This document shows positions 1 through 64,000 of a DNA stretch of 64,000 bases, one piece after another. The notes below the pieces were generated by a model, which was not told the DNA's origin, ran no database searches, and worked only from the letters and a program-made list of their open reading frames with translations. A program made the position numbers and the translations under genes. Positions within the stretch are counted from its first letter, which is position 1, and each line of letters opens with the position of its first letter. Source of the DNA: Bryobacterales bacterium (GTDB lineage: Bacteria; Acidobacteriota; Terriglobia; Bryobacterales; Bryobacteraceae); the NCBI GenBank assembly GCA_025463005.1, contig JAOAPR010000027.1:1-64000 (forward strand), in the 5' to 3' direction.

Positions 1-102
1 CAGACCCCGGGTGATCCGCGGCACACGGGTTAAGCCGCTACCGTTGCTTCCTTCCGGACCTGGCGGGGTTTGCAGCCGCCCGTTGCACGAAGCCCGGAGC
101 CT
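1..102 (-). ncRNA. ffs: Signal recognition particle RNA (small bacterial 4.5S type)
   Basis: On the minus strand the core GGTCCGGAAGGAAGCA is the near-invariant apical domain IV of SRP RNA, where Ffh binds. It is flanked by a pairing segment (CCGCC/AGCGG), and the two ends (GGCTCCGGG and CCCGGGGTC) pair to close a rod of about 100 nt, so this is the short form without an Alu domain. The 3' end lies at or just beyond the window edge, so the exact terminus is uncertain. The RNA directs nascent membrane proteins to the translocon. Confidence 0.9.
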
Positions 103-181
103 GACAACTTCCTATGCTACCAGCTTCGTTGAAACCCATCTCCCGATCCCGTGCTCTAATGGCATCTTGGAGGAGTGAGTC

Positions 182-1201
182 ATGACAGCTACATCCGGCC
201 CCGCCGTAAGGCCCGACCGCATCATGGAAATGATCTGGGGCTACGCCGCGCCGATCATCCTGGCCACCGCCGTTCACAATAAAGTTTTCGATCTGCTCGA
301 CGCCGGACCCAAGACCGTAGAGGAACTGGCAACAGCGTCCGGCAACTCAACCCGAGGATTGCGCAGCATCCTTAACGCTCTAGTCGGATTCCAATTTCTC
401 ACCAAGAGCTCCGACGGCCGCTATGCCCTGACCCCCGAAAGCTCTGCGTTCCTGGTGAGCTCCAAGCCCGGCTATCTCGGAAAATTTGTGGAGTTCAGCG
501 GCCTGAAGATGATTCAAACCTGGCTGCCTCTGCCGGAGGTCGTGCGGACCGGAAAACCCGATGCGGCGGTCAACCAGCAGCGGACCGGCGATAGCTTTTT
601 TCAGGAGCTGGTCGAGCCCATCTTCGCCATGAGTTATCCGGCCACGCAGGCCGCGGGGCAGGCGCTCGGCTTGGCCAATGCCAAGAGTCCGATCAAACAG
701 CTCGATATCGGCACCGGGTCGGGCGTATGGGGCATCGGTCTGGCCCAGCAATCGCCGCAGGTCACTGTGACCGCCCAGGACTGGCCCGGCGTTCTGGACG
801 TGACCCGGCGCATGGCCGAGCGTTTCGGACTCACCGACCGCTTCAAATTCTTGGCTGGTGATTTCCACGAAGTTGATTTCGGAACCGGCTACAACCTGGT
901 GACGATAGGACACATCCTCCACAGCGAAGGCGTCGATCGCAGCCGGCAACTCCTCAAAAAGGCGGCCGCCGCCCTGGCTCCCAAAGGCACCATTGTTATC
1001 AGCGAGTTTCTGGTCAACCAGGAACGTACGGGTCCCCCCATGGGCCTGATTTTCGCCGTGAACATGCTGGCCCACACCGAGAACGGCGATACGTTCTCGT
1101 TCGAGGAAATCAGCGGTTGGCTCCAGGAAGCCGGCCTCGTAAACGCCCGTAAGATCGAACCCGGCGGGCCTGTCGGTCTGGTGCTAGCAGACAAAGCGTA
1201 A
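182..1201 (+). CDS. Class I SAM-dependent methyltransferase, O-methyltransferase-like
   Basis: The 339-aa protein has an N-terminal winged-helix/dimerisation part (about residues 15-100) of the kind found in acetylserotonin or hydroxyneurosporene O-methyltransferases. A Rossmann methyltransferase domain follows, with glycine-rich motif I LDIGTGSGVWGIGLA near residue 175 and a downstream acidic loop. The substrate cannot be read from the sequence; small-molecule O-methylation is the family expectation. A strong GGAGG six or seven bases before the ATG fixes the start. It is divergent from the SRP RNA gene and precedes the ribosomal protein genes without obvious functional connection. Confidence 0.85.
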   Translation: MTATSGPAVRPDRIMEMIWGYAAPIILATAVHNKVFDLLDAGPKTVEELATASGNSTRGLRSILNALVGFQFLTKSSDGRYALTPESSAFLVSSKPGYLGKFVEFSGLKMIQTWLPLPEVVRTGKPDAAVNQQRTGDSFFQELVEPIFAMSYPATQAAGQALGLANAKSPIKQLDIGTGSGVWGIGLAQQSPQVTVTAQDWPGVLDVTRRMAERFGLTDRFKFLAGDFHEVDFGTGYNLVTIGHILHSEGVDRSRQLLKKAAAALAPKGTIVISEFLVNQERTGPPMGLIFAVNMLAHTENGDTFSFEEISGWLQEAGLVNARKIEPGGPVGLVLADKA

Positions 1202-1293
1202 CTGGCGGATAAGCCCCGGACTGTAGTAACCTAAAGTTTCCAGCCCATCTCGGGGCGCACCAGCATCTTATTGAGAGACTTACGAGGATCCGT

Positions 1294-1602
1294 ATGTACG
1301 CAGTGATTGAAACCGGCGGCAAACAATATCGCGTCGCACCAGGCGAGTCGATTGAAGTCGAGACCCTGACGGGCGACATCGGCGCGGAAGTAGAATTCGA
1401 TCGCGTTCTGGCTGTCATGGACGGAGACGCGGTAACGGCCGGCTCGGCCGTCGGCGGCGCGCGCGTGAAGGGCACCATCACCGGTCACGGTCGCGGCGAT
1501 AAGACCCTGGTTTTCAAGTTCAAGCGCAAGAAGCAGTACAAGCGCACCATCGGGCATCGCCAGAATTTCACCCGCGTGCAGGTGAATGAGATTCTGGCGT
1601 AA
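1294..1602 (+). CDS. rplU: 50S ribosomal protein L21
   Basis: The 102-aa product begins MYAVIETGGKQYRV, the diagnostic N-terminus of bL21, and has the usual family length. The basic C-terminal stretch (FKRKKQYKRTIGHRQ) contacts 23S rRNA domain I. It is followed 24 bp later by rpmA and then obgE, the conserved rplU-rpmA-obgE order, so the three are probably co-transcribed. The 92-bp gap upstream has no clear structure that I could identify. Confidence 0.98.
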   Translation: MYAVIETGGKQYRVAPGESIEVETLTGDIGAEVEFDRVLAVMDGDAVTAGSAVGGARVKGTITGHGRGDKTLVFKFKRKKQYKRTIGHRQNFTRVQVNEILA

Positions 1603-1626
1603 GAAAAAGACTAGCGGAGCATTTGC

Positions 1627-1884
1627 ATGGCGCATAAAAAAGGTTTAGGCAGTTCCAAAAACGGGCGCGATTCGAACGCGCAGCGGTTGGGCATCAAGGC
1701 ATTCGGCGGCCAGCTCGTTTCCGGCGGCACGATCATCGTCCGGCAGCGCGGCACCCGCATCAAGCCGGGCGTCAACGTCGGCCTCGGCAAGGACGACACA
1801 CTGTTTGCCAAGATCCCGGGCATCATCGAATTCCGCGACCGCGGCCGGGCGGGCAAGTTCGTCAGTATCAAAGCCGCCGAGTAA
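1627..1884 (+). CDS. rpmA: 50S ribosomal protein L27
   Basis: The 85-aa protein starts [16 protein letters not shown], the typical bL27 N-terminal tail that reaches toward the peptidyl-transferase centre. There is no N-terminal extension of the Firmicutes type that needs proteolytic trimming, so the mature end is encoded directly. The start codon is preceded by AGCGGAGCA. It lies between rplU and obgE in the standard ribosomal/Obg operon. Confidence 0.98.
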
Positions 1885-1935
1885 GCCGGACGGTCCCCAA
1901 ATCCAATTCCGAGCCGCGACAGTAATGGAGCGGAC

Positions 1936-2973
1936 GTGTTTATCGACGAAGTAATCATCCAAGTCAAGGCCGGCGACGGCGGTAACGGCTGTCTTGCGTT
2001 CCGGCGCGAGAAATTCGTTCCTCGCGGCGGTCCCAGCGGCGGCGACGGAGGCCGCGGCGGCGACGTTGTCCTGGTCGCCAGCCAGCACTACAACACGCTT
2101 CTTCATTTCCGCTTCAATCCAGAACATAAGGCCGAGCGCGGTCGTCATGGCGAAGGCAGCAACCGCAAGGGCCGCGAAGGCAGTTCGATCGAAGTTGCCA
2201 CCCCGGTCGGAACCGTCGTATACGACTACGAAACTGGCCAGGTGCTGCACGATTTCACCGAGCCCGGCGATCGCTTTGTGGTCGCCCGCGGCGGCCGCGG
2301 CGGCAAGGGCAATGCGCGCTTCGCCACCTCGACGCATCAGGCGCCTACCGAGCATGAGGACGGCAGTCCCGGCGAAGAACATAAACTCCGCCTTGAGCTG
2401 AAATTGCTGGCGGATGTCGGCCTGGTTGGTTTTCCCAACGCCGGCAAATCGACGCTAATCTCGCGGATCTCGGCCGCACGACCCAAGATCGCCGATTACC
2501 CGTTCACTACTCTCGAGCCGCATCTGGGCGTAGTTACCACCGACGCCGGCGATCACCGGACGTTCGTCGTCGCCGACATTCCCGGATTGATCGAGGGCGC
2601 GCACACCGGCCACGGCCTTGGGATCCAGTTCCTGCGCCACGTCGAGCGTACGCGCCTGCTGGCTCACCTGGTGGATGTTTCCGAAGCCACCGGCCGCGAT
2701 CCCGTGCACGATTTTGAAGTGGTGATGACCGAGCTTGCCAGCTTCTCTGACGAACTGGCCCACAAGCCGATGATCGTCATCGCTACGAAGCTCGATGCCG
2801 CTCAGGATTCGGAGCGCGTCGCGTCTCTTGAGTCTTTGGCCCGCGAGCGCGGTCTTCCGTTCTTCAAGATTTCAAGCGTCACCGGCGAAGGCCTCCCCGC
2901 GCTCAAGCGCGCCATGGCGGATGCCGTGCTCACGCCGGCGCCGGTCGTCAGCGAACCTGCCGTCACTGAATAG
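1936..2973 (+). CDS. obgE: Obg-family ribosome-assembly GTPase
   Basis: The 345-aa protein has the glycine-rich Obg fold at residues 1-158 ([19 protein letters not shown], many GGRGG/GGKGN turns), followed by a GTPase domain with P-loop GFPNAGKST near 166, switch-[11 protein letters not shown], and a TKLD specificity motif. There is no long acidic C-terminal extension. The start is GTG. Obg acts in late 50S assembly and stringent/growth control, consistent with its position downstream of rplU and rpmA. Confidence 0.97.
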
Positions 2974-3000
2974 CGTCGGGCGTGTGATATCGTTTCGAGG

Positions 3001-3405
3001 ATGAGCTTCGTCAACACCATTTCCTCGTACGAGCCGTACCTTCGTTCCCTGCTCCGGATCGTCGTGGGGTTCACTTTTTCGCTGCACGGCTATCAGAAAT
3101 TCTTCGGGTGGTTCGGCGGGCTCGGCGGCCACCGTCCGCCTCTCGATTCGCTGATGGGTGTGGCGGGCGTCATCGAAACCATTGGCGGAACGCTCATCAT
3201 CCTGGGCTTGTTCACCCGGCTCACCGCGTTCATCCTGTGCGGCCAGATGGCCATAGCGTATTTCAGGGTGCACCTTCCCATGAGCTTCTTTCCTCTGATC
3301 AACGGCGGCGAAATCACGGTTCTCTACTGCTTTACCTATCTGTGGATGTGCTCCGCCGGTGCTGGTCCCTGGAGTCTGGACCGCGCGTTCGGCCGGAAGC
3401 ACTGA
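3001..3405 (+). CDS. DoxX-family membrane protein
   Basis: This 134-aa protein has about four hydrophobic segments and the DoxX-family signature around LRIVVGFTFSLHGYQKF, followed by GGHRPP and GVAGVIETIGG. DoxX proteins are small integral membrane proteins linked to quinone-dependent or redox functions; the exact role here is unknown. It starts 27 bp after obgE stops, so it could be read through from that operon. Confidence 0.85.
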   Translation: MSFVNTISSYEPYLRSLLRIVVGFTFSLHGYQKFFGWFGGLGGHRPPLDSLMGVAGVIETIGGTLIILGLFTRLTAFILCGQMAIAYFRVHLPMSFFPLINGGEITVLYCFTYLWMCSAGAGPWSLDRAFGRKH

Positions 3406-3652
3406 ACCGCTCGATGACTCTCGCGGCTCGGAAGCGTCATCCGACGGTTATTTGCTGGCCTACAAACGTCAGTATGTGGTGGTGGATCGATACTTTATCG
3501 AGTCGCTGGGCCTCGATCCGTTAGATCCGGATTGGGAGGATTTGGGATTTGACTGGGTCCGCCCGAAACACGTCGCCGCTCGCTCGCGCCTCTACGCGAA
3601 GCTGGTGGCGTGTCAGCCGCGCGAAGCAGCCTGGACGACACGCGATGTTTGA
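3359..3652 (+). CDS. Possible small hypothetical protein (weak)
   Basis: A 97-aa open frame overlaps the last 47 bp of the DoxX gene in another frame. Its C-terminal two-thirds (for example DGYLLAYKRQYVVVDRYFIE) has protein-like composition and high third-position GC. No ribosome-binding site or signature domain was recognised, and the apparent start lies inside the upstream gene. It could be a gene remnant or chance. It is the only candidate in the 350-bp gap between the DoxX gene and the next DUF6152 gene. Confidence 0.25.
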   Translation: MLVPGVWTARSAGSTEPLDDSRGSEASSDGYLLAYKRQYVVVDRYFIESLGLDPLDPDWEDLGFDWVRPKHVAARSRLYAKLVACQPREAAWTTRDV

Positions 3653-3754
3653 CATCTCCCGCGGCCAAGGTCTATCATCCTTGGCGGAACTGTAACCAAA
3701 CGCGGGCGTTCGATAGTCTTCTTTATGTTAGATTTGAATGCGGGAGGTGTCCTG

Positions 3755-4171
3755 ATGAAGATGAAAATTTCCGCGCTGGCCCTGGTTGCGCTGCTTCTCG
3801 CGGCGGTGCCGATCCTGGCGCATCACTCGTTCTCGGCGGAATACGACCAGTCCAAGCCTCTGACGCTGAAGGGTAAGTTCACCAAACTGGATTGGGTTAA
3901 CCCCCACTCCTGGGTACACTTTGACGTGGTTGGTCCCGACGGGAAGGTGACCAACTGGGCCGCGGAAACACCTCCACCCAACGGCCTGTATCGGAACGGC
4001 TGGCGCAAGGACATGTTCAAGGAAGGCGAGGAGATCGAGGTCACTGGTGTGGCCGCGAAGGACGGCACTCCCCACATGTGGTCGAATGGCGTAACCATCG
4101 TTTCCACCGGGGTGAAGTTCACCATGGGCTCCCGTCCGCCGAATGAAGGCCCCGACAGCAAGGGTAAGTAG
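3755..4171 (+). CDS. DUF6152-family exported protein
   Basis: The ATG at 3755 is preferred over the track's start at 3725 because GGGAGG lies just upstream and the signal peptide (MKMKISALALVALLLAAVPILA) then begins normally. Predicted cleavage leaves a mature protein starting HHSFSAEYD, followed by a small beta-rich domain with the conserved WVNPHSWVHFDV. The family is abundant in Acidobacteriota and has no established function. The terminal His plus the NPH motif could form a metal site (see findings). It heads a run of same-strand exported proteins. Mature size is about 116 aa. Confidence 0.85.
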   Translation: MKMKISALALVALLLAAVPILAHHSFSAEYDQSKPLTLKGKFTKLDWVNPHSWVHFDVVGPDGKVTNWAAETPPPNGLYRNGWRKDMFKEGEEIEVTGVAAKDGTPHMWSNGVTIVSTGVKFTMGSRPPNEGPDSKGK

Positions 4172-4197
4172 TTAGATCTATTGAAGATACGGGTGCA

Positions 4198-4220
4198 CGC
4201 GCCTCATTCGATGAGGCGCG
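4198..4220 (+). terminator. Intergenic hairpin after the DUF6152 gene
   Basis: CGCGCCTCAT-TCG-ATGAGGCGCG is a perfect 10-bp stem with a three-base loop, 26 bp after the DUF6152 stop. The following bases (TTGTGCTGTT) are only weakly T-rich, so it may act as a processing or mRNA-stability hairpin or an inefficient terminator rather than a strong one. Confidence 0.5.
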
Positions 4221-4268
4221 TTGTGCTGTTCGGCCGCGCGCACGCGCTTAGGAGTGCAACGTTTCAAT

Positions 4269-5120
4269 ATGAAAACTTCTTTCGCAGGTGTTCCGTATGC
4301 CAGCCTGGCGATAGCTGCGGGAATTGCCTCGGCGGCTCTTTGGTTCGCACCGATCCCCGCGGCTGGTCAGGCTCCCGCCGGTAAAGGCGGAGGCAAGGGC
4401 GTTGCCAAGGAAAGCTCCAAGGGAGGCTATACGGCCCCTCGCGCCGGAGACGGCAAGGCCGATATCCAAGGAATTTGGGAAGCGTGGAACACCGCCGCTT
4501 ATAACCTCGAAGCGCACAACGCGGCCACGCACATTCGCGCCGGCAAGAGCTTCGTGGTGGATCCGCCAGATGGGATGATCCCGTATCTCCCCGCGGCCCG
4601 CCAGAAGCAGCAGCAGAATTTCGCCAAGCGGGAAGAGCTGGACAGCATGAATAAGTGCTATATGACCGGCGTTCCGCGCTTTACCTACATCCACTTTCCC
4701 TTCCAGGTCTTCCAGACCCCCAAATACATCCAGTTCATTTCCGAGTTCGCCCACATGGTCCGCACCATTTACATGGAAAAGCAGACTCACTTCGGCGACC
4801 TCGAGTTCTGGAACGGCGATTCACGCGGCCATTGGGATGGCGACACCCTGGTGGTGGATGTCGCCGACTTCAACAACGAAACCTGGTTCGACGCTTCCGG
4901 CAATCATCACAGCACTGCGCTGAAGGTGGTGGAGCGCTATACCCGCACCGGCCCCGATGTCATGCAATACGAGGCCACCATGACCGATCCGCAGACGTTT
5001 TCCCGACCCTGGACCATCCGCATGGATCTGCATCGGAACACGGATCAGTATCCAACCCTGCTCGAATACGAGTGCCATTCCTACTCTGAGGACGACGCCA
5101 TCCGGCTGGGCAGCCGCTGA
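4269..5120 (+). CDS. Exported protein of the 'EGDTLVVD' paralogue family (copy 1)
   Basis: I start this at 4269 (MKTSFAGVPYAS) rather than 4221, since GGAGTGC precedes it and a signal peptide ending near PIPAAGQ follows. The mature protein (about 250 aa) opens with a Lys/Gly-rich linker, then carries family landmarks: GKADIQGIWEAW, VVDPPDGMIPY, CYMTGVPR, a GHWDGDTLVVDVADFN block followed by ETWFD, VVERYTR, and SRPWTIR. The same landmarks recur in the next two genes, so this is a tandem paralogue array. The family is common in Acidobacteriota but has no assigned function. A periplasmic or outer-surface location is likely. Confidence 0.8.
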   Translation: MKTSFAGVPYASLAIAAGIASAALWFAPIPAAGQAPAGKGGGKGVAKESSKGGYTAPRAGDGKADIQGIWEAWNTAAYNLEAHNAATHIRAGKSFVVDPPDGMIPYLPAARQKQQQNFAKREELDSMNKCYMTGVPRFTYIHFPFQVFQTPKYIQFISEFAHMVRTIYMEKQTHFGDLEFWNGDSRGHWDGDTLVVDVADFNNETWFDASGNHHSTALKVVERYTRTGPDVMQYEATMTDPQTFSRPWTIRMDLHRNTDQYPTLLEYECHSYSEDDAIRLGSR

Positions 5121-5137
5121 GTCGAAGGAGACTCCAA

Positions 5138-6280
5138 ATGAAGAACAACAACGGATTCGGCAGTTCAGTAACGAGTTCGGTGATGGCGTTGGTCGCCGCC
5201 GGGGCACTGGCTGCGGTCTTCGTGATCGCGCCGGTCTCCATCACTGGTCAGGATGCCCCGGACGCTCCGGCCAAGGGCGGTAAAGGCGGATTCGGCGGGA
5301 AAGGCGGCGGAAAGCAAACTGTCCCGGCGGGCCCGGTTCCTCGCACGGCAGAGGGCAAGCCGGATATGTCGGGTTTCTGGGGCGGCGTGAACCCAGGCGG
5401 CAACGTCAGTATCGAGCCCCAGGCTAAGGGCGGAGGCAGAGGCGCTGGCAAGGGCGCTCCGGGCGGTGGTCCCGGCGGACCTCCTGGAGGCGGACCAGGC
5501 GGACCCCCTGGAGGCGGACCTGGCGGCCCTGGTGGTCCGGGTGGACCAACCGTTGCGGGAGGCCCCGGTGGTCCGGGCGGCGCGCCTGGTGGCCCTCCTC
5601 CTGGAGGCGGACCCGGGGGAGGTCCTGGTGGCCCGGGCGGCGGAGGTCGCGGCGCGAATAACGCGATCATCGATCCCCCGGATGGCAAAGTTCCCTACAA
5701 TGCGGCAGCTCGCAAAAAATCCGACGACCTGATTGCCAACGGCATGTTCCATGAGCCCGAGCTGCATTGCTTTATGTCGGGCGTTCCCCACAACATGTGG
5801 GTCCAGTTCGGCCAGCAAACCCTCCAGACCAAGGATTACGTCGTGTTTAACTGGGAGTTCATGCACAGCCGCCGGATCATCCCGCTCGACAATCGGCCGC
5901 ACCAGATCACTTCGCCGGCAGTGAAATTGTTCCAGGGCGAATCGGTCGGCCACTGGGAAGGCGACACGCTGGTTGTCGATACCACCAACCAGAACGATAA
6001 GACTTGGTTCGATACGTCGGGGCACTACAAGCCCGAAGATGTTCACGTGGTAGAGCGCTTCACCATGACCGATTCGAATACCATCGAGTACGAAGCCGAG
6101 GTCACTTCCGCCGAGTTCACGCAGCCCATGAAGATCAAGGGCCGCCAGACGCGCGCCAACGCCAACCAGCCGGATTACGAGCAGATGGAATTCGCCTGCA
6201 TCGAAGGCAATGCCGATCTGCAGCACTACACCGAAGACAAGGGTGGAAAAGCCAAGAACGTCGGCCCGCGGACGCAGTAG
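5138..6280 (+). CDS. Exported paralogue with long Gly/Pro-rich insert (copy 2)
   Basis: The 380-aa protein has a signal peptide, a KGGKGGFGGKGGGK linker and the same landmarks as the gene 17 bp upstream (GKPDMSGFWGG, DPPDGKVPYNAAARKK, CFMSGVPH, GHWEGDTLVVDTTNQND followed by KTWFD, VVERFT). Between the 'SGFW' and 'DPPDG' landmarks, residues about 95-175 are almost entirely Gly and Pro (repeats such as GGPGGPPGGG), replacing the short spacer of its relatives. AAGGAG lies before the ATG. The insert is probably disordered or collagen-like and may have expanded by slippage. Function unknown. Confidence 0.8.
   Translation: MKNNNGFGSSVTSSVMALVAAGALAAVFVIAPVSITGQDAPDAPAKGGKGGFGGKGGGKQTVPAGPVPRTAEGKPDMSGFWGGVNPGGNVSIEPQAKGGGRGAGKGAPGGGPGGPPGGGPGGPPGGGPGGPGGPGGPTVAGGPGGPGGAPGGPPPGGGPGGGPGGPGGGGRGANNAIIDPPDGKVPYNAAARKKSDDLIANGMFHEPELHCFMSGVPHNMWVQFGQQTLQTKDYVVFNWEFMHSRRIIPLDNRPHQITSPAVKLFQGESVGHWEGDTLVVDTTNQNDKTWFDTSGHYKPEDVHVVERFTMTDSNTIEYEAEVTSAEFTQPMKIKGRQTRANANQPDYEQMEFACIEGNADLQHYTEDKGGKAKNVGPRTQ
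5450..5660 (+). repeat. Low-complexity Gly/Pro-coding GC-rich repeat
   Basis: The DNA consists of imperfect repeats of GGAGGCGGACC(A/T)GGCGG-type units, encoding the Gly/Pro insert of the second secreted paralogue. It causes long spurious open frames on both strands. Such tracts are prone to replication slippage and to assembly error, so the length may vary between strains. Confidence 0.8.
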
Positions 6281-6309
6281 ACGAAGAATTCAGGAGTGGC
6301 CCGCAAAGG

Positions 6310-6355
6310 GTGCCGCGGCAACCTGATTTCAGCTAAGTTGATGCTGCCGCGGCAC
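6310..6355 (+). terminator. Long-stem hairpin between secreted paralogues 2 and 3
   Basis: GTGCCGCGGCA and TGCCGCGGCAC form an 11-bp inverted repeat around a 24-base loop, followed by TCCGTTTTG. Each arm contains the self-complementary TGCCGCGGCA, so alternative pairings are possible. It sits 30 bp after the stop of the second paralogue and may reduce read-through into the third. Confidence 0.5.
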
Positions 6356-6397
6356 TCCGTTTTGCAGGGTGTTATTTATGAGGAGACAGGAGTCAGA

Positions 6398-7189
6398 ATG
6401 AAACCCTGGCTGTGCATCTTCGCAGCGGCAGCTTTGGCCGCGGGCCAAACTTCCTACAAAGCGCCCAGAACCTCTGAGGGCAAGCCCGATCTCTCGGGGA
6501 TTTGGTTCACCCAAGCCGGTGCGGCGGCCTGGGACATCGAGGAACACCCCACTGCTCCCAACATCGTCGGAGGACCGAGCATCATCATCGATCCTCCCGA
6601 CAAAAAGATTCCGTACCAGGCTTGGGCTCCGGCCAAGCGCAAAGACCTGATCGACAACCACGCTTTCGACGATCCGCAGGCGCACTGCTATCCATCGGGC
6701 GTACCGCGCGTGGCGTACGCGCCTTTCGGATTTGAAATTACCCAGAGCCCTGGACTGGTGGTGATCATGCCCGAGAACTTCCACATGTACCGCATCATCC
6801 CGACCAACGATACCAGCCCGCGGCTGCCGTCCACGATGAAATTGTTCAACGGCGAATCGCGCGGCCGCTGGGAAGGCGACACGCTGGTGGTGGATGTCAC
6901 GAATCAGAACGGCCGGACCTGGCTCGACATGGCCGCGAACTTCACCACCGATGCCTTGCACGTAGTGGAACGCTATACGCGCATCGCCGACGGCACCCTG
7001 CATTACGAAGCGACGCTCGACGATCCAGCGTTGTACACGCGGCCCTGGACTATGGCGTTCAACATCCGGCGCGAAACCCGGCCGGGCTACGAGTTGCTGG
7101 AATTCGCATGCTGGGAAGGTGAGCGCGACCTGGCCCATTACACCCAAGAGGACGGCGGACCCAAGAAGGACTCCGGAGGTAAAAAATGA
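6398..7189 (+). CDS. Exported 'EGDTLVVD' paralogue (copy 3)
   Basis: The ATG at 6398 is chosen over 6296 because AGGAGACAGGAG stands before it and a clean signal peptide follows (MKPWLCIFAAAALAAGQ). The 263-aa product contains GKPDLSGIWFTQAG, IIDPPDKKIPYQAWA, CYPSGVPRVAY, the GRWEGDTLVVDVTNQN block followed by RTWLD, VVERYTR, and TRPWTM. It lacks the Lys/Gly linker and Gly/Pro insert of its neighbours. Its stop overlaps the carboxylesterase start (ATGA), indicating translational coupling, so the two products probably work in the same exported process. Confidence 0.82.
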   Translation: MKPWLCIFAAAALAAGQTSYKAPRTSEGKPDLSGIWFTQAGAAAWDIEEHPTAPNIVGGPSIIIDPPDKKIPYQAWAPAKRKDLIDNHAFDDPQAHCYPSGVPRVAYAPFGFEITQSPGLVVIMPENFHMYRIIPTNDTSPRLPSTMKLFNGESRGRWEGDTLVVDVTNQNGRTWLDMAANFTTDALHVVERYTRIADGTLHYEATLDDPALYTRPWTMAFNIRRETRPGYELLEFACWEGERDLAHYTQEDGGPKKDSGGKK

Positions 7190-8766
7190 ACCGACGATCG
7201 TTTCTTCAGTACGGAACAGCGACTGCCGGATTCTTCACGGGCGCTCTATCAAGATCGTTGGGTGCTGAACTCAAGCCGGGTGCGACCGTCGACACCTCCG
7301 CCGGCAAAATTCGCGGCCTGGTGATTGATCGGGTCAACGCGTTCAAAGGGATTCCGTATGGCGCCTCCACGGCCGGGAATCGCCGTTTTCTGCCGCCTGT
7401 CAAGCCTGAACCCTGGACCGGAATCAAAGACACTCTCGAATGGGGTCCGGAAGCTCCTCAGGTGAGTCCGCATGGCGAGATCCCCGAAGTCCGGGCCACC
7501 ATCCCTGTCACGGGAATGAGCGAGGATTGCCTGCGCCTGAACGTCTGGACCAACGGTTTCGGCCGCAGCGACAAGCGTCCGGTGATGGTCTGGCAGCATG
7601 GCGGCGGATTTACCAGCGGCAACGGCAGTTACACCATTTATGACGGCGCGAATCTGGCCCGCAAGCGCGACGTGGTCATGGTCACGATTAACCACCGGCT
7701 GAATTCGTTCGGGTTTCTGCACCTGGCTGGGATCGGCGGGGCGAAGTTCGCTCAGGCATCGAATGCCGGGATGCTGGACGCCATCGCCGCGCTCCAGTGG
7801 GTCCATGAGAACATCGCGAATTTTGGCGGCGACCCGAATAACGTCACGATCTTCGGACAATCCGGCGGCGCAGGAAAGGTCAGCACGCTTCTGGCAATGC
7901 CGGGAGCCAAGGGCCTGTTCCATCGGGCGATCATCCAGAGCGGGTCGAATTTGAAAGCCGTTTCCGTGGCTGACGCCACTGCAACTGCCCAAGCCGTCAT
8001 GGCCAAACTAAACGTCAAGTCCGCGGACGATCTGCAAAGAGTTCCCATGGACCAGTTGATCCAGGCGACCACATCCACTCAGGGTTTGCGGCTCGCGCCG
8101 GTGCTCGACGGCAACACGCTACCGCGCGATCCCTTTTCGCCCGACGCTCCGGAGGTGTCGGCGGATGTGCCGGTGCTGCTCGGCAGCACCGAAACCGAAG
8201 TCACGTTCTTCCCCGGCACAGGCATGGATCCTATTGACGATACAGCGCTGCTGACGCGAGTCAAACAGGCCGCGCGCGGCGACGACGCCCAGGCCAAACA
8301 CCTCATTGAGCTCTACCGCAAGGGACGTCCGGGAGTTTCTAATATTGATGTCGCCTTGATCGTGGAGTCCGATATGCGCGTACGCACAGGAATCGCAACG
8401 ATAGCCGAGCTGAAGGCTGCGAAGCCTGCGCCCGTATACCTCTACTACTTCACCTGGCGGTCTCCCGTGCGCGACGGCAAGCTGAAGGCATTCCATACGC
8501 TCGAGATTCCGTTCGTCACCGATAACGTGGACAATGCCACGTCGATGACCGGGATGGGCCAGGATCGCTACGGGTTGCAAGACAAGATGAGTGCGGCATG
8601 GGCCGCTTTCGCGCGCACCGGAAACCCCAACCACAAGGGTCTACCTAACTGGCCGAAGTTCAACCCGAGCCAGCGTGCCACCATGATCTTCAACAAAGAG
8701 TGCAAGGTGGTCAACGATCCAAACGGCGAGGAGCGGAAGGCTCTGGCGGCTCTCCGGCCCGCGTAG
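7186..8766 (+). CDS. Exported type-B carboxylesterase/lipase
   Basis: The 526-aa protein has the alpha/beta-hydrolase carboxylesterase-B fold: an oxyanion-hole region HGGGFTSGN near 140, nucleophile elbow GQSGGAGK near 225, and a late catalytic His within FHTLEIPF. The N-terminus (MNRRSFLQYGTATAGFF) resembles a Tat-type leader with an RR pair, implying export after folding. Family members hydrolyse carboxylic esters; the substrate is unknown. It overlaps the preceding gene by ATGA and ends four bases from a convergent DUF6152 gene. Confidence 0.9.
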   Translation: MNRRSFLQYGTATAGFFTGALSRSLGAELKPGATVDTSAGKIRGLVIDRVNAFKGIPYGASTAGNRRFLPPVKPEPWTGIKDTLEWGPEAPQVSPHGEIPEVRATIPVTGMSEDCLRLNVWTNGFGRSDKRPVMVWQHGGGFTSGNGSYTIYDGANLARKRDVVMVTINHRLNSFGFLHLAGIGGAKFAQASNAGMLDAIAALQWVHENIANFGGDPNNVTIFGQSGGAGKVSTLLAMPGAKGLFHRAIIQSGSNLKAVSVADATATAQAVMAKLNVKSADDLQRVPMDQLIQATTSTQGLRLAPVLDGNTLPRDPFSPDAPEVSADVPVLLGSTETEVTFFPGTGMDPIDDTALLTRVKQAARGDDAQAKHLIELYRKGRPGVSNIDVALIVESDMRVRTGIATIAELKAAKPAPVYLYYFTWRSPVRDGKLKAFHTLEIPFVTDNVDNATSMTGMGQDRYGLQDKMSAAWAAFARTGNPNHKGLPNWPKFNPSQRATMIFNKECKVVNDPNGEERKALAALRPA

Positions 8767-8769
8767 CGG

Positions 8770-9123
8770 TTAATTTCCGAAAGGCGTAGCGGTTAGCTTT
8801 TTGCCGTCCGGGAACTCCACCGTAAAACACTTTTGTGCGAGCGTAGCCGGGTCCTTGGCGCGCGCGCCCGTGCAACTGATTTTGTCACCGGCTTTCAGGC
8901 TCTCTTTCGTCCATCCATAGCGGCGCAGCAGGTTCAGCGCCTCGATCTCCAGGCGCCAGTGCTCGCCGTTTACATCCAGATCGATATAGGAGTGTGGATT
9001 CGCCCAATAGAACTTCGTCACGACGCCCGTAATGGTGAACGGGCGCGTCATATCGAAGGCAGCGGTCGAATGGTGCGCCAATAAGGGAGCCGCGAGCAAT
9101 AGCAATGTGATCGGCGCTCGCAT
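8770..9123 (-). CDS. Second DUF6152-family exported protein
   Basis: This 117-aa protein has a signal peptide (MRAPITLLLLAAPLLA) followed directly by HHSTAAFD, then VTKFYWANPHSYIDLDV. These match the landmarks of the larger copy at 3755: two His at the mature N-terminus and a central NPHS. It converges on the carboxylesterase with three bases between stops, and is followed upstream by a membrane protein gene on the same strand. Function unknown. Confidence 0.85.
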   Translation of the reverse strand: MRAPITLLLLAAPLLAHHSTAAFDMTRPFTITGVVTKFYWANPHSYIDLDVNGEHWRLEIEALNLLRRYGWTKESLKAGDKISCTGARAKDPATLAQKCFTVEFPDGKKLTATPFGN

Positions 9124-9128
9124 GCCGA

Positions 9129-9713
9129 CTATTCTAACGGGAGCTGGATCATGGTCTGCTTGTGAAACAGGCAGCCGCCGTTGCCGATGATGACAAGACT
9201 CAAGAGACCGCAGGGAGGGCCGCCATGCCCGGTGACTAATCCCAGCTCACGAACGTTCGGGGGCAGGTCAAAACTGCGCTTGGCCGCGATCGATTCGCCG
9301 GGTTGCAATCGAACGTCCAGGGGCGTTTCCGCGGGATCGGGCGCAGGGTCATAATGTTTGTCGTTCTCGTCGCGCACGTAGATCCAGGCGCCATTGGCTC
9401 GCTGGGCCACGCGCCGCGCCCGGCTCGAAATCGACATATTCACGATGTAATTCGTATCCGTGCGTTTGGCGTTCTCCACGGTGAGGCACCAGTCGTCGAA
9501 ACACCACGGCTCTCCGGCGGCGATAACCCGCTGCGGAGCAAGAAATGCGACCGCCACGGAGATTCCGAGGTACACAGCCGCACATATCAGCCACACGCGC
9601 AGGATTGAGAAGGCTCGACGCAGGCGCCCCCGGACGGCCGCATAGGCTGCCGCGGCCAGAGTGATGAAAGAAACCAGGAAGGCCGCCAGAAACAGCAGAT
9701 CGAAGATTGTCAT
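9129..9713 (-). CDS. Hypothetical membrane-anchored protein
   Basis: This 194-aa protein begins with two hydrophobic segments (about residues 4-27 and 38-60), then a soluble, probably extracytoplasmic domain with paired cysteines (WCFDDWC near 90) and a DUF4352-like beta-sandwich flavour (VNMSISSRARR, LQPGESIAAKRSFDLP). I do not recognise a defined family. It lies 5 bp upstream of the DUF6152 gene on the same strand and is likely co-transcribed with it. Confidence 0.65.
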   Translation of the reverse strand: MTIFDLLFLAAFLVSFITLAAAAYAAVRGRLRRAFSILRVWLICAAVYLGISVAVAFLAPQRVIAAGEPWCFDDWCLTVENAKRTDTNYIVNMSISSRARRVAQRANGAWIYVRDENDKHYDPAPDPAETPLDVRLQPGESIAAKRSFDLPPNVRELGLVTGHGGPPCGLLSLVIIGNGGCLFHKQTMIQLPLE

Positions 9714-9722
9714 CGATACTCT

Positions 9723-9736
9723 GTACTATAGAGTAC
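9723..9736. promoter_or_regulatory. Palindrome GTACT-ATAG-AGTAC, possible operator
   Basis: The inverted repeat lies ten bases upstream of the start of the membrane protein gene (9713, minus strand). Read on that strand, its centre contains TATAGT, which could be a -10 box, so a repressor binding here would block transcription. No regulator gene is adjacent. The assignment as an operator is inference from symmetry and position. Confidence 0.35.
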
Positions 9737-9789
9737 TTTTCATTGCCTGGCAAATAGCGCTTTAACCCTGTAAATCGGCATGCAGCACG

Positions 9790-9818
9790 TTGCATGCCGG
9801 AGCGACGTTCACTATACT
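9790..9818 (+). promoter_or_regulatory. Sigma-70-type promoter for the c-heme/propeller gene
   Basis: TTGCAT (9790-9795) and TATACT (9813-9818) are separated by exactly 17 bp. Transcription from about 9825 would give a leader of about 50 nt with GAGGAGGAG before the ATG at 9877. Confidence 0.55.
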
Positions 9819-9876
9819 TGATGATTGCGCGCACGCGTGGCACGTGGTGCGGGCATACCTCATGAGGAGGAGTTCC

Positions 9877-12207
9877 ATGCAGACTTCCCGTTCCAGAATC
9901 ACGAGCGCCCTGGTATCCGTCGCGCTCCTGTGCCTCATCGCCCTACTCACAACCTTCTCGACCAACGCCCAGCAGACCAAAGGGAAAGGTCAGGATAAAG
10001 CCGCGAAGGCCAATTCCCGCATCAGTTATCCCGGCTACATCGGTGGCGTCGTTCAAGGTGAAAAGGGTCCCGAAGCCGGAGTATGGGTCATCGCCGAGAC
10101 CAAAGATCTTCAGACCGGCATGATCAAGACGGTCGTTACTGACGATCAGGGCCGGTTCGTGCTACCCGATTTGCCGGCGGTGAATTATAAGGTTTGGTCC
10201 AGGGGTTATGGAATCGTGGATTCAACTCCGATCGAGATGAAACCCACCACCACTCAGGTGACTATCAAAGTTGCTACCGCAAAGACTCCTCAGGAAGCCG
10301 CGAAGGTTTACCCCGGCGATTACTGGCTGTCGCTGCTGGCTCCGCCGCCTCCGAGCGCGTTCCCCCAAACCGCTCAGGCCGCCGCGAGGATGGTCGATCA
10401 GGACCACTGGATCGATCAACTGAAGAAGGGTTGCAACTTCTGCCACCAGCTCGGAAATCCGTTGACGCGCGACGTTCAGCACGTGTTCGCGGCCAAGCCT
10501 GACCTGGCTAAGACCCATGCTGACGCCTGGGAGTGGCGCTTGGGCGTCGGCGTGCGCGGAACGAACATGTACGGCACCATGAGCGGAATGGGCAAAGACG
10601 TGACCTTGAAGGCCCTTGCGGACTGGACCGAAGCCATTGAAAAGGGCGCCGTTCCCCCGGTGCCTCCACGTCCTACCGGGATCGAGCGCAACATTGTCTC
10701 CACCCAATGGGATGTAGGCGACGATCATTCCTTCATGCACGATGAGATCTCTACCGATAAGAATCACCCGGATGTGAACGGCAGTGGTCCTGTCTACGCC
10801 GTCAACGCTGGACATGGAGCACTGGTCATTTTGGACCAGGCCGATAATAACCAGTATTCAATCGATATTCCGACCCGCGATTCCAAGGACAAAGTTCCTT
10901 CGCGCTTTCCGGCGCCGAATCGCCCGTCTTTTTTCTGGGGCAACGAACATCTATGGGCCAATCCTCCCTACAATCCTGCGGATCCTCACAATCCGATGAT
11001 GGACAGCAAGGGCCGTGTATGGCTGACCTCGAAGATTCGCGGGAATCAGGAGCCAGCTTGGTGCAGCGATCCGAGCAACAAATACGCCGAGTGGTTCCCG
11101 CGGCGCAATAGCGCCCGGCAGGCCTCGGTCTACGATCCGAAGACCAAGAAATTCAGCTTAATCGAAACTTGCTATGCCACGCACCATGTGGTGATCGATA
11201 ACGATCCGGATGAGACCGTTTACTTCAACGAGCTGAGCGGTCCTGTTTTCGGATGGATCGATTCCAAAGTTTACGATCAGACGATGGCCGCTACGAACGA
11301 CGAGAGCAAAGCCGAACAGGCCGCTGTCGGCTGGTGTGAACAGACCGTGGACACCAACGGTGACGGAAAGATCACCAGACCCTGGAACGTCATCGGACGC
11401 GGCGCCGATCTTGCTGCTCTATACGGAACCGATACGGCCGGTGCAGCCCCCGCAGCCGGACGAGCCGGCAAGGACGGCAAGGGCAAAGGCGCGGCGGCCC
11501 CATTTGATCCGAAACTCGACAGTCTTGTCAGTTTCTCGCTGTACTCGGTGATGCCGAGTCCAGTGGATGACTCTGTCTGGGGCGTCGCGGAAGATTTCCC
11601 CGGCTACCTGATCCGGTTGCAGCGGGGCGACAATCCGCCCGTCACCTGCAAGACCCAGGTCTTCAAGGTGCCCTCGCCGGGCTATGATCCTCGTGGAATC
11701 GACGTCGACAGCAAGGGTGTGGTGTGGACCGGCCTGGCGGCAACCAGTCACCTGGCCGCCTTCGATGTCCGGAAGTGCAAGAACTTGACTGGAGCCATGC
11801 ACGTCGATGGCAGCGACTGTCCGGAAGGCTGGACGTTATATCAAACGAACGGCCCCAAGCTGAAGGGCACCAATGTTCCGGCTGACTTCCATTACTTCAA
11901 TTGGACGGATTCCCACAACATCATGCAGATGGGGCAAGATACTCCGTTTTTGACGGGATCAAACTCCGACTCGCTGATCGGGCTGGATCCGGCAACCAGG
12001 AAGTGGACCTATTTCCGCATCCCCTATCCGCTCGGCTTCTACGCGCGCGGAATGGACGGACGCATCGATGACGCCAATGCCGGGTGGAAAGGCCGTGCCC
12101 TGTACTCCAATTACGGCACGCACTTCGTCTGGCATATCGAGGGTGGAAAGGGAACCAAGGGCAAGGTGGTGAAGTTCCAGATCCGGCCCAATCCGCTGGC
12201 TCGATAA
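9877..12207 (+). CDS. Exported c-heme protein with carboxypeptidase-regulatory and propeller-like domains
   Basis: Start 9877 is preferred to 9790 because GAGGAGGAG precedes it and a signal peptide follows (ends near STNAQQ). The 776-aa protein has an N-terminal Ig-like carboxypeptidase-regulatory domain (about 40-140), then a single c-heme motif CNFCH at about 186-190 with methionines following (YGTMSGMGK), then a long C-terminal part with repeated 'DSKGRVW' and 'GIDVDSKGVVW' blades resembling a Vgb/lactonase-type beta-propeller. The haem implies an electron-transfer or redox role in the periplasm. Domain order is read from motifs; substrate unknown. Confidence 0.8.
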   Translation: MQTSRSRITSALVSVALLCLIALLTTFSTNAQQTKGKGQDKAAKANSRISYPGYIGGVVQGEKGPEAGVWVIAETKDLQTGMIKTVVTDDQGRFVLPDLPAVNYKVWSRGYGIVDSTPIEMKPTTTQVTIKVATAKTPQEAAKVYPGDYWLSLLAPPPPSAFPQTAQAAARMVDQDHWIDQLKKGCNFCHQLGNPLTRDVQHVFAAKPDLAKTHADAWEWRLGVGVRGTNMYGTMSGMGKDVTLKALADWTEAIEKGAVPPVPPRPTGIERNIVSTQWDVGDDHSFMHDEISTDKNHPDVNGSGPVYAVNAGHGALVILDQADNNQYSIDIPTRDSKDKVPSRFPAPNRPSFFWGNEHLWANPPYNPADPHNPMMDSKGRVWLTSKIRGNQEPAWCSDPSNKYAEWFPRRNSARQASVYDPKTKKFSLIETCYATHHVVIDNDPDETVYFNELSGPVFGWIDSKVYDQTMAATNDESKAEQAAVGWCEQTVDTNGDGKITRPWNVIGRGADLAALYGTDTAGAAPAAGRAGKDGKGKGAAAPFDPKLDSLVSFSLYSVMPSPVDDSVWGVAEDFPGYLIRLQRGDNPPVTCKTQVFKVPSPGYDPRGIDVDSKGVVWTGLAATSHLAAFDVRKCKNLTGAMHVDGSDCPEGWTLYQTNGPKLKGTNVPADFHYFNWTDSHNIMQMGQDTPFLTGSNSDSLIGLDPATRKWTYFRIPYPLGFYARGMDGRIDDANAGWKGRALYSNYGTHFVWHIEGGKGTKGKVVKFQIRPNPLAR

Positions 12208-12218
12208 TTAAAAAGGTG

Positions 12219-12238
12219 GAGCGGGCTGAAGCCCGCTC
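12219..12238. terminator. Bidirectional terminator between convergent genes
   Basis: GAGCGGGCT-GA-AGCCCGCTC forms a 9-bp stem between the propeller gene (stop 12207) and the SUMF1-like gene (stop 12245, minus strand). Read on the minus strand it is followed by CCACCTTTTT, giving a T-run. On the plus strand only TATAAC follows, so termination is likely better for the minus-strand gene. Confidence 0.65.
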
Positions 12239-12244
12239 TATAAC

Positions 12245-13015
12245 TTATTCCGAAACGCAGCGGAAGCCGATGTTGTAATCGATATCGGTTGTCTCGAAGT
12301 GCCTGCGATATGACGCGCGGATCAGATCCGGGTCGTCCCACCACCCGCCGCCGCGCAGCTCCTTGTATTCCGCGGTGCTCGGTCCTGTGGGGTTAATGTT
12401 TTCCTGGTTGAGCTGGACCCAGTAAAACGTGTGGGTCCACTCGACGACGTTGCCAAGCATGTCGTACAGCCCAAATGCATTGGGTTTCTTCTGTGCCACC
12501 GGATGCGTCGAAAACTTACTGTTGCCCCAATACCAGGCGATCTCGTCCAGGTTGCCGTAGCGGCTCCCAGTGGTTCCCGCGCGCGCGGCATACTCCCATT
12601 CGGCTGCCGATGGAAGTCGTCCTCGGATCTCGGTGCAATACGCGTCGGCCTCATCCCAACTGACATATTCTACTGGCAGATCGGATCCCTGAAAGATGCT
12701 GGGATTGTATCCCATGACCTTTTCAAAAGCGGCTTGCGTAACCTCGGTTCGGCTCAACCAGAATCCCCTGGTAAGGGTCACCTTGCGGGGGGGATATTCG
12801 TCCCCGTAACACTCGTCGTCTCCCGGTGAGCATCCGGTGGTAACCGTTCCCGGAGGAATCCACAGGTAACGGAGGCCGTCCTTCGGGTTTGTTTTCGAAT
12901 CGCCCAGTTTCGGCGAGGCGGTTTTCCCGACGCTCGCCTGAAAAGCCGCGATACCGGGTGGTGTCATGGCGGCGATGCAAGCCAGGACTAAGTTGATCGT
13001 ACGATGGATGCGCAC
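12245..13015 (-). CDS. SUMF1/formylglycine-generating-enzyme-fold protein, exported
   Basis: The 256-aa protein has a signal peptide and the SUMF1 fold landmarks: RYLWIPPGTVTTG, TEVTQAAFEKVMGYNPS, PVEYVSWDEADAYC, RLPSAAEWEYAAR, GLYDMLGNVVEW, LRGGGWWDD, GFRCVSE. The cysteine pair used by authentic formylglycine-generating enzymes is absent from the final 'RGGGW' region, so sulfatase activation is unlikely. Members of this type often act as binding or protein-modifying modules. No sulfatase gene is nearby. Confidence 0.85.
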   Translation of the reverse strand: MRIHRTINLVLACIAAMTPPGIAAFQASVGKTASPKLGDSKTNPKDGLRYLWIPPGTVTTGCSPGDDECYGDEYPPRKVTLTRGFWLSRTEVTQAAFEKVMGYNPSIFQGSDLPVEYVSWDEADAYCTEIRGRLPSAAEWEYAARAGTTGSRYGNLDEIAWYWGNSKFSTHPVAQKKPNAFGLYDMLGNVVEWTHTFYWVQLNQENINPTGPSTAEYKELRGGGWWDDPDLIRASYRRHFETTDIDYNIGFRCVSE

Positions 13016-13080
13016 GTGCCTCCCAAAGTTGCCAATTTACCACATGTGCGCGGAAATCCTACAAAAACGATTGGCGTCGG

Positions 13081-14034
13081 CTAGCGGCCCCGGGCTGCGG
13101 TGGCGCTGGCCGCCACTGCTCCCGAACTCGTGCCTGACGAGACGCCTACAGCTCCCGTGCTCGCGTTAGAAGACGGGGCAATCGATCCCGCCCGGGAGGA
13201 CGAGGAAACGCCCTGCCAGGAAGAATTGCTGGCAGAGTTGTTTCCTTGATAACCGTAGTTGGGGGCTGGCTGGAACACAATCCAGACCGACGCGGGACTG
13301 TACCAGGAGAATCCAAACGGGCTATAGAGGTGCCCCGAGCGGGGAAGAAACGTGTACATGCCCATCCAGGGGTCCCAGGCCCACAGGCTGTTGCTGAAGC
13401 CATTGGAATTGGTGCCGTGGGCGGCCGAGATATTGGCCAGGGCCAGCCGGTAATTGCGTTGCTGGCTCCAGGCGTACAACTCGCCTTTCGCTTTACCCTT
13501 GTTGAATTTATCGGGCGTCAGCGAGGATCCCACCAATAGGGTGCGTCCGCCTTTAAGCTCGGTGGAATTGGAAGCGTCCGACACTTGAGCTTTTCCGTCG
13601 AAGGTGCGAACCTGACCCGCATCAGCATTGAAGTGGTAAAGACCGGTTTTGAGCAGCAAAGTCTCGGAATCGGCCATTTTCACCGCAATCCGATTGTCTT
13701 TAAGGATTTCGTCCGCTTCTACCAGCGCCGATCCGCTGAGGATTTCCACCTGCGTGTCGGTCAGTTTGTTCGAAATCATCCGGAAAGACGTGTTTCGGTC
13801 CAGGCGCAGAAAGACGCCCGGGGTCAGGAGGATTTCGGCGTGCCCCGCCTGCGTGGAAAAAATCTGGCCGACCTTAACTTCAGGGAAAATCGCGCCGTCA
13901 AGCTTCACCGGCTGGCCCGCGAGCTGTACGCCGCCTTCGACGTAGTTCACCATCCCGGATCGGGCGGAAATTACGGCCTGCGCCCAGATAGCGGGGACAG
14001 CGATGAGGGAAATCAGGACAACGGCCGTGCGCAT
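13081..14034 (-). CDS. Exported FecR-domain-like protein
   Basis: This 317-aa protein has a signal peptide (ends AIWAQA), a FecR-like beta domain at about 20-190 (VGQIFSTQAGHAEILLTPGVFLRLDRN, ADEILKDNRIAVKM, TFDGKAQVSD), an aromatic/Gly stretch (SLWAWDPWMGMY), and a Ser/Gly/Ala-rich tail that is probably disordered. FecR domains here likely serve as extracytoplasmic structural modules, not sigma regulators, since no sigma factor gene is adjacent. The upstream gene on the same strand encodes another exported protein 74 bp away. Confidence 0.7.
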   Translation of the reverse strand: MRTAVVLISLIAVPAIWAQAVISARSGMVNYVEGGVQLAGQPVKLDGAIFPEVKVGQIFSTQAGHAEILLTPGVFLRLDRNTSFRMISNKLTDTQVEILSGSALVEADEILKDNRIAVKMADSETLLLKTGLYHFNADAGQVRTFDGKAQVSDASNSTELKGGRTLLVGSSLTPDKFNKGKAKGELYAWSQQRNYRLALANISAAHGTNSNGFSNSLWAWDPWMGMYTFLPRSGHLYSPFGFSWYSPASVWIVFQPAPNYGYQGNNSASNSSWQGVSSSSRAGSIAPSSNASTGAVGVSSGTSSGAVAASATAARGR

Positions 14035-14107
14035 AGGTTAGATCCCCTTAGCTTCAATTAACTGCCCTTTTCGGACGCGTGTCAAGCGCCGGACGTTGCA
14101 GAATAGT

Positions 14108-16090
14108 CTAGCGATTCGGAAACCGGCGCAAGGTTCCAGGGATCTGGACGGCCGGCTTTTCCCGAATCCGATTGCGTAGCAGGCCGGTATCGGTCGGTGC
14201 CTGATTCACTGAGCTACTGGCCCCGATCGGGATCTGGGCTTCGGTCGTGTACGAATCGGGAAGGGAAATATCGATGTATACATTACCTGGGGCGATATCG
14301 GACGGTATAGTGACCGTAATTGCGTACACGCCGATCAGCGTCGGCGAGAGACCCCCAAATCCCACCGTCGCCTGCTCGCCATCGACCACCACGATGGGCG
14401 TGTTCACGGCGTAGCTTAGCGGACTCGATGGTGCCGGCGTGCCATCGGCGACCGGCGGATCCACGTCGCCCAGACCGTTGACATACATCAGTATCGTTTC
14501 GCCGGGACGGGCCGGGTTCTGCGCGGTGACGGTCGCGTAGGAATTGTCCTGGACGTGTTGTGCGATCGCGAAGCCGACGCCGCCAGCGGGAGTGGTGTAA
14601 ACCCCCGGCGTGCCGTCTTTCACGCGAACCGTCCTTATGTCCGATTTGACATTATTGTTGACTACCTGGATCGAAGCGACGGTTCCCGTGGTGGCAAAGG
14701 GTACGATCGCAGACACGAAACCAGGACTCACGTAATAGATTGGCGCCTGCCGGCCGTTGATCAGCACCTGCACGCCTCCCAGAGTGAAGGGCATCTTGTC
14801 ATTTTGGACCGTTGTGGAGGAAAGACCGGTCCCATACAGAGCGATGAATCCGCCGCGGGAAACCCCCACCGTGAACGGCGCAGAGCTCGCGGCGTTGGCG
14901 ACACCGGTGGGATTCAGATACACGCCCGAGCCGCTGAAATCGGGTGCTCTCACCGCGACGTTGATTCCCAGGCGAGATCCGTTGCCGTAACCGATCCGAA
15001 TCGCGCCACCGGCGCCCACCACATTATGAATACCGAGGAAGTCATCATGTGTGCCATCCGCGGCCACCGAAAAGAGATCCGAATACGTATAGTCGAACGG
15101 CAGATAATCGATGGTCGAATCAAAGCCGGTGAGGACCCGCTGATGTCCGACTATGGTTCCGGAGCCGGCACTAAAGGCGCCGTAGTAAGTGGCAAGGGTC
15201 GGGAAGCCTCCGGATGGAGTCATGTCGGCGCCCGCCTGATAGTACAGGCCTTTGAGCGCATCCGCCGGGACACTTCCGCCGTAGGCGCGCACGCCGACGA
15301 TCATGTCCCATCCGGTAGCGGATCCGCCGAAGAAGAAGTTGCCGTTGGCGGCGAGATAGCACAAGGCATCTCCCGCGATTAGCGTTTGCGTGACCAGCGA
15401 TCCGCCGAAGCTGAGCGTCAACGCTCCGCTCGCGAAGGAATAGGTCGCGTTGTTCACAGTCTGGGTGACGGCTGTTGTGCCAGTTCCCACCAATCCGTTC
15501 AGGTTCACTGTGCCGAGGCTGCCTTGGCCGTTCGGGTTCAAGGGAAACAGCATGTCCCGAGCCTGGGACACGTTCGTGCTGGGATAATTCACGGCCGCTG
15601 CCCAGTAGTTCCCGTTGAAGCTGGCATTTGTGGGCGCGGAAGCAGGCGCCTGCGCGGCGACGAACATGTTGTTGATCCGGTCATCAGTGCTGCTGCCGAT
15701 AAAAATGCCTTGCGAAACGATACCCCATACCGTGCTGTTCGCGTTGCCGGAGCTGGGCCGAATGGGATCGTCCAGGTAGCCCATGCCGCTCGCGGAAATC
15801 CGGTACGCGCCTGTGGTCGAGAAACTTTGTGGCGATGTGTTGTTCGAATCCATGACCCTGGAAGTCAGCGTATAGCCGCCGTTTCCATCGAACACGATGG
15901 TGCCGTAGATCGCGACACGATGGAGGTCGGCGTTATACCGCCACATCACCTCGCGGAAGTTATAGGTGCCGCTCAGCATGCCATTTCCGCTGGAATCCCA
16001 CGCGAAATTGTCGGCTGCCAGCGCGAGGTGGCTCGTGACCGCGATCAGGAGCGTGAGTAATGCCAATCGTGCGATTTTCACAGTTGTCAC
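14108..16090 (-). CDS. Exported protein with TIGR03437-type C-terminal domain
   Basis: The 660-aa protein has a signal peptide (ends LALAA), an N-terminal Gly/Ser/Thr-rich beta region (about 25-390) and a C-terminal module beginning GVANAASSAPFTVGVSRGGF, with ALYGTGLS, NGRQAPIYYVSPG, NPARPGETILMYVNGLG and DGEQATVGFGGL. That module matches the repeat-rich C-terminal domain known mainly from Solibacter-type Acidobacteriota, and is a taxonomic marker. The protein is probably exposed on or secreted to the cell surface. Function unknown. Confidence 0.8.
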   Translation of the reverse strand: MTTVKIARLALLTLLIAVTSHLALAADNFAWDSSGNGMLSGTYNFREVMWRYNADLHRVAIYGTIVFDGNGGYTLTSRVMDSNNTSPQSFSTTGAYRISASGMGYLDDPIRPSSGNANSTVWGIVSQGIFIGSSTDDRINNMFVAAQAPASAPTNASFNGNYWAAAVNYPSTNVSQARDMLFPLNPNGQGSLGTVNLNGLVGTGTTAVTQTVNNATYSFASGALTLSFGGSLVTQTLIAGDALCYLAANGNFFFGGSATGWDMIVGVRAYGGSVPADALKGLYYQAGADMTPSGGFPTLATYYGAFSAGSGTIVGHQRVLTGFDSTIDYLPFDYTYSDLFSVAADGTHDDFLGIHNVVGAGGAIRIGYGNGSRLGINVAVRAPDFSGSGVYLNPTGVANAASSAPFTVGVSRGGFIALYGTGLSSTTVQNDKMPFTLGGVQVLINGRQAPIYYVSPGFVSAIVPFATTGTVASIQVVNNNVKSDIRTVRVKDGTPGVYTTPAGGVGFAIAQHVQDNSYATVTAQNPARPGETILMYVNGLGDVDPPVADGTPAPSSPLSYAVNTPIVVVDGEQATVGFGGLSPTLIGVYAITVTIPSDIAPGNVYIDISLPDSYTTEAQIPIGASSSVNQAPTDTGLLRNRIREKPAVQIPGTLRRFPNR

Positions 16091-16191
16091 CGTGTTTTGG
16101 ACGCAACCCGGGGAAGGCAGGTTAACGGGGAATTTCGGACGCCCGGCGTGGGGGACATGAGGTCGTCCGATTGTACCGCTACGCCGTTTGT

Positions 16192-16629
16192 TTAGGTCTC
16201 GCCTTTCAGGTGTTCCACGCCGCCAATAGAGTAATACCGCGCGACGATGGGATTGGCAGGCTCAATGAGCTTCCAGACCTGCTGTTTTTTGAGCTCGCTA
16301 GGAGCATGCACAGCCAAATATCCCGCACCTCGGGAGGCCAGCTTGAAATCGTGGTCCGCGTAGACCTCTTCGGTCTCGAATTCCCTGGAGAGCTGCTGCA
16401 TCACGAGAGCGCCCAAGCCGACGTGCCGGGCATGCTCTTTCACCAGGTTTACGACGTCCTCTCCGGGAACCGCGATGACCTCGCTTTCAGGGAAGCCGGC
16501 AGCGAGCAAGTTCCGTTCGGCCTTGTGGGCGACCCCATAGTCCGGGAACAGCGCGACCAGGTGATCACGCGGGGCGAAGATCCCCATCTGCGTCTCAGAA
16601 CCCTTGAAAAATTCGGCGAGCACACTCAC
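16192..16629 (-). CDS. Hypothetical conserved protein
   Basis: The track gives a 169-aa frame from a GTG at 16701. I prefer the GTG at 16629, since GGAGG lies five bases before it and the extra N-terminal residues look unstructured; an ATG at 16641 is also possible. The product contains LVALFPDYGVAHKAERNLLAAGF, resembling the general-stress 'sensor' fold in which a paralogue pair interprets helices after a predicted beta strand, then SEVIAVPGEDVV. No catalytic motif or signal peptide is visible. Function unknown. Confidence 0.65.
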   Translation of the reverse strand: MSVLAEFFKGSETQMGIFAPRDHLVALFPDYGVAHKAERNLLAAGFPESEVIAVPGEDVVNLVKEHARHVGLGALVMQQLSREFETEEVYADHDFKLASRGAGYLAVHAPSELKKQQVWKLIEPANPIVARYYSIGGVEHLKGET

Positions 16630-16774
16630 GGCGACCTCCATACCGTTGGATGGCGCCTCGCCGGATCTGTTACCAACCGGAATAAGATGTGCCTTGGGCA
16701 CGACATGATATCCTCAACGTTGCGCGAAGAAACATCGTGCCAAAACCACCAAAATTCAAGGAGACAGCCAGAAG

Positions 16775-17938
16775 ATGAAGTTGAGTACCGACCGCATTCT
16801 CACGACCCATGTCGGCAGCCTGCCGCGCCCGCAGGATGTGGTCGATCTGATCTTCGCGCAGGATCGCGGCGAGCCCATCGATCAAGCCAAATTCGACGCC
16901 ACCGTTCAGCGTGCCGTGGAGGATGTGATCCGCAAACAACTTGAGGCGGGCATCGATATTCCCAGCGACGGCGAGCAGAGTAAGATCAGCTATGCCACCT
17001 ACATCCGGCACCGGCTGACGGGGTTCGAGGGCGATTCGCAGCGGCCGACCCCTCAGGATCTGGACGATTTTCCGGACTATCGCGACAAGCTGGTGAAGGA
17101 AGGCCACTCGGCGACCTATAAACGCCCGGTCTGCAAGGCTGAAATCAAAGTAAAGTCGCTCGAGCCGGTTAAAGAAGATATCGCCCGGATGAAAACGGCG
17201 CTGGCTAAGGCGAATGTCACCGAGGGATTCATGAACTCGGTGTCGCCGGGTACGGTGGCCGTGTTCCAGCCCAATGAATACTACCCGACACATGATGCCT
17301 ACATGGCGGCAGTGTCGGAGGGGATGCGCGCGGAGTACGAGGAGATCGTCAAATCGGGACTGCTGCTGCAGCTCGATTGCCCGGATCTGGCGATGGGACG
17401 GCACACGCGCTTCAAGAATCTGGACGAGGCGGGCTTCCTCCGGAATGCCGAGATCCAGGTGGAGGCGTTGAATCACGCGCTGGCGAACGTTCCCGCCGAT
17501 CGCGTGCGCATGCATGTCTGCTGGGGAAATTACGAAGGCCCGCACACGCACGATATCGCGCTGACCAAAATGCTCCCGATCATCATGAAAGCCAAACCCA
17601 TGGCGTTTCTGCTGGAGGGCGCGAATCCACGGCACGCGCACGAATGGGAAGTGTGGAAGACGCACAAGCTTCCTGCTGATAAGGTGCTGGTGCCGGGCGT
17701 GGTAGAAACCACCAGCAACTTCGTCGAGCATCCGGAAGTGGTGGCGCAGCGCATTCTGCGCTACGCCGAGGTTATCGGACGGGAACGTATCCTCGCGGGC
17801 AGCGATTGCGGGTTCGGGACCTTCGCCGGTTTCGGACCGGTGCATCCGTCGGTCGGCTGGATGAAGCTGAAGTCGCTGGCTGAGGGCGCGGCGATCGCGA
17901 GCAAGAAGTTGTGGGGTAAGGCGGGTTCTGCGAATTAG
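16775..17938 (+). CDS. Cobalamin-independent methionine synthase-like (MetE C-terminal domain) protein
   Basis: This 387-aa protein corresponds only to the catalytic C-terminal barrel of MetE. Zinc ligands are visible: His and Cys in HVCWGNYEGPH (about 248-250), Glu in FLLEGANPRH, and Cys in AGSDCGFGTF (about 350). The N-terminus starts THVGSLPRP, typical of this family. Stand-alone versions transfer methyl groups from various donors; without the MetE N-terminal domain the folate donor is not assured. AAGGAGACAG precedes the ATG. Confidence 0.85.
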   Translation: MKLSTDRILTTHVGSLPRPQDVVDLIFAQDRGEPIDQAKFDATVQRAVEDVIRKQLEAGIDIPSDGEQSKISYATYIRHRLTGFEGDSQRPTPQDLDDFPDYRDKLVKEGHSATYKRPVCKAEIKVKSLEPVKEDIARMKTALAKANVTEGFMNSVSPGTVAVFQPNEYYPTHDAYMAAVSEGMRAEYEEIVKSGLLLQLDCPDLAMGRHTRFKNLDEAGFLRNAEIQVEALNHALANVPADRVRMHVCWGNYEGPHTHDIALTKMLPIIMKAKPMAFLLEGANPRHAHEWEVWKTHKLPADKVLVPGVVETTSNFVEHPEVVAQRILRYAEVIGRERILAGSDCGFGTFAGFGPVHPSVGWMKLKSLAEGAAIASKKLWGKAGSAN

Positions 17939-17949
17939 GGGCTGAACAA

Positions 17950-17997
17950 GTGTCGAGATGAGTCTCGACACGGCACGCAAGAGTGCGTGCGCCACGC
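17950..17997 (+). repeat. Two-hairpin dispersed repeat, copy 1
   Basis: The 48-bp element consists of GTGTCGAGA-TGAG-TCTCGACAC followed directly by GGCACGCA-AGAG-TGCGTGCGCC and ACGC. A second copy at 24808 differs at only two loop positions. It lies just after the MetE-like gene and could serve as a terminator, but the absence of a T-run and the near-identity of copies point to a REP-like mobile or structural repeat. Confidence 0.8.
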
Positions 17998-18000
17998 AAA

Positions 18001-18028
18001 TTCCGACAGGTCGCGAATTGCATATAAT
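18001..18028 (+). promoter_or_regulatory. Putative sigma-70 promoter of the coupled exported trio
   Basis: TATAAT (18023-18028) is a perfect -10 box; TTCCGA 16 bp upstream is a weak -35. Transcription would begin near 18035, immediately before CTGGAG and the ATG at 18049. Confidence 0.5.
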
Positions 18029-18048
18029 GCGATGCTGGAGTGGATTGA

Positions 18049-18933
18049 ATGAGCAAACTTGCTGCGTTGATGCTGCTGAGCCTGCCGGTATTCGCGCAAG
18101 TCGATTTTTCGGGCGAATGGGCGCCACTCTATCACGAGAACGGACCCGAGCGCCTTCCCGGTCCCGAGCTGGGCGATTACACCGAGCTTCCGATCAACGA
18201 CGCGGCCCGCTTGCGCGCGGATAGCTGGGATGCCGACCGGATATCGGTGGTCGAGCAGTATCAGTGCCGGCCGCACGGATCGGATTACGCGCTGCGGGGC
18301 TTGGGTAATATGCGAGTCTCGCGAGACATCGATCCGGCGACGCAGCGGCTCATGGCGTTCCATACCCACATGCTGGCGTGGGACAGCGACAGGACCATCT
18401 ACATGGATGGCCGGGCGCATCCTCCGGAGTACGCGAATCACACCTGGCAGGGATTTTCGACGGCCGTGTGGGAAGGCAACATGCTGACCGTCACCACCAC
18501 GCACCTGAAGGAGAACTACCTCCGGCGCAACGGCGTGCCGCGCAGCGATCAGGCCACTGCGACCGAACATTGGATGCGCCACGGGGATTATCTGACGGTG
18601 GTGACCGTGATCGACGATCCGGTATTTCTGACGGAGCCGCTGGTGCGCAGCGATAACTGGTATCTCGATCCCGGCCAGCACATCGGCGTCTTCGGCTGCG
18701 AGCATGCTCCGGAGCTTCCCAAACCGGAAGGCGTCGTACCGCATCATTTGCCGGGTACGAATCCGTATCTCCGCGAGGTCTCGGAATGGTACGGATTACC
18801 GTATGAGGCCACCCGCGGCGGCGCCGAGACACTCTATCCCGAATACCGGTTGAAGCTGAACGGCTACAAAGCTCCGCCCAAGTGCGATCGCTACTGCACT
18901 TGTACGACACTGTTCGACTGCCAATTGCGATGA
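18049..18933 (+). CDS. Exported hypothetical protein, distant 'SGxW' family member
   Basis: The 294-aa protein has a signal peptide (MSKLAALMLLSLPVFAQ), then VDFSGEWAPLYHENG, CRPHGSDYALRG, TWQGFSTAVWEGNMLTVTTT, LKENYLRRNG, and a Cys-rich tail (CDRYCTCTTLFDC). It shares an overall plan with the 4.2-7.2 kb paralogues (signal peptide, 'F/SGxW', central 'WEGxxLxVxTT', late 'VxxR') but is more divergent. It overlaps the next gene by ATGA. Function unknown; possibly periplasmic metal or redox because of the terminal cysteines. Confidence 0.75.
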   Translation: MSKLAALMLLSLPVFAQVDFSGEWAPLYHENGPERLPGPELGDYTELPINDAARLRADSWDADRISVVEQYQCRPHGSDYALRGLGNMRVSRDIDPATQRLMAFHTHMLAWDSDRTIYMDGRAHPPEYANHTWQGFSTAVWEGNMLTVTTTHLKENYLRRNGVPRSDQATATEHWMRHGDYLTVVTVIDDPVFLTEPLVRSDNWYLDPGQHIGVFGCEHAPELPKPEGVVPHHLPGTNPYLREVSEWYGLPYEATRGGAETLYPEYRLKLNGYKAPPKCDRYCTCTTLFDCQLR

Positions 18934-19820
18934 AATTACTGACGTTTGCGATTTTGCTGTGCGGAAGCGCCTGGGCCCAGGAAGTGCAGGTATTCCCGGT
19001 GCAGGGGAACGTCTCGATGCTGGTGGGACCGGGTGGCAACGTTACGGTCCAGACGGGTAAAGAAGGAATCGTGGTGGTGGATACCCAGACGGCGGCAGCC
19101 GCGCCGCAGGTGATGGCCGCGATTCGAAAGCTCTCCGACACGCCGATAATCTGGGTGATCAATACCAGTCTGGATGCGGATCACATCAGCGGAAACGAAG
19201 CCTTGCTCCGGCTGGGCGGATCCACCGAAGCGAGTCTGCGCGCGCGCGTGATCGCTCATGAGAACGTGCTGAATCGCCTGGTGGCCTCGGGATCGGGACA
19301 GGCCAGGGTCTCAGACGCCGCCAGCATAAACGATACGTATTTCAAATCGCCCAAGGATTTCCTGTTCAATGGCGAGCCGGTGATGATCTATCACATGCCT
19401 GCCGCGCACACGGATGGCGACAGCATCGTGCTATTTCGCAGGTCGGATGTGATCAGCAGCGGCGATATCTTCACGCCGGACCGCTATCCGGTGATCGATC
19501 TCCCAAACGGCGGCAGCGTGCAAGGGCTGATCGACGCGCTGAACCGGATCCTCGAGATGGCGGTGGCGGGGAAATATCAGGAAGGCGGCACGTTCGTGAT
19601 CCCGGGCCACGGACGCCTGTGCGACGAAGCTGATGTGGTGGAGTTCCGCGATATGGTCACCATCATTCGCGATCGGGTGCAGGACATGATCAAGAAAGGC
19701 ATGACGCTCGATCAGGTGAAGGCCGCCAAGCCCAGCCGGGATTACGACACGCAATACCGGGGAACGCCGGACGTGTTCGTCGAGGCGATTTATAAGAGCC
19801 TCAGCGCGAGGAAGCCGTGA
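18930..19820 (+). CDS. Exported metallo-beta-lactamase-fold protein with degraded metal motif
   Basis: Start 18930 gives a signal peptide (MKLLTFAILLCGSAWAQ) and an ATGA overlap with the previous gene, better than the track's 18882. The 296-aa protein has the MBL fold sequence pattern, but the HxHxDH metal motif reads SLDADH (INTSLDADHISGN), so two of the first three histidine ligands are missing. Later ligands remain: AAHTDGDS, SSGDIF, and IPGHGRL. It may bind a single metal or be non-catalytic. It is coupled to the gene on each side, so all three are likely functional partners. Confidence 0.85.
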   Translation: MKLLTFAILLCGSAWAQEVQVFPVQGNVSMLVGPGGNVTVQTGKEGIVVVDTQTAAAAPQVMAAIRKLSDTPIIWVINTSLDADHISGNEALLRLGGSTEASLRARVIAHENVLNRLVASGSGQARVSDAASINDTYFKSPKDFLFNGEPVMIYHMPAAHTDGDSIVLFRRSDVISSGDIFTPDRYPVIDLPNGGSVQGLIDALNRILEMAVAGKYQEGGTFVIPGHGRLCDEADVVEFRDMVTIIRDRVQDMIKKGMTLDQVKAAKPSRDYDTQYRGTPDVFVEAIYKSLSARKP

Positions 19821-20590
19821 TGAAATATCTACTGGCATGGGTCGCGGTAGCGACTGCATATGCCCAGCTCGGGCCTGCACCAGCCAAACCCAAGCCTCCG
19901 CGCAATGCGAAGGAAGCCGCTCCGGTGGATTTCACGGGCTACTGGGTATCGGTGGTCACCGAAGACTGGCGCTGGCGGATGGTCACGCCGGCCAAGGGCG
20001 ATTTCGCGAGCATCCCGTTGAACCCCGAAGGCCGCAAAATGGGCAACGCCTGGGATCCGGCGAAGGATGAAGCTGCGGGCGAGCAGTGCCGGGCGTATGG
20101 GGCCCCTGCCGTGATGCGAATTCCCGGGAGGCTGCATATCACCTGGGCGGACGATAACACGCTCCAGATCGATGCGGACCAGGGCACCCAGACACGTCTG
20201 TTGCATTTCGGCGGCAGGGCTCCGCAGGGGGGAGCGGCGTCCTGGCAGGGCTATTCGGTGGCCCAGTGGGAGCCGCCTGTGCGCGGTTTGGGATCGCCGC
20301 AGCAGGGACTGGGGGCGACGCGTGAAGGGGCGCGGGGCCGATCGCTCGAAGTGGTCACCACCGGGCTTCGGCCGGGGTATTTGCGGAAAAACGGCCCGCC
20401 CTATAGCGGGGGCGCCATTTTAAAGGAGTATTTCGATCTTTCCATCGAGCGCAACGGGGATCCATGGTTCGTGGTGACGACGATTGTGGAGGATCCACAG
20501 TATCTTAGCGAGCCTTTTGTCGCCAGCACGAACTTCAAGAAACAGCGGGACGCGGCGGGCTGGAGTCCGGGCCCCTGTTCGGCGCGTTGA
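19820..20590 (+). CDS. Exported hypothetical protein coupled to the MBL-fold gene
   Basis: Start at the ATG 19820, overlapping the previous stop (TGATG), gives a signal peptide (MKYLLAWVAVATAYAQ) and a 256-aa product. It has PVDFTGYWVSVVTEDWRWRM, CRAYGAPAVMRIPGRLHI, ASWQGYSVAQWE and LRPGYLRKNGPPY, resembling the gene two positions upstream (TGYW, W.GYS, LRKNG). Two related proteins therefore flank the MBL-fold protein. No catalytic motif recognised. Confidence 0.75.
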   Translation: MKYLLAWVAVATAYAQLGPAPAKPKPPRNAKEAAPVDFTGYWVSVVTEDWRWRMVTPAKGDFASIPLNPEGRKMGNAWDPAKDEAAGEQCRAYGAPAVMRIPGRLHITWADDNTLQIDADQGTQTRLLHFGGRAPQGGAASWQGYSVAQWEPPVRGLGSPQQGLGATREGARGRSLEVVTTGLRPGYLRKNGPPYSGGAILKEYFDLSIERNGDPWFVVTTIVEDPQYLSEPFVASTNFKKQRDAAGWSPGPCSAR

Positions 20591-20651
20591 GGGCCCTACT
20601 GGAAGTACTTACATTTGTTGCCAACACAACGTCCAGTGCGGTATCGTAGCC

Positions 20652-20686
20652 AAAAGACCGTTCCCGTTCTCGGAACGGCCGTCTTT
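20652..20686 (+). terminator. Terminator of the exported trio
   Basis: AAAGAC-CGTTCC is complementary to GGAACG-(GCC)-GTCTTT across a seven-base loop, a 12-bp stem with a three-base bulge, followed by CTTACCC. It ends the trio 60 bp after its stop and also lies in the region upstream of hppA, where it may be part of that leader. Confidence 0.55.
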
Positions 20687-20712
20687 CTTACCCAAATGGA
20701 GGGGTTTCCGGG

Positions 20713-23142
20713 ATGTTGACCTCGTTGTCTGCCTTGAGTAGGCGCGTTAAGCCGCTGTTTCTGTTGGTCTTGCTGGCTCTTGCCGGCGCACCGCTAATGG
20801 CCCAAGGCGAAGCGGAGCTCAAGCTCCCGGACCTGAGTACCGCCTTCTTTCAGGGCATCAACGGGCGAACGCTGCTGATGGCAGGCCTGGGCGTCAGCGT
20901 GCTCGGGCTGGTCTTCGGACTCATGATGTACAAGCACCTGCGTAATCTGCCGGTGCACGAGTCGATGCTCGAAATCTCCGAGCTGATCTACGAAACTTGC
21001 AAAACGTACCTGCTGACGCAAGGCAAGTTTCTGATGATCCTGGAGATATTCATCGGCGCGGTCATCGTTTTGTACTTCGGCTTCCTGAGCAATCTTCCAA
21101 CGTTTCAGGTTGCGATCATCCTGGCGTTTAGTGTTGTGGGAATTTTGGGCAGCTATGGCGTGGCTTGGTTTGGCATCCGGGTAAACACCTTCGCGAACTC
21201 GCGCACTGCGTTCGCCAGCCTGCGCGGCAAACCCTTCCCCTGCTACGCGATCCCGCTCAAGGCCGGCATGAGCATTGGCATGATGCTGATCAGCGTGGAA
21301 CTGTTCATCATGCTGTGCATCCTGCTGTTCATTCCGGGCGAGTACGCAGGACCCTGTTTCATTGGGTTCGCCATCGGCGAGTCGCTGGGCGCCGCGGCGT
21401 TACGCGTGGCGGGCGGCATCTTCACGAAGATCGCCGACATCGGCGCGGACTTGATGAAGATCGTGTTCAAGATCAAGGAAGACGACGCGCGCAACCCTGG
21501 CGTGATCGCGGATTGCACGGGCGATAACGCGGGCGATTCGGTGGGTCCCTCGGCCGACGGTTTCGAAACCTACGGCGTCACCGGCGTCGCGCTGATCAAC
21601 TTCATCATCCTGGCCGTCAACAACGACGTGATCAAAGTCGAGCTGCTGGTCTGGATTTTCGCCATGCGCGTCATGATGATTATCGCGAGCGCGCTGTCCT
21701 ACTTCATCAATGAAGCCGTGGCCAAGGCCAAGTATCAGAATGTCGACAAAATGAACTACGAAGCGCCGCTGACGTCGCTGGTGTGGCTGACGTCGTTTAT
21801 CTCCATCGGCGCAACTTATGCTCTGTCGTACGTGATGATTCCGGATCTGGGCGGCGATCCCTCCATGTGGTGGAAGCTTTCGACCATCATCACTTGCGGC
21901 ACGCTGGCAGGCGCAATTATTCCAGAGCTGGTGAAGGTGTTCACCTCGGTGGATTCGTCGCACGTCAAAGAGGTGGTAACGTCCTCGCGTGAAGGCGGGG
22001 CGTCTCTAAACATTCTGTCTGGTCTGGTGGCCGGTAACTTCAGCGCGTTCTGGCTGGGGATGGCCATGATGGCGCTAATGGCCATCGCCTACGGGGTGAG
22101 CGGCCTGGGCGTGGGGGCGCTGATGCTCGCTCCCGCGGTCTTCGCGTTCGGCTTGGTGGCGTTCGGATTCCTGGGCATGGGCCCGGTTACGATTGCGGTC
22201 GATTCTTACGGCCCCGTGACTGACAACGCCCAGTCGGTGTACGAACTGAGCACGATCGAAGCGATCCCCAATATCAAGAGCGACCTCAAGAAGAAGTACG
22301 GCTTCGACGTGGATTTCGAGAAAGCCAAGCATCACCTGGAAGAAAACGACGGCGCGGGCAACACCTTCAAGGCCACCGCGAAACCGGTGCTGATCGGCAC
22401 GGCCGTGGTAGGTTCCACCACCATGATCTTCTCGATCATCATTCTGTTGACCGATCACTTGCAGCCGGCACTGCTAGCCAACCTGTCGATCCTGTACGCG
22501 CCGTTCCTGCTGGGCCTGCTTACCGGTGGCGCGGTGATCTATTGGTTCACCGGCGCGTCCATGCAGGCCGTAACTACCGGCGCTTACCGCGCGGTCGAGT
22601 TCATCAAGGCCAACATCAAGCTGGAGGGCGTCACCAAGGCCTCGGTCGAAGATTCCAAGAAGGTGGTTGAGATCTGCACGAAATACGCGCAGAAGGGCAT
22701 GTTCAACATCTTCCTGACAGTGTTCTTCGCCACGCTGGCGTTTGCGTTCGTCGAGCCGTACTACTTCATCGGTTACCTGATTTCGATCGCACTATTCGGG
22801 TTGTACCAGGCGATCTTTATGGCCAATGCGGGCGGCGCCTGGGACAACGCTAAGAAGATCGTCGAAGTGGAACTGAAGGCGAAAGGCACGCCGCTGCACG
22901 ATGCCACGGTAGTTGGTGATACCGTGGGCGATCCTTTCAAGGACACTTCTTCGGTGGCGCTGAATCCGATCATCAAATTCACGACGCTGTTCGGATTGCT
23001 GGCGGTGGAACTGGCTGTCTCGTGGACCAAGACGCGGGGCGCGAACTTTACCACCGCGCTTGCTGCCGTCTTTCTGGCGGTGGCGCTATTCTTCGTATGG
23101 CGCTCCTTCTACGGAATGCGTATCGAAGGCAGCAAGGGGTAA
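20713..23142 (+). CDS. hppA: Membrane-bound proton/sodium-translocating pyrophosphatase
   Basis: The 809-aa protein has an N-terminal leader-like segment, about 16 membrane spans and mPPase signatures: GGIFTKIADIGADL near 235, an acidic DDARNPGVIADCTGDNAGDS near 255, and C-terminal NAGGAWDNAKK and VVGDTVGDPFKDTSS. These bind Mg-pyrophosphate and couple its hydrolysis to ion pumping. The GNTFKA motif has Lys where K+-dependent enzymes have Ala, suggesting K+ independence. The acidic signature (IADCTGDNAGDSVGP) is atypical versus the common [22 protein letters not shown] precedes the ATG. Confidence 0.93.
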   Translation: MLTSLSALSRRVKPLFLLVLLALAGAPLMAQGEAELKLPDLSTAFFQGINGRTLLMAGLGVSVLGLVFGLMMYKHLRNLPVHESMLEISELIYETCKTYLLTQGKFLMILEIFIGAVIVLYFGFLSNLPTFQVAIILAFSVVGILGSYGVAWFGIRVNTFANSRTAFASLRGKPFPCYAIPLKAGMSIGMMLISVELFIMLCILLFIPGEYAGPCFIGFAIGESLGAAALRVAGGIFTKIADIGADLMKIVFKIKEDDARNPGVIADCTGDNAGDSVGPSADGFETYGVTGVALINFIILAVNNDVIKVELLVWIFAMRVMMIIASALSYFINEAVAKAKYQNVDKMNYEAPLTSLVWLTSFISIGATYALSYVMIPDLGGDPSMWWKLSTIITCGTLAGAIIPELVKVFTSVDSSHVKEVVTSSREGGASLNILSGLVAGNFSAFWLGMAMMALMAIAYGVSGLGVGALMLAPAVFAFGLVAFGFLGMGPVTIAVDSYGPVTDNAQSVYELSTIEAIPNIKSDLKKKYGFDVDFEKAKHHLEENDGAGNTFKATAKPVLIGTAVVGSTTMIFSIIILLTDHLQPALLANLSILYAPFLLGLLTGGAVIYWFTGASMQAVTTGAYRAVEFIKANIKLEGVTKASVEDSKKVVEICTKYAQKGMFNIFLTVFFATLAFAFVEPYYFIGYLISIALFGLYQAIFMANAGGAWDNAKKIVEVELKAKGTPLHDATVVGDTVGDPFKDTSSVALNPIIKFTTLFGLLAVELAVSWTKTRGANFTTALAAVFLAVALFFVWRSFYGMRIEGSKG

Positions 23143-23151
23143 GCTGAAGTC

Positions 23152-24741
23152 GTGCGTGCGCTTGCCGCGATTGTACTGTGTATGACGCTTTCGGCGGCTA
23201 CTATCCCTGATCTAGCGGAGTTGAATCGCATGATCGCGCGGTTCGCTCCGGTGGAGCTGCACGCGGATGCGTCCAAGCTGTCGGCCGGCGATCAAAAGGC
23301 GCTGCCGAAGCTGCTGGACGCCGCGCGTGTGATCGACGACATTTTCCTGACCCAGGTATGGAGTGGCAACCCTGCGCTGCGGCGGAAGCTGGTACAGGAT
23401 AAATCGGAAGTGGGGAAAGCCCGGCTGCATTATTTCGACCTGAACAAGGGGCCTTGGTCGGAGCTGGATGACCACGTTGCGTTTCTGCCGGATGTTCCTC
23501 CGAAGAAGCTGCCGGGGGCGAATTTCTATCCGGAGGACATGACCAAGGCGGAGTTCGAGATGTGGGCCGATGACGCGGCTCGCGGATTCTTTACGGTGAT
23601 CCGGCGGGATGCGGACAAGAAGTTAAGAACAGTCCCGTACAGCATCGAGTACAAGAGTGATCTAAGCCGGGCGGCGAAGCTGCTGGAGGAAGCGGCTGCG
23701 CTCACACCCAATAAATCCTTGCAAGAGTTCTTACGCCTGCGGGCGAAAGCTTTCTCGAGCAATGACTATTACGACAGCGACGTCGCCTGGATGAAGCTCG
23801 ACGCACCCATCGATATCACCATCGGGCCGTATGAGACCTACATGGACGAGATCTTCGGATACAAGGCGGCGTTTGAGGCCTACGTCACGCTGCGTGACGA
23901 CGAGGAAACCGCCAAGCTCAAGATGTTCGCCGATCATCTACAGGAGATCGAGAACAATCTTCCCTTGGACCCGAAGTATCGCAACCCGCAAATAGGAGCG
24001 CTGGCACCGATCCGCGTGGTGAATCAGGTACTAGCTGCGGGCGATGGCGCGCATGGGGTCCGCACTGCGGCGTTCAATCTTCCCAACGACGAACGCATCG
24101 TCCAGAAGATGGGATCGAAGCGCGTGATGCTCAAGAATGTCCAGGAGGCGAAGTTTTCAAAGACTCTGGAGCCGATTGCAAAACGCGTGTTAGGCTCCGC
24201 CGACCAGCGCGACTTGAATTTCAATGCGTTCTTCACGCATATCCTGGCGCACGAAATGACGCATGGAATCGGCCCACAGAATAACGTGCGCCAGTCGCTC
24301 AAAGAGCTGCATTCGGCGATCGAAGAAGCCAAAGCCGATGCCACAGGGCTGTTCATGATGCAGTATCTGTTCGATCACAAGCTGCTGCCGGCCGCGGAGA
24401 AGTCTCTCTACACCACGTTTCTGGCGTCATCCTTCCGCACGCTGCGCTTCGGAATCCACGAGGCCCACGGCAAAGGCATGGCATTGCAATTTAACTACCT
24501 GATGGACAAGGGCGCGTTTGTGGCGCGGCCGGACGGGACGTTTGCAGTGGACTTCGCCAAAATCCAGCCCGCTGTACGCGACTTAGTGCACGATCTGTTG
24601 ACTATCGAGGCTACAGGCGATTACGCCGGCGCCAAGAAGATGCTGGACCAACTGAGCGTGGTGCGCCCGCCGGTACAGCAGGCACTCGGGAAGCTCACGG
24701 ATATTCCTACCGACATCGAACCCGTGACAACCTCTCGCTAG
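23152..24741 (+). CDS. Exported M49-like zinc peptidase
   Basis: The 529-aa protein starts with GTG 9 bp after hppA and has a short signal peptide. A zinc motif HEMTHG near 365 is followed by HSAIEEAKADATG, the E-E-A-K-A-D helix that supplies the third ligand in gluzincins related to dipeptidyl-peptidase III (M49). M49 enzymes proper use HExxGH; this one has HExxH, as in the bacterial M49-like branch. Substrate unknown. Tight spacing suggests co-transcription with the pyrophosphatase gene. Confidence 0.75.
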   Translation: MRALAAIVLCMTLSAATIPDLAELNRMIARFAPVELHADASKLSAGDQKALPKLLDAARVIDDIFLTQVWSGNPALRRKLVQDKSEVGKARLHYFDLNKGPWSELDDHVAFLPDVPPKKLPGANFYPEDMTKAEFEMWADDAARGFFTVIRRDADKKLRTVPYSIEYKSDLSRAAKLLEEAAALTPNKSLQEFLRLRAKAFSSNDYYDSDVAWMKLDAPIDITIGPYETYMDEIFGYKAAFEAYVTLRDDEETAKLKMFADHLQEIENNLPLDPKYRNPQIGALAPIRVVNQVLAAGDGAHGVRTAAFNLPNDERIVQKMGSKRVMLKNVQEAKFSKTLEPIAKRVLGSADQRDLNFNAFFTHILAHEMTHGIGPQNNVRQSLKELHSAIEEAKADATGLFMMQYLFDHKLLPAAEKSLYTTFLASSFRTLRFGIHEAHGKGMALQFNYLMDKGAFVARPDGTFAVDFAKIQPAVRDLVHDLLTIEATGDYAGAKKMLDQLSVVRPPVQQALGKLTDIPTDIEPVTTSR

Positions 24742-24773
24742 TGCACGCAGTCGTGCGTGGCGCGTCGCGACGC
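24742..24773 (-). repeat. Degenerate inverted copy of the two-hairpin repeat
   Basis: GCACGCAGTCGTGCGTGGCGCGTCGCGAC resembles the reverse complement of the repeat at 24808 (GCACGCACTCGTGCGTGCCGTGTCGAGAC). The two lie head-to-head, 34 bp apart, directly after the M49-like gene. Confidence 0.5.
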
Positions 24774-24807
24774 TCGGCGTTCACGCTTTTGTCCGGGATC
24801 GGAGCAG

Positions 24808-24855
24808 GTGTCGAGAGGAGTCTCGACACGGCACGCACGAGTGCGTGCGCCACGC
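24808..24855 (+). repeat. Two-hairpin dispersed repeat, copy 2
   Basis: This copy is identical to the one at 17950 at 46 of 48 positions, the two differences falling in the hairpin loops. It lies between the convergent M49-like and desaturase genes, the commonest location for REP-type elements. Confidence 0.8.
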
Positions 24856-24861
24856 TTGGCG

Positions 24862-25587
24862 TTAAGCCGCTTTGGCGATCGGCTCTTCTTTCACTCGCGC
24901 CAGGCCAAAGCGCTCCAGAGTCCAGATCACAGGCCAGGCCGGATCGATCTCGCGCGCCCTAAGAGCAAACTTGGCTGACGAAGGATACTCGTGATGGTTG
25001 TTGTGCAGTCCTTCCCCGCCGGTGAGCAGGGCGATGAGCTGATGATTCGTCGCCAGGTTATCGTAATTGCGGTACCCGATCATGTGGCAGATGCTGTTGA
25101 TGGACGCGTTCAGCAGGATGTAGGCCACCACGTGGAAGCCCCACATCGCCAGGCCCCAAGCCCACCCGAACATCAACATAAAGACTCCCAAACCTAAATA
25201 TGCGCCGTAACCGTGCTTGAAGACGGGAAGCCGGTCAATCAGGTCGGGCCGGTGGTCCGGGGTATATTTACGAATCGTCGCCTGGTTCCTGATTTCCGTG
25301 CGGTACAAGAAGAAGTTGCCGAAAAATACGTGCCACAGGCCCAGCAGATAGGGGCTGTGCGGATCTCCTTCGCGATCGGAAAAATGATGGTGTTTGCGGT
25401 GCACCGCGACCCATTGGCGCGGCACGATGCCCGTGAACAGGCTCAATTGCAAGTGCATCAGGTTCGCCACGATCGGGTTCAGCTCGATGCCGCGGTGGCA
25501 CATCGCCCGGTGCAGATAAATCGTCGTGAGGAATACCGACACCTGCAAGATGCCGATCGTAATTAGGAACATCGACAGGACGCTCAT
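24862..25587 (-). CDS. Membrane fatty acid desaturase (acyl-CoA/acyl-lipid delta-9 type)
   Basis: The 241-aa membrane protein carries the three histidine boxes of the di-iron desaturase family: HRAMCH (about 26-31), HRKHHH (about 63-68), and HNNHH (about 199-203), in hydrophobic context. It introduces double bonds into acyl chains in the inner membrane, adjusting fluidity. It is shorter than eukaryotic relatives but typical of bacterial ones. The gene begins 33 bp after the preceding small gene on the same strand and may be the last gene of the dnaE-accA unit. Confidence 0.88.
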   Translation of the reverse strand: MSVLSMFLITIGILQVSVFLTTIYLHRAMCHRGIELNPIVANLMHLQLSLFTGIVPRQWVAVHRKHHHFSDREGDPHSPYLLGLWHVFFGNFFLYRTEIRNQATIRKYTPDHRPDLIDRLPVFKHGYGAYLGLGVFMLMFGWAWGLAMWGFHVVAYILLNASINSICHMIGYRNYDNLATNHQLIALLTGGEGLHNNHHEYPSSAKFALRAREIDPAWPVIWTLERFGLARVKEEPIAKAA

Positions 25588-25619
25588 TGGTTGGGTTTTT
25601 TAATGCTAACAGTTCTTGA

Positions 25620-25886
25620 CTACTTGAGAACCGTAACCTTGATGGGAGGCGTGTGCTCGCAAGCAACGGTTTCGGTGACTCCCGAGGCAATCTCGCCGCA
25701 GGCGTTGTTGACTGCGGCCTGATGCGCGAACTCCTCAGTAGTGGCTGATGCTGTTTTGCAGTTGGTGCGGCCATTGAACTGTATACACACTTCCACGCGA
25801 TGCTTCGCCAGAGTCATGGTGGAGTATACGATTACGCCCAAGACCAGCAGCACAAAGATGACACCCGCGACGACGGGTTTTCTCAT
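25620..25886 (-). CDS. Small hypothetical single-pass membrane protein
   Basis: This 88-aa protein has one N-terminal hydrophobic segment ([18 protein letters not shown]) and a small extracytoplasmic part with three cysteines ([19 protein letters not shown]). Its start overlaps the accA stop (ATGA), so it is translated from the dnaE-accA message. No family recognised. Confidence 0.7.
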
Positions 25887-26752
25887 GCTGATTCCGTGAA
25901 GAGCGCGCCCATGCGCCGGAATTTTTCGTAGCGGTCGTCGATGAGCTTCTTAGGATCCTGCCCGCAGAGCTCGGCCAGCGCGCCACGCAGCGTTGTCCGC
26001 AGGGCTTCCGCGGCCTGCTCCGGATCGGCGTGAGCGCCAACACCCGACTCAGGGACGATGCCGTCAATGACACCGAATTCGAGCAAATCTTTCGCGGTCA
26101 GTTTCAACGCGGCCGCGGCACGGGGCGCGCGGCTGGCGTCGCGATACAGAATTGCGGCGCAGCTCTCCGGCGAAATCACGCTGTAGACGGCATTTTCGAG
26201 CATGTAGATGCGATTGCCGACGCCCATCGCGAGAGCGCCTCCGCTACCGCCTTCGCCAATCACCACGACGATCACGGGCACAGGTAACCGCGACATTTCG
26301 CGCAGGTTCTGGGCGATCGCTTCGGCTTGACCGCGCTCTTCGGCGTCAATGCCGGGGTAGGCTCCCATGGTGTCGAGAAATGTAATCACCGGGCGCGAAA
26401 ACTTTGCCGCCAGCTCCATCAGGCGCAGGGCTTTCCGATAACCCTCGGGCTTGGGCATGCCGAAGTTGCGGAACAGTTTCTGCTTGGTATCGCGGCCCTT
26501 CTGCTGGCCGATGAGCATTACCGGGCGCTCGTCGAACCACGCCGGACCGGCCACGATGGCGTGGTCATCGCCATAGGCCCGATCGCCGTGAAGCTCCTCG
26601 AAATTGGTGAACAGGCGCTGGATGTAATCCAGCGTGTGAGGACGCTTGGGATGGCGCGCCAGCAGCACGCGTTCCCAGCTTGGATTCGTTTCAACAGGAG
26701 CTTTGGCTTCAGCCATGGGATTTCCTACCGGCGCTGGTTGCGGCGCACTCAT
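25883..26752 (-). CDS. accA: Acetyl-CoA carboxylase carboxyltransferase subunit alpha
   Basis: The 289-aa protein is a crotonase-fold carboxyltransferase with [22 protein letters not shown] near 40, [15 protein letters not shown], and the oxyanion region [14 protein letters not shown]. It transfers carbon dioxide from biotin carboxyl-carrier protein to acetyl-CoA together with AccD, giving malonyl-CoA for fatty-acid synthesis. It is slightly shorter than the 317-aa Escherichia form at the N-terminus. It overlaps dnaE by ATGA; the dnaE-accA order is widespread in bacteria. Confidence 0.96.
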
Positions 26753-29700
26753 TCGGTCGCAAGCACCTCCAGCGCTTCCGGTCCGCAGATACGCGCCAGC
26801 TCAGCGCAGAATTCCTTGTCCGGCCGGACTTTAGCCGGTACGTCCAGGATAACCGAGAAATCGCGTCTCTTTTCGAGACGGAGGCGAACCTCAGTGGCGC
26901 CGGGCTTACGGGCGAACAATTGGGAAAGAGCGGCAGCACGGTCGGCATCGGTCGCCCCATTCACCACAGCCCCGTTCACCGGAACCCGGATGGAGATGAG
27001 CGACGGAAGACGCAGGCGGGCGTTTTCCAGGAGCACGATGTCCTGCACGGAGATCTTGGGCGGCGCGTTTTCCTCCGGCAGCACTAGCCCCCTTACCAGC
27101 ACGGCCTTGTCTTCGTTGAGCACCGGCAGGAGCCGATCGTACTGCGTGGAGAACACCATGGCTTCGAGGCTGCCTTCGCGATCCTCGATCTGCAACGCTG
27201 CCCAGAGCTTGCCGTCTTTGTTGCGCTTGCGCTGGATCCCCAGCAAAATTCCGCACAGTGCGACTTCCGTGTTCTTTGCTAAACCTTCGAGCCCGGAGGT
27301 GAAGTGCGTCGCCAGCTCCGCGACTTTGTCCGAGAATTGATCGAGCGGATGGCCGGTGATATAGAACCCGAGCATCTCCTTTTCGGCCGTCAGCTTCTCC
27401 TGGGGGGTCCAGTCGGGAACGGCGGGGAGAGGACGCGCAGCCGCGGGCTCCTGCCCCATGACGTCGGCAAACAGGCCGGACTGGCCGCTGGCACGATCCT
27501 TCCAGGCCCGCGCGCCGATCTCCATCGCGCCGTCGATCACAGCGAACAACTGCGCCCGCGCGCTGCCCAGAGAATCGAGGGCGCCGGCTTTGATGAAGCT
27601 TTCGATCATCCGCCGGTTAACGGCAGACAGATCCACGCGCTCGCAGAAATCGTAAAGCGAAGTGAAACGGCCGTTTTGGGTGCGCGCGGCCATGATCGAT
27701 TCCACAGCATTCGCGCCGACGTTCTTAATGGCTCCGAGGCCGAAGCGAATCCCATCGGGGGCGGGCGTGAAAGTAAATTCCGAGGAGTTTACATCGGGAG
27801 CAAGCACCTGGATCCCCATTTCGCGGCACTCATTGATATACTTCACGACCTTTGCGGTGTTGCCAGCTTCCGAGGTCAGCAGCGCCGACATGAACTCCAG
27901 CGGATAGTGCGTTTTCAGATACGCGGTAACGAACGCCAGATAAGCATAGGCGGCGGAGTGGGCCTTCGGAAAGCCGTAGCCGGCGAACTTCTCCATCAAG
28001 TCGAAAATACGCTCAGCTTTGCGCGCCGGATGGCCGTTCGCCTTGGCGCCTTCGACAAAGCGCTCGCGCTGTTTGGCCATCTCCTCGGGCTTTTTCTTGC
28101 CCATGGCGCGTCGCAGCAGATCGGCTTCGCCGAGCGAATAACCCGCCAGGCGGTTGGCGAGGCGCGTGACCTGCTCCTGGTAAACCATCACGCCGTAGGT
28201 TTCTTCCAGGATCTCTTTCATCTCCGGCAGATCGTAAACCACTTCCTTGCGACCATGCTTGCGGTCGATGAAGTCGTCGATCATGCCCATGGGGCCGGGG
28301 CGATAAAGAGCGTTGAGGGCAACCAGGTCGCCGATGCGGTCGGGCTGATAGCGGCGCAGAATGTCGCGCATGCCCGCGGATTCAAACTGGAAAACGCCGC
28401 TGGTGTAGGCCTTGCAGAAGATCTGCTGGTAAGTTTCCTGATCGTCGAGCGGCAGTTCTTCCACCTGCAGCGTAACGCCACGATGGCGCTCGATCAATTG
28501 GAGCGCATCGGCAATGATGGTAAGAGTGGTCAGCCCCAGAAAGTCCATCTTGAGCAGGCCGAGCTTCTCCAAGCCGACCATGTCGTACTGGGTGACAATT
28601 TCGTCCTTGTTGGTCTTATAAAGCGGCACCAGCTCCCGGAGAGGCTGCGGCGCGATCACCACTCCCGCCGCATGCACGCTGGCATTTCGTGCGACGCCTT
28701 CCAGCCGCTGCGCGACATCCAATATCTCCTGGATGCGGGGCTCTTTGCGTGCCAGTTCGTCGATCTGCGGCTCCATCTTGCGCGCTTCGGCGAGCTTGAT
28801 GTTGAGCGGCATAGTGGGAATCAGCTTAGTGATTCGGTCCACGTCGGCGTAGCTCACGTCCAGTACGCGGCCGACATCCTTGATGGCTGCGCGCGCGCCC
28901 AGTGTGCCGAACGTGATGATCTGGGCAACTTGTTCGCGGCCGTACTTTTCGGTGACGTACTGGATCACTTCGCCGCGCCCGCGTGTGCAGAAATCGACGT
29001 CGATGTCGGGCATTGTGACGCGTTCCGGATTGAGAAACCGCTCGAACAGCAACTCGTACTCGAGCGGATCGATGTCGGTGATATTCATCGAATAGCTCAC
29101 CAGGGAACCGGCGGCCGACCCGCGGCCCGGACCGACCGGGATTTTACGGTCTTTAGCGAAGCGGATGAAATCCCAGACGATCAGGAAGTATCCGGAATAC
29201 TGCATTTGCTCGATGGTGCGAATCTCGCGGTCCAGGCGTTCGGAGTATTCGGCCAAGTCGTGCTTCAGGCGGCCTTGTGCGTGTAGGGCTTCCAATCTGC
29301 CGCGGCGCTTTTCGAAACCCTGGCGCGCGACGTACTCGAAATAGGTATCCGTGGTGTGCGCTTCGGGTATGGGGAATTTCGGGAAGGGTTCGGCGATCGG
29401 GTCCAGCTTGATCTGGCAGCGCTGAGCGATGTCCCAGGTCCGGTCCAGCGCGTCGGGAACCTCGCCGAACAACTGCAGCATCTCCTCGCGCGTTTTGAGA
29501 TAAAACTGCGGCTGGGTAAAGCGCATCCGGTTCGGATCCGACATGGTCTTGCCGGTCTGGATGCAGAGCAGGATTTCGTGGGCGCGGGCGTCGTCCTGGC
29601 GCAGATAGTGCGAATCGTTGGTGGCCACCAGCGGAATTCCGGTGTCGCCCGCCAGGCGGTGGATTTGCGGCAGCACTTTCTCATCCGGATCGAGGCCGTG

Positions 29701-30228
29701 ATTTTGCAGCTCCAGGAAGAAATTCTTCTTGCCGAACAGGTCGCTGTACTCGTAGGCCAGGCGCTTGGCTTCGTCGTAGCGGTCCGCCAGCAAGGTTTCG
29801 TTGATATCGCCGCGCAGGCAGGCCGAAAGCGCGATCAAGCCTTCGGAATGGCGCGACAGCAAATCTTTGTCGATGCGCGGCTTGTAATAAAAACCATCCA
29901 GGTAGCCGGTGGAGACAAGCTGGATCAGATTGCGATAGCCGGTCTGGTTTTCGCACAGCAGCACCAGATGGTTGTAGCGATTGGTATCACTCTTGACAGC
30001 CTGCCCCTGCTGCGCGACGTACACTTCGCAGCCGATCACCGGGTGGACACCGTGCTTCTTGGCTTCGTTATAGAACTCGACCGCGCCGAACAGGTTGCCA
30101 TGATCGGTCATGGCGACGGCGGGCATCTTCTGCTCCGCCACCTGGCGCATTAGCTGGGAGATCTCGCAGGCTCCATCAAGGAGCGAGTAATCCGTGTGGC
30201 AATGCAGATGAACAAAAGGCGCGGGCAT
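26749..30228 (-). CDS. dnaE: DNA polymerase III alpha subunit
   Basis: The start at ATG 30228 is preferred to the TTG at 30237 since homologues begin close to the PHP motif. The 1159-aa polymerase has a PHP domain ([17 protein letters not shown]), palm catalytic aspartates in MPDIDVDFC near 400 and KMDFLG near 555, a fingers/helix-hairpin-helix region, and an OB domain ([15 protein letters not shown]). It is the main replicative polymerase. The next genes accA and a small membrane gene follow by overlapping stops, so all three are one transcription unit. Confidence 0.96.
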
Positions 30229-30289
30229 GGAAGTCAATCCGATCCCGGGGGAGACTACCAGTATAGCGGGCGGAAATTAAGATCAAGAT

Positions 30290-30766
30290 ATGGACAAACT
30301 TCGCATAGCGCCCGCGACCGAGCGCGACGTTCCTCAGATTCTGGAACTGATCCGTGGCTTGGCCGAGTATGAGCGGCTGTCGCACCTCGTCGAAGCCAAC
30401 GAAGATCGCCTGCGCCGGACGCTTTTTGGCGACCGTCCCGCTGCGGAGGTCCTGCTGGCTTACGATGGCGACGAGTGTGTCGCCTTCGCGGTATTCTTTA
30501 CGAACTACTCGACCTTTCTAGCCAAACCAGGCCTGTACCTGGAAGACCTCTTCGTCAAGCCCCACGCCCGGCGCAAGGGGATAGGTCTGAAGATCCTGAA
30601 GCGGCTGGCGGCGATTGCACGCGAGCGCGATTACGGGCGGCTGGAATGGAGCGTGCTCGATTGGAATGAACCCGCCATCCACTTCTACAAGAAACTCGGG
30701 GCTGTACCGATGGATGACTGGACGCTGTTCCGGCTGACGGGTGAGGCTCTGGTGAACTTCGGCTAG
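30290..30766 (+). CDS. GNAT-family N-acetyltransferase, spermidine/thialysine-like
   Basis: The 158-aa protein has a GNAT fold: N-terminal IAPATERDVPQILELIRGLAEYE, then the acetyl-CoA-binding LEDLFVKPHARRKGIGLKIL and C-terminal WNEPAIHFYKKLGA. The LYLEDLFV and KLGAVPMDDWT features match the SSAT subgroup, which acetylates small amines. It is divergent from dnaE and converges on the CHRD gene with a four-base overlap of stops. Confidence 0.88.
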   Translation: MDKLRIAPATERDVPQILELIRGLAEYERLSHLVEANEDRLRRTLFGDRPAAEVLLAYDGDECVAFAVFFTNYSTFLAKPGLYLEDLFVKPHARRKGIGLKILKRLAAIARERDYGRLEWSVLDWNEPAIHFYKKLGAVPMDDWTLFRLTGEALVNFG

Positions 30767-31356
30767 TCTCCGCCCTTACCTTTGCCTTTACTGTTCCCCT
30801 TGCCTTGGCCGTCTCCGTCATCGGTACCGTCATTGGAACCGCCGCCTGGGCGTAACTGGCCGCGAGCTTCTCCGCCCGGGGATTGCACCGTGTGAATATT
30901 CACGTAGGTGTTGCCGTCGCGGATCGCCTCGAGTATCTTTGCGAAATCGCCGGCCGAGATGCCCTGCGTGGTGGCAGCCACGATATTAGCCGCGCGGATA
31001 ATTCCCGTGACCTTCCCATCCTTGGCTTGCGGACAGATGGTGACCGTTCCGCCTTGCGGTGGATTGGCGGTCGATCCGCAGATCCAATACACGACCGCTC
31101 CGTTTGCAAAGGTCTGGCCGAAGTGAATATGGGCCTGCGTCGGCGCTCCACTCAAGCCGGAGTAGTTGAATTCGTAGGCCAGCTCGGTATCGTTGTTTTG
31201 GAGCGTCGCCGTGAACGTGCCGGCTGCCGTGCCGGAAACCGCCGGGATTTCATTGGTGGGTTCCAGCGTGGCGTGGAACTGTGACGGGCCCCCCTGCGCC
31301 AGCAGGATTACAGCCCCCAGAACAGACGCCCCGACAAGAAGAGTGTTTTTGAACAT
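30763..31356 (-). CDS. Exported CHRD-domain protein
   Basis: The 197-aa protein has a signal peptide, then a CHRD domain (FHATLEPTNEIPAVSG, THEYNYSGLSG-like block, AQAHIHFG variant APTQAHIHFGQ, YVNIHT, GGEARGQLRPGG) and a Lys/Gly-rich tail (GQGKGNSKGKGKGGD). CHRD domains occur in animal chordin and bacterial surface proteins; function in bacteria is unclear. The tail resembles the low-complexity linkers of the other exported proteins in this window. Confidence 0.85.
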   Translation of the reverse strand: MFKNTLLVGASVLGAVILLAQGGPSQFHATLEPTNEIPAVSGTAAGTFTATLQNNDTELAYEFNYSGLSGAPTQAHIHFGQTFANGAVVYWICGSTANPPQGGTVTICPQAKDGKVTGIIRAANIVAATTQGISAGDFAKILEAIRDGNTYVNIHTVQSPGGEARGQLRPGGGSNDGTDDGDGQGKGNSKGKGKGGD

Positions 31357-31487
31357 AGATTCAGCCCTCAGCCTGAGTCAGTATACGCTGTCGGTGCGAC
31401 GCATGAAAGGAAATTACATACTTACTCAATTCCCTATGAAAATCCTGCCCGTGCCGGGGGCGTTTTGGGGAGGATCATACTAGTACA

Positions 31488-32669
31488 GTGCCTGATTATG
31501 GCGACGAACTCGAGCAGATTGTCGCCGAGCTGAATCGCGCGGCACCGGCATCCCGCGAAGCACGTCTGGAGGGTACGCCGAAGCCTGCTGCGGCCACTCC
31601 GATCGCCGGTAGTCTTGGTTCGCTCGATCAGTTGCTCACGCTCGCGGCGCGCCGGGCGGCTTCGGACCTGCTGCTGATCGCCGGTGCTCCGGTAACACTG
31701 CGGATTGGGGGATCGCTGGCTCCCGCCGCCGGTCCGCCCCTGGGAGCCGAGGAAACGCGTCATCTGCTGCTGCCTCTGCTTTCACAGGCGCAGAGTCACG
31801 AACTCCAGCGCGCCAAGTCGGTAGATCTTTGCTTCAGCCGCGAGGGCATCGGGCGCTTTCGCGCGAATGTCCACCACCAGCGCGGCTCTGTGGCCGGCAG
31901 CATCCGTCTTCTTCCCGAAAAAGTCCCCACGCTCGAATCGCTACACCTTCCGGCGACACTCCGGCGATTGGCTGAGGCACGGCAGGGCCTGGTGTTGATC
32001 ACCGGACCCACCGGCTGCGGCAAAAGCTCCACATTGGCCGCGTTGATCGACCTGATCAACACGCATCGCCGCGATCACGTGGTGACCATCGAAGACCCCA
32101 TCGAATTCGTTCACGCGAACCGGCAGTCGGTCATCGAGCAGATCGAGGTGGGCGCGGACGCCCCGGATTTCGCCGGATCCCTCCGCAGCATCTTGAGGCA
32201 GAATCCGGACGTGATCTTAGTGGGCGAAATGCGCGATCCCGAGACCATCGCGACGGTGCTGACAGCGGCCGAGACGGGTCACCTGGTGCTCTCGACGCTC
32301 CATACCAACGACACGTCGCAGGCTGTTTCGCGCATCCTGGATTCGTTCCCTTCGAGCAACCAGCAGCAAATCCGTCAGCAGCTCTCGCTCGCATTGCTGG
32401 CCGTGGTGGCGCAGCAACTGGTCCCTTCCGCGGGCGGCCAGCGTTATCCGGCGGTCGAAATCCTGACGGCGACTACGGGAGTGCGGAATCTGATTCGCAA
32501 GGGCGAGGATCACCAGCTCTACACCGCCCTTTCGACGGGGCGGGCCGAAGGCATGATCACCATGGAACAATCGCTGGCCGAGCTGACAGGCAGCGGCAGG
32601 ATCAGCCGGGAAACGGCCTTGGCGCACGGGTTCAGGTCGGAAGCTCTGTCGCGCTATCGGGAAGACTAA
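31488..32669 (+). CDS. PilT-like type IV pilus retraction ATPase
   Basis: The 393-aa protein has an N-terminal PAS-like domain and a secretion-ATPase core: Walker A GPTGCGKSST near 170, Asp box EDPIEFVH, Walker B NPDVILVGEMRD, His box TGHLVLSTLHTND, and the AIRNLIR-like region TGVRNLIRKG. It likely retracts type IV pili for twitching, but no other pilus gene is in the window, so a solitary PilT/PilU role is inferred. The start is GTG with GGGAGG about 14 bases upstream. The protein is 30-40 aa longer than PilT at its N-terminus. Confidence 0.88.
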   Translation: MPDYGDELEQIVAELNRAAPASREARLEGTPKPAAATPIAGSLGSLDQLLTLAARRAASDLLLIAGAPVTLRIGGSLAPAAGPPLGAEETRHLLLPLLSQAQSHELQRAKSVDLCFSREGIGRFRANVHHQRGSVAGSIRLLPEKVPTLESLHLPATLRRLAEARQGLVLITGPTGCGKSSTLAALIDLINTHRRDHVVTIEDPIEFVHANRQSVIEQIEVGADAPDFAGSLRSILRQNPDVILVGEMRDPETIATVLTAAETGHLVLSTLHTNDTSQAVSRILDSFPSSNQQQIRQQLSLALLAVVAQQLVPSAGGQRYPAVEILTATTGVRNLIRKGEDHQLYTALSTGRAEGMITMEQSLAELTGSGRISRETALAHGFRSEALSRYRED

Positions 32670-33826
32670 GACAGCGTAACGGGATCGGCGCCCGAGAGAT
32701 TCACCAGCAGCCCAAGCTCCCGCTGATCCTGATCCGACGGAGCGATGGCGCGGTCCAGCTCGAATTCAACCGTGGCTACTCCGGCGTCCAAGGCGGGCAC
32801 CACTCCGATATATTCGTGTTCGCCGGGCGTGGTAAAGGTTCCGGGAGCGAGCGGCGTGCCGTTGATGCGCGCCGAAAGAGTCACCTTTGATACTTTGGCG
32901 TACACGACTTCCGGCAATTGAAATACGAAGCGCAGCGTCGCCGGCTGGAGTGGCGCGGAGGAGTCCAGTTCCACCGAGAAGACCCGTTCGGTCCAGCGCC
33001 ACTTCTTGTGTTCAAGCTGATGCCAGCCCCGCAGCGTGCGAAAACCACAGGGTGGCGCGGCCACGCGGCTCTTGGCGAGGAGGTACGCCCGCGCGTCGCC
33101 TGCCGGCGTGACGGGATCCGACGCGGCCGCCGGACCGATAGTGAGGTAATGCGTCACGTCCCATCCAGCGCGTCTTACGACTCGGCGCAAGGCCTTCTCT
33201 GTGAAGATCCAGAAGTTCGAATTATCGTGGTTGAGTTCGTCTTCTTCGACCAGGTAGGCAACTGGCAGCGCGCCCAAATTGGTTTTACGGTCGGGGCTGA
33301 GCGAAGCGATACGGGTACTTAAGAAAATGTAGCGGGAAGCCCGCGCCAATGCCTCGAGCACCAGGAACGGATTCTTCAAATGGTACAGCACGCCCAGCAT
33401 CACGGTGAATCCATAGTTAGAAGACGGCAGATTCGGCCGCGTGTCCATATCGATGGCGTGAATCCGGACCGACGACCCCAGCTTCTCCTTAAGCGCGTGA
33501 ACTCCAAGAAACGCGTTGTAGTTGGTGGGCGCATGATCGATGGCGTCCACCTGCACGCCGAGCGTCTCGAGGAAAAACGCGATGTCCCCGTCAGCGCAGC
33601 CGACGTCGAGCACGGGATCGCCGCCGATCATGTTCATCAGGGCCGCGTTATCGCCCTGCAGAAACGTATCGAGCACGTCCATCTGGCTCAGCGATTTCCA
33701 CGGATACCAGGTCACGCGAGGATCGAGCGGTGTCTGGGACTTTACCGCCGCAAGATGGTGCTGGAACTCGTTGGCCTGCTCGCGCAGGGTCGACGTTTTG
33801 GTCGTCGCCAAGTTTTCATCATACAC
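32666..33826 (-). CDS. Class I SAM-dependent methyltransferase
   Basis: I place the start at the GTG 33826 because homology-like sequence begins there; the track starts at a TTG (33865). The 386-aa protein has methyltransferase motif I LDVGCADGDIAFFLETLG near 70 and a later YHLKNPF loop, similar to CmoB/mo5U-type or DUF1698 methyltransferases (WYPWKSLSQMDVLDTFL). A C-terminal beta-sandwich of about 130 aa follows. The substrate is unknown; a sugar or glycan-related role is possible. Confidence 0.7.
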   Translation of the reverse strand: MYDENLATTKTSTLREQANEFQHHLAAVKSQTPLDPRVTWYPWKSLSQMDVLDTFLQGDNAALMNMIGGDPVLDVGCADGDIAFFLETLGVQVDAIDHAPTNYNAFLGVHALKEKLGSSVRIHAIDMDTRPNLPSSNYGFTVMLGVLYHLKNPFLVLEALARASRYIFLSTRIASLSPDRKTNLGALPVAYLVEEDELNHDNSNFWIFTEKALRRVVRRAGWDVTHYLTIGPAAASDPVTPAGDARAYLLAKSRVAAPPCGFRTLRGWHQLEHKKWRWTERVFSVELDSSAPLQPATLRFVFQLPEVVYAKVSKVTLSARINGTPLAPGTFTTPGEHEYIGVVPALDAGVATVEFELDRAIAPSDQDQRELGLLVNLSGADPVTLS

Positions 33827-33878
33827 TTGGTGCAGGAGTTGCCCGCGGGCAGGCTGCTTCCCCAAAATGAATTTTAGA

Positions 33879-33955
<77 letters not shown>

Positions 33956-34130
33956 ATTTCAGCACCAGCCTCAACACTCCAGTAACCCATCTGCATGCAG
34001 CTACGTATGACCGGCTGATTTTGCGCTGAAAAATTTACAGGGTCGCAAGCAACGGCATCCCCCAAAACCCCCATCGTATTGACTAGAAAGAACCCTTGTT
34101 CATAGGTTGCCAACGTGCTCTCACTCCCGT

Positions 34131-35876
34131 ATGCGACACCTATTTAACGGATACGCACGGATTGCAACGATTACCTTGGTGGCGGGTCGCCTACTGTCTG
34201 CACAGGAGCCGAATCCGACGCAAAGGCCGCCGGGCCAAACGGTCCAGGTCCAGACCGTCACGCCCGTCCCCATCTTCCGCATTGAGGTTGTCGAGCGGAC
34301 CACGCAAGCGGTTAATTACCTCCATCGTGGCGGTTCAACAAAGATAGATTTTAAAGGCACGCCGCTGATGGCATCCGGCAGCGGATCCGCGAAGGTGGAA
34401 AGTCAGCGCGGCGTCATCGACGTTGCCGCCGACTTCAAGGACATGGTAGCGCCCAGCACTTTCGGACCCGAGTATCTGACTTATGTGCTGTGGGCCATTT
34501 CCCCTGATGGACGCGCGGTCAATCTCGGAGAGCTCACGCTCAGCGACTACGGGAACGGTTCGCACAGCAAGATCGAAACCAGCAGCGATATTCAGACCTT
34601 CGGGATGATCGTCACCGCGGAGCCCTACTACGGAGTCACGCAGCCCAGCGACGTCGTGGTTATGGAGAATATCGCACGTCCGGACACCCGGGGTGTCGTT
34701 GAGAGTATTAATGCCAAGTACGAACTTCTGCCACGCGGGAGTTATACGAAAGCAGGAGGCTTCGTACCTCTCAGGGTCAGCAAGAAAGATCCGTTGGAAC
34801 TATACGAGGCGGAGAATGCGGTTCAAATCGCTCGGCTGGCGAATGCGGACAAGTATGCGGGGGACAGCTTTCAGAAGGCCAACGATGCTCTGACGCAGGC
34901 TCGGCGGTACCAGAACCAGAAGCCCGGTCAGAAACCCGTAATCACGATGTCGCGGGAAGCCGTAGTGCGCGCGGAGGACGCTCGCGTGATTGCTATGCGG
35001 CGGGAAAGGGAAGAGAGGGCCGAGAATGAGCGCCAGGCTTCGATCGCTCGCGAAAACGCGGAAAAGCAAAACGCTGAGGCGGCTCGTGTAAGGGCGGAGG
35101 AACAAGCTCGCCTTCGTGCGCAAGCTGATTCAGAGAGGATCGCGGCTGAGAACGCGAAGGCTGACGCCGAACGCGCGAAAGCCGACGCCGAGCGTGCTAA
35201 ACGAGAGGCGGAAACCGCGGCCGTCAACTCCGACCGGTTGAAGCGAGAAGCCGAAGAAGCTCGCCAGGCTGCGCTGGCTCAACAACAACAGCTAGCCGAT
35301 GAAGCCGGTCGAGCGCGTGCGGCGGCCGCGGATGCCGATCGCCTTAGGGCGGATGCCGATCGCCTTAGGGAAGACGCCGAACGTCAGCGGCAGAAGGCCG
35401 AGGAGGAGCAAGCGCAGGTTCGGCAGCAATTGCTAACCCAGTTCAACGCAATTCTGCAGACCCGCGACACCACGCGTGGCTTGATCGTGAACATGTCGGA
35501 CGTGCTGTTTGACACGGGTCAGTACACGCTGAAACCCGGGGCGCGCGAAAAACTGGCCAGAGTCGCCGGAATCATTCTCGGCCATCCAGGTCTGAAAATC
35601 GCCGTGGAAGGGCACACGGACAGTGTTGGCGGCGATCAGTATAACCTCAAACTTTCGGAGAACCGTGCCAACACCGTCCGCGCGTACCTTATTTCGCAGT
35701 CCATCGACCCGGCCGTAGTTACTGCAACGGGATTTGGAAAGACGAACCCGGTTGCCGATAACAGCACTGCTGCGGGCCGGCAGATGAATCGGCGTGTCGA
35801 AATGGTGGTCTCAGGTGAGATTCTTGGAACGACGGTGAGCGACGTCCGGACCTCGTCCACGACCACGAAACACTAG
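34131..35876 (+). CDS. OmpA-family peptidoglycan-associated outer-membrane protein
   Basis: The ATG at 34131 (MRHLFNGYARIATITL) is preferred to the TTG at 34107 and gives a signal peptide ending GRLLSAQ. The 581-aa protein has a beta N-terminal part, then a long Ala/Glu/Arg-rich coiled coil (about 255-430, with repeated KADAERAK units) and a C-terminal OmpA peptidoglycan-binding domain: VLFDTGQYTLKPGAREKL, VEGHTDSVGGDQYNLKLSENRA and GFGKTNPVADNS. It anchors the outer membrane to the cell wall. It precedes the signalling locus. Confidence 0.88.
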   Translation: MRHLFNGYARIATITLVAGRLLSAQEPNPTQRPPGQTVQVQTVTPVPIFRIEVVERTTQAVNYLHRGGSTKIDFKGTPLMASGSGSAKVESQRGVIDVAADFKDMVAPSTFGPEYLTYVLWAISPDGRAVNLGELTLSDYGNGSHSKIETSSDIQTFGMIVTAEPYYGVTQPSDVVVMENIARPDTRGVVESINAKYELLPRGSYTKAGGFVPLRVSKKDPLELYEAENAVQIARLANADKYAGDSFQKANDALTQARRYQNQKPGQKPVITMSREAVVRAEDARVIAMRREREERAENERQASIARENAEKQNAEAARVRAEEQARLRAQADSERIAAENAKADAERAKADAERAKREAETAAVNSDRLKREAEEARQAALAQQQQLADEAGRARAAAADADRLRADADRLREDAERQRQKAEEEQAQVRQQLLTQFNAILQTRDTTRGLIVNMSDVLFDTGQYTLKPGAREKLARVAGIILGHPGLKIAVEGHTDSVGGDQYNLKLSENRANTVRAYLISQSIDPAVVTATGFGKTNPVADNSTAAGRQMNRRVEMVVSGEILGTTVSDVRTSSTTTKH

Positions 35877-35902
35877 CGGGGTCAGTAAGATCTGTTGGAT
35901 TT

Positions 35903-35935
35903 GGGTGCGTCGAAGGTAACTTTTTCGGCGCACCC
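35903..35935 (+). terminator. Probable terminator after the OmpA-like gene
   Basis: GGGTGCGTCGAA and TTCGGCGCACCC form a 12-bp stem with one G-U pair, 27 bp after the stop. Only a short T-run follows, so efficiency is uncertain, but it separates the OmpA gene from the sigma-54-like promoter downstream. Confidence 0.5.
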
Positions 35936-35967
35936 TGTAATAATTCCTTATAACGCATTTGAATCCT

Positions 35968-36007
35968 ACCCTGTTAAATCAATAGCTTAGCTCTGGTGTT
36001 CGAGATG
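35968..36007 (+). promoter_or_regulatory. Sigma-54-like promoter with adjacent IHF-like element
   Basis: CTGGTGTTCGAGATGCG carries GG and GC elements separated by ten bases, matching the -24/-12 spacing of RpoN promoters (consensus TGGCAC-N5-TTGC; C at the fourth position is replaced by T). Immediately upstream, AATCAATAGCTTA fits the IHF consensus WATCAANNNNTTR exactly. The same combination recurs at 49478. Predicted start about 36019 leaves a 160-nt leader before the kinase gene. Confidence 0.55.
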
Positions 36008-36181
36008 CGAGTGGCCTTTAGCTACAGCATCAAGATGAGCATCGCCCTCGCCCACCGAGAGTGCAGCCGGTTTACGTCCTTGGGGCGAGCACGGCGAAGA
36101 ACTATCCTCAGTACTGGTACTAATCCCCCATCCGCTGACGTCAAAAAAGACGTTAACCTATCCCCGCAGTAAGGAGAAAAA

Positions 36182-44337
<8,156 letters not shown>

Positions 44338-44341
<4 letters not shown>

Positions 44342-45903
44342 GGACAATGCAAGAGGGTACAGCTCTGAGCATCTCGGCCAAGGCGTTGGTAGAAAAAAAC
44401 GCAACCGTCAAGCTCCTTCTCGTCGACGACGATCAGGATAACTTGCTGGCTTTACAGGCAATTCTCGAACCGCTCCAGCAGGAGCTCATGCTCGCCCAGA
44501 ACGGAACCGACGCCCTGCGCCTGTGCCTGGAGCACGATTTCGCCGCCATTCTGCTGGATGTCCGTATGCCGGTGATGGACGGATTCGAGACCGCCGAGAT
44601 GATCCGCGCGCGCAAGAAATCACTGCAAACACCCATCTTGTTTCTTACCGCCTATCGCAGTGATGAGCAGCTCTTCCGGGGATACAATCTGGGCGCGGTC
44701 GACTTCCTGTTTAAGCCGATCGTTCCGGAAATCCTTCAGAGCAAAGTTAACGTTTTCGTCGAGCTGCGGCGGACCGAGCAGCTTCTCCGGCGCAAAGCGG
44801 AGCAGCTAGCCAGAGCGGAACAGCGCTTTCGCGCGGTCCTCGAAGCTGCGCCGGACGCGATGATGATCACCAATCAGGCGGGCATAATCGAGTTGGCGAA
44901 CTCGCGCGCGGACACACTCTTCGGGCGCTCGCGCGAGGCGCTGATCGGCCGCGACATCCATTCGCTTCTTCCCGCCTGGGAATGTCCCGATGAGGATTTG
45001 TTGCTCCCTGGCCTGCCGCAGCCGACGCCGGAGCAAAGGCTAACTGCTCATCGCGACGATGGCTCGGTTTTTCCGGCTGAGATCACCCGCAATTCGTTCC
45101 ACACGCCCGACGGGTTGCTGATCACAACCGCGATCCGCGACGCTACCGATCAGGTGGATGCGGAAACCAAAATACAAAAGACCAATCTGGAGCTCGAAAA
45201 GAGAGTGGCCGAACGCACCGCCGCGCTGCGTTACTCCAATGAGGCGCTTCGGCAGTTCGCCTGGGCCGCCAGTCATGACCTTCAAGAACCGATTCGGACC
45301 GTCGTCACGTATTCGCAATGGCTTGCCAAGATCATGAACGGCAATCTCGGAGTAAGGGAATCGAAGATGCTGGCGACGATTGAACAGCATGCTTCGCGCC
45401 TCAACCAACTGCTGGCGGCACTGCGGCAGTATATCCAGGTCAGCGATTCGGGCCAGCACAGCAGGGTTTCGGTGGACTGCAACGCCATCGTTAAAGCGGC
45501 GGCGTGGAATTTGCAGGGCATGATTGAGGAAAACGGCGCTTCCGTTGAGTGCGGCACCTTGCCCACCATCGCTTCGCTTGAACTCCCGCTGGTGCAGCTC
45601 TTCCAGAATTTGATTAGTAATGCCATTAAGTACCGGTCGGAGGTCCCCCCGGTCATTCGGATTTCGGCGGAGGCAGGCGAGAACTGCTGGGTCTTTTCCG
45701 TTCAGGATAACGGGATTGGCATCGATCCCAAGTATTTTGACTACATCTTTGGTGTTTTCCGGCGTCTGCACGGAGCGCAGAAGTCCGGTACTGGAATTGG
45801 TCTGGCCATTTGCCGCGCTGCGGTTGAGCGACTTGGGGGCAGAATTTGGGTTGAATCCACTCCCGGATCGGGTTCTACGTTTTTTGTATCTCTGCCGCTG
45901 TGA
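44338..45903 (+). CDS. REC-PAS-histidine kinase
   Basis: The 521-aa soluble protein has an N-terminal receiver ([33 protein letters not shown]; about 24-135), a PAS domain (about 160-275), a short coiled coil, and a kinase core with His313 in [14 protein letters not shown]-box [10 protein letters not shown] and G boxes [14 protein letters not shown]. The DLQEP form is shared with phytochrome-type kinases. Its ATG overlaps the giant kinase stop (ATGA), indicating translational coupling and a common message. The receiver could accept phosphate from the giant kinase and modulate this kinase's output. Confidence 0.92.
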
Positions 45904-46343
45904 TGAAGGTTGTTAAAATGCGAATCTTTCTTGCCGAGGACAATCTCGGAGACGTTTTTCTGATTGAAGAGGCGCTCCGGCGCCAATCGCTGGTTTGCGA
46001 TATTGACCACTATGCCACCGCCGAAGACGCGATTCACGCGGCTGAGCTGTGCGGCAATGCGGGCGCCCCGATTCCGGATCTGATGATGCTGGATTATAAT
46101 CTGCCTCGCGGAAATGGTAGCGATATTCTCGCGGCCGCGGGTCTCAATCCTAAGCTGGCTGCTGTGCCAAAAGTGATCGTCACTTCGTTTTTGCAGGCAG
46201 AAGAGCTGGCTCAGGCTCTGGAGCTGGGAGCTAACTGCTTGATCACCAAGCCGGTGGATTTTGAGTCGTTCATGCACGATGTCGGCGCCAAAATCGCGGA
46301 AATGCTTCAGGCGGGCGGAAGATCGCAAGCGAGAACTTCCTAA
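45903..46343 (+). CDS. Single-domain response regulator, Rcp1-like
   Basis: I start at ATG 45903, overlapping the preceding stop, in place of the GTG at 45900. The 146-aa protein is one receiver: acidic IFLAEDNLGDVFLIE, phospho-acceptor MLDYNLPRGNG, VTSFLQAEE, TKPVDFESF. Such output-less receivers (Rcp1 type, often paired with DLQEP kinases) shuttle phosphate between proteins. It lies between two DLQEP kinases and may be a phosphate sink or shuttle. Confidence 0.92.
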   Translation: MKVVKMRIFLAEDNLGDVFLIEEALRRQSLVCDIDHYATAEDAIHAAELCGNAGAPIPDLMMLDYNLPRGNGSDILAAAGLNPKLAAVPKVIVTSFLQAEELAQALELGANCLITKPVDFESFMHDVGAKIAEMLQAGGRSQARTS

Positions 46344-46371
46344 TAAAGTGACCAGGCGGGGAAGCAAGAAC

Positions 46372-47880
46372 GTGGCATACCGTCGCACAAGACCGGTATA
46401 CGTGTGGATCGCCGCGATCCCAATCCTGCTGCTAGCCGCGTCATTCTGGCGGCACACCCACTATCGCGAGCTCATTCGCGGAGTGGACCACGCCAGAGAG
46501 GTGCAGGTCGCGATCCAGAATCTGCTGGTTTCGCTGAACGAAGCCGAGACCGGGCGGCGTGGATACATTCTGACGGGAGATCCCGATTACCTGGCGGCTG
46601 TCGAAGGAACCGCCGCCAGAAGCCCCGCAATTCTCGATCGCCTGTCAGATCTGACCCGGGATAATCCCGTGCAGCAGGGCAACGTCCGCGCGCTTGAGAG
46701 CCTGCTGAATGAACGGCTGCAGCTTCTCGAACAAACTTCACAACTCGGCCGGGCCGGCCAGGATGCCGCGGTAAGAGAACTGGAGAGGCAAAAGGGGCTG
46801 GCTGGATCAACCCAACTCAGCAAAGTGATGTCCGCAATGATGGCTGAGGAGACCCGGCTGCTGGACCAGCGCAAGCAGGCTACGGAGGCGGCGGAGTTTG
46901 AAGCGGACGCCTTTTTCATCGCCGGCTGTTTCGCGACCATCCTGCTGCTCCTGTGGGCGTATCGGATCCTGCGCCAATACGCTGATGAGCGCGATCGTGC
47001 GGAATCCGAGGTCCGCCACGCGAATGAGAGGCTTCAGGAGAAGATCGGACAACTGGACCGTCTCAACCAAGAGCTCGAAAATAGGGTGAAAGAGAGGACC
47101 GCAGACCTGGAGCGCTCCAATCTGGATCTCCAACAGTTCGCCTTCATCGCCAGCCACGACTTACAGGAACCGCTCCGCATGGTGGTGAGCTACCTGGGGC
47201 TCTTGGGAAAAGCCTTTAACGGCAAGCTCGATGGCGACACGGAAAAGTACCTGGCGTACGCCGTGGACGGGGCCACGCGAATGCAGGCCCTGATCCGGGA
47301 TCTTCTGGCGTATGCGCAGGCCGGCGCCCAAACGCCCGTGCTGATCCGAACCCGGCTGAGTGAGGTGGTTAGCCAGGCGCGCTATGGCCTGCTGGAAAGC
47401 GTTCGGGAAACGGGTGCCGAGATCAGCGCCGGGGCGCTGCCCGAAGTGGAAGTCGATCCGTTGAAGATGAGCCTGGTTTTCCAGAACCTGTTCTCCAACG
47501 CCATCAAGTTTCGCCAGCGCGACCGGAAACCCTTCATTCAGATCGAAGCCCGGCAGGAAGCCGGCGAATGGCTTGTGTCGGTGCATGACCGGGGAATCGG
47601 ATTTGATCCAAAGTACGCCGAAAAGATCTTTGCCGCCTTCCAGCGGCTGCATGGAAAGGGTGAGTACCCCGGCACAGGTATCGGTCTTGCTATCTGTAAG
47701 CGCATCATCGAAGCCCACGGAGGTCGTATCTGGGCGGAGGGTCATCCCGGAGCAGGCGCCACATTCTACTTCACGTTGCCTGCCATGGCCGATCCCCTTC
47801 CCGCCGCGGATGATTCCGCCACGGCTAGCGTTTCGAGCGGTGCGCCAGCGGCCGAAAACCGCTCGCGTGAGCCGCGATAG
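46372..47880 (+). CDS. CHASE3-domain membrane histidine kinase
   Basis: I prefer the GTG at 46372, with GGCGGGGAAG nearby and followed by the first membrane segment (YVWIAAIPILLLAASFW), over the track's 46261, which would overlap the previous gene deeply. The 502-aa protein has two membrane segments (about 9-24 and 178-196), a periplasmic CHASE3 helical domain between them (AETGRRGYILTGDPDYLAAV), a coiled coil, and a kinase core with His262 ([13 protein letters not shown]), NLFSNAIKFR and [10 protein letters not shown]. Probably senses an extracytoplasmic signal. Confidence 0.9.
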   Translation: MAYRRTRPVYVWIAAIPILLLAASFWRHTHYRELIRGVDHAREVQVAIQNLLVSLNEAETGRRGYILTGDPDYLAAVEGTAARSPAILDRLSDLTRDNPVQQGNVRALESLLNERLQLLEQTSQLGRAGQDAAVRELERQKGLAGSTQLSKVMSAMMAEETRLLDQRKQATEAAEFEADAFFIAGCFATILLLLWAYRILRQYADERDRAESEVRHANERLQEKIGQLDRLNQELENRVKERTADLERSNLDLQQFAFIASHDLQEPLRMVVSYLGLLGKAFNGKLDGDTEKYLAYAVDGATRMQALIRDLLAYAQAGAQTPVLIRTRLSEVVSQARYGLLESVRETGAEISAGALPEVEVDPLKMSLVFQNLFSNAIKFRQRDRKPFIQIEARQEAGEWLVSVHDRGIGFDPKYAEKIFAAFQRLHGKGEYPGTGIGLAICKRIIEAHGGRIWAEGHPGAGATFYFTLPAMADPLPAADDSATASVSSGAPAAENRSREPR

Positions 47881-47895
47881 CGCCGCACCAAAGAT

Positions 47896-47911
47896 AATCC
47901 AATCTTGGATT
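47896..47911. promoter_or_regulatory. Inverted repeat upstream of the activator gene
   Basis: AATCCAA-TC-TTGGATT is a perfect 7-bp palindrome in the 148-bp gap between the CHASE3 kinase and the NtrC-type activator. It could be an operator or an enhancer-type site for the activator. No direct support beyond symmetry. Confidence 0.35.
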
Positions 47912-48028
47912 CCTCCTGGTTGTCACTGCGGAAGTATTCCGATATCATTTGGGTATCCACGCCTTTGGTTAATCCCTGCGGGCCCGTTGTGGTTCGCCGT
48001 TTGTGTGCGTGATGGCAGAGGTAATGGA

Positions 48029-49405
48029 ATGGCGGAATTAGAGCCGATTCGAATCCTGGTCGTGGATGACGACGCCGAGCAGCGCGATGCCGTCGCGCGC
48101 ATGGTTGTCGCAAAAGGGTACATCCCCGAAACCGCCCAGCACGGCGAAGAAGCGCTCGAGAAGCTCGGCGGCGCATCCTTCAATGCCATCGTAACGGACC
48201 TGTTCATGCCGCTACTCGACGGCGCGCAGCTTCTGAGAACGCTGCTGGAGCGCGGGGACCTCACGCCAGCGATCGTTCTGACCGGTTTCGGCGATATCAG
48301 CCACGCCGTCTCCATTGTCCACGACTTGCGCGCGTTCTGGTTCCTGGAGAAACCCGTGCAGACTGAGGTTCTTCACGCTCTGCTGGAGCGCGCCGTACGT
48401 CAAGAAAGTCTGGCCAGGGAAGCCGCCATGCTGCAGCGCCAGGCAGGCTATCGCGGAACCCTGGTGGACATGGTAGGGGCATCGAAGACCATGCAGCAGG
48501 TCTTCGCCCTGATCCAGCGAGTGGCTCCAAGCGCAGCCTCCGTGCTGATCAGCGGGGAAAGCGGAACGGGCAAAGAGCTGGCTGCGCGAGCCATCCACAA
48601 GCTCAGCCCACGCGCCGGGGGACCCTTCGTAGCGATCAACTGCGCGGCTCTGCCCGAGCACCTGATCGAAAGCGAGCTGTTCGGCCATGAACGGGGAGCG
48701 TTTACCGGCGCCATGGCCCGCCGGATCGGCTGTTTCGAGCAGGCTAACCGGGGCACGCTGTTCCTGGACGAAATCACGGAAATGCCCATCGGGACACAGG
48801 CCAAGCTGCTTCGGGTGCTTCAGGACGGCAAAATCCGCCGTTTGGGGGGAACTTCGGAGACGTACGTCGACGTGCGCATCGTTGCCGCGACCAACCGGCC
48901 TCCCGAGACAGCGATCCAGGAAAAGCGGCTACGGGAGGATTTGTACTACCGGCTCAATGTGTTCCAGATTGCTCTGCCGGCCCTGCGGCATCGCAAGGAG
49001 GACCTGCCCATCCTGGTGGATGCATTGATTAATGAGCTGAATGCCAAGCACGATTGTAAGGTCGATGGCCTCGAACCAGAGGCGTTGGCCAGACTGATGT
49101 GCCATGCCTGGCCCGGCAACGTCCGGGAGCTTCGGAATGTCCTGGAGCGCGGGGTGATCGTGGCTCGCGAAGGCGCTCTGCGGCTCCAGCAACTTCCGCC
49201 GACCCTGGGTATTCCGCAGATGAACCTTCCCGCCGCGGACACCCAGACAGCCCCCGTATTTAAGTTTCGTGAGGGCGCGACTCTGGATGAAGTGGAACGG
49301 GCCTACATCCAGTTCACGCTCAGCCTGATCGGCAACAACAAACGCCGCGCCGCTAAGATTCTCGGAATCGGCGAGCGGACGCTGCACAGCCGCGTCGCGG
49401 AGTGA
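48029..49405 (+). CDS. NtrC-family sigma-54-dependent response regulator
   Basis: The ATG at 48029 is preferred to the track's 47573, which lies inside the kinase gene. The 458-aa protein has a receiver (ILVVDDDAEQRDAV, VTDLFMPLLDG, LTGFGD, EKPVQ), an AAA+ domain with GESGTGKELAARA, the sigma-54-contacting loop ERGAFTGAMA, Walker B GTLFLDEI and arginine-finger region REDLYYRLNVFQI, and a C-terminal Fis-type helix-turn-helix (NKRRAAKILGIGERTLHSRV). It is the transcriptional output of the locus and probably activates the sigma-54-like promoters at 35968 and 49478. Confidence 0.95.
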   Translation: MAELEPIRILVVDDDAEQRDAVARMVVAKGYIPETAQHGEEALEKLGGASFNAIVTDLFMPLLDGAQLLRTLLERGDLTPAIVLTGFGDISHAVSIVHDLRAFWFLEKPVQTEVLHALLERAVRQESLAREAAMLQRQAGYRGTLVDMVGASKTMQQVFALIQRVAPSAASVLISGESGTGKELAARAIHKLSPRAGGPFVAINCAALPEHLIESELFGHERGAFTGAMARRIGCFEQANRGTLFLDEITEMPIGTQAKLLRVLQDGKIRRLGGTSETYVDVRIVAATNRPPETAIQEKRLREDLYYRLNVFQIALPALRHRKEDLPILVDALINELNAKHDCKVDGLEPEALARLMCHAWPGNVRELRNVLERGVIVAREGALRLQQLPPTLGIPQMNLPAADTQTAPVFKFREGATLDEVERAYIQFTLSLIGNNKRRAAKILGIGERTLHSRVAE

Positions 49406-49477
49406 ACGCAGGTTCTCATTTTTAGCAGGTTTTGTGCATACGTTGTAAGTTCTTCCAAGTCGCGGCCGCGACGCAGG

Positions 49478-49518
49478 TCCTGTTAAATCAATAACTTACG
49501 TTTGGCGCTCGCCGTGCT
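49478..49518 (+). promoter_or_regulatory. Second sigma-54-like promoter with the same upstream element
   Basis: TTTGGCGCTCGCCGTGCT has TGGC and GTGC spaced as -24/-12 elements (GG-N10-GC), a better match than the copy at 35968. Directly upstream AAATCAATAACTTA repeats that copy's element at the identical spacing. Predicted transcription starts near 49529, into a 310-nt leader ahead of the nucleotidyltransferase gene. Confidence 0.6.
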
Positions 49519-49528
49519 CTCACGAGAG

Positions 49529-49838
49529 CCTACGAGAGACCATGGCGCTCAATCGCTAGCGGCGAAAAATTGTGGATTTCAATAAGAAGAGCCGCGGATT
49601 CGCGTCATCCCTGGCGAGTTCAAATAATTGGAGGATCGCCAGGGGCCGGGCCGGAGGACGCTCGGCGCAGTCTCTCGGCGGGCCTGTAGCCAGTGGGGAC
49701 CCCGAGCTGACTTTAAACGCTCGGGGCCAAATTTCGACTTTCGGAGGCACCCTGTCGGAGGGGGCTTAGGCCAGGTGGAGATCGCAAATTGCGATCCCAT
49801 CCGGCCTTCGAGATGGCGGTGAAGAGCGGGAGAAGACG
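49529..49838 (+). ncRNA. Structured leader or possible sigma-54-driven RNA
   Basis: The 310 bp between the second sigma-54-like promoter and the next gene hold no convincing open frame but several strong hairpins: CCCTGGCGA/TCGCCAGGG (49609-49644) with a loop containing GGAGGA, CCCCGAGC/GCTCGGGG (49700-49726), and an 18-bp stem (49769-49806) around GATCGCAA-A-TTGCGATC. At least six GGA motifs occur, several in loops, reminiscent of CsrA/RsmA-type sites. No terminator with a T-run was seen, so a long 5' leader is more likely than an independent RNA. Confidence 0.45.
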
Positions 49839-50819
49839 ATGCGGATTTCGAGCGAGCGGACACAGCGCTGGGGCATAGTACTTGCGGGCGGAGACGGCGT
49901 ACGGCTCAGACCTTTGACTCGTCTTATATGCGGAGACGATCGCCCCAAGCAATTTTGCGCGCTATACGGCGGGATGACGCTGCTGGAACAAGCGCGGCGC
50001 CGTGCTCAGCAGAGCATACCTGCCGGCCAGATCCTGTTCTCACTCGCTCACGCGCATGAGGAATTTTATCTTCGCGATCTGGCGGATTGTCCGTCGCAAC
50101 GAATCGTTCAGCCCCGGAACCGGGGCACTGCCGCAGCGATTCTGAGCAGCCTGTTATTGATCGCCCGCAAAGACCCCAATGCAACCGTCGCCGTGTTTCC
50201 TTCAGACCATCACTATTCCGATGAGAACGTGATTGCTGAGGCCGTGGAGAACGCTTTCGCGTTATCGCGCAGGGAACCGGACTCGGTGATTTTGGTGGGC
50301 GCGAGACCACACGGTTCCGAGCTTGAGTACGGCTGGATCGAAGTAGGCCAGCCCGCGCTCGATCGGCGAGATTCATTCCGGGTCCGCGGATTCCACGAAA
50401 AACCTTCACTACCACTGGCCCGGCTCCTGTTGGAACAGGGCTCGCTGTGGAACACGTTCGTCATGGTGGGCAAAGTTCTCGCGTTTCTGGAGATGACCTG
50501 CTCCGCCATGCCCGGCGTACTCAGAGCGTTTCAGCAGTATCAGCCGGTACGAGCCTCCAACCAGGAACTTCGGATCCCGGATTCCTTCTATGCGGGCATC
50601 CCTTCCGCTGATTTCTCGCGGCAGGTTCTGTCGCTCGAAACGCAGCGTCTCATCGTGCAGCAACTTGGCCCCGTTACCTGGAGCGACCTGGGGGATTGCG
50701 AGCGGGCCTTGGCGGCGCTCTCGCACTGCGGTGGCGAGCCTGAATGGGCCACCAGCTGGCGCGCAATGAAACCGCCTGCTTCGGCGATGCATCACGCTTC
50801 GCTGGCAGCCTTGGCGTAA
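49839..50819 (+). CDS. Mannose-1-phosphate guanylyltransferase-like sugar nucleotidyltransferase
   Basis: The 326-aa protein has the pyrophosphorylase signatures VLAGGDGVRLRPLT near 15, RPKQFCAL, QPRNRGTAAAIL, VFPSDHHY, and FHEKPSLPLA. These match the catalytic half of GDP-mannose pyrophosphorylases, without the phosphomannose-isomerase domain of bifunctional forms. It would supply nucleotide-sugars for polysaccharide. Position downstream of a sigma-54-like promoter suggests control by the signalling locus. Confidence 0.85.
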   Translation: MRISSERTQRWGIVLAGGDGVRLRPLTRLICGDDRPKQFCALYGGMTLLEQARRRAQQSIPAGQILFSLAHAHEEFYLRDLADCPSQRIVQPRNRGTAAAILSSLLLIARKDPNATVAVFPSDHHYSDENVIAEAVENAFALSRREPDSVILVGARPHGSELEYGWIEVGQPALDRRDSFRVRGFHEKPSLPLARLLLEQGSLWNTFVMVGKVLAFLEMTCSAMPGVLRAFQQYQPVRASNQELRIPDSFYAGIPSADFSRQVLSLETQRLIVQQLGPVTWSDLGDCERALAALSHCGGEPEWATSWRAMKPPASAMHHASLAALA

Positions 50820-50855
50820 AACGGACGTCCCAAATAACGGTAAAGGAACTCTGAC

Positions 50856-51155
50856 ATGGACATCTTCTTAGGGATGAGCATCTTGCTCGCACTGCTCGCT
50901 TTTGTGTTCATCGTCATGTCCGGCTACGCCAATACGGTAGACCGCATCGCGCTGCTCCTGCATCGCCACGCCGAGCAGATCCGGCGCATGCATGCGAGCC
51001 ATGATGAGCAATTACGCACCTGGTGGCAGGCCGAGTGGCGTCGCGTACGGCCTTCTGGAGAGCGTCGAAGCTCCGTAACAGCGGGTCCGGTTCCGATTCA
51101 AAAGGAAGGCCGGAGAGATCATCACCGCGAAGTAATTGTGGGTAGCACGCGCTAG
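50856..51155 (+). CDS. Small hypothetical single-pass membrane protein
   Basis: This 99-aa protein has one N-terminal membrane segment (ILLALLAFVFIVMSGYA), then a basic, His/Arg-rich cytoplasmic tail. AAAGGA precedes the ATG. It follows the nucleotidyltransferase gene by 36 bp and may be in the same operon. No family recognised. Confidence 0.5.
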   Translation: MDIFLGMSILLALLAFVFIVMSGYANTVDRIALLLHRHAEQIRRMHASHDEQLRTWWQAEWRRVRPSGERRSSVTAGPVPIQKEGRRDHHREVIVGSTR

Positions 51156-51307
51156 CTGCATCCGCCACCCTTTTGCAATGCGTCGCCGTAAGCGTTGAGC
51201 GCATCCCGATATCTCTGCACTGCTATTGCGACTTTCTCTTCCAGATACGGCGCCATCGAGTGCTGAACTGGTCTCGGCCAGGTGCCGCATTCCACGCACT
51301 TCGTCAT
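51152..51307 (-). CDS. Small hypothetical protein with CxxC
   Basis: The start at ATG 51307 is preferred to the track's 51382, since AAGGA lies five bases upstream. The 51-aa product starts MTKCVECGTW and ends with a helix (RYRDALNAYGDALQKGGG). The CxxC pair could bind a metal. It overlaps the convergent small gene by four bases. Confidence is moderate; no family recognised. Confidence 0.45.
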   Translation of the reverse strand: MTKCVECGTWPRPVQHSMAPYLEEKVAIAVQRYRDALNAYGDALQKGGGCS

Positions 51308-51400
51308 CTCGATCCTTGCCGGGCACAATGGTGCTCTGCCTGAAAGATGAAGGTCAACTTTACAACGTTGCATGCGCAGCAACGTACCGAATTCAGAGGT

Positions 51401-51550
51401 TCAATGTCGCTTAAAGTATTGAACGTCCCGCTCGTGTTTCTGCGCGGCTTCCCGCGTGGAGAAGGTTCCCAGATTACGCCGCTTGCCGGTTTGCGGATTC
51501 TTTTTGCGTGAGTAAAGCCGATATTGTCCGGACTTGAGCTTCCGAATCAT
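51401..51550 (-). CDS. Very small conserved basic protein (49 aa)
   Basis: Absent from the ORF track because of its length. The minus-strand frame reads MIRKLKSGQYRLYSRKKNP, continues TGKRRNLGTFSTREAAQKHE, and ends VQYFKRH. The phrase is familiar from a small conserved bacterial protein family of unknown function, with a strongly basic charge suggesting nucleic-acid contact. The ATG has GGGGTAG upstream. Confidence 0.75.
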   Translation of the reverse strand: MIRKLKSGQYRLYSRKKNPQTGKRRNLGTFSTREAAQKHERDVQYFKRH

Positions 51551-51576
51551 AACTTTTCTACCCCGAGATGTTCGCG

Positions 51577-51777
51577 TCAATAGGCAGGCGGATCACTCGC
51601 CGGAAACGACTGCTCCGATGCGATGTCCACGATGTCCTCTACTTCGGCCTGCGTACGGGCATTCCTTTTGGGGAAGCAACGCCCCCGGCCGCTGAACACA
51701 TACGCAAGGCTTACGCCCAAAAGACCTCCACAAATCAGCTCGATCAGATGTTTGCTCGCTAAATTCCGCCTGCGCAC
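51577..51777 (-). CDS. Small protein with C-terminal 'SFPASDPPAY' motif
   Basis: The minus-strand frame has an N-terminal membrane-like segment (LIELICGGLLGVSLAYVF), a short basic linker, and a C-terminus ASEQSFPASDPPAY, a phrase recurrent at the end of small bacterial proteins of unknown function. I place the start at the GTG 51777; the longer track frame (to 51915) would overlap the divergent gene. The start codon is uncertain. Confidence 0.55.
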   Translation of the reverse strand: MRRRNLASKHLIELICGGLLGVSLAYVFSGRGRCFPKRNARTQAEVEDIVDIASEQSFPASDPPAY

Positions 51778-51900
51778 GTGAGGGAAATAAGCATTTTTGC
51801 TGCCAGCCCGGACCCACACCCACGCAATTTGGAACACTACCTGCTCCCATTTGCGTGATTTGCACCGCGCCACGGCGCACGAGACAAAGGCAGGAGAGAT

Positions 51901-52155
51901 ATGCAAAGTATTCAAACCGAGGATCTTGTTCGCTTAGACCAGCTACTGGAAGAATTAAGCCAGGAAACGGAGGCTCAGTGTGAGCTGCTCCGGGAGCATC
52001 TTGAAAGCGCGCGGACTTACTTAGTCGGATCCATGCCGACCGAATATGCGCTCAGTTTGAAGATGGCCGGCGAGGCTTCGAACTGCGTTTCGGACCGCAA
52101 TCTTCGCACGCGTATCGAGAATTTTATTCGGAGCCAATCCAATCGGGCTATGTAG
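51901..52155 (+). CDS. Small hypothetical helical protein
   Basis: The 84-aa product is predicted helical, acidic at the N-terminus (DLVRLDQLLEELSQETEAQ) and lacks membrane segments. GGCAGGAGAGAT precedes the ATG, a strong ribosome-binding site. It lies 41 bp upstream of mtnA. No family recognised. Confidence 0.6.
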   Translation: MQSIQTEDLVRLDQLLEELSQETEAQCELLREHLESARTYLVGSMPTEYALSLKMAGEASNCVSDRNLRTRIENFIRSQSNRAM

Positions 52156-52195
52156 TCTGCGAACGGTCCCCGCCACCGTGCACAATGGATAGTTC

Positions 52196-53209
52196 ATGGT
52201 GGAAACCATTCAGTGGACCGACTCGGGCGTGGTGATGATTGATCAGACCCGCCTGCCCCGCGAGCAGCAGTTCGTCACCTGTCGCACATATCTCGAAGTC
52301 GCCGACGCTATCAAGACCATGGTAATCCGCGGCGCGCCGGCCATCGGAGTCGCGGCCGCAATGGGCGTCGCTTTAGGCGTGCAGGAAGGTGCCGATTTCG
52401 ACACGGTCTGCAAAACGCTCGCCGCGACACGTCCCACGGCGGTGAACCTCTTCTGGGCGATCAAGCGCATGCGAGACTTATGGTTTTCACTGCAGGGGGC
52501 CGCCAGAGAGGAGATCGTGCAAAGCATGATCTCCGAGGCTCAAAAGATCCGCATCGAGGATATCGCCATCTGCCAGGCCATCGGCCGCAACGGCGAGCCG
52601 CTGGTTCCCGATGGCAAGACCGTTTTGACGCACTGCAATGCAGGTGCGCTCGCCACGGCCGGATACGGGACGGCGCTGGGCGTGATCCGGGCCGCCGTCA
52701 GCGCCGGCAAGAAGATTGACGTGTTCGCCGACGAAACGCGCCCGTTTCTTCAGGGTGCGCGCCTGACGGCCTGGGAACTGCAGCAGGACGGGATTGCCAC
52801 TACAGTCATCACCGACAACATGGCGGGCCATTTTCTGCATTCGGGAAGGATCGGCTGCGTGGTGGTAGGAGCAGACCGGATCGCAGCCAACGGTGATGTG
52901 GCTAATAAGATCGGAACCTATTCGGTGGCCGTGCTCGCCAAGGAGAACGGCATTCCATTCTATGTCGCGGCGCCGGTCTCCACATTCGATCTGACACTCG
53001 CGTCGGGCGATTCGATCCCCATCGAGGAACGCTCGCCCGACGAGGTCACGCACGTCTTCGGAGTGCCGGTGGCGCCGGAGGCGATCGCCGCGGCTAATCC
53101 CGCTTTTGACGTGACGCCGGCGCGCTACGTGACCGCGATCATATGCGAGCGCGGCGTGGCTCGCCCGCCTTACGAAGAATCGCTGCGGAAGTTGGCGCAG
53201 GCATGCTAG
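52196..53209 (+). CDS. mtnA: S-methyl-5-thioribose-1-phosphate isomerase
   Basis: The 337-aa protein is an eIF2B-like isomerase with the MtnA phrases [15 protein letters not shown] near 42, [12 protein letters not shown]-type [13 protein letters not shown] near 140 with the catalytic Cys, [17 protein letters not shown], and [17 protein letters not shown] with the catalytic Asp. It converts methylthioribose-1-phosphate to the ribulose form in methionine salvage. No other salvage genes are in the window. Confidence 0.96.
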
Positions 53210-53219
53210 CGTGAGGTTT

Positions 53220-53738
53220 ATGCGAGTTGCTCGTCTGACATTGTTCTTAGTAGCCGCCATTTCGCTCTCCGCGCAAGGGCTCATCAATCGCCGCGCGCCC
53301 AGCTTTTCGCTTCCGGATTCCGCGCTGCAGCAGCACGATATCCTCGACTACCGCGGAAGCTGGCTGCTGCTCGACTTCATGAAGACGGACTGCCTGCACT
53401 GCAAGCAGCTTTCCACCAAGCTCGAAGCGGTGAAGAAGAAGTATGGGCCCAAGGTTGCGGTTCTTTCGATCGTCATCACTCCTCCGGAAACCCAGGCCAC
53501 GGTCGCTAAGTACGTCGCCGAAACGAAAATTACCACGCCCATCGTGTTCGATTTAAGCCAGGTGGCGATCGCCTACTTCAAGGCCACGCCGCAGAACTCG
53601 GGTTTCGACACGCCCCATCTGTTCGCCATCAGCCCCACTGGAATGATCGTAAAGGATTGGAGCCAGATCACGGCGGAAAGTCCGACGTTTCTGAGCGAGC
53701 TGGATCAACTGATTGCCGGTTCCCCTGCGAAGAAATAG
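53220..53738 (+). CDS. Exported thioredoxin/AhpC-TSA-like protein
   Basis: The ATG at 53220 gives a signal peptide (MRVARLTLFLVAAISLSAQ) and is preferred to the GTG at 53211. The 172-aa protein has a thioredoxin fold with active-site CLHC (FMKTDCLHCKQL near 60) and an AhpC/TlpA-type cis-Pro region (TPHLFAISPTGMI). It is probably a periplasmic thiol-disulfide exchange protein. It follows mtnA by ten bases and could be co-transcribed. Confidence 0.88.
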   Translation: MRVARLTLFLVAAISLSAQGLINRRAPSFSLPDSALQQHDILDYRGSWLLLDFMKTDCLHCKQLSTKLEAVKKKYGPKVAVLSIVITPPETQATVAKYVAETKITTPIVFDLSQVAIAYFKATPQNSGFDTPHLFAISPTGMIVKDWSQITAESPTFLSELDQLIAGSPAKK

Positions 53739-53776
53739 TACTAAAGCAAAGACCCTAGTCTGCCGATTTCATCCTC

Positions 53777-55375
53777 GTGCAGACTGCGCAGGTTTCGCCG
53801 GAGCTCGCCGATGCCGCCGATGTATTAAGCGACCAGTTACGCTTCCATCTTCAAAGATTGGCGCGATTCCTGGAGCCTCAGGCCGATAAGATCGACCGGC
53901 GCTTCCAGGCACGTCTGCGGGAGATGGGCTTCGAGCCGCAGCAACGCGCCGCTCTAGCCGCCATCACGCCGGGTGCCGCGGCACGCGTCCTGGCGCACGA
54001 CCTTCCGCCTCTCAAGTTCATCGAACAGGTGGAGTACAACGGCCGCCGGCTGGCCAAACTGAATCTGCCGCCTAGCGCGATTCTGGAAGCACTGCAGGAG
54101 TACGATCGCATTCTGGCCCCGGTGCTCGAAGAACTGATCCCTGACGAGCACGCCAATTTTCAGTGGGTGCGCGATCAACTCCATTTCTGCGTGATCCTCA
54201 CGCTGAACAATGCTTATTACCAGGTCCGCGAGGCAGAAACACAGGCCTTCTACGAGCTGTTTCGGGTGGAGCTGGAATCGCGCAATCTGGAAGAGCTGCT
54301 GCGGCGGTTCCTGGAAACCCTGGTGCATGTTTGCCGCGCCGACGCCGGCCGGTTATACATGCTCAACGAGGATTCCAGCCAGTGGGTGCTGCGGGCGGGA
54401 TGTCCCGATCCGCAGTCGCTATCGGTTCCGAATCGTCCCGGACTGGTCAAGAAACTCTCGAAGCAGCGTTACTTGAACGGCGATGCCCGCTCCGCAGATA
54501 TTCTGCTGGAGCAAACCTGGCACAGCCGGTTCCCCTCGTGCTGGTCGATTCCGCTGGCAGCCGATGGCCGAACCGCGGGCGTGATGCAGTTCGGATTCGC
54601 GAAGCCCTACGAGTGGCTGCCGCGCGAGCAGGAGCTGCTGGCCGCCGCCGCGGAGCGATGCCTGATGGCAGCGGAGAAAGCTCGCCTGGTGGAAGATCTG
54701 GCCCAGCGCGAGGAGCAGGTTCGCCGGCTGGCGGAGCACATGCTGCACGTGGAGGAAATCGAGCGCCGCCGCATCAGCCGCGAGCTGCACGACGAAGCAG
54801 GCCAGAGCTTGCTCTGTATCCGGCTCCAGATAGAACTGCTGGAACAGGCAATACCTGACAGCGAAGGCGAATGGAAATCGAAACTTCGTGACGCCCGGGA
54901 CCTTACCGAGCGAACGATTCTTGAAATGCGCCGGCTGATCGCGGCCCTGAGCCCGGCGGTGCTCGAACAACTGGGCCTGGGAGCCGCGCTGCGGCAGCTG
55001 GTGAACCGCTTCCAGAGGCTCCATCCGACCTGCGAGGTGAAGCTGCATCTGACTAAGATGGGCGCCCTGCCGCAGCAGATTGAGGTGATCGCCTATCGCC
55101 TGCTGCAGGAATGCTTTAACAACATTGGCAAACACTCCGAGGCGACGCACGTAAATATTTCCCTGGTGTCGGCCGATGGAAGGCTAAGGTTGGTGGTCGA
55201 TGACAACGGCGTTGGATTCCTTATCGAAGAGGCTTTAGCCAAACGTGAATCCTTCGGCTTATCCGGAATGCGGGAACGTGTGGCGCTTCTGGGCGGTGAA
55301 TTCCACGTAGAAAGTCGTACGGAAGGGACTAAGAAGGGTACAAAGATTTCCATAGAACTGCCGATAGCCAAATAG
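53777..55375 (+). CDS. GAF-domain histidine kinase (NarX/HisKA_3 type)
   Basis: The 532-aa soluble protein starts with GTG. It has an all-helical N-terminal domain (about 15-160), a GAF-like domain (about 170-310), a short coiled coil and a HisKA_3 kinase with phospho-His in RRRISRELHDEAGQSLL, N-box LLQECFNNIGKHS and GVGF/GLSGMRER. It pairs with the LuxR-type regulator 43 bp downstream. The N-terminal domain may be a degenerate globin sensor (see findings). Confidence 0.9.
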   Translation: MQTAQVSPELADAADVLSDQLRFHLQRLARFLEPQADKIDRRFQARLREMGFEPQQRAALAAITPGAAARVLAHDLPPLKFIEQVEYNGRRLAKLNLPPSAILEALQEYDRILAPVLEELIPDEHANFQWVRDQLHFCVILTLNNAYYQVREAETQAFYELFRVELESRNLEELLRRFLETLVHVCRADAGRLYMLNEDSSQWVLRAGCPDPQSLSVPNRPGLVKKLSKQRYLNGDARSADILLEQTWHSRFPSCWSIPLAADGRTAGVMQFGFAKPYEWLPREQELLAAAAERCLMAAEKARLVEDLAQREEQVRRLAEHMLHVEEIERRRISRELHDEAGQSLLCIRLQIELLEQAIPDSEGEWKSKLRDARDLTERTILEMRRLIAALSPAVLEQLGLGAALRQLVNRFQRLHPTCEVKLHLTKMGALPQQIEVIAYRLLQECFNNIGKHSEATHVNISLVSADGRLRLVVDDNGVGFLIEEALAKRESFGLSGMRERVALLGGEFHVESRTEGTKKGTKISIELPIAK

Positions 55376-55418
55376 CGGCTTTTGTAGGGAAAGATTACGT
55401 AAGGCAAGGTCTAACACT

Positions 55419-56084
55419 ATGGCCAAGATTCGAATCATGCTGGCGGACGATCATACGCTGTTTCGCCAGGGAATCCGGACGCTGATTTCGGCGGAATCGG
55501 ACATGGAAGTGGTGGGCGAAGCGTCCAACGGCGGCGATGCAGTGGACAAAGCTAATGAAGCGCGTCCGGACGTGGTCCTGATGGATATCGGGATGCCCGG
55601 GTTGAGCAGCTTCGAAGCCACGCGCCAGATTAAGAAGAACCGGCCCGAAACTAAGGTCCTGTTCCTCACGATGTACGACGACGAAGATTACCTGGTGGAA
55701 GGCATGGAAGTCGGCGCCAGCGGGTATGTGTTAAAGGACAGCCCCAGCCAGCAACTGGTGGCGGCGGTCCGTGACATCTGCCGGGGTGGCAGCTATCTGA
55801 GTCCGCGCATGCTCTCCCAACTGGTGGACGATTTCCGGAGCCGCATCAAGTCGGCCAATCGTCTGCCGCGTTTCGCCACTCTGACCACTCGCGAGCGCGA
55901 AGTGCTCAAGATGCTGGCGGAGGGCAATTCGGTGAAGGAAATCGCGTGCGACCTGAACCTCAGCGTGAAGACCGTCGAAGCGCACAAGTTCAACCTGATG
56001 CGCAAGCTCGACATTCACAACAAGGCGCAGCTGGTGCAGTACGCCATCCAGAAAAAGATCATAAAAATTCCTAATCTCGTGTAA
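55419..56084 (+). CDS. NarL/FixJ-family response regulator
   Basis: The 221-aa protein has a receiver (IMLADDHTLFRQGI, VLMDIGMPGLSS, LTMYDDEDYL, LKDSPS) and a C-terminal LuxR-type helix-turn-helix (LTTREREVLKMLAEGNSVKE, LNLSVKTVEAHKFNLMRKL). It is the partner of the upstream HisKA_3 kinase, and its gene ends in a strong terminator. Regulated genes unknown. Confidence 0.95.
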   Translation: MAKIRIMLADDHTLFRQGIRTLISAESDMEVVGEASNGGDAVDKANEARPDVVLMDIGMPGLSSFEATRQIKKNRPETKVLFLTMYDDEDYLVEGMEVGASGYVLKDSPSQQLVAAVRDICRGGSYLSPRMLSQLVDDFRSRIKSANRLPRFATLTTREREVLKMLAEGNSVKEIACDLNLSVKTVEAHKFNLMRKLDIHNKAQLVQYAIQKKIIKIPNLV

Positions 56085-56115
56085 CGTATCCTCCTAAGAG
56101 ACGAGTTGGTATCCT

Positions 56116-56148
56116 AGAGCCGCGGGCGACCGCGGCTCTTTTTTTTTT
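56116..56148 (+). terminator. Rho-independent terminator
   Basis: AGAGCCGCGG-GCGA-CCGCGGCTCT is a perfect 10-bp stem followed by a run of ten T. It ends the GAF kinase-NarL unit 32 bp after its stop. Confidence 0.92.
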
Positions 56149-56221
56149 GCAAAACGCGCTACTTGGCCGCGCATGAACGCAAATAAACGCAAATGACATT
56201 GACGTGGGGCAGCGTTGACTT

Positions 56222-57952
56222 ATGAAAAAATTCATCCTTGGATTCGTCATCGGTATTGTGTTCGCCGGCCTGGTGCTGGTGATTCTAGGTTTCGCCGCGG
56301 TTCGCATGGCCGGCTCGATCGGTGGCGATCGGCCGGTTTCGGTGTCGGACAATGCCGCCCTGATCCTTAACCTGGAGGGCGCGGTTCCGGAACAGCCCCC
56401 GGTGGACGTCGCCGTTCCTTTCCTGCGGCAGCCCCAGCCGCTGACCGTGCTCGATACCTGGAAGCTGCTTCACCGGGCCGCCGGCGATACGCGTGTGAAG
56501 GCCCTGGTACTCGAGCCCCGCGGGCTGGACGCCGGCTGGGCCAAACTCGAAGAGCTGCGGTCGGAGATCCTGGACTTCAAGAAATCCGGCAAGCCGGTCT
56601 ACGCCTTTCTGCGTAACGCGGGCACTCGCGAATACTATCTGGCCACGGCCGCCGACAAAATCTATATGGCGCCCGAGGATGAGCTCGACGTAAAGGGTCT
56701 CCGCGCCGAGCTGCTGTACCTCAAAGGAACGCTCGACAAGCTGGGTGTGAGCATGGAATTCGAGCACGTCGGAAAGTACAAGGACGCTCCCGACACGTTC
56801 ACGCGCACCTCTCCGAGTCCGGAAACGCTGGAGGTTACCAACCAGATTCTCGACCAGTATTACGGAAACCTGATTCAGGTGATGGCCGACGGCCGCAAAC
56901 TGCCGCCTGGCGCGGTGCGTGGTGTTATCGACCAGGGGCCCTTTATTGGCAAGAGCGCGCTCGACGGGGGGTTAGTAGACGGGCTTATTTTCGAGGACGA
57001 GATGCTGGCGCAACTTAGCAGCCAGGTCAAGACCGATCTGAAGAAAATCGGCGCGCGCAGCTATTCCAGGACCGCGGCGGCCGACCCGACCGGCCGGGCT
57101 CGCATCGCCTACGTTACGGGCGAGGGCGAAATCACGCGCGGCAGTCCGAACGAAGACGTTTCGGACAGCGGAATTACAGCCTTCGGGATGATCAAACAGC
57201 TCCGCCAGGTGGCCGATGATTCGAGCATCAAGGGCGTGATCGTGCGCGTAGATTCCCCAGGAGGCGACGGGATCGCTTCGGACGACATTCTGCACGAGAT
57301 GAAATTGCTGAGCAAGAAAAAACCTCTGCTGATTTCGATGTCGGACCTGGCGGCTTCGGGCGGATACTTCATCGCGATGACCGGGGATCCGGTCCTGGCC
57401 TACTCCAATACGCTCACCGGTTCGATCGGGGTCTTCTTCGGCAAAGTGGATCTGCGCGGGTTGTACGACAAGATCGGCGTCAAAAAAGAGCTGCTTACCC
57501 GCGGCCGCTACGCCGCGATCGATTCGGAGTACAAGGCGCTGACGCCGGATGAGCGGGAAAAGGTTCAGCGCGAGATCCAGGTGTTTTATCGCGGCTTCGT
57601 TGAGCGCGTGGCCGAAGCGCGCAAGCGGCCCTACGATCAAGTGGAACCGCTGGCGCAGGGCCGAGTTTGGCTGGGAGTCCAGGCCAAGACGAACGGACTG
57701 GTGGACGAGATCGGCGGTCTGGACCGCGCAGTGGAGATGATCAAGCAGCGCACCAATATTCCGGCTTCAGAGCAGGTGAGCCTGGTGTCGTATCCGCCCC
57801 GCCGGACTCTGCTGGAACTGCTTCTCAACCGCTCCAACGACAATTCGGAGCTGGAAACGGCGATTCAGAGCGCCGCCGGACGGCTGCCCTGGCGATCCTT
57901 GGCTCACGGCGGAGTCCAGCGGTTGATGCCGTATTCGCTCGTCGTGAAATAA
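56222..57952 (+). CDS. sppA: Signal peptide peptidase SppA, 67-kDa type
   Basis: The 576-aa protein has one N-terminal membrane anchor (FILGFVIGIVFAGLVLVILGFA) and two tandem S49-type domains. The catalytic Lys is in the HVGKYKDAPDTF region of the first and the Ser in SDLAASGGYFIAM of the second. It degrades cleaved signal peptides in the membrane. The start is at the ATG after a terminator-separated gap; no other gene of its pathway is adjacent. Confidence 0.94.
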   Translation: MKKFILGFVIGIVFAGLVLVILGFAAVRMAGSIGGDRPVSVSDNAALILNLEGAVPEQPPVDVAVPFLRQPQPLTVLDTWKLLHRAAGDTRVKALVLEPRGLDAGWAKLEELRSEILDFKKSGKPVYAFLRNAGTREYYLATAADKIYMAPEDELDVKGLRAELLYLKGTLDKLGVSMEFEHVGKYKDAPDTFTRTSPSPETLEVTNQILDQYYGNLIQVMADGRKLPPGAVRGVIDQGPFIGKSALDGGLVDGLIFEDEMLAQLSSQVKTDLKKIGARSYSRTAAADPTGRARIAYVTGEGEITRGSPNEDVSDSGITAFGMIKQLRQVADDSSIKGVIVRVDSPGGDGIASDDILHEMKLLSKKKPLLISMSDLAASGGYFIAMTGDPVLAYSNTLTGSIGVFFGKVDLRGLYDKIGVKKELLTRGRYAAIDSEYKALTPDEREKVQREIQVFYRGFVERVAEARKRPYDQVEPLAQGRVWLGVQAKTNGLVDEIGGLDRAVEMIKQRTNIPASEQVSLVSYPPRRTLLELLLNRSNDNSELETAIQSAAGRLPWRSLAHGGVQRLMPYSLVVK

Positions 57953-58118
57953 TCGCAGTGAAAGTAACAGTACTGGTTCGACGCGATCTACTCAATAGTT
58001 GCGCCACTTTGGAGTCGCTCCATTTACGGGCTTGGTCCAGTGTGGTAGCATGTTATTGCCTTCATGGACCACCTCCTGGAAGCAAACCCCCTGTTACGGA
58101 GATAGAGACAATCACGGA

Positions 58119-58616
58119 ATGAGTTTTACCGTCTTTCTGGGCAATTTGCCCACCTGGGTCACCGCGGACGATATCAAGGGATGGCTAACAGCCGAAAACC
58201 TGGTCGCGGACGCAATTAAAGTAATCCGCAACCCCGAAACGCAGGAGTCCAAGGGCTTCGCGTTCATCGAAGCGCCCAACACCGAGGAGATGAACGCCAT
58301 CATCCGCCGGTTTGACCGCGCCCCGCTGGAGGATCGCTTGCTTCGGGCTAATCCCGCGCAGCCGGCCCGTCCCAAGGGGCAGCAGGGTCGTCCTATGGGC
58401 GGTCCCGGACCGGGTCCGGCTCATGGGGCTCCGACGGGGCACGGCGCGGCACAGAACGCGGGGCATACTGCTCCCGTGGCGCATGGCACGCCCCACGCCT
58501 CCGAGCATCGCCCGCCGCCACCACCGCGACGCGTAAAGAAAACCGTCGCCAAGCGGAGCAGCGAAAGCCGCGGCCCGCAGAGTTCTTTCGCCGAAGAACT
58601 AGCCAAAGCGCTTTAA
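58119..58616 (+). CDS. RRM-domain RNA-binding protein with His/Pro-rich tail
   Basis: The ATG at 58119 (ACGGAGATAGAG upstream) is preferred to the track's 57999. The 165-aa protein has an RRM (residues about 3-75: VFLGNLP RNP2-type strand and GFAFIEA RNP1-type strand) and a disordered Gly/Pro/His-rich tail of about 80 aa ending in a basic segment (RRVKKTVAKRSS). Single-RRM proteins occur in several bacterial phyla and act on RNA in cold adaptation or clustering. RNA target unknown. Confidence 0.85.
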   Translation: MSFTVFLGNLPTWVTADDIKGWLTAENLVADAIKVIRNPETQESKGFAFIEAPNTEEMNAIIRRFDRAPLEDRLLRANPAQPARPKGQQGRPMGGPGPGPAHGAPTGHGAAQNAGHTAPVAHGTPHASEHRPPPPPRRVKKTVAKRSSESRGPQSSFAEELAKAL

Positions 58617-58723
58617 GCCCTCTCCGCGCTCGTGAACGGCCCTAGCGCGCCGAAGAGTGCTATACTCGATCCCTAAGTAATCTTAATGTTCCGTGCCCGC
58701 CGGACTGCGGGATTTTATAGCGC

Positions 58724-59788
58724 ATGGGCGAACTGCTGATCATCAGGCTTCTTTTCATAGCCGTCCTGGCTTTTGCCGCCTACTTTCTCCATCCATTCAA
58801 TCTAGAGGGCCCCCTGGCCGTGGGAGTAGGAGTCATCGCCGCCATAGGCGTGGTGGTGTTCGAGATCCGCATCAAGCAGGTCAGCATGCCGCGTTTGATC
58901 GGGGCCGCGTTCGGCAGTATTTTGGGAATCCTGGGCGCGTACCTCATCTCCCTGGTGCTGGAGCACGCCATGCCCGACAGCGATAACACGGTCCCTTTTC
59001 TGCAGGTTCTGATCCTGGCGCTGATGACCTACTGTGGGCTGGTGGTGGGCGCCGCCAAGGGCGAGATGCTGAATCTGGCTGCCCTGGGCGGGTTGTTCGG
59101 GGGCGAGAAAACCACTAAGAATTCGTTCAAGATTCTGGATACCAGCGTCATCATCGACGGTCGGATCGCGGATATCGCCGAGACGTCGTTTGTGGAGGGA
59201 GCGCTGGTAATTCCGCAGTTTGTGCTACGGGAACTGCAACTGGTGGCGGATTCCTCGGATTCGATGAAGCGCAATCGCGGGCGGCGCGGCCTGGACGTGC
59301 TGCAACGAATCCAGAAGATGCCGCAGTTGAACATCCAGATCGTGGAAGACGATTTTCCCAACGTCCGCGAAGTGGACATGAAGCTGATCGAGCTGGCCAA
59401 GTTGTATAGCTGCAAAATCGTCACCAACGATTTCAACCTGAACAAGGTCGCGCAACTGCACGGCGTCGAAGTGCTGAACATCAATGAGCTGGCCAATGCG
59501 CTGAAACCAGTGGTGCTGCCGGGCGAAACCATGCGCGTGTTCATTCTTAAAGAGGGTAAAGAGTACAACCAGGGCGTCGCCTATCTGGACGACGGCACCA
59601 TGGTGGTGGTGGACAATGCGCGCAAGATGATTTCGAAGACCATCGACGTCGCGGTGACCAGTGTGCTGCAAACCACGGCAGGTAAGATGATCTTCGGCCG
59701 CTTCGACGAGCGCACCCACGCCGTCCACGACAAAGAACGCGATCGGCCGTCGCGGGAAGCTGCTCCCGCGGCGGGCAGCGGCGCGTAG
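58724..59788 (+). CDS. Membrane PIN-TRAM protein (YacL-like)
   Basis: The 354-aa protein has about four N-terminal membrane segments, then a PIN nuclease-fold domain ([45 protein letters not shown]; acidic residues conserved) and a TRAM-like beta domain near the end ([22 protein letters not shown]). The architecture matches YacL, an RNA or ribosome-associated protein of unclear function. A short Ala/Gly tail follows. Confidence 0.9.
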
Positions 59789-59790
59789 AA

Positions 59791-60122
59791 TTACTGTTCC
59801 AGATTCTCTACATCGGCCGCGTCTTGCGTTCGCCCTGTCGCACGCTTGTTCTTGATCAGCGTATCCCGGCTCAAGAAGGCGACCGGGACCCCGTCGAGAT
59901 CCCCAGGCACGCGCTGATCCTAAGCTTCTTTAAACGTTACGCCCGTCGAACCTGTTCGATGCGCGCCGCGTTCTCAGGGGTGCAGCGCAACAGTACATCC
60001 ACGTCTCCGGTATAACGGGGGAAGCCGTGAAAAGCGAGCGCGTGGGCCCCCACGATCAGGTATTCAACTCCGTGAGAGTTCAATGATTCGATAAACTCTC
60101 TCAAGTCTTTCGGAACAGCCAT
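59791..60122 (-). pseudogene. Decayed nucleotidyltransferase (AbiEii/MNT-type)
   Basis: From the ATG at 60122 the minus strand encodes MAVPKDLREFIESLNSHGVEY, LIVGAHALAFHGFPRYTGDVDVLL and on to RIEQVRRA before a stop at 59937: the N-terminal half of a nucleotidyltransferase with the GxHA and DVD active-site motifs. After about 40 bp, another frame resumes with DLDGVPVAFLSRDTLIKNKR, ending in LEQ at 59791, the usual C-terminus of the family. The middle, about 50 residues, has been deleted with a frameshift, so the gene is broken. It overlaps its partner ORF. Confidence 0.75.
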
Positions 60123-60255
60123 GCTCCTCCCGATACAGGCGAACCAGGTCAAACAGGATCTCGAGCCGCTGTTGGGGCGTAAGGCTGAGGTAGTAAGCGC
60201 GGTCCGCGGCATCAGCCTCGGCGTGGCTATCGAACCGGCGGACCATACGCTCCAC
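60064..60255 (-). CDS. Small partner protein of the nucleotidyltransferase
   Basis: The 63-aa product (SHAEADAADRAYYLSLTPQQ, then LEILFDLVRLYREE and LERVYRIIELSRS) matches small proteins often encoded just upstream of AbiEii-like nucleotidyltransferases in two-gene modules. Its 3' end overlaps the nucleotidyltransferase start by 58 nt in a different frame, both frames retaining conserved sequence. It appears intact although its partner is broken. Function unknown; antitoxin-like role is inference. Confidence 0.6.
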   Translation of the reverse strand: MERMVRRFDSHAEADAADRAYYLSLTPQQRLEILFDLVRLYREEHGCSERLERVYRIIELSRS

Positions 60256-60334
60256 GCGACTATCTTATCCAGTTTCCCCAGCACAACGCCGCCGAATTCA
60301 TTACAATCAGTAGTTCGCTTGTAAGAGTTCGCTC

Positions 60335-61048
60335 ATGAACGTTTCCGTCATTCTTCCCGCTGCCGGTCTTGGCACCCGCATGGGGCGTGAAAAGTCGGGC
60401 ACCAGCCGCAAGCAGTTCATGCTGCTGGAGGGCGCGCCGATCCTGATCCACACCATTCGCAAGTTTCTGCGCTGTCCCTCGGTCACCGAAATTGTGGTGG
60501 CGCTGCGCGCCGAGGACATCGACTGGGCCCGCGGGCTGATCCATCACGAGCACCCCTCGAAACCGGTTCGCGTCGTGGAAGGCGGGGACACGCGGCAGCA
60601 GTCGGTGGAAAATGCGCTGGCCACGCTCACTTCCGATGTTGCCCTGGTGGCGGTACACGACGCGGTACGCCCCTTTATCGATTCCGAGCTGGTGGAAAAA
60701 GTGATCGCCGAAGCCGGGAAAACCGGAGCTGCGATTGTCGGGATCGTGCCCGTGGACACGATTAAGCAGGTGCACAAGAACAAGATCCGCGCGACGCTCT
60801 CGCGCGAGCACCTGGTTATGGCACAGACCCCGCAAGTCTTCCAGCTCGAACTGTTGAAGCGCGCGTTCGCCGCAGCCCGCAAGGACGGCTTTACCGGCAC
60901 CGACGAATCCAGCCTGGTGGAGCGCCTGGAAGAGATCGAGGTTCACGTCGTGCAGGGCAGCGACCGCAACATCAAGATCACCAAGCCCACCGACATGGAA
61001 CTGGCGCGACTGTTTCTATCCGAAGAAGTGGCGGGCCAGACGGCGTGA
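60335..61048 (+). CDS. ispD: 2-C-methyl-D-erythritol 4-phosphate cytidylyltransferase
   Basis: The 237-aa protein begins VSVILPAAGLGTRMG with the CTP-binding Gly-rich loop, followed by KQFMLLEGAPILIHTI, the conserved VHDAVRPFI near 105, and TGTDESSLVE. It makes CDP-methylerythritol in the MEP isoprenoid pathway. Its stop overlaps the ispF start, giving the standard ispD-ispF pair. Confidence 0.97.
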   Translation: MNVSVILPAAGLGTRMGREKSGTSRKQFMLLEGAPILIHTIRKFLRCPSVTEIVVALRAEDIDWARGLIHHEHPSKPVRVVEGGDTRQQSVENALATLTSDVALVAVHDAVRPFIDSELVEKVIAEAGKTGAAIVGIVPVDTIKQVHKNKIRATLSREHLVMAQTPQVFQLELLKRAFAAARKDGFTGTDESSLVERLEEIEVHVVQGSDRNIKITKPTDMELARLFLSEEVAGQTA

Positions 61049-61524
61049 ACGAGATCCGCACAGGGATGGGGTGGGATGTACATCGTCTCGCTGCGGGGAG
61101 GCCTCTGATTCTAGGCGGCGTCACAGTGCCCAGCGAACTTGGCCTGGACGGCCATTCGGACGCCGATATCCTATCTCATGCCATTACGGATGCTTTGCTG
61201 GGGGCGGCCGCGCTGGGCGATATCGGGATGCACTTTCCGGATACCGACCCTAAATGGAAAGACGCCGATAGCCTCCAATTTCTAGTGCGCACCGCTGAAT
61301 TGGTGCGCGAGTGCGGGTTCGCAATCCTGCATATCGACTCGACAGTCATTCTGCAACAACCCAAGTTGAAGGACTTCCGGCAGCCAATCCGCGAGTCCGT
61401 CGCGCGGACCCTGGGCGTCGAAATCGAGCAGGTATCGGTGAAATTCAAGACGGCCGAGGGCGTGGGCCCGGTGGGTCTAAGCCTTTCGGCCGAAGCCCAG
61501 GCCATCGCCACCCTGGCCCGCTAG
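61045..61524 (+). CDS. ispF: 2-C-methyl-D-erythritol 2,4-cyclodiphosphate synthase
   Basis: The 159-aa protein starts with GTG overlapping ispD. It has the zinc/active-site phrases GMGWDVHRL, LDGHSDADILSHAITDALLG and the C-terminal KFKTAEGVGPVG. It cyclises CDP-ME phosphate in the MEP pathway. It converges on the quinone oxidoreductase gene with ten bases between stops. Confidence 0.97.
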   Translation: MNEIRTGMGWDVHRLAAGRPLILGGVTVPSELGLDGHSDADILSHAITDALLGAAALGDIGMHFPDTDPKWKDADSLQFLVRTAELVRECGFAILHIDSTVILQQPKLKDFRQPIRESVARTLGVEIEQVSVKFKTAEGVGPVGLSLSAEAQAIATLAR

Positions 61525-61534
61525 CGCCCTCTGA

Positions 61535-62506
61535 TCAGGGGATCTTCAGGAGCAGCTTGCCAGTGGTTTTGCGCCCTTCCAGATCGCGATGCGCCTGCGC
61601 GGCTTCCGCCAGCGGATAGATCTTATCGATGTGGATCTTGAGTTTCCCCTCGCCGATCCAGCGGAACAGGTCGGACGTGCGCCATTCCAAATCTTCGCGG
61701 CTGGCGATGTAGGTAGCCAGCGTCGGTCGCGTGACATAGAGCGATCCCTTTTGGCTCAGTAGCAATACATCGAAGGGAGCCACGGGACCGCTCGACTGAC
61801 CGAAGGCGACCATCATGCCACGCGGCTTCAGGCAATCGAGGCCTTTGAGAAACGTCGCCTGCCCGACGCCGTCATAGATTACCTCGACGCCCTTACCATC
61901 GGTCAGGCGCTTGGTTTCCGCCACGAAATCCTGCTGGTCGTAGAGAATCGCGGCCGAGGCGCCGTCCCCCAACGTGATTTTGGCTTTCGCCTCCGACCCG
62001 ACCGCAGCAATTACGCGCGCGCCAATCATGGTCGCCATCTGGACGATCAGTCTTCCGGTGCCGCCGGCCGCCGCATGAACTAATGTCGTCTGACCCCCTT
62101 TCAGGAGGAAGGTCGAATGCGTGAGATAGTGCGCTGTACAGCCTTGCAGCATGGCTGCGGCGGCCGTCGCGTCGTCTACGTTGTCGGGAATCTTCACCAG
62201 CTGTCCCGCGGGAATCGCGTGAAACTCCGCGTAGGAACCCCGCGCCATCGCATAAGCGACGCGATCGCCGGGCTTGAATTGGGTGACGCCCTCACCCAGT
62301 TTTTCCACTTTCCCGGACGCTTCCGATCCGAGCACCGCCGGCAATGGAGCCTTGTACAAGCCGCTGCGGAAATAGGTATCGACAAAGTTCACGCCTGAGT
62401 AGGCGACCTTCACCAGCACCTCGCCGGGTCCAGGCTGGGGCGTGGGGAAATCGCCGTAACGCATTACGTCGACCCCGCCGGTTTGTTCGATATAGACGGC
62501 TTTCAT
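61535..62506 (-). CDS. Zinc-free quinone oxidoreductase (MDR family)
   Basis: Starting at ATG 62506, not the track's longer frame, gives a 323-aa protein beginning MKAVYIEQTGGVDVMRY, with GVNFVDTYFRSG, PAVLGSEASGKVE, GDRVAYA, VHAAAGGTGRLIVQMA (NADPH-binding), and the C-terminal TTGKLLLKI. The structural-zinc cysteines of alcohol dehydrogenases are missing. It reduces quinones or enals with NADPH. It overlaps the upstream gene by ATGA. Confidence 0.93.
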   Translation of the reverse strand: MKAVYIEQTGGVDVMRYGDFPTPQPGPGEVLVKVAYSGVNFVDTYFRSGLYKAPLPAVLGSEASGKVEKLGEGVTQFKPGDRVAYAMARGSYAEFHAIPAGQLVKIPDNVDDATAAAAMLQGCTAHYLTHSTFLLKGGQTTLVHAAAGGTGRLIVQMATMIGARVIAAVGSEAKAKITLGDGASAAILYDQQDFVAETKRLTDGKGVEVIYDGVGQATFLKGLDCLKPRGMMVAFGQSSGPVAPFDVLLLSQKGSLYVTRPTLATYIASREDLEWRTSDLFRWIGEGKLKIHIDKIYPLAEAAQAHRDLEGRKTTGKLLLKIP

Positions 62507-63045
62507 AGTTGTCGTAGTCTCCTGCGTAAGTGCACCGTGCCAGCGTACAACAATAGATAAGCGAGCGTCACGGGAAAACACACCAGCCGCACCAGCGCAG
62601 GCACGGCAGCCGATCCGGTGAGCCCCAACCTGTAGCCGACGAATTGCCGCAATTGGCGGAAGTGCACGCGATCCAGCCAGAAGTAGTCGCCATTTTCGTT
62701 GATGATGAAAATCTTCGCGGGGAGTTTGCCGGCGAGCCACCATTTCCACTTGGTCATGATCGGCTCGGCCGCGCAGATGATGCCGGCCACGACGTATTTC
62801 CGTTGCGCCAGGTCGGCCCACAAGGCGTTACGCCCCGCGCCGCCGCCATAATCATTCACGTTGTAGACGCGGCCGTGGAATCCGGCCGGCTCCCCGGCAT
62901 AGCAGGTGACCAGGTCCATCTCAACATCCTGGCCAAATAGATCCCGCAAGTAGGGGATCAGTCTCTCGATCAGCCTCCGCGATCCGCTTTCGATCAACAG
63001 GATCCGCGAGCAGGGCGGGATATGGGGATAAAAAAAGTAGCGCAA
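62503..63045 (-). CDS. Hypothetical protein, translationally coupled to quinone oxidoreductase
   Basis: The 180-aa product has an N-terminal Rossmann-like beta pattern (RILLIESGSRRLIERLI), a central conserved phrase (AGIICAAEPIMTKWKWWLAG) and a C-terminal membrane segment (PVTLAYLLLYAGTVHL). I do not recognise a defined family; a glycosyltransferase-like or nucleotide-sugar role is possible but unsupported. The apparent start is TTG at 63045, with a -10 box (TACAAT, 63052-63057) seven bases upstream, suggesting a leaderless message. Confidence 0.65.
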   Translation of the reverse strand: MRYFFYPHIPPCSRILLIESGSRRLIERLIPYLRDLFGQDVEMDLVTCYAGEPAGFHGRVYNVNDYGGGAGRNALWADLAQRKYVVAGIICAAEPIMTKWKWWLAGKLPAKIFIINENGDYFWLDRVHFRQLRQFVGYRLGLTGSAAVPALVRLVCFPVTLAYLLLYAGTVHLRRRLRQL

Positions 63046-63051
63046 ACCGCT

Positions 63052-63080
63052 ATTGTACGGTGCAAATTCCTGAAGGTCAC
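63052..63080 (-). promoter_or_regulatory. Promoter of the minus-strand unit
   Basis: On the minus strand GTGACC (63075-63080) and TACAAT (63052-63057) are separated by 17 bp. The expected start lies at about 63045, exactly the apparent TTG codon of the coupled gene. Confidence 0.5.
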
Positions 63081-63095
63081 ATATCGGTTGCCGTG

Positions 63096-63101
63096 TATAA
63101 T
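63096..63101 (+). promoter_or_regulatory. -10 box of the symporter gene
   Basis: A perfect TATAAT lies ten bases before the likely GTG start (63111) of the symporter gene. Transcription would begin near 63108, giving a leaderless or near-leaderless message. The -35 region is weak (CTGAAG-like). Confidence 0.45.
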
Positions 63102-63110
63102 CTATCGCAA

Positions 63111-64000
63111 GTGCAGCTCACCGCAGTCGACTGGGGCATCGTCGCCCTTTATTTCCTCTTCAACCTCTCGGTCGGTCTCTATTACAAGTCGCGCGCGCAG
63201 GCGAGCGTGGAGGAATTCTTCCTCTCAGGCCGCAACGTGCCGTGGTGGCTGGCAGGCACCTCCATGGTGGCGACTACTTTCGCCGCTGACACACCCCTGG
63301 CAGTTACCGGGATGGTTGCGGCTAACGGGATCGCCGGAAACTGGCTGTGGTGGTGCTTCGTCTCGAGCGGAATGCTGACGGTTTTTTTCTATGCGCGATT
63401 GTGGCGGCGCTCGGGCGTAACCACCGACGTCGAATTCGCTGAGATCCGCTACTCGGGGCGGCCAGCGGCGTTTCTGCGCGGATTCCGCGCGCTGTACCTC
63501 GGGATCCCGATCAACTGCATCATCCTGGGCTGGGTAAACAAAGCCATGGTCGACATCCTTATGTTGATCCTGGGTGTCACGAAGCTTGAAGCTCTGGCGA
63601 TCGTGATCGGCCTGATTGTGCTCACGTCGCTTATTTCCACGCTCTCTGGATTGTGGGGCGTGCTGGTGACCGATCTCTTTCAGTTCGGGATCAAGATGGG
63701 CATGGTGATCGTGCTGGCCGTGTTTGCTGTGCGGGCCGTCGGGGGCATCGACGCCATGAAACAGAAACTACTACTGGTGGACGCGGCACGCGGACCGGCA
63801 GGTGGATCGGTGCTCAACTTCGTGCCCGATCTCAACTCGGCTTGGATGCCGCTTCTCACGTTCCTGGTATACATTTCGCTCAATTGGTGGGCGACATGGT
63901 ATCCGGGGGCCGAGCCGGGCGGCGGAGGCTACATCGCGCAGCGCATGCTGAGCGCGCGGGATGAACGGCATTCGCTGCTGGCGACGCTGTGGTTCAACGT
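63111..64000 (+). CDS. Sodium:solute symporter (SSS family), partial
   Basis: This frame is open to the end of the window and thus missing from the track. From the GTG at 63111 it reads MQLTAVDWGIVALYFLFNL, then YKSRAQASVEEFFLSGRNVP and WWLAGTSMVATTFAADTPLA, the SSS family's first helices with the sodium-site region. At least six membrane segments are present before the cut. It takes up a solute such as a sugar, proline or short acid with sodium; the substrate cannot be told. The C-terminal part lies outside the window. Confidence 0.9.
   Translation, partial: MQLTAVDWGIVALYFLFNLSVGLYYKSRAQASVEEFFLSGRNVPWWLAGTSMVATTFAADTPLAVTGMVAANGIAGNWLWWCFVSSGMLTVFFYARLWRRSGVTTDVEFAEIRYSGRPAAFLRGFRALYLGIPINCIILGWVNKAMVDILMLILGVTKLEALAIVIGLIVLTSLISTLSGLWGVLVTDLFQFGIKMGMVIVLAVFAVRAVGGIDAMKQKLLLVDAARGPAGGSVLNFVPDLNSAWMPLLTFLVYISLNWWATWYPGAEPGGGGYIAQRMLSARDERHSLLATLWFN

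Follow-up and report, generated by a model that had tools for sequence, protein, structure and literature searches.

A putative IHF–sigma-54 promoter before a sugar nucleotidyltransferase gene, and its counterpart before a giant sensor-kinase operon, in a Bryobacterales bacterium

The stretch of Bryobacterales DNA analysed here (64,000 nt, hereafter the window) carries the 14-mer AAATCAATA(A/G)CTTA at two places, 35976–35989 and 49485–49498. The first copy precedes an operon of sensor kinases that ends in the gene of an NtrC-type activator, and the second lies between that gene and the gene of a sugar-1-phosphate nucleotidyltransferase (Table 1). What is this element, and does its recurrence tie the two loci together? 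Judged from its sequence, 49485–49518 is very probably a real promoter of the nucleotidyltransferase gene, in which a site for IHF, or for an IHF-like HU protein, stands against the -24 box of a sigma-54 promoter. A puzzling locus-specific motif is thereby replaced by a known part that can be tested.

Table 1. Features of the two loci, with positions in the window
Feature	Position	Strand	Remarks
IHF-type core AATCAATAGCTTA, first copy	35977..35989	+	kept in G019 and G020
Sigma-54 -24/-12 element TGGTGTTCGAGATGCG, first copy	35994..36009	+	
HAMP-repeat hybrid histidine kinase, 2719 aa	36182..44341	+	ORF and translation; first gene behind the first copy
Receiver-PAS kinase, single receiver, CHASE3 kinase	44338..47880	+	rest of the run up to the activator gene
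NtrC-type activator gene	48029..49405	+	receiver, sigma-54 AAA+, Fis-type HTH
IHF-type core AATCAATAACTTA (matches WATCAANNNNTTR)	49486..49498	+	about -43 to -31 relative to the predicted start
Sigma-54 -24/-12 element TGGCGCTCGCCGTGCT	49503..49518	+	GG 49504–49505, GC 49516–49517
Predicted 5' leader, ~310 nt	49529..49838	+	start site predicted from the -12 box
Sugar-1-phosphate nucleotidyltransferase gene, 326 aa	49839..50819	+	NTP_transferase PF00483

Two copies of a composite element

The copy before the nucleotidyltransferase gene reads AAATCAATAACTTA and the copy before the kinase operon reads AAATCAATAGCTTA. Both are followed by exactly 4 nt and then by TGG-N9-TGC, so the "identical register" noted in the sequence-only reading is right. 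With up to two mismatches allowed, the 14-mer matches the window at these two places only (0.22 matches expected). These are also its only exact copies in the 6.36-Mb genome, where looser matches are near chance, which rules out a genome-wide dispersed repeat. Taken alone, the -24/-12 half is not enriched: the window has 27 weak matches to it, where 29.6 are expected by chance. The composite AATCAANNNNTTRN{4,5}TGGYN8TGC, also written AATCAANNNNTTR-N4,5-TGGY-N8-TGC, occurs there twice and in 100 shuffles not at all.

The GG and GC pairs of the second copy stand 10 nt apart, as in TGGC-N7-TTGC. Both -12 boxes are imperfect, with GTGC in the second copy and ATGC in the first instead of TTGC. The -12 GC pair of the second copy places the predicted start site at about 49529. 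The leader that would result has no match in Rfam, and a structured leader RNA was dropped as a candidate. The product of the downstream gene resembles mannose-1-phosphate guanylyltransferase, its match to TIGR01479 being below the cut-off.

The genome has three strict composites (spacing 4–5), the two of the window and a further one on contig C184. The latter (L253, G000:C184, 3558–4616, minus strand) lies directly before a GT8-like glycosyltransferase gene, which has a weak match to glycosyltransferase family 8 and no match in Pfam.

Identity and conservation of the 14-mer

The core of the 14-mer matches WATCAANNNNTTR, the textbook IHF consensus; the element is almost certainly an IHF site and no activator-specific box. 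The consensus has been given as WATCARxxxxTTR (PMC3897727). WATCAANNNNTTR is present in both window copies and in AATCAACAAGTTG, the counterpart of the second copy in G019, whose nucleotidyltransferase is the closest among the relatives (70% identical). An IHF site and some other 14-mer can be told apart by the letters that vary freely in such an ortholog. The G019 site, AATCAACAAGTTG-actt-TGGTCCTTTTTGTGC (with TGGTCCTTTTTGTGCT as its -24/-12 element), occupies the same place as in the window, between the activator stop and the nucleotidyltransferase start, and its changes are confined to the NNNN block and the R position of the IHF core. All 14 anchor letters (AATCAA, TT, TGG and TGC) are kept, compared to 43% identity in the intergenic background (chance probability ~8e-6). 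Because the anchors are kept and the variable letters of the consensus have changed, the element is better read as an IHF site than as a 14-mer specific to this locus.

The gene order in G019 is also that of the window: kinase end, receiver-PAS kinase, receiver, CHASE3 kinase, activator, site and nucleotidyltransferase. The activator orthologs are 86–87% identical in G019 and in a second relative, G020, and 60–64% identical in further congeners. In G020, the activator gene is followed neither by a nucleotidyltransferase gene nor by the composite. In the more distant congeners G007 and G009, where the N-termini of the kinases are 87–88% identical, the composite is absent upstream of the kinase. 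The sequence-only reading described both copies as sigma-54-type promoters with an attached upstream element, and this is supported by their conservation in relatives. Its expectation that the element recurs upstream of orthologous genes was borne out in part, at both sites in G019 and at the kinase site in G020, and failed at the kinases of G007 and G009.

The weak points of the IHF–sigma-54 reading are the imperfect -12 boxes and the sequence to the left of the 49485 core. Ahead of the core, the kinase copy is fairly A/T-rich, whereas the 49485 copy is G/C-rich from -27 to -14. The 14–27 nt upstream of its core read GTCGCGGCCGCGAC, and an A/T-rich left arm, which would favour binding by IHF, is missing. 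As a separate observation, GTCGCGGCCGCGAC (49459–49472) is a perfect 14-bp palindrome located between a quasi-palindrome (described below) and the IHF core, and it is not kept in G019.

Distribution, spacing and known relatives of the design

The pattern AATCAATNNCTTA-N3,5-TGG was found 15 times among the matches listed for 61 relatives, with no control matches. When the spacer was allowed to vary from 0 to 30 in 200 genomes of the family, matches were present in 129 genomes versus 8 reversed-control matches (control columns counted by hand). Among the 147 matches listed, the spacing is 4 in 26 and 5 in 53 (79 at 4–5) and 14–16 in 33, with little elsewhere. The two peaks are one helical turn apart, which indicates that the spacing depends on the face of the helix.

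Beyond the family, a one-shot scan of GTDB genomes for the 20-letter composite (spacing 4–5) returned 98 places, where about one would be expected by our own estimate from equal base frequencies. These belong mostly to Pseudomonadota (Pseudomonas, Azospirillum, Rhizobium, Vibrio, Kluyvera) and also to Acidobacteriota, Nitrospirota and Desulfobacterota. In most cases an ORF begins no more than 450 nt downstream; only a few of the places fall within an ORF themselves. With free spacing, 32 mostly proteobacterial GTDB genomes show clusters at 5–7 and 14–18, in a tally that excludes the matches by which these genomes were chosen. The flgB-flgC-fliE-fliF operon of G020, a classic sigma-54 target, is also preceded by the composite (L258, G020:C81; genes named from their translations). 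A further composite precedes a flgB-like start in G014 (L020, G014:C23), so flagellar genes use the same design. Since the composite occurs across phyla and before unrelated genes, it represents a general architecture and no speciality of this locus. An IHF core 4–5 or 14–16 bp from TGGC is a pattern that recovers sigma-54 promoters nearly free of background and is useful in Acidobacteriota.

From what the sequences show, namely a conserved composite spaced by helical phase and genes for RpoN and IHF/HU-like proteins (see below), a probable mechanism can be proposed. IHF would bind AATCAATAACTTA and bend the DNA just upstream of the polymerase; the bend would allow an NtrC-type activator bound at an enhancer to contact the sigma-54 polymerase, help to seat the polymerase, or both. 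The copy at 35976–36009 would play the same role for the kinase-to-activator operon, and the activator encoded between the two promoters may drive both. The phase-dependent spacing fits the need for one face of the helix. A broader proposal, which we put forward tentatively and rate somewhat short of an even chance, is that an abutting IHF core at ~4–6, 14–16 and perhaps 24–27 bp from the -24 box represents a promoter grammar shared across phyla, a "sigma-54-IHF composite promoter", in which IHF acts as a polymerase clamp on a fixed face rather than as a freely placed helper of looping. In the clade of the window, this grammar might mark a small regulon tying the giant sensor-kinase operon to surface-sugar genes. 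With helical-phase spacing seen over hundreds of genomes, the face-of-helix requirement for IHF at sigma-54 promoters is directly testable by comparison. In the freely accessible literature that was searched, no study of IHF with sigma-54 in Acidobacteriota came up, nor any paper comparing genomes for a quantised distance of IHF sites from sigma-54 promoters, which speaks only weakly for novelty.

IHF at sigma-54 promoters has long been known, and the composite is one more case of a widespread, mostly known promoter design. In the Pu promoter of Pseudomonas putida, the IHF site spans about -52 to -79 and thus lies further upstream than the abutting site of the window. Pu and todX-type promoters are IHF-dependent, as cited in PMC3897727, and going by that citation IHF bends the DNA between the enhancer and the sigma-54 promoter there and may help to recruit the polymerase, as envisaged here. 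A closer parallel is provided by orp1/orp2 of Desulfovibrio vulgaris (PMC3897727), where a sigma-54 promoter, an NtrC-type activator encoded at the locus and an IHF consensus between the enhancer and the -24 box (reported at -42/-43) are likewise combined. IHF is bound at -43 of orp2, and promoter activity falls 10–12-fold without IHF or its sites. Unlike the window promoter, which is known from sequence alone, orp1/orp2 have been characterized by mutation, gel shift and reporter assays and have known enhancer palindromes. The cis-element of PEP-CTERM loci with PrsR/PrsK (Haft 2006, PMC1569441) also combines an NtrC-type response regulator, a sigma-54 promoter and exopolysaccharide-related genes. 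Its motif 1, a 17-nt site ending in TTTACA, sits 32–92 nt from the sigma-54 motif, whereas the window element is an IHF site directly against the -24 box. The window activator scores 357 bits against the PrsR profile TIGR02915, below the cut-off of 502.6. Neither the score nor the spacing fits a PrsR/PEP-CTERM regulon, and this reading was dropped.

Regulon, binding protein and upstream sequences

Do the two promoters belong to one regulon, in which the activator drives both its own kinase operon (autoregulation) and the nucleotidyltransferase gene? This is compatible with the IHF reading and additionally needs an activator-specific enhancer; we regard it as close to an even chance, slightly on the doubtful side. 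The two sites are the only strict composites in the G019 genome (assembly 89% complete) and two of the three in the genome of the window, so that their clustering is not trivial. The parallel absence of the nucleotidyltransferase gene and of the composite behind the activator in G020 is in favour as well. An activator relative and a nucleotidyltransferase gene remain adjacent in G004 and G011, though with their order changed; in G011 the kinase is nearby as well. This adjacency hints at a functional pair that is conserved irrespective of the promoter. On the opposite side, the composite is also found before the flagellar genes of G020, and the kinases of G007 and G009 lack it. By a first-look count, the genome contains more than 100 candidate matches for sigma-54 activators, so others could act. 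Comparison of the two upstream regions revealed no sequence in common beyond shuffle level except coding sequence: the best common 14-mer agrees at 12 of 14 positions (shuffle mean 10.9, maximum 13), and both of its members lie inside coding sequence.

The sequence-only reading derived co-regulation of the kinase locus and the nucleotidyltransferase gene from the shared element. As the composite is a general part, its sharing alone is no proof of a shared activator, and no clearly shared enhancer was found in these upstream regions. What stands of the claim is the scarcity of strict composites and the genomic context; the link is fairly likely and rests on three facts beyond the shared element, namely the arrangements in G019, in G020 and in G004/G011. 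The swapped order is seen at L254 (G004:C19) and L255 (G011:C2), where the nucleotidyltransferase and NtrC-type activator genes are neighbours.

A possible activator site is the quasi-palindrome TTGTAAGTTCTTCCAA (TTGNAAGNNCTTNCAA) at 49443–49458. Its centre lies at about -78, close to the range expected of an enhancer for an AAA+ activator (about -80 to -200), and it does not occur at the kinase promoter. G020 keeps a near copy of it, CATACGTTGTAAATTCTTCC, behind the activator gene, although the promoter and the nucleotidyltransferase gene are gone there. Upstream of the kinase promoter, an inverted repeat, GGGTGCGTCG...CGGCGCACCC, spans 35903–35935. The repeat persists in G019 and G020, where a different gene lies upstream: its two arms have changed in step (GGGTACGCCG/CGGCGTACCC), and T-runs come after it. 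Because of the T-rich runs and the matched arm changes, it was dropped as an enhancer candidate and is probably a terminator.

Which protein would occupy the IHF site? The genome encodes one RpoN (PF04552, E 4e-57, G000:C243) and, in PF00216, four good proteins and one fragment; paralogs lie at G000:C188, C113 and C3. Three of its IHF/HU proteins contain a (D/E)-x-R-G-F-G arm, and the best of these arms, KIEIRGFGSF, compares with RIEIRGFGSF of E. coli IHF-beta, including the specificity motif IEIRGFGSF. None of the HU/IHF proteins of the genome reaches an NCBIfam cut-off for IHF alpha or beta, the best scoring 111.6 versus 115 bits (IHF-beta). Together with the weak A/T enrichment on the left side of the sites in the bacterial family of the window, this might suggest that the canonical heterodimer is replaced by a paralogous IHF/HU protein or a homodimer specific to these Acidobacteria. 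We consider this less likely than not, given that the consensus equals that of E. coli IHF letter for letter and that the same composite is used by bacteria with canonical IHF.

The sequence-only reading had treated the 14-mer as a locus-specific mark of the activator, implying that the local activator itself binds there. Two exact copies bracketing the activator gene would agree with this. The 14-mer, at about -44 to -31, is too close for an ordinary enhancer and has no dyad symmetry; in G019 only its IHF letters are kept, and across phyla it precedes unrelated genes with helical-phase spacing. The 14-mer carries the IHF consensus instead, and its recognition by the activator is very improbable. 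A chance resemblance with no promoter at 49485–49518, to which the imperfect -12 boxes and the chance-level frequency of -24/-12 elements in the window might point, is hardly credible for a composite absent from shuffles and kept in G019 and G020.

The kinase encoded behind the first copy contains many HAMP-type repeats that are nearly identical to one another, its C-terminus carries two tandem receiver arrays, and the number of repeats seems to vary among relatives (2404 aa in G011).
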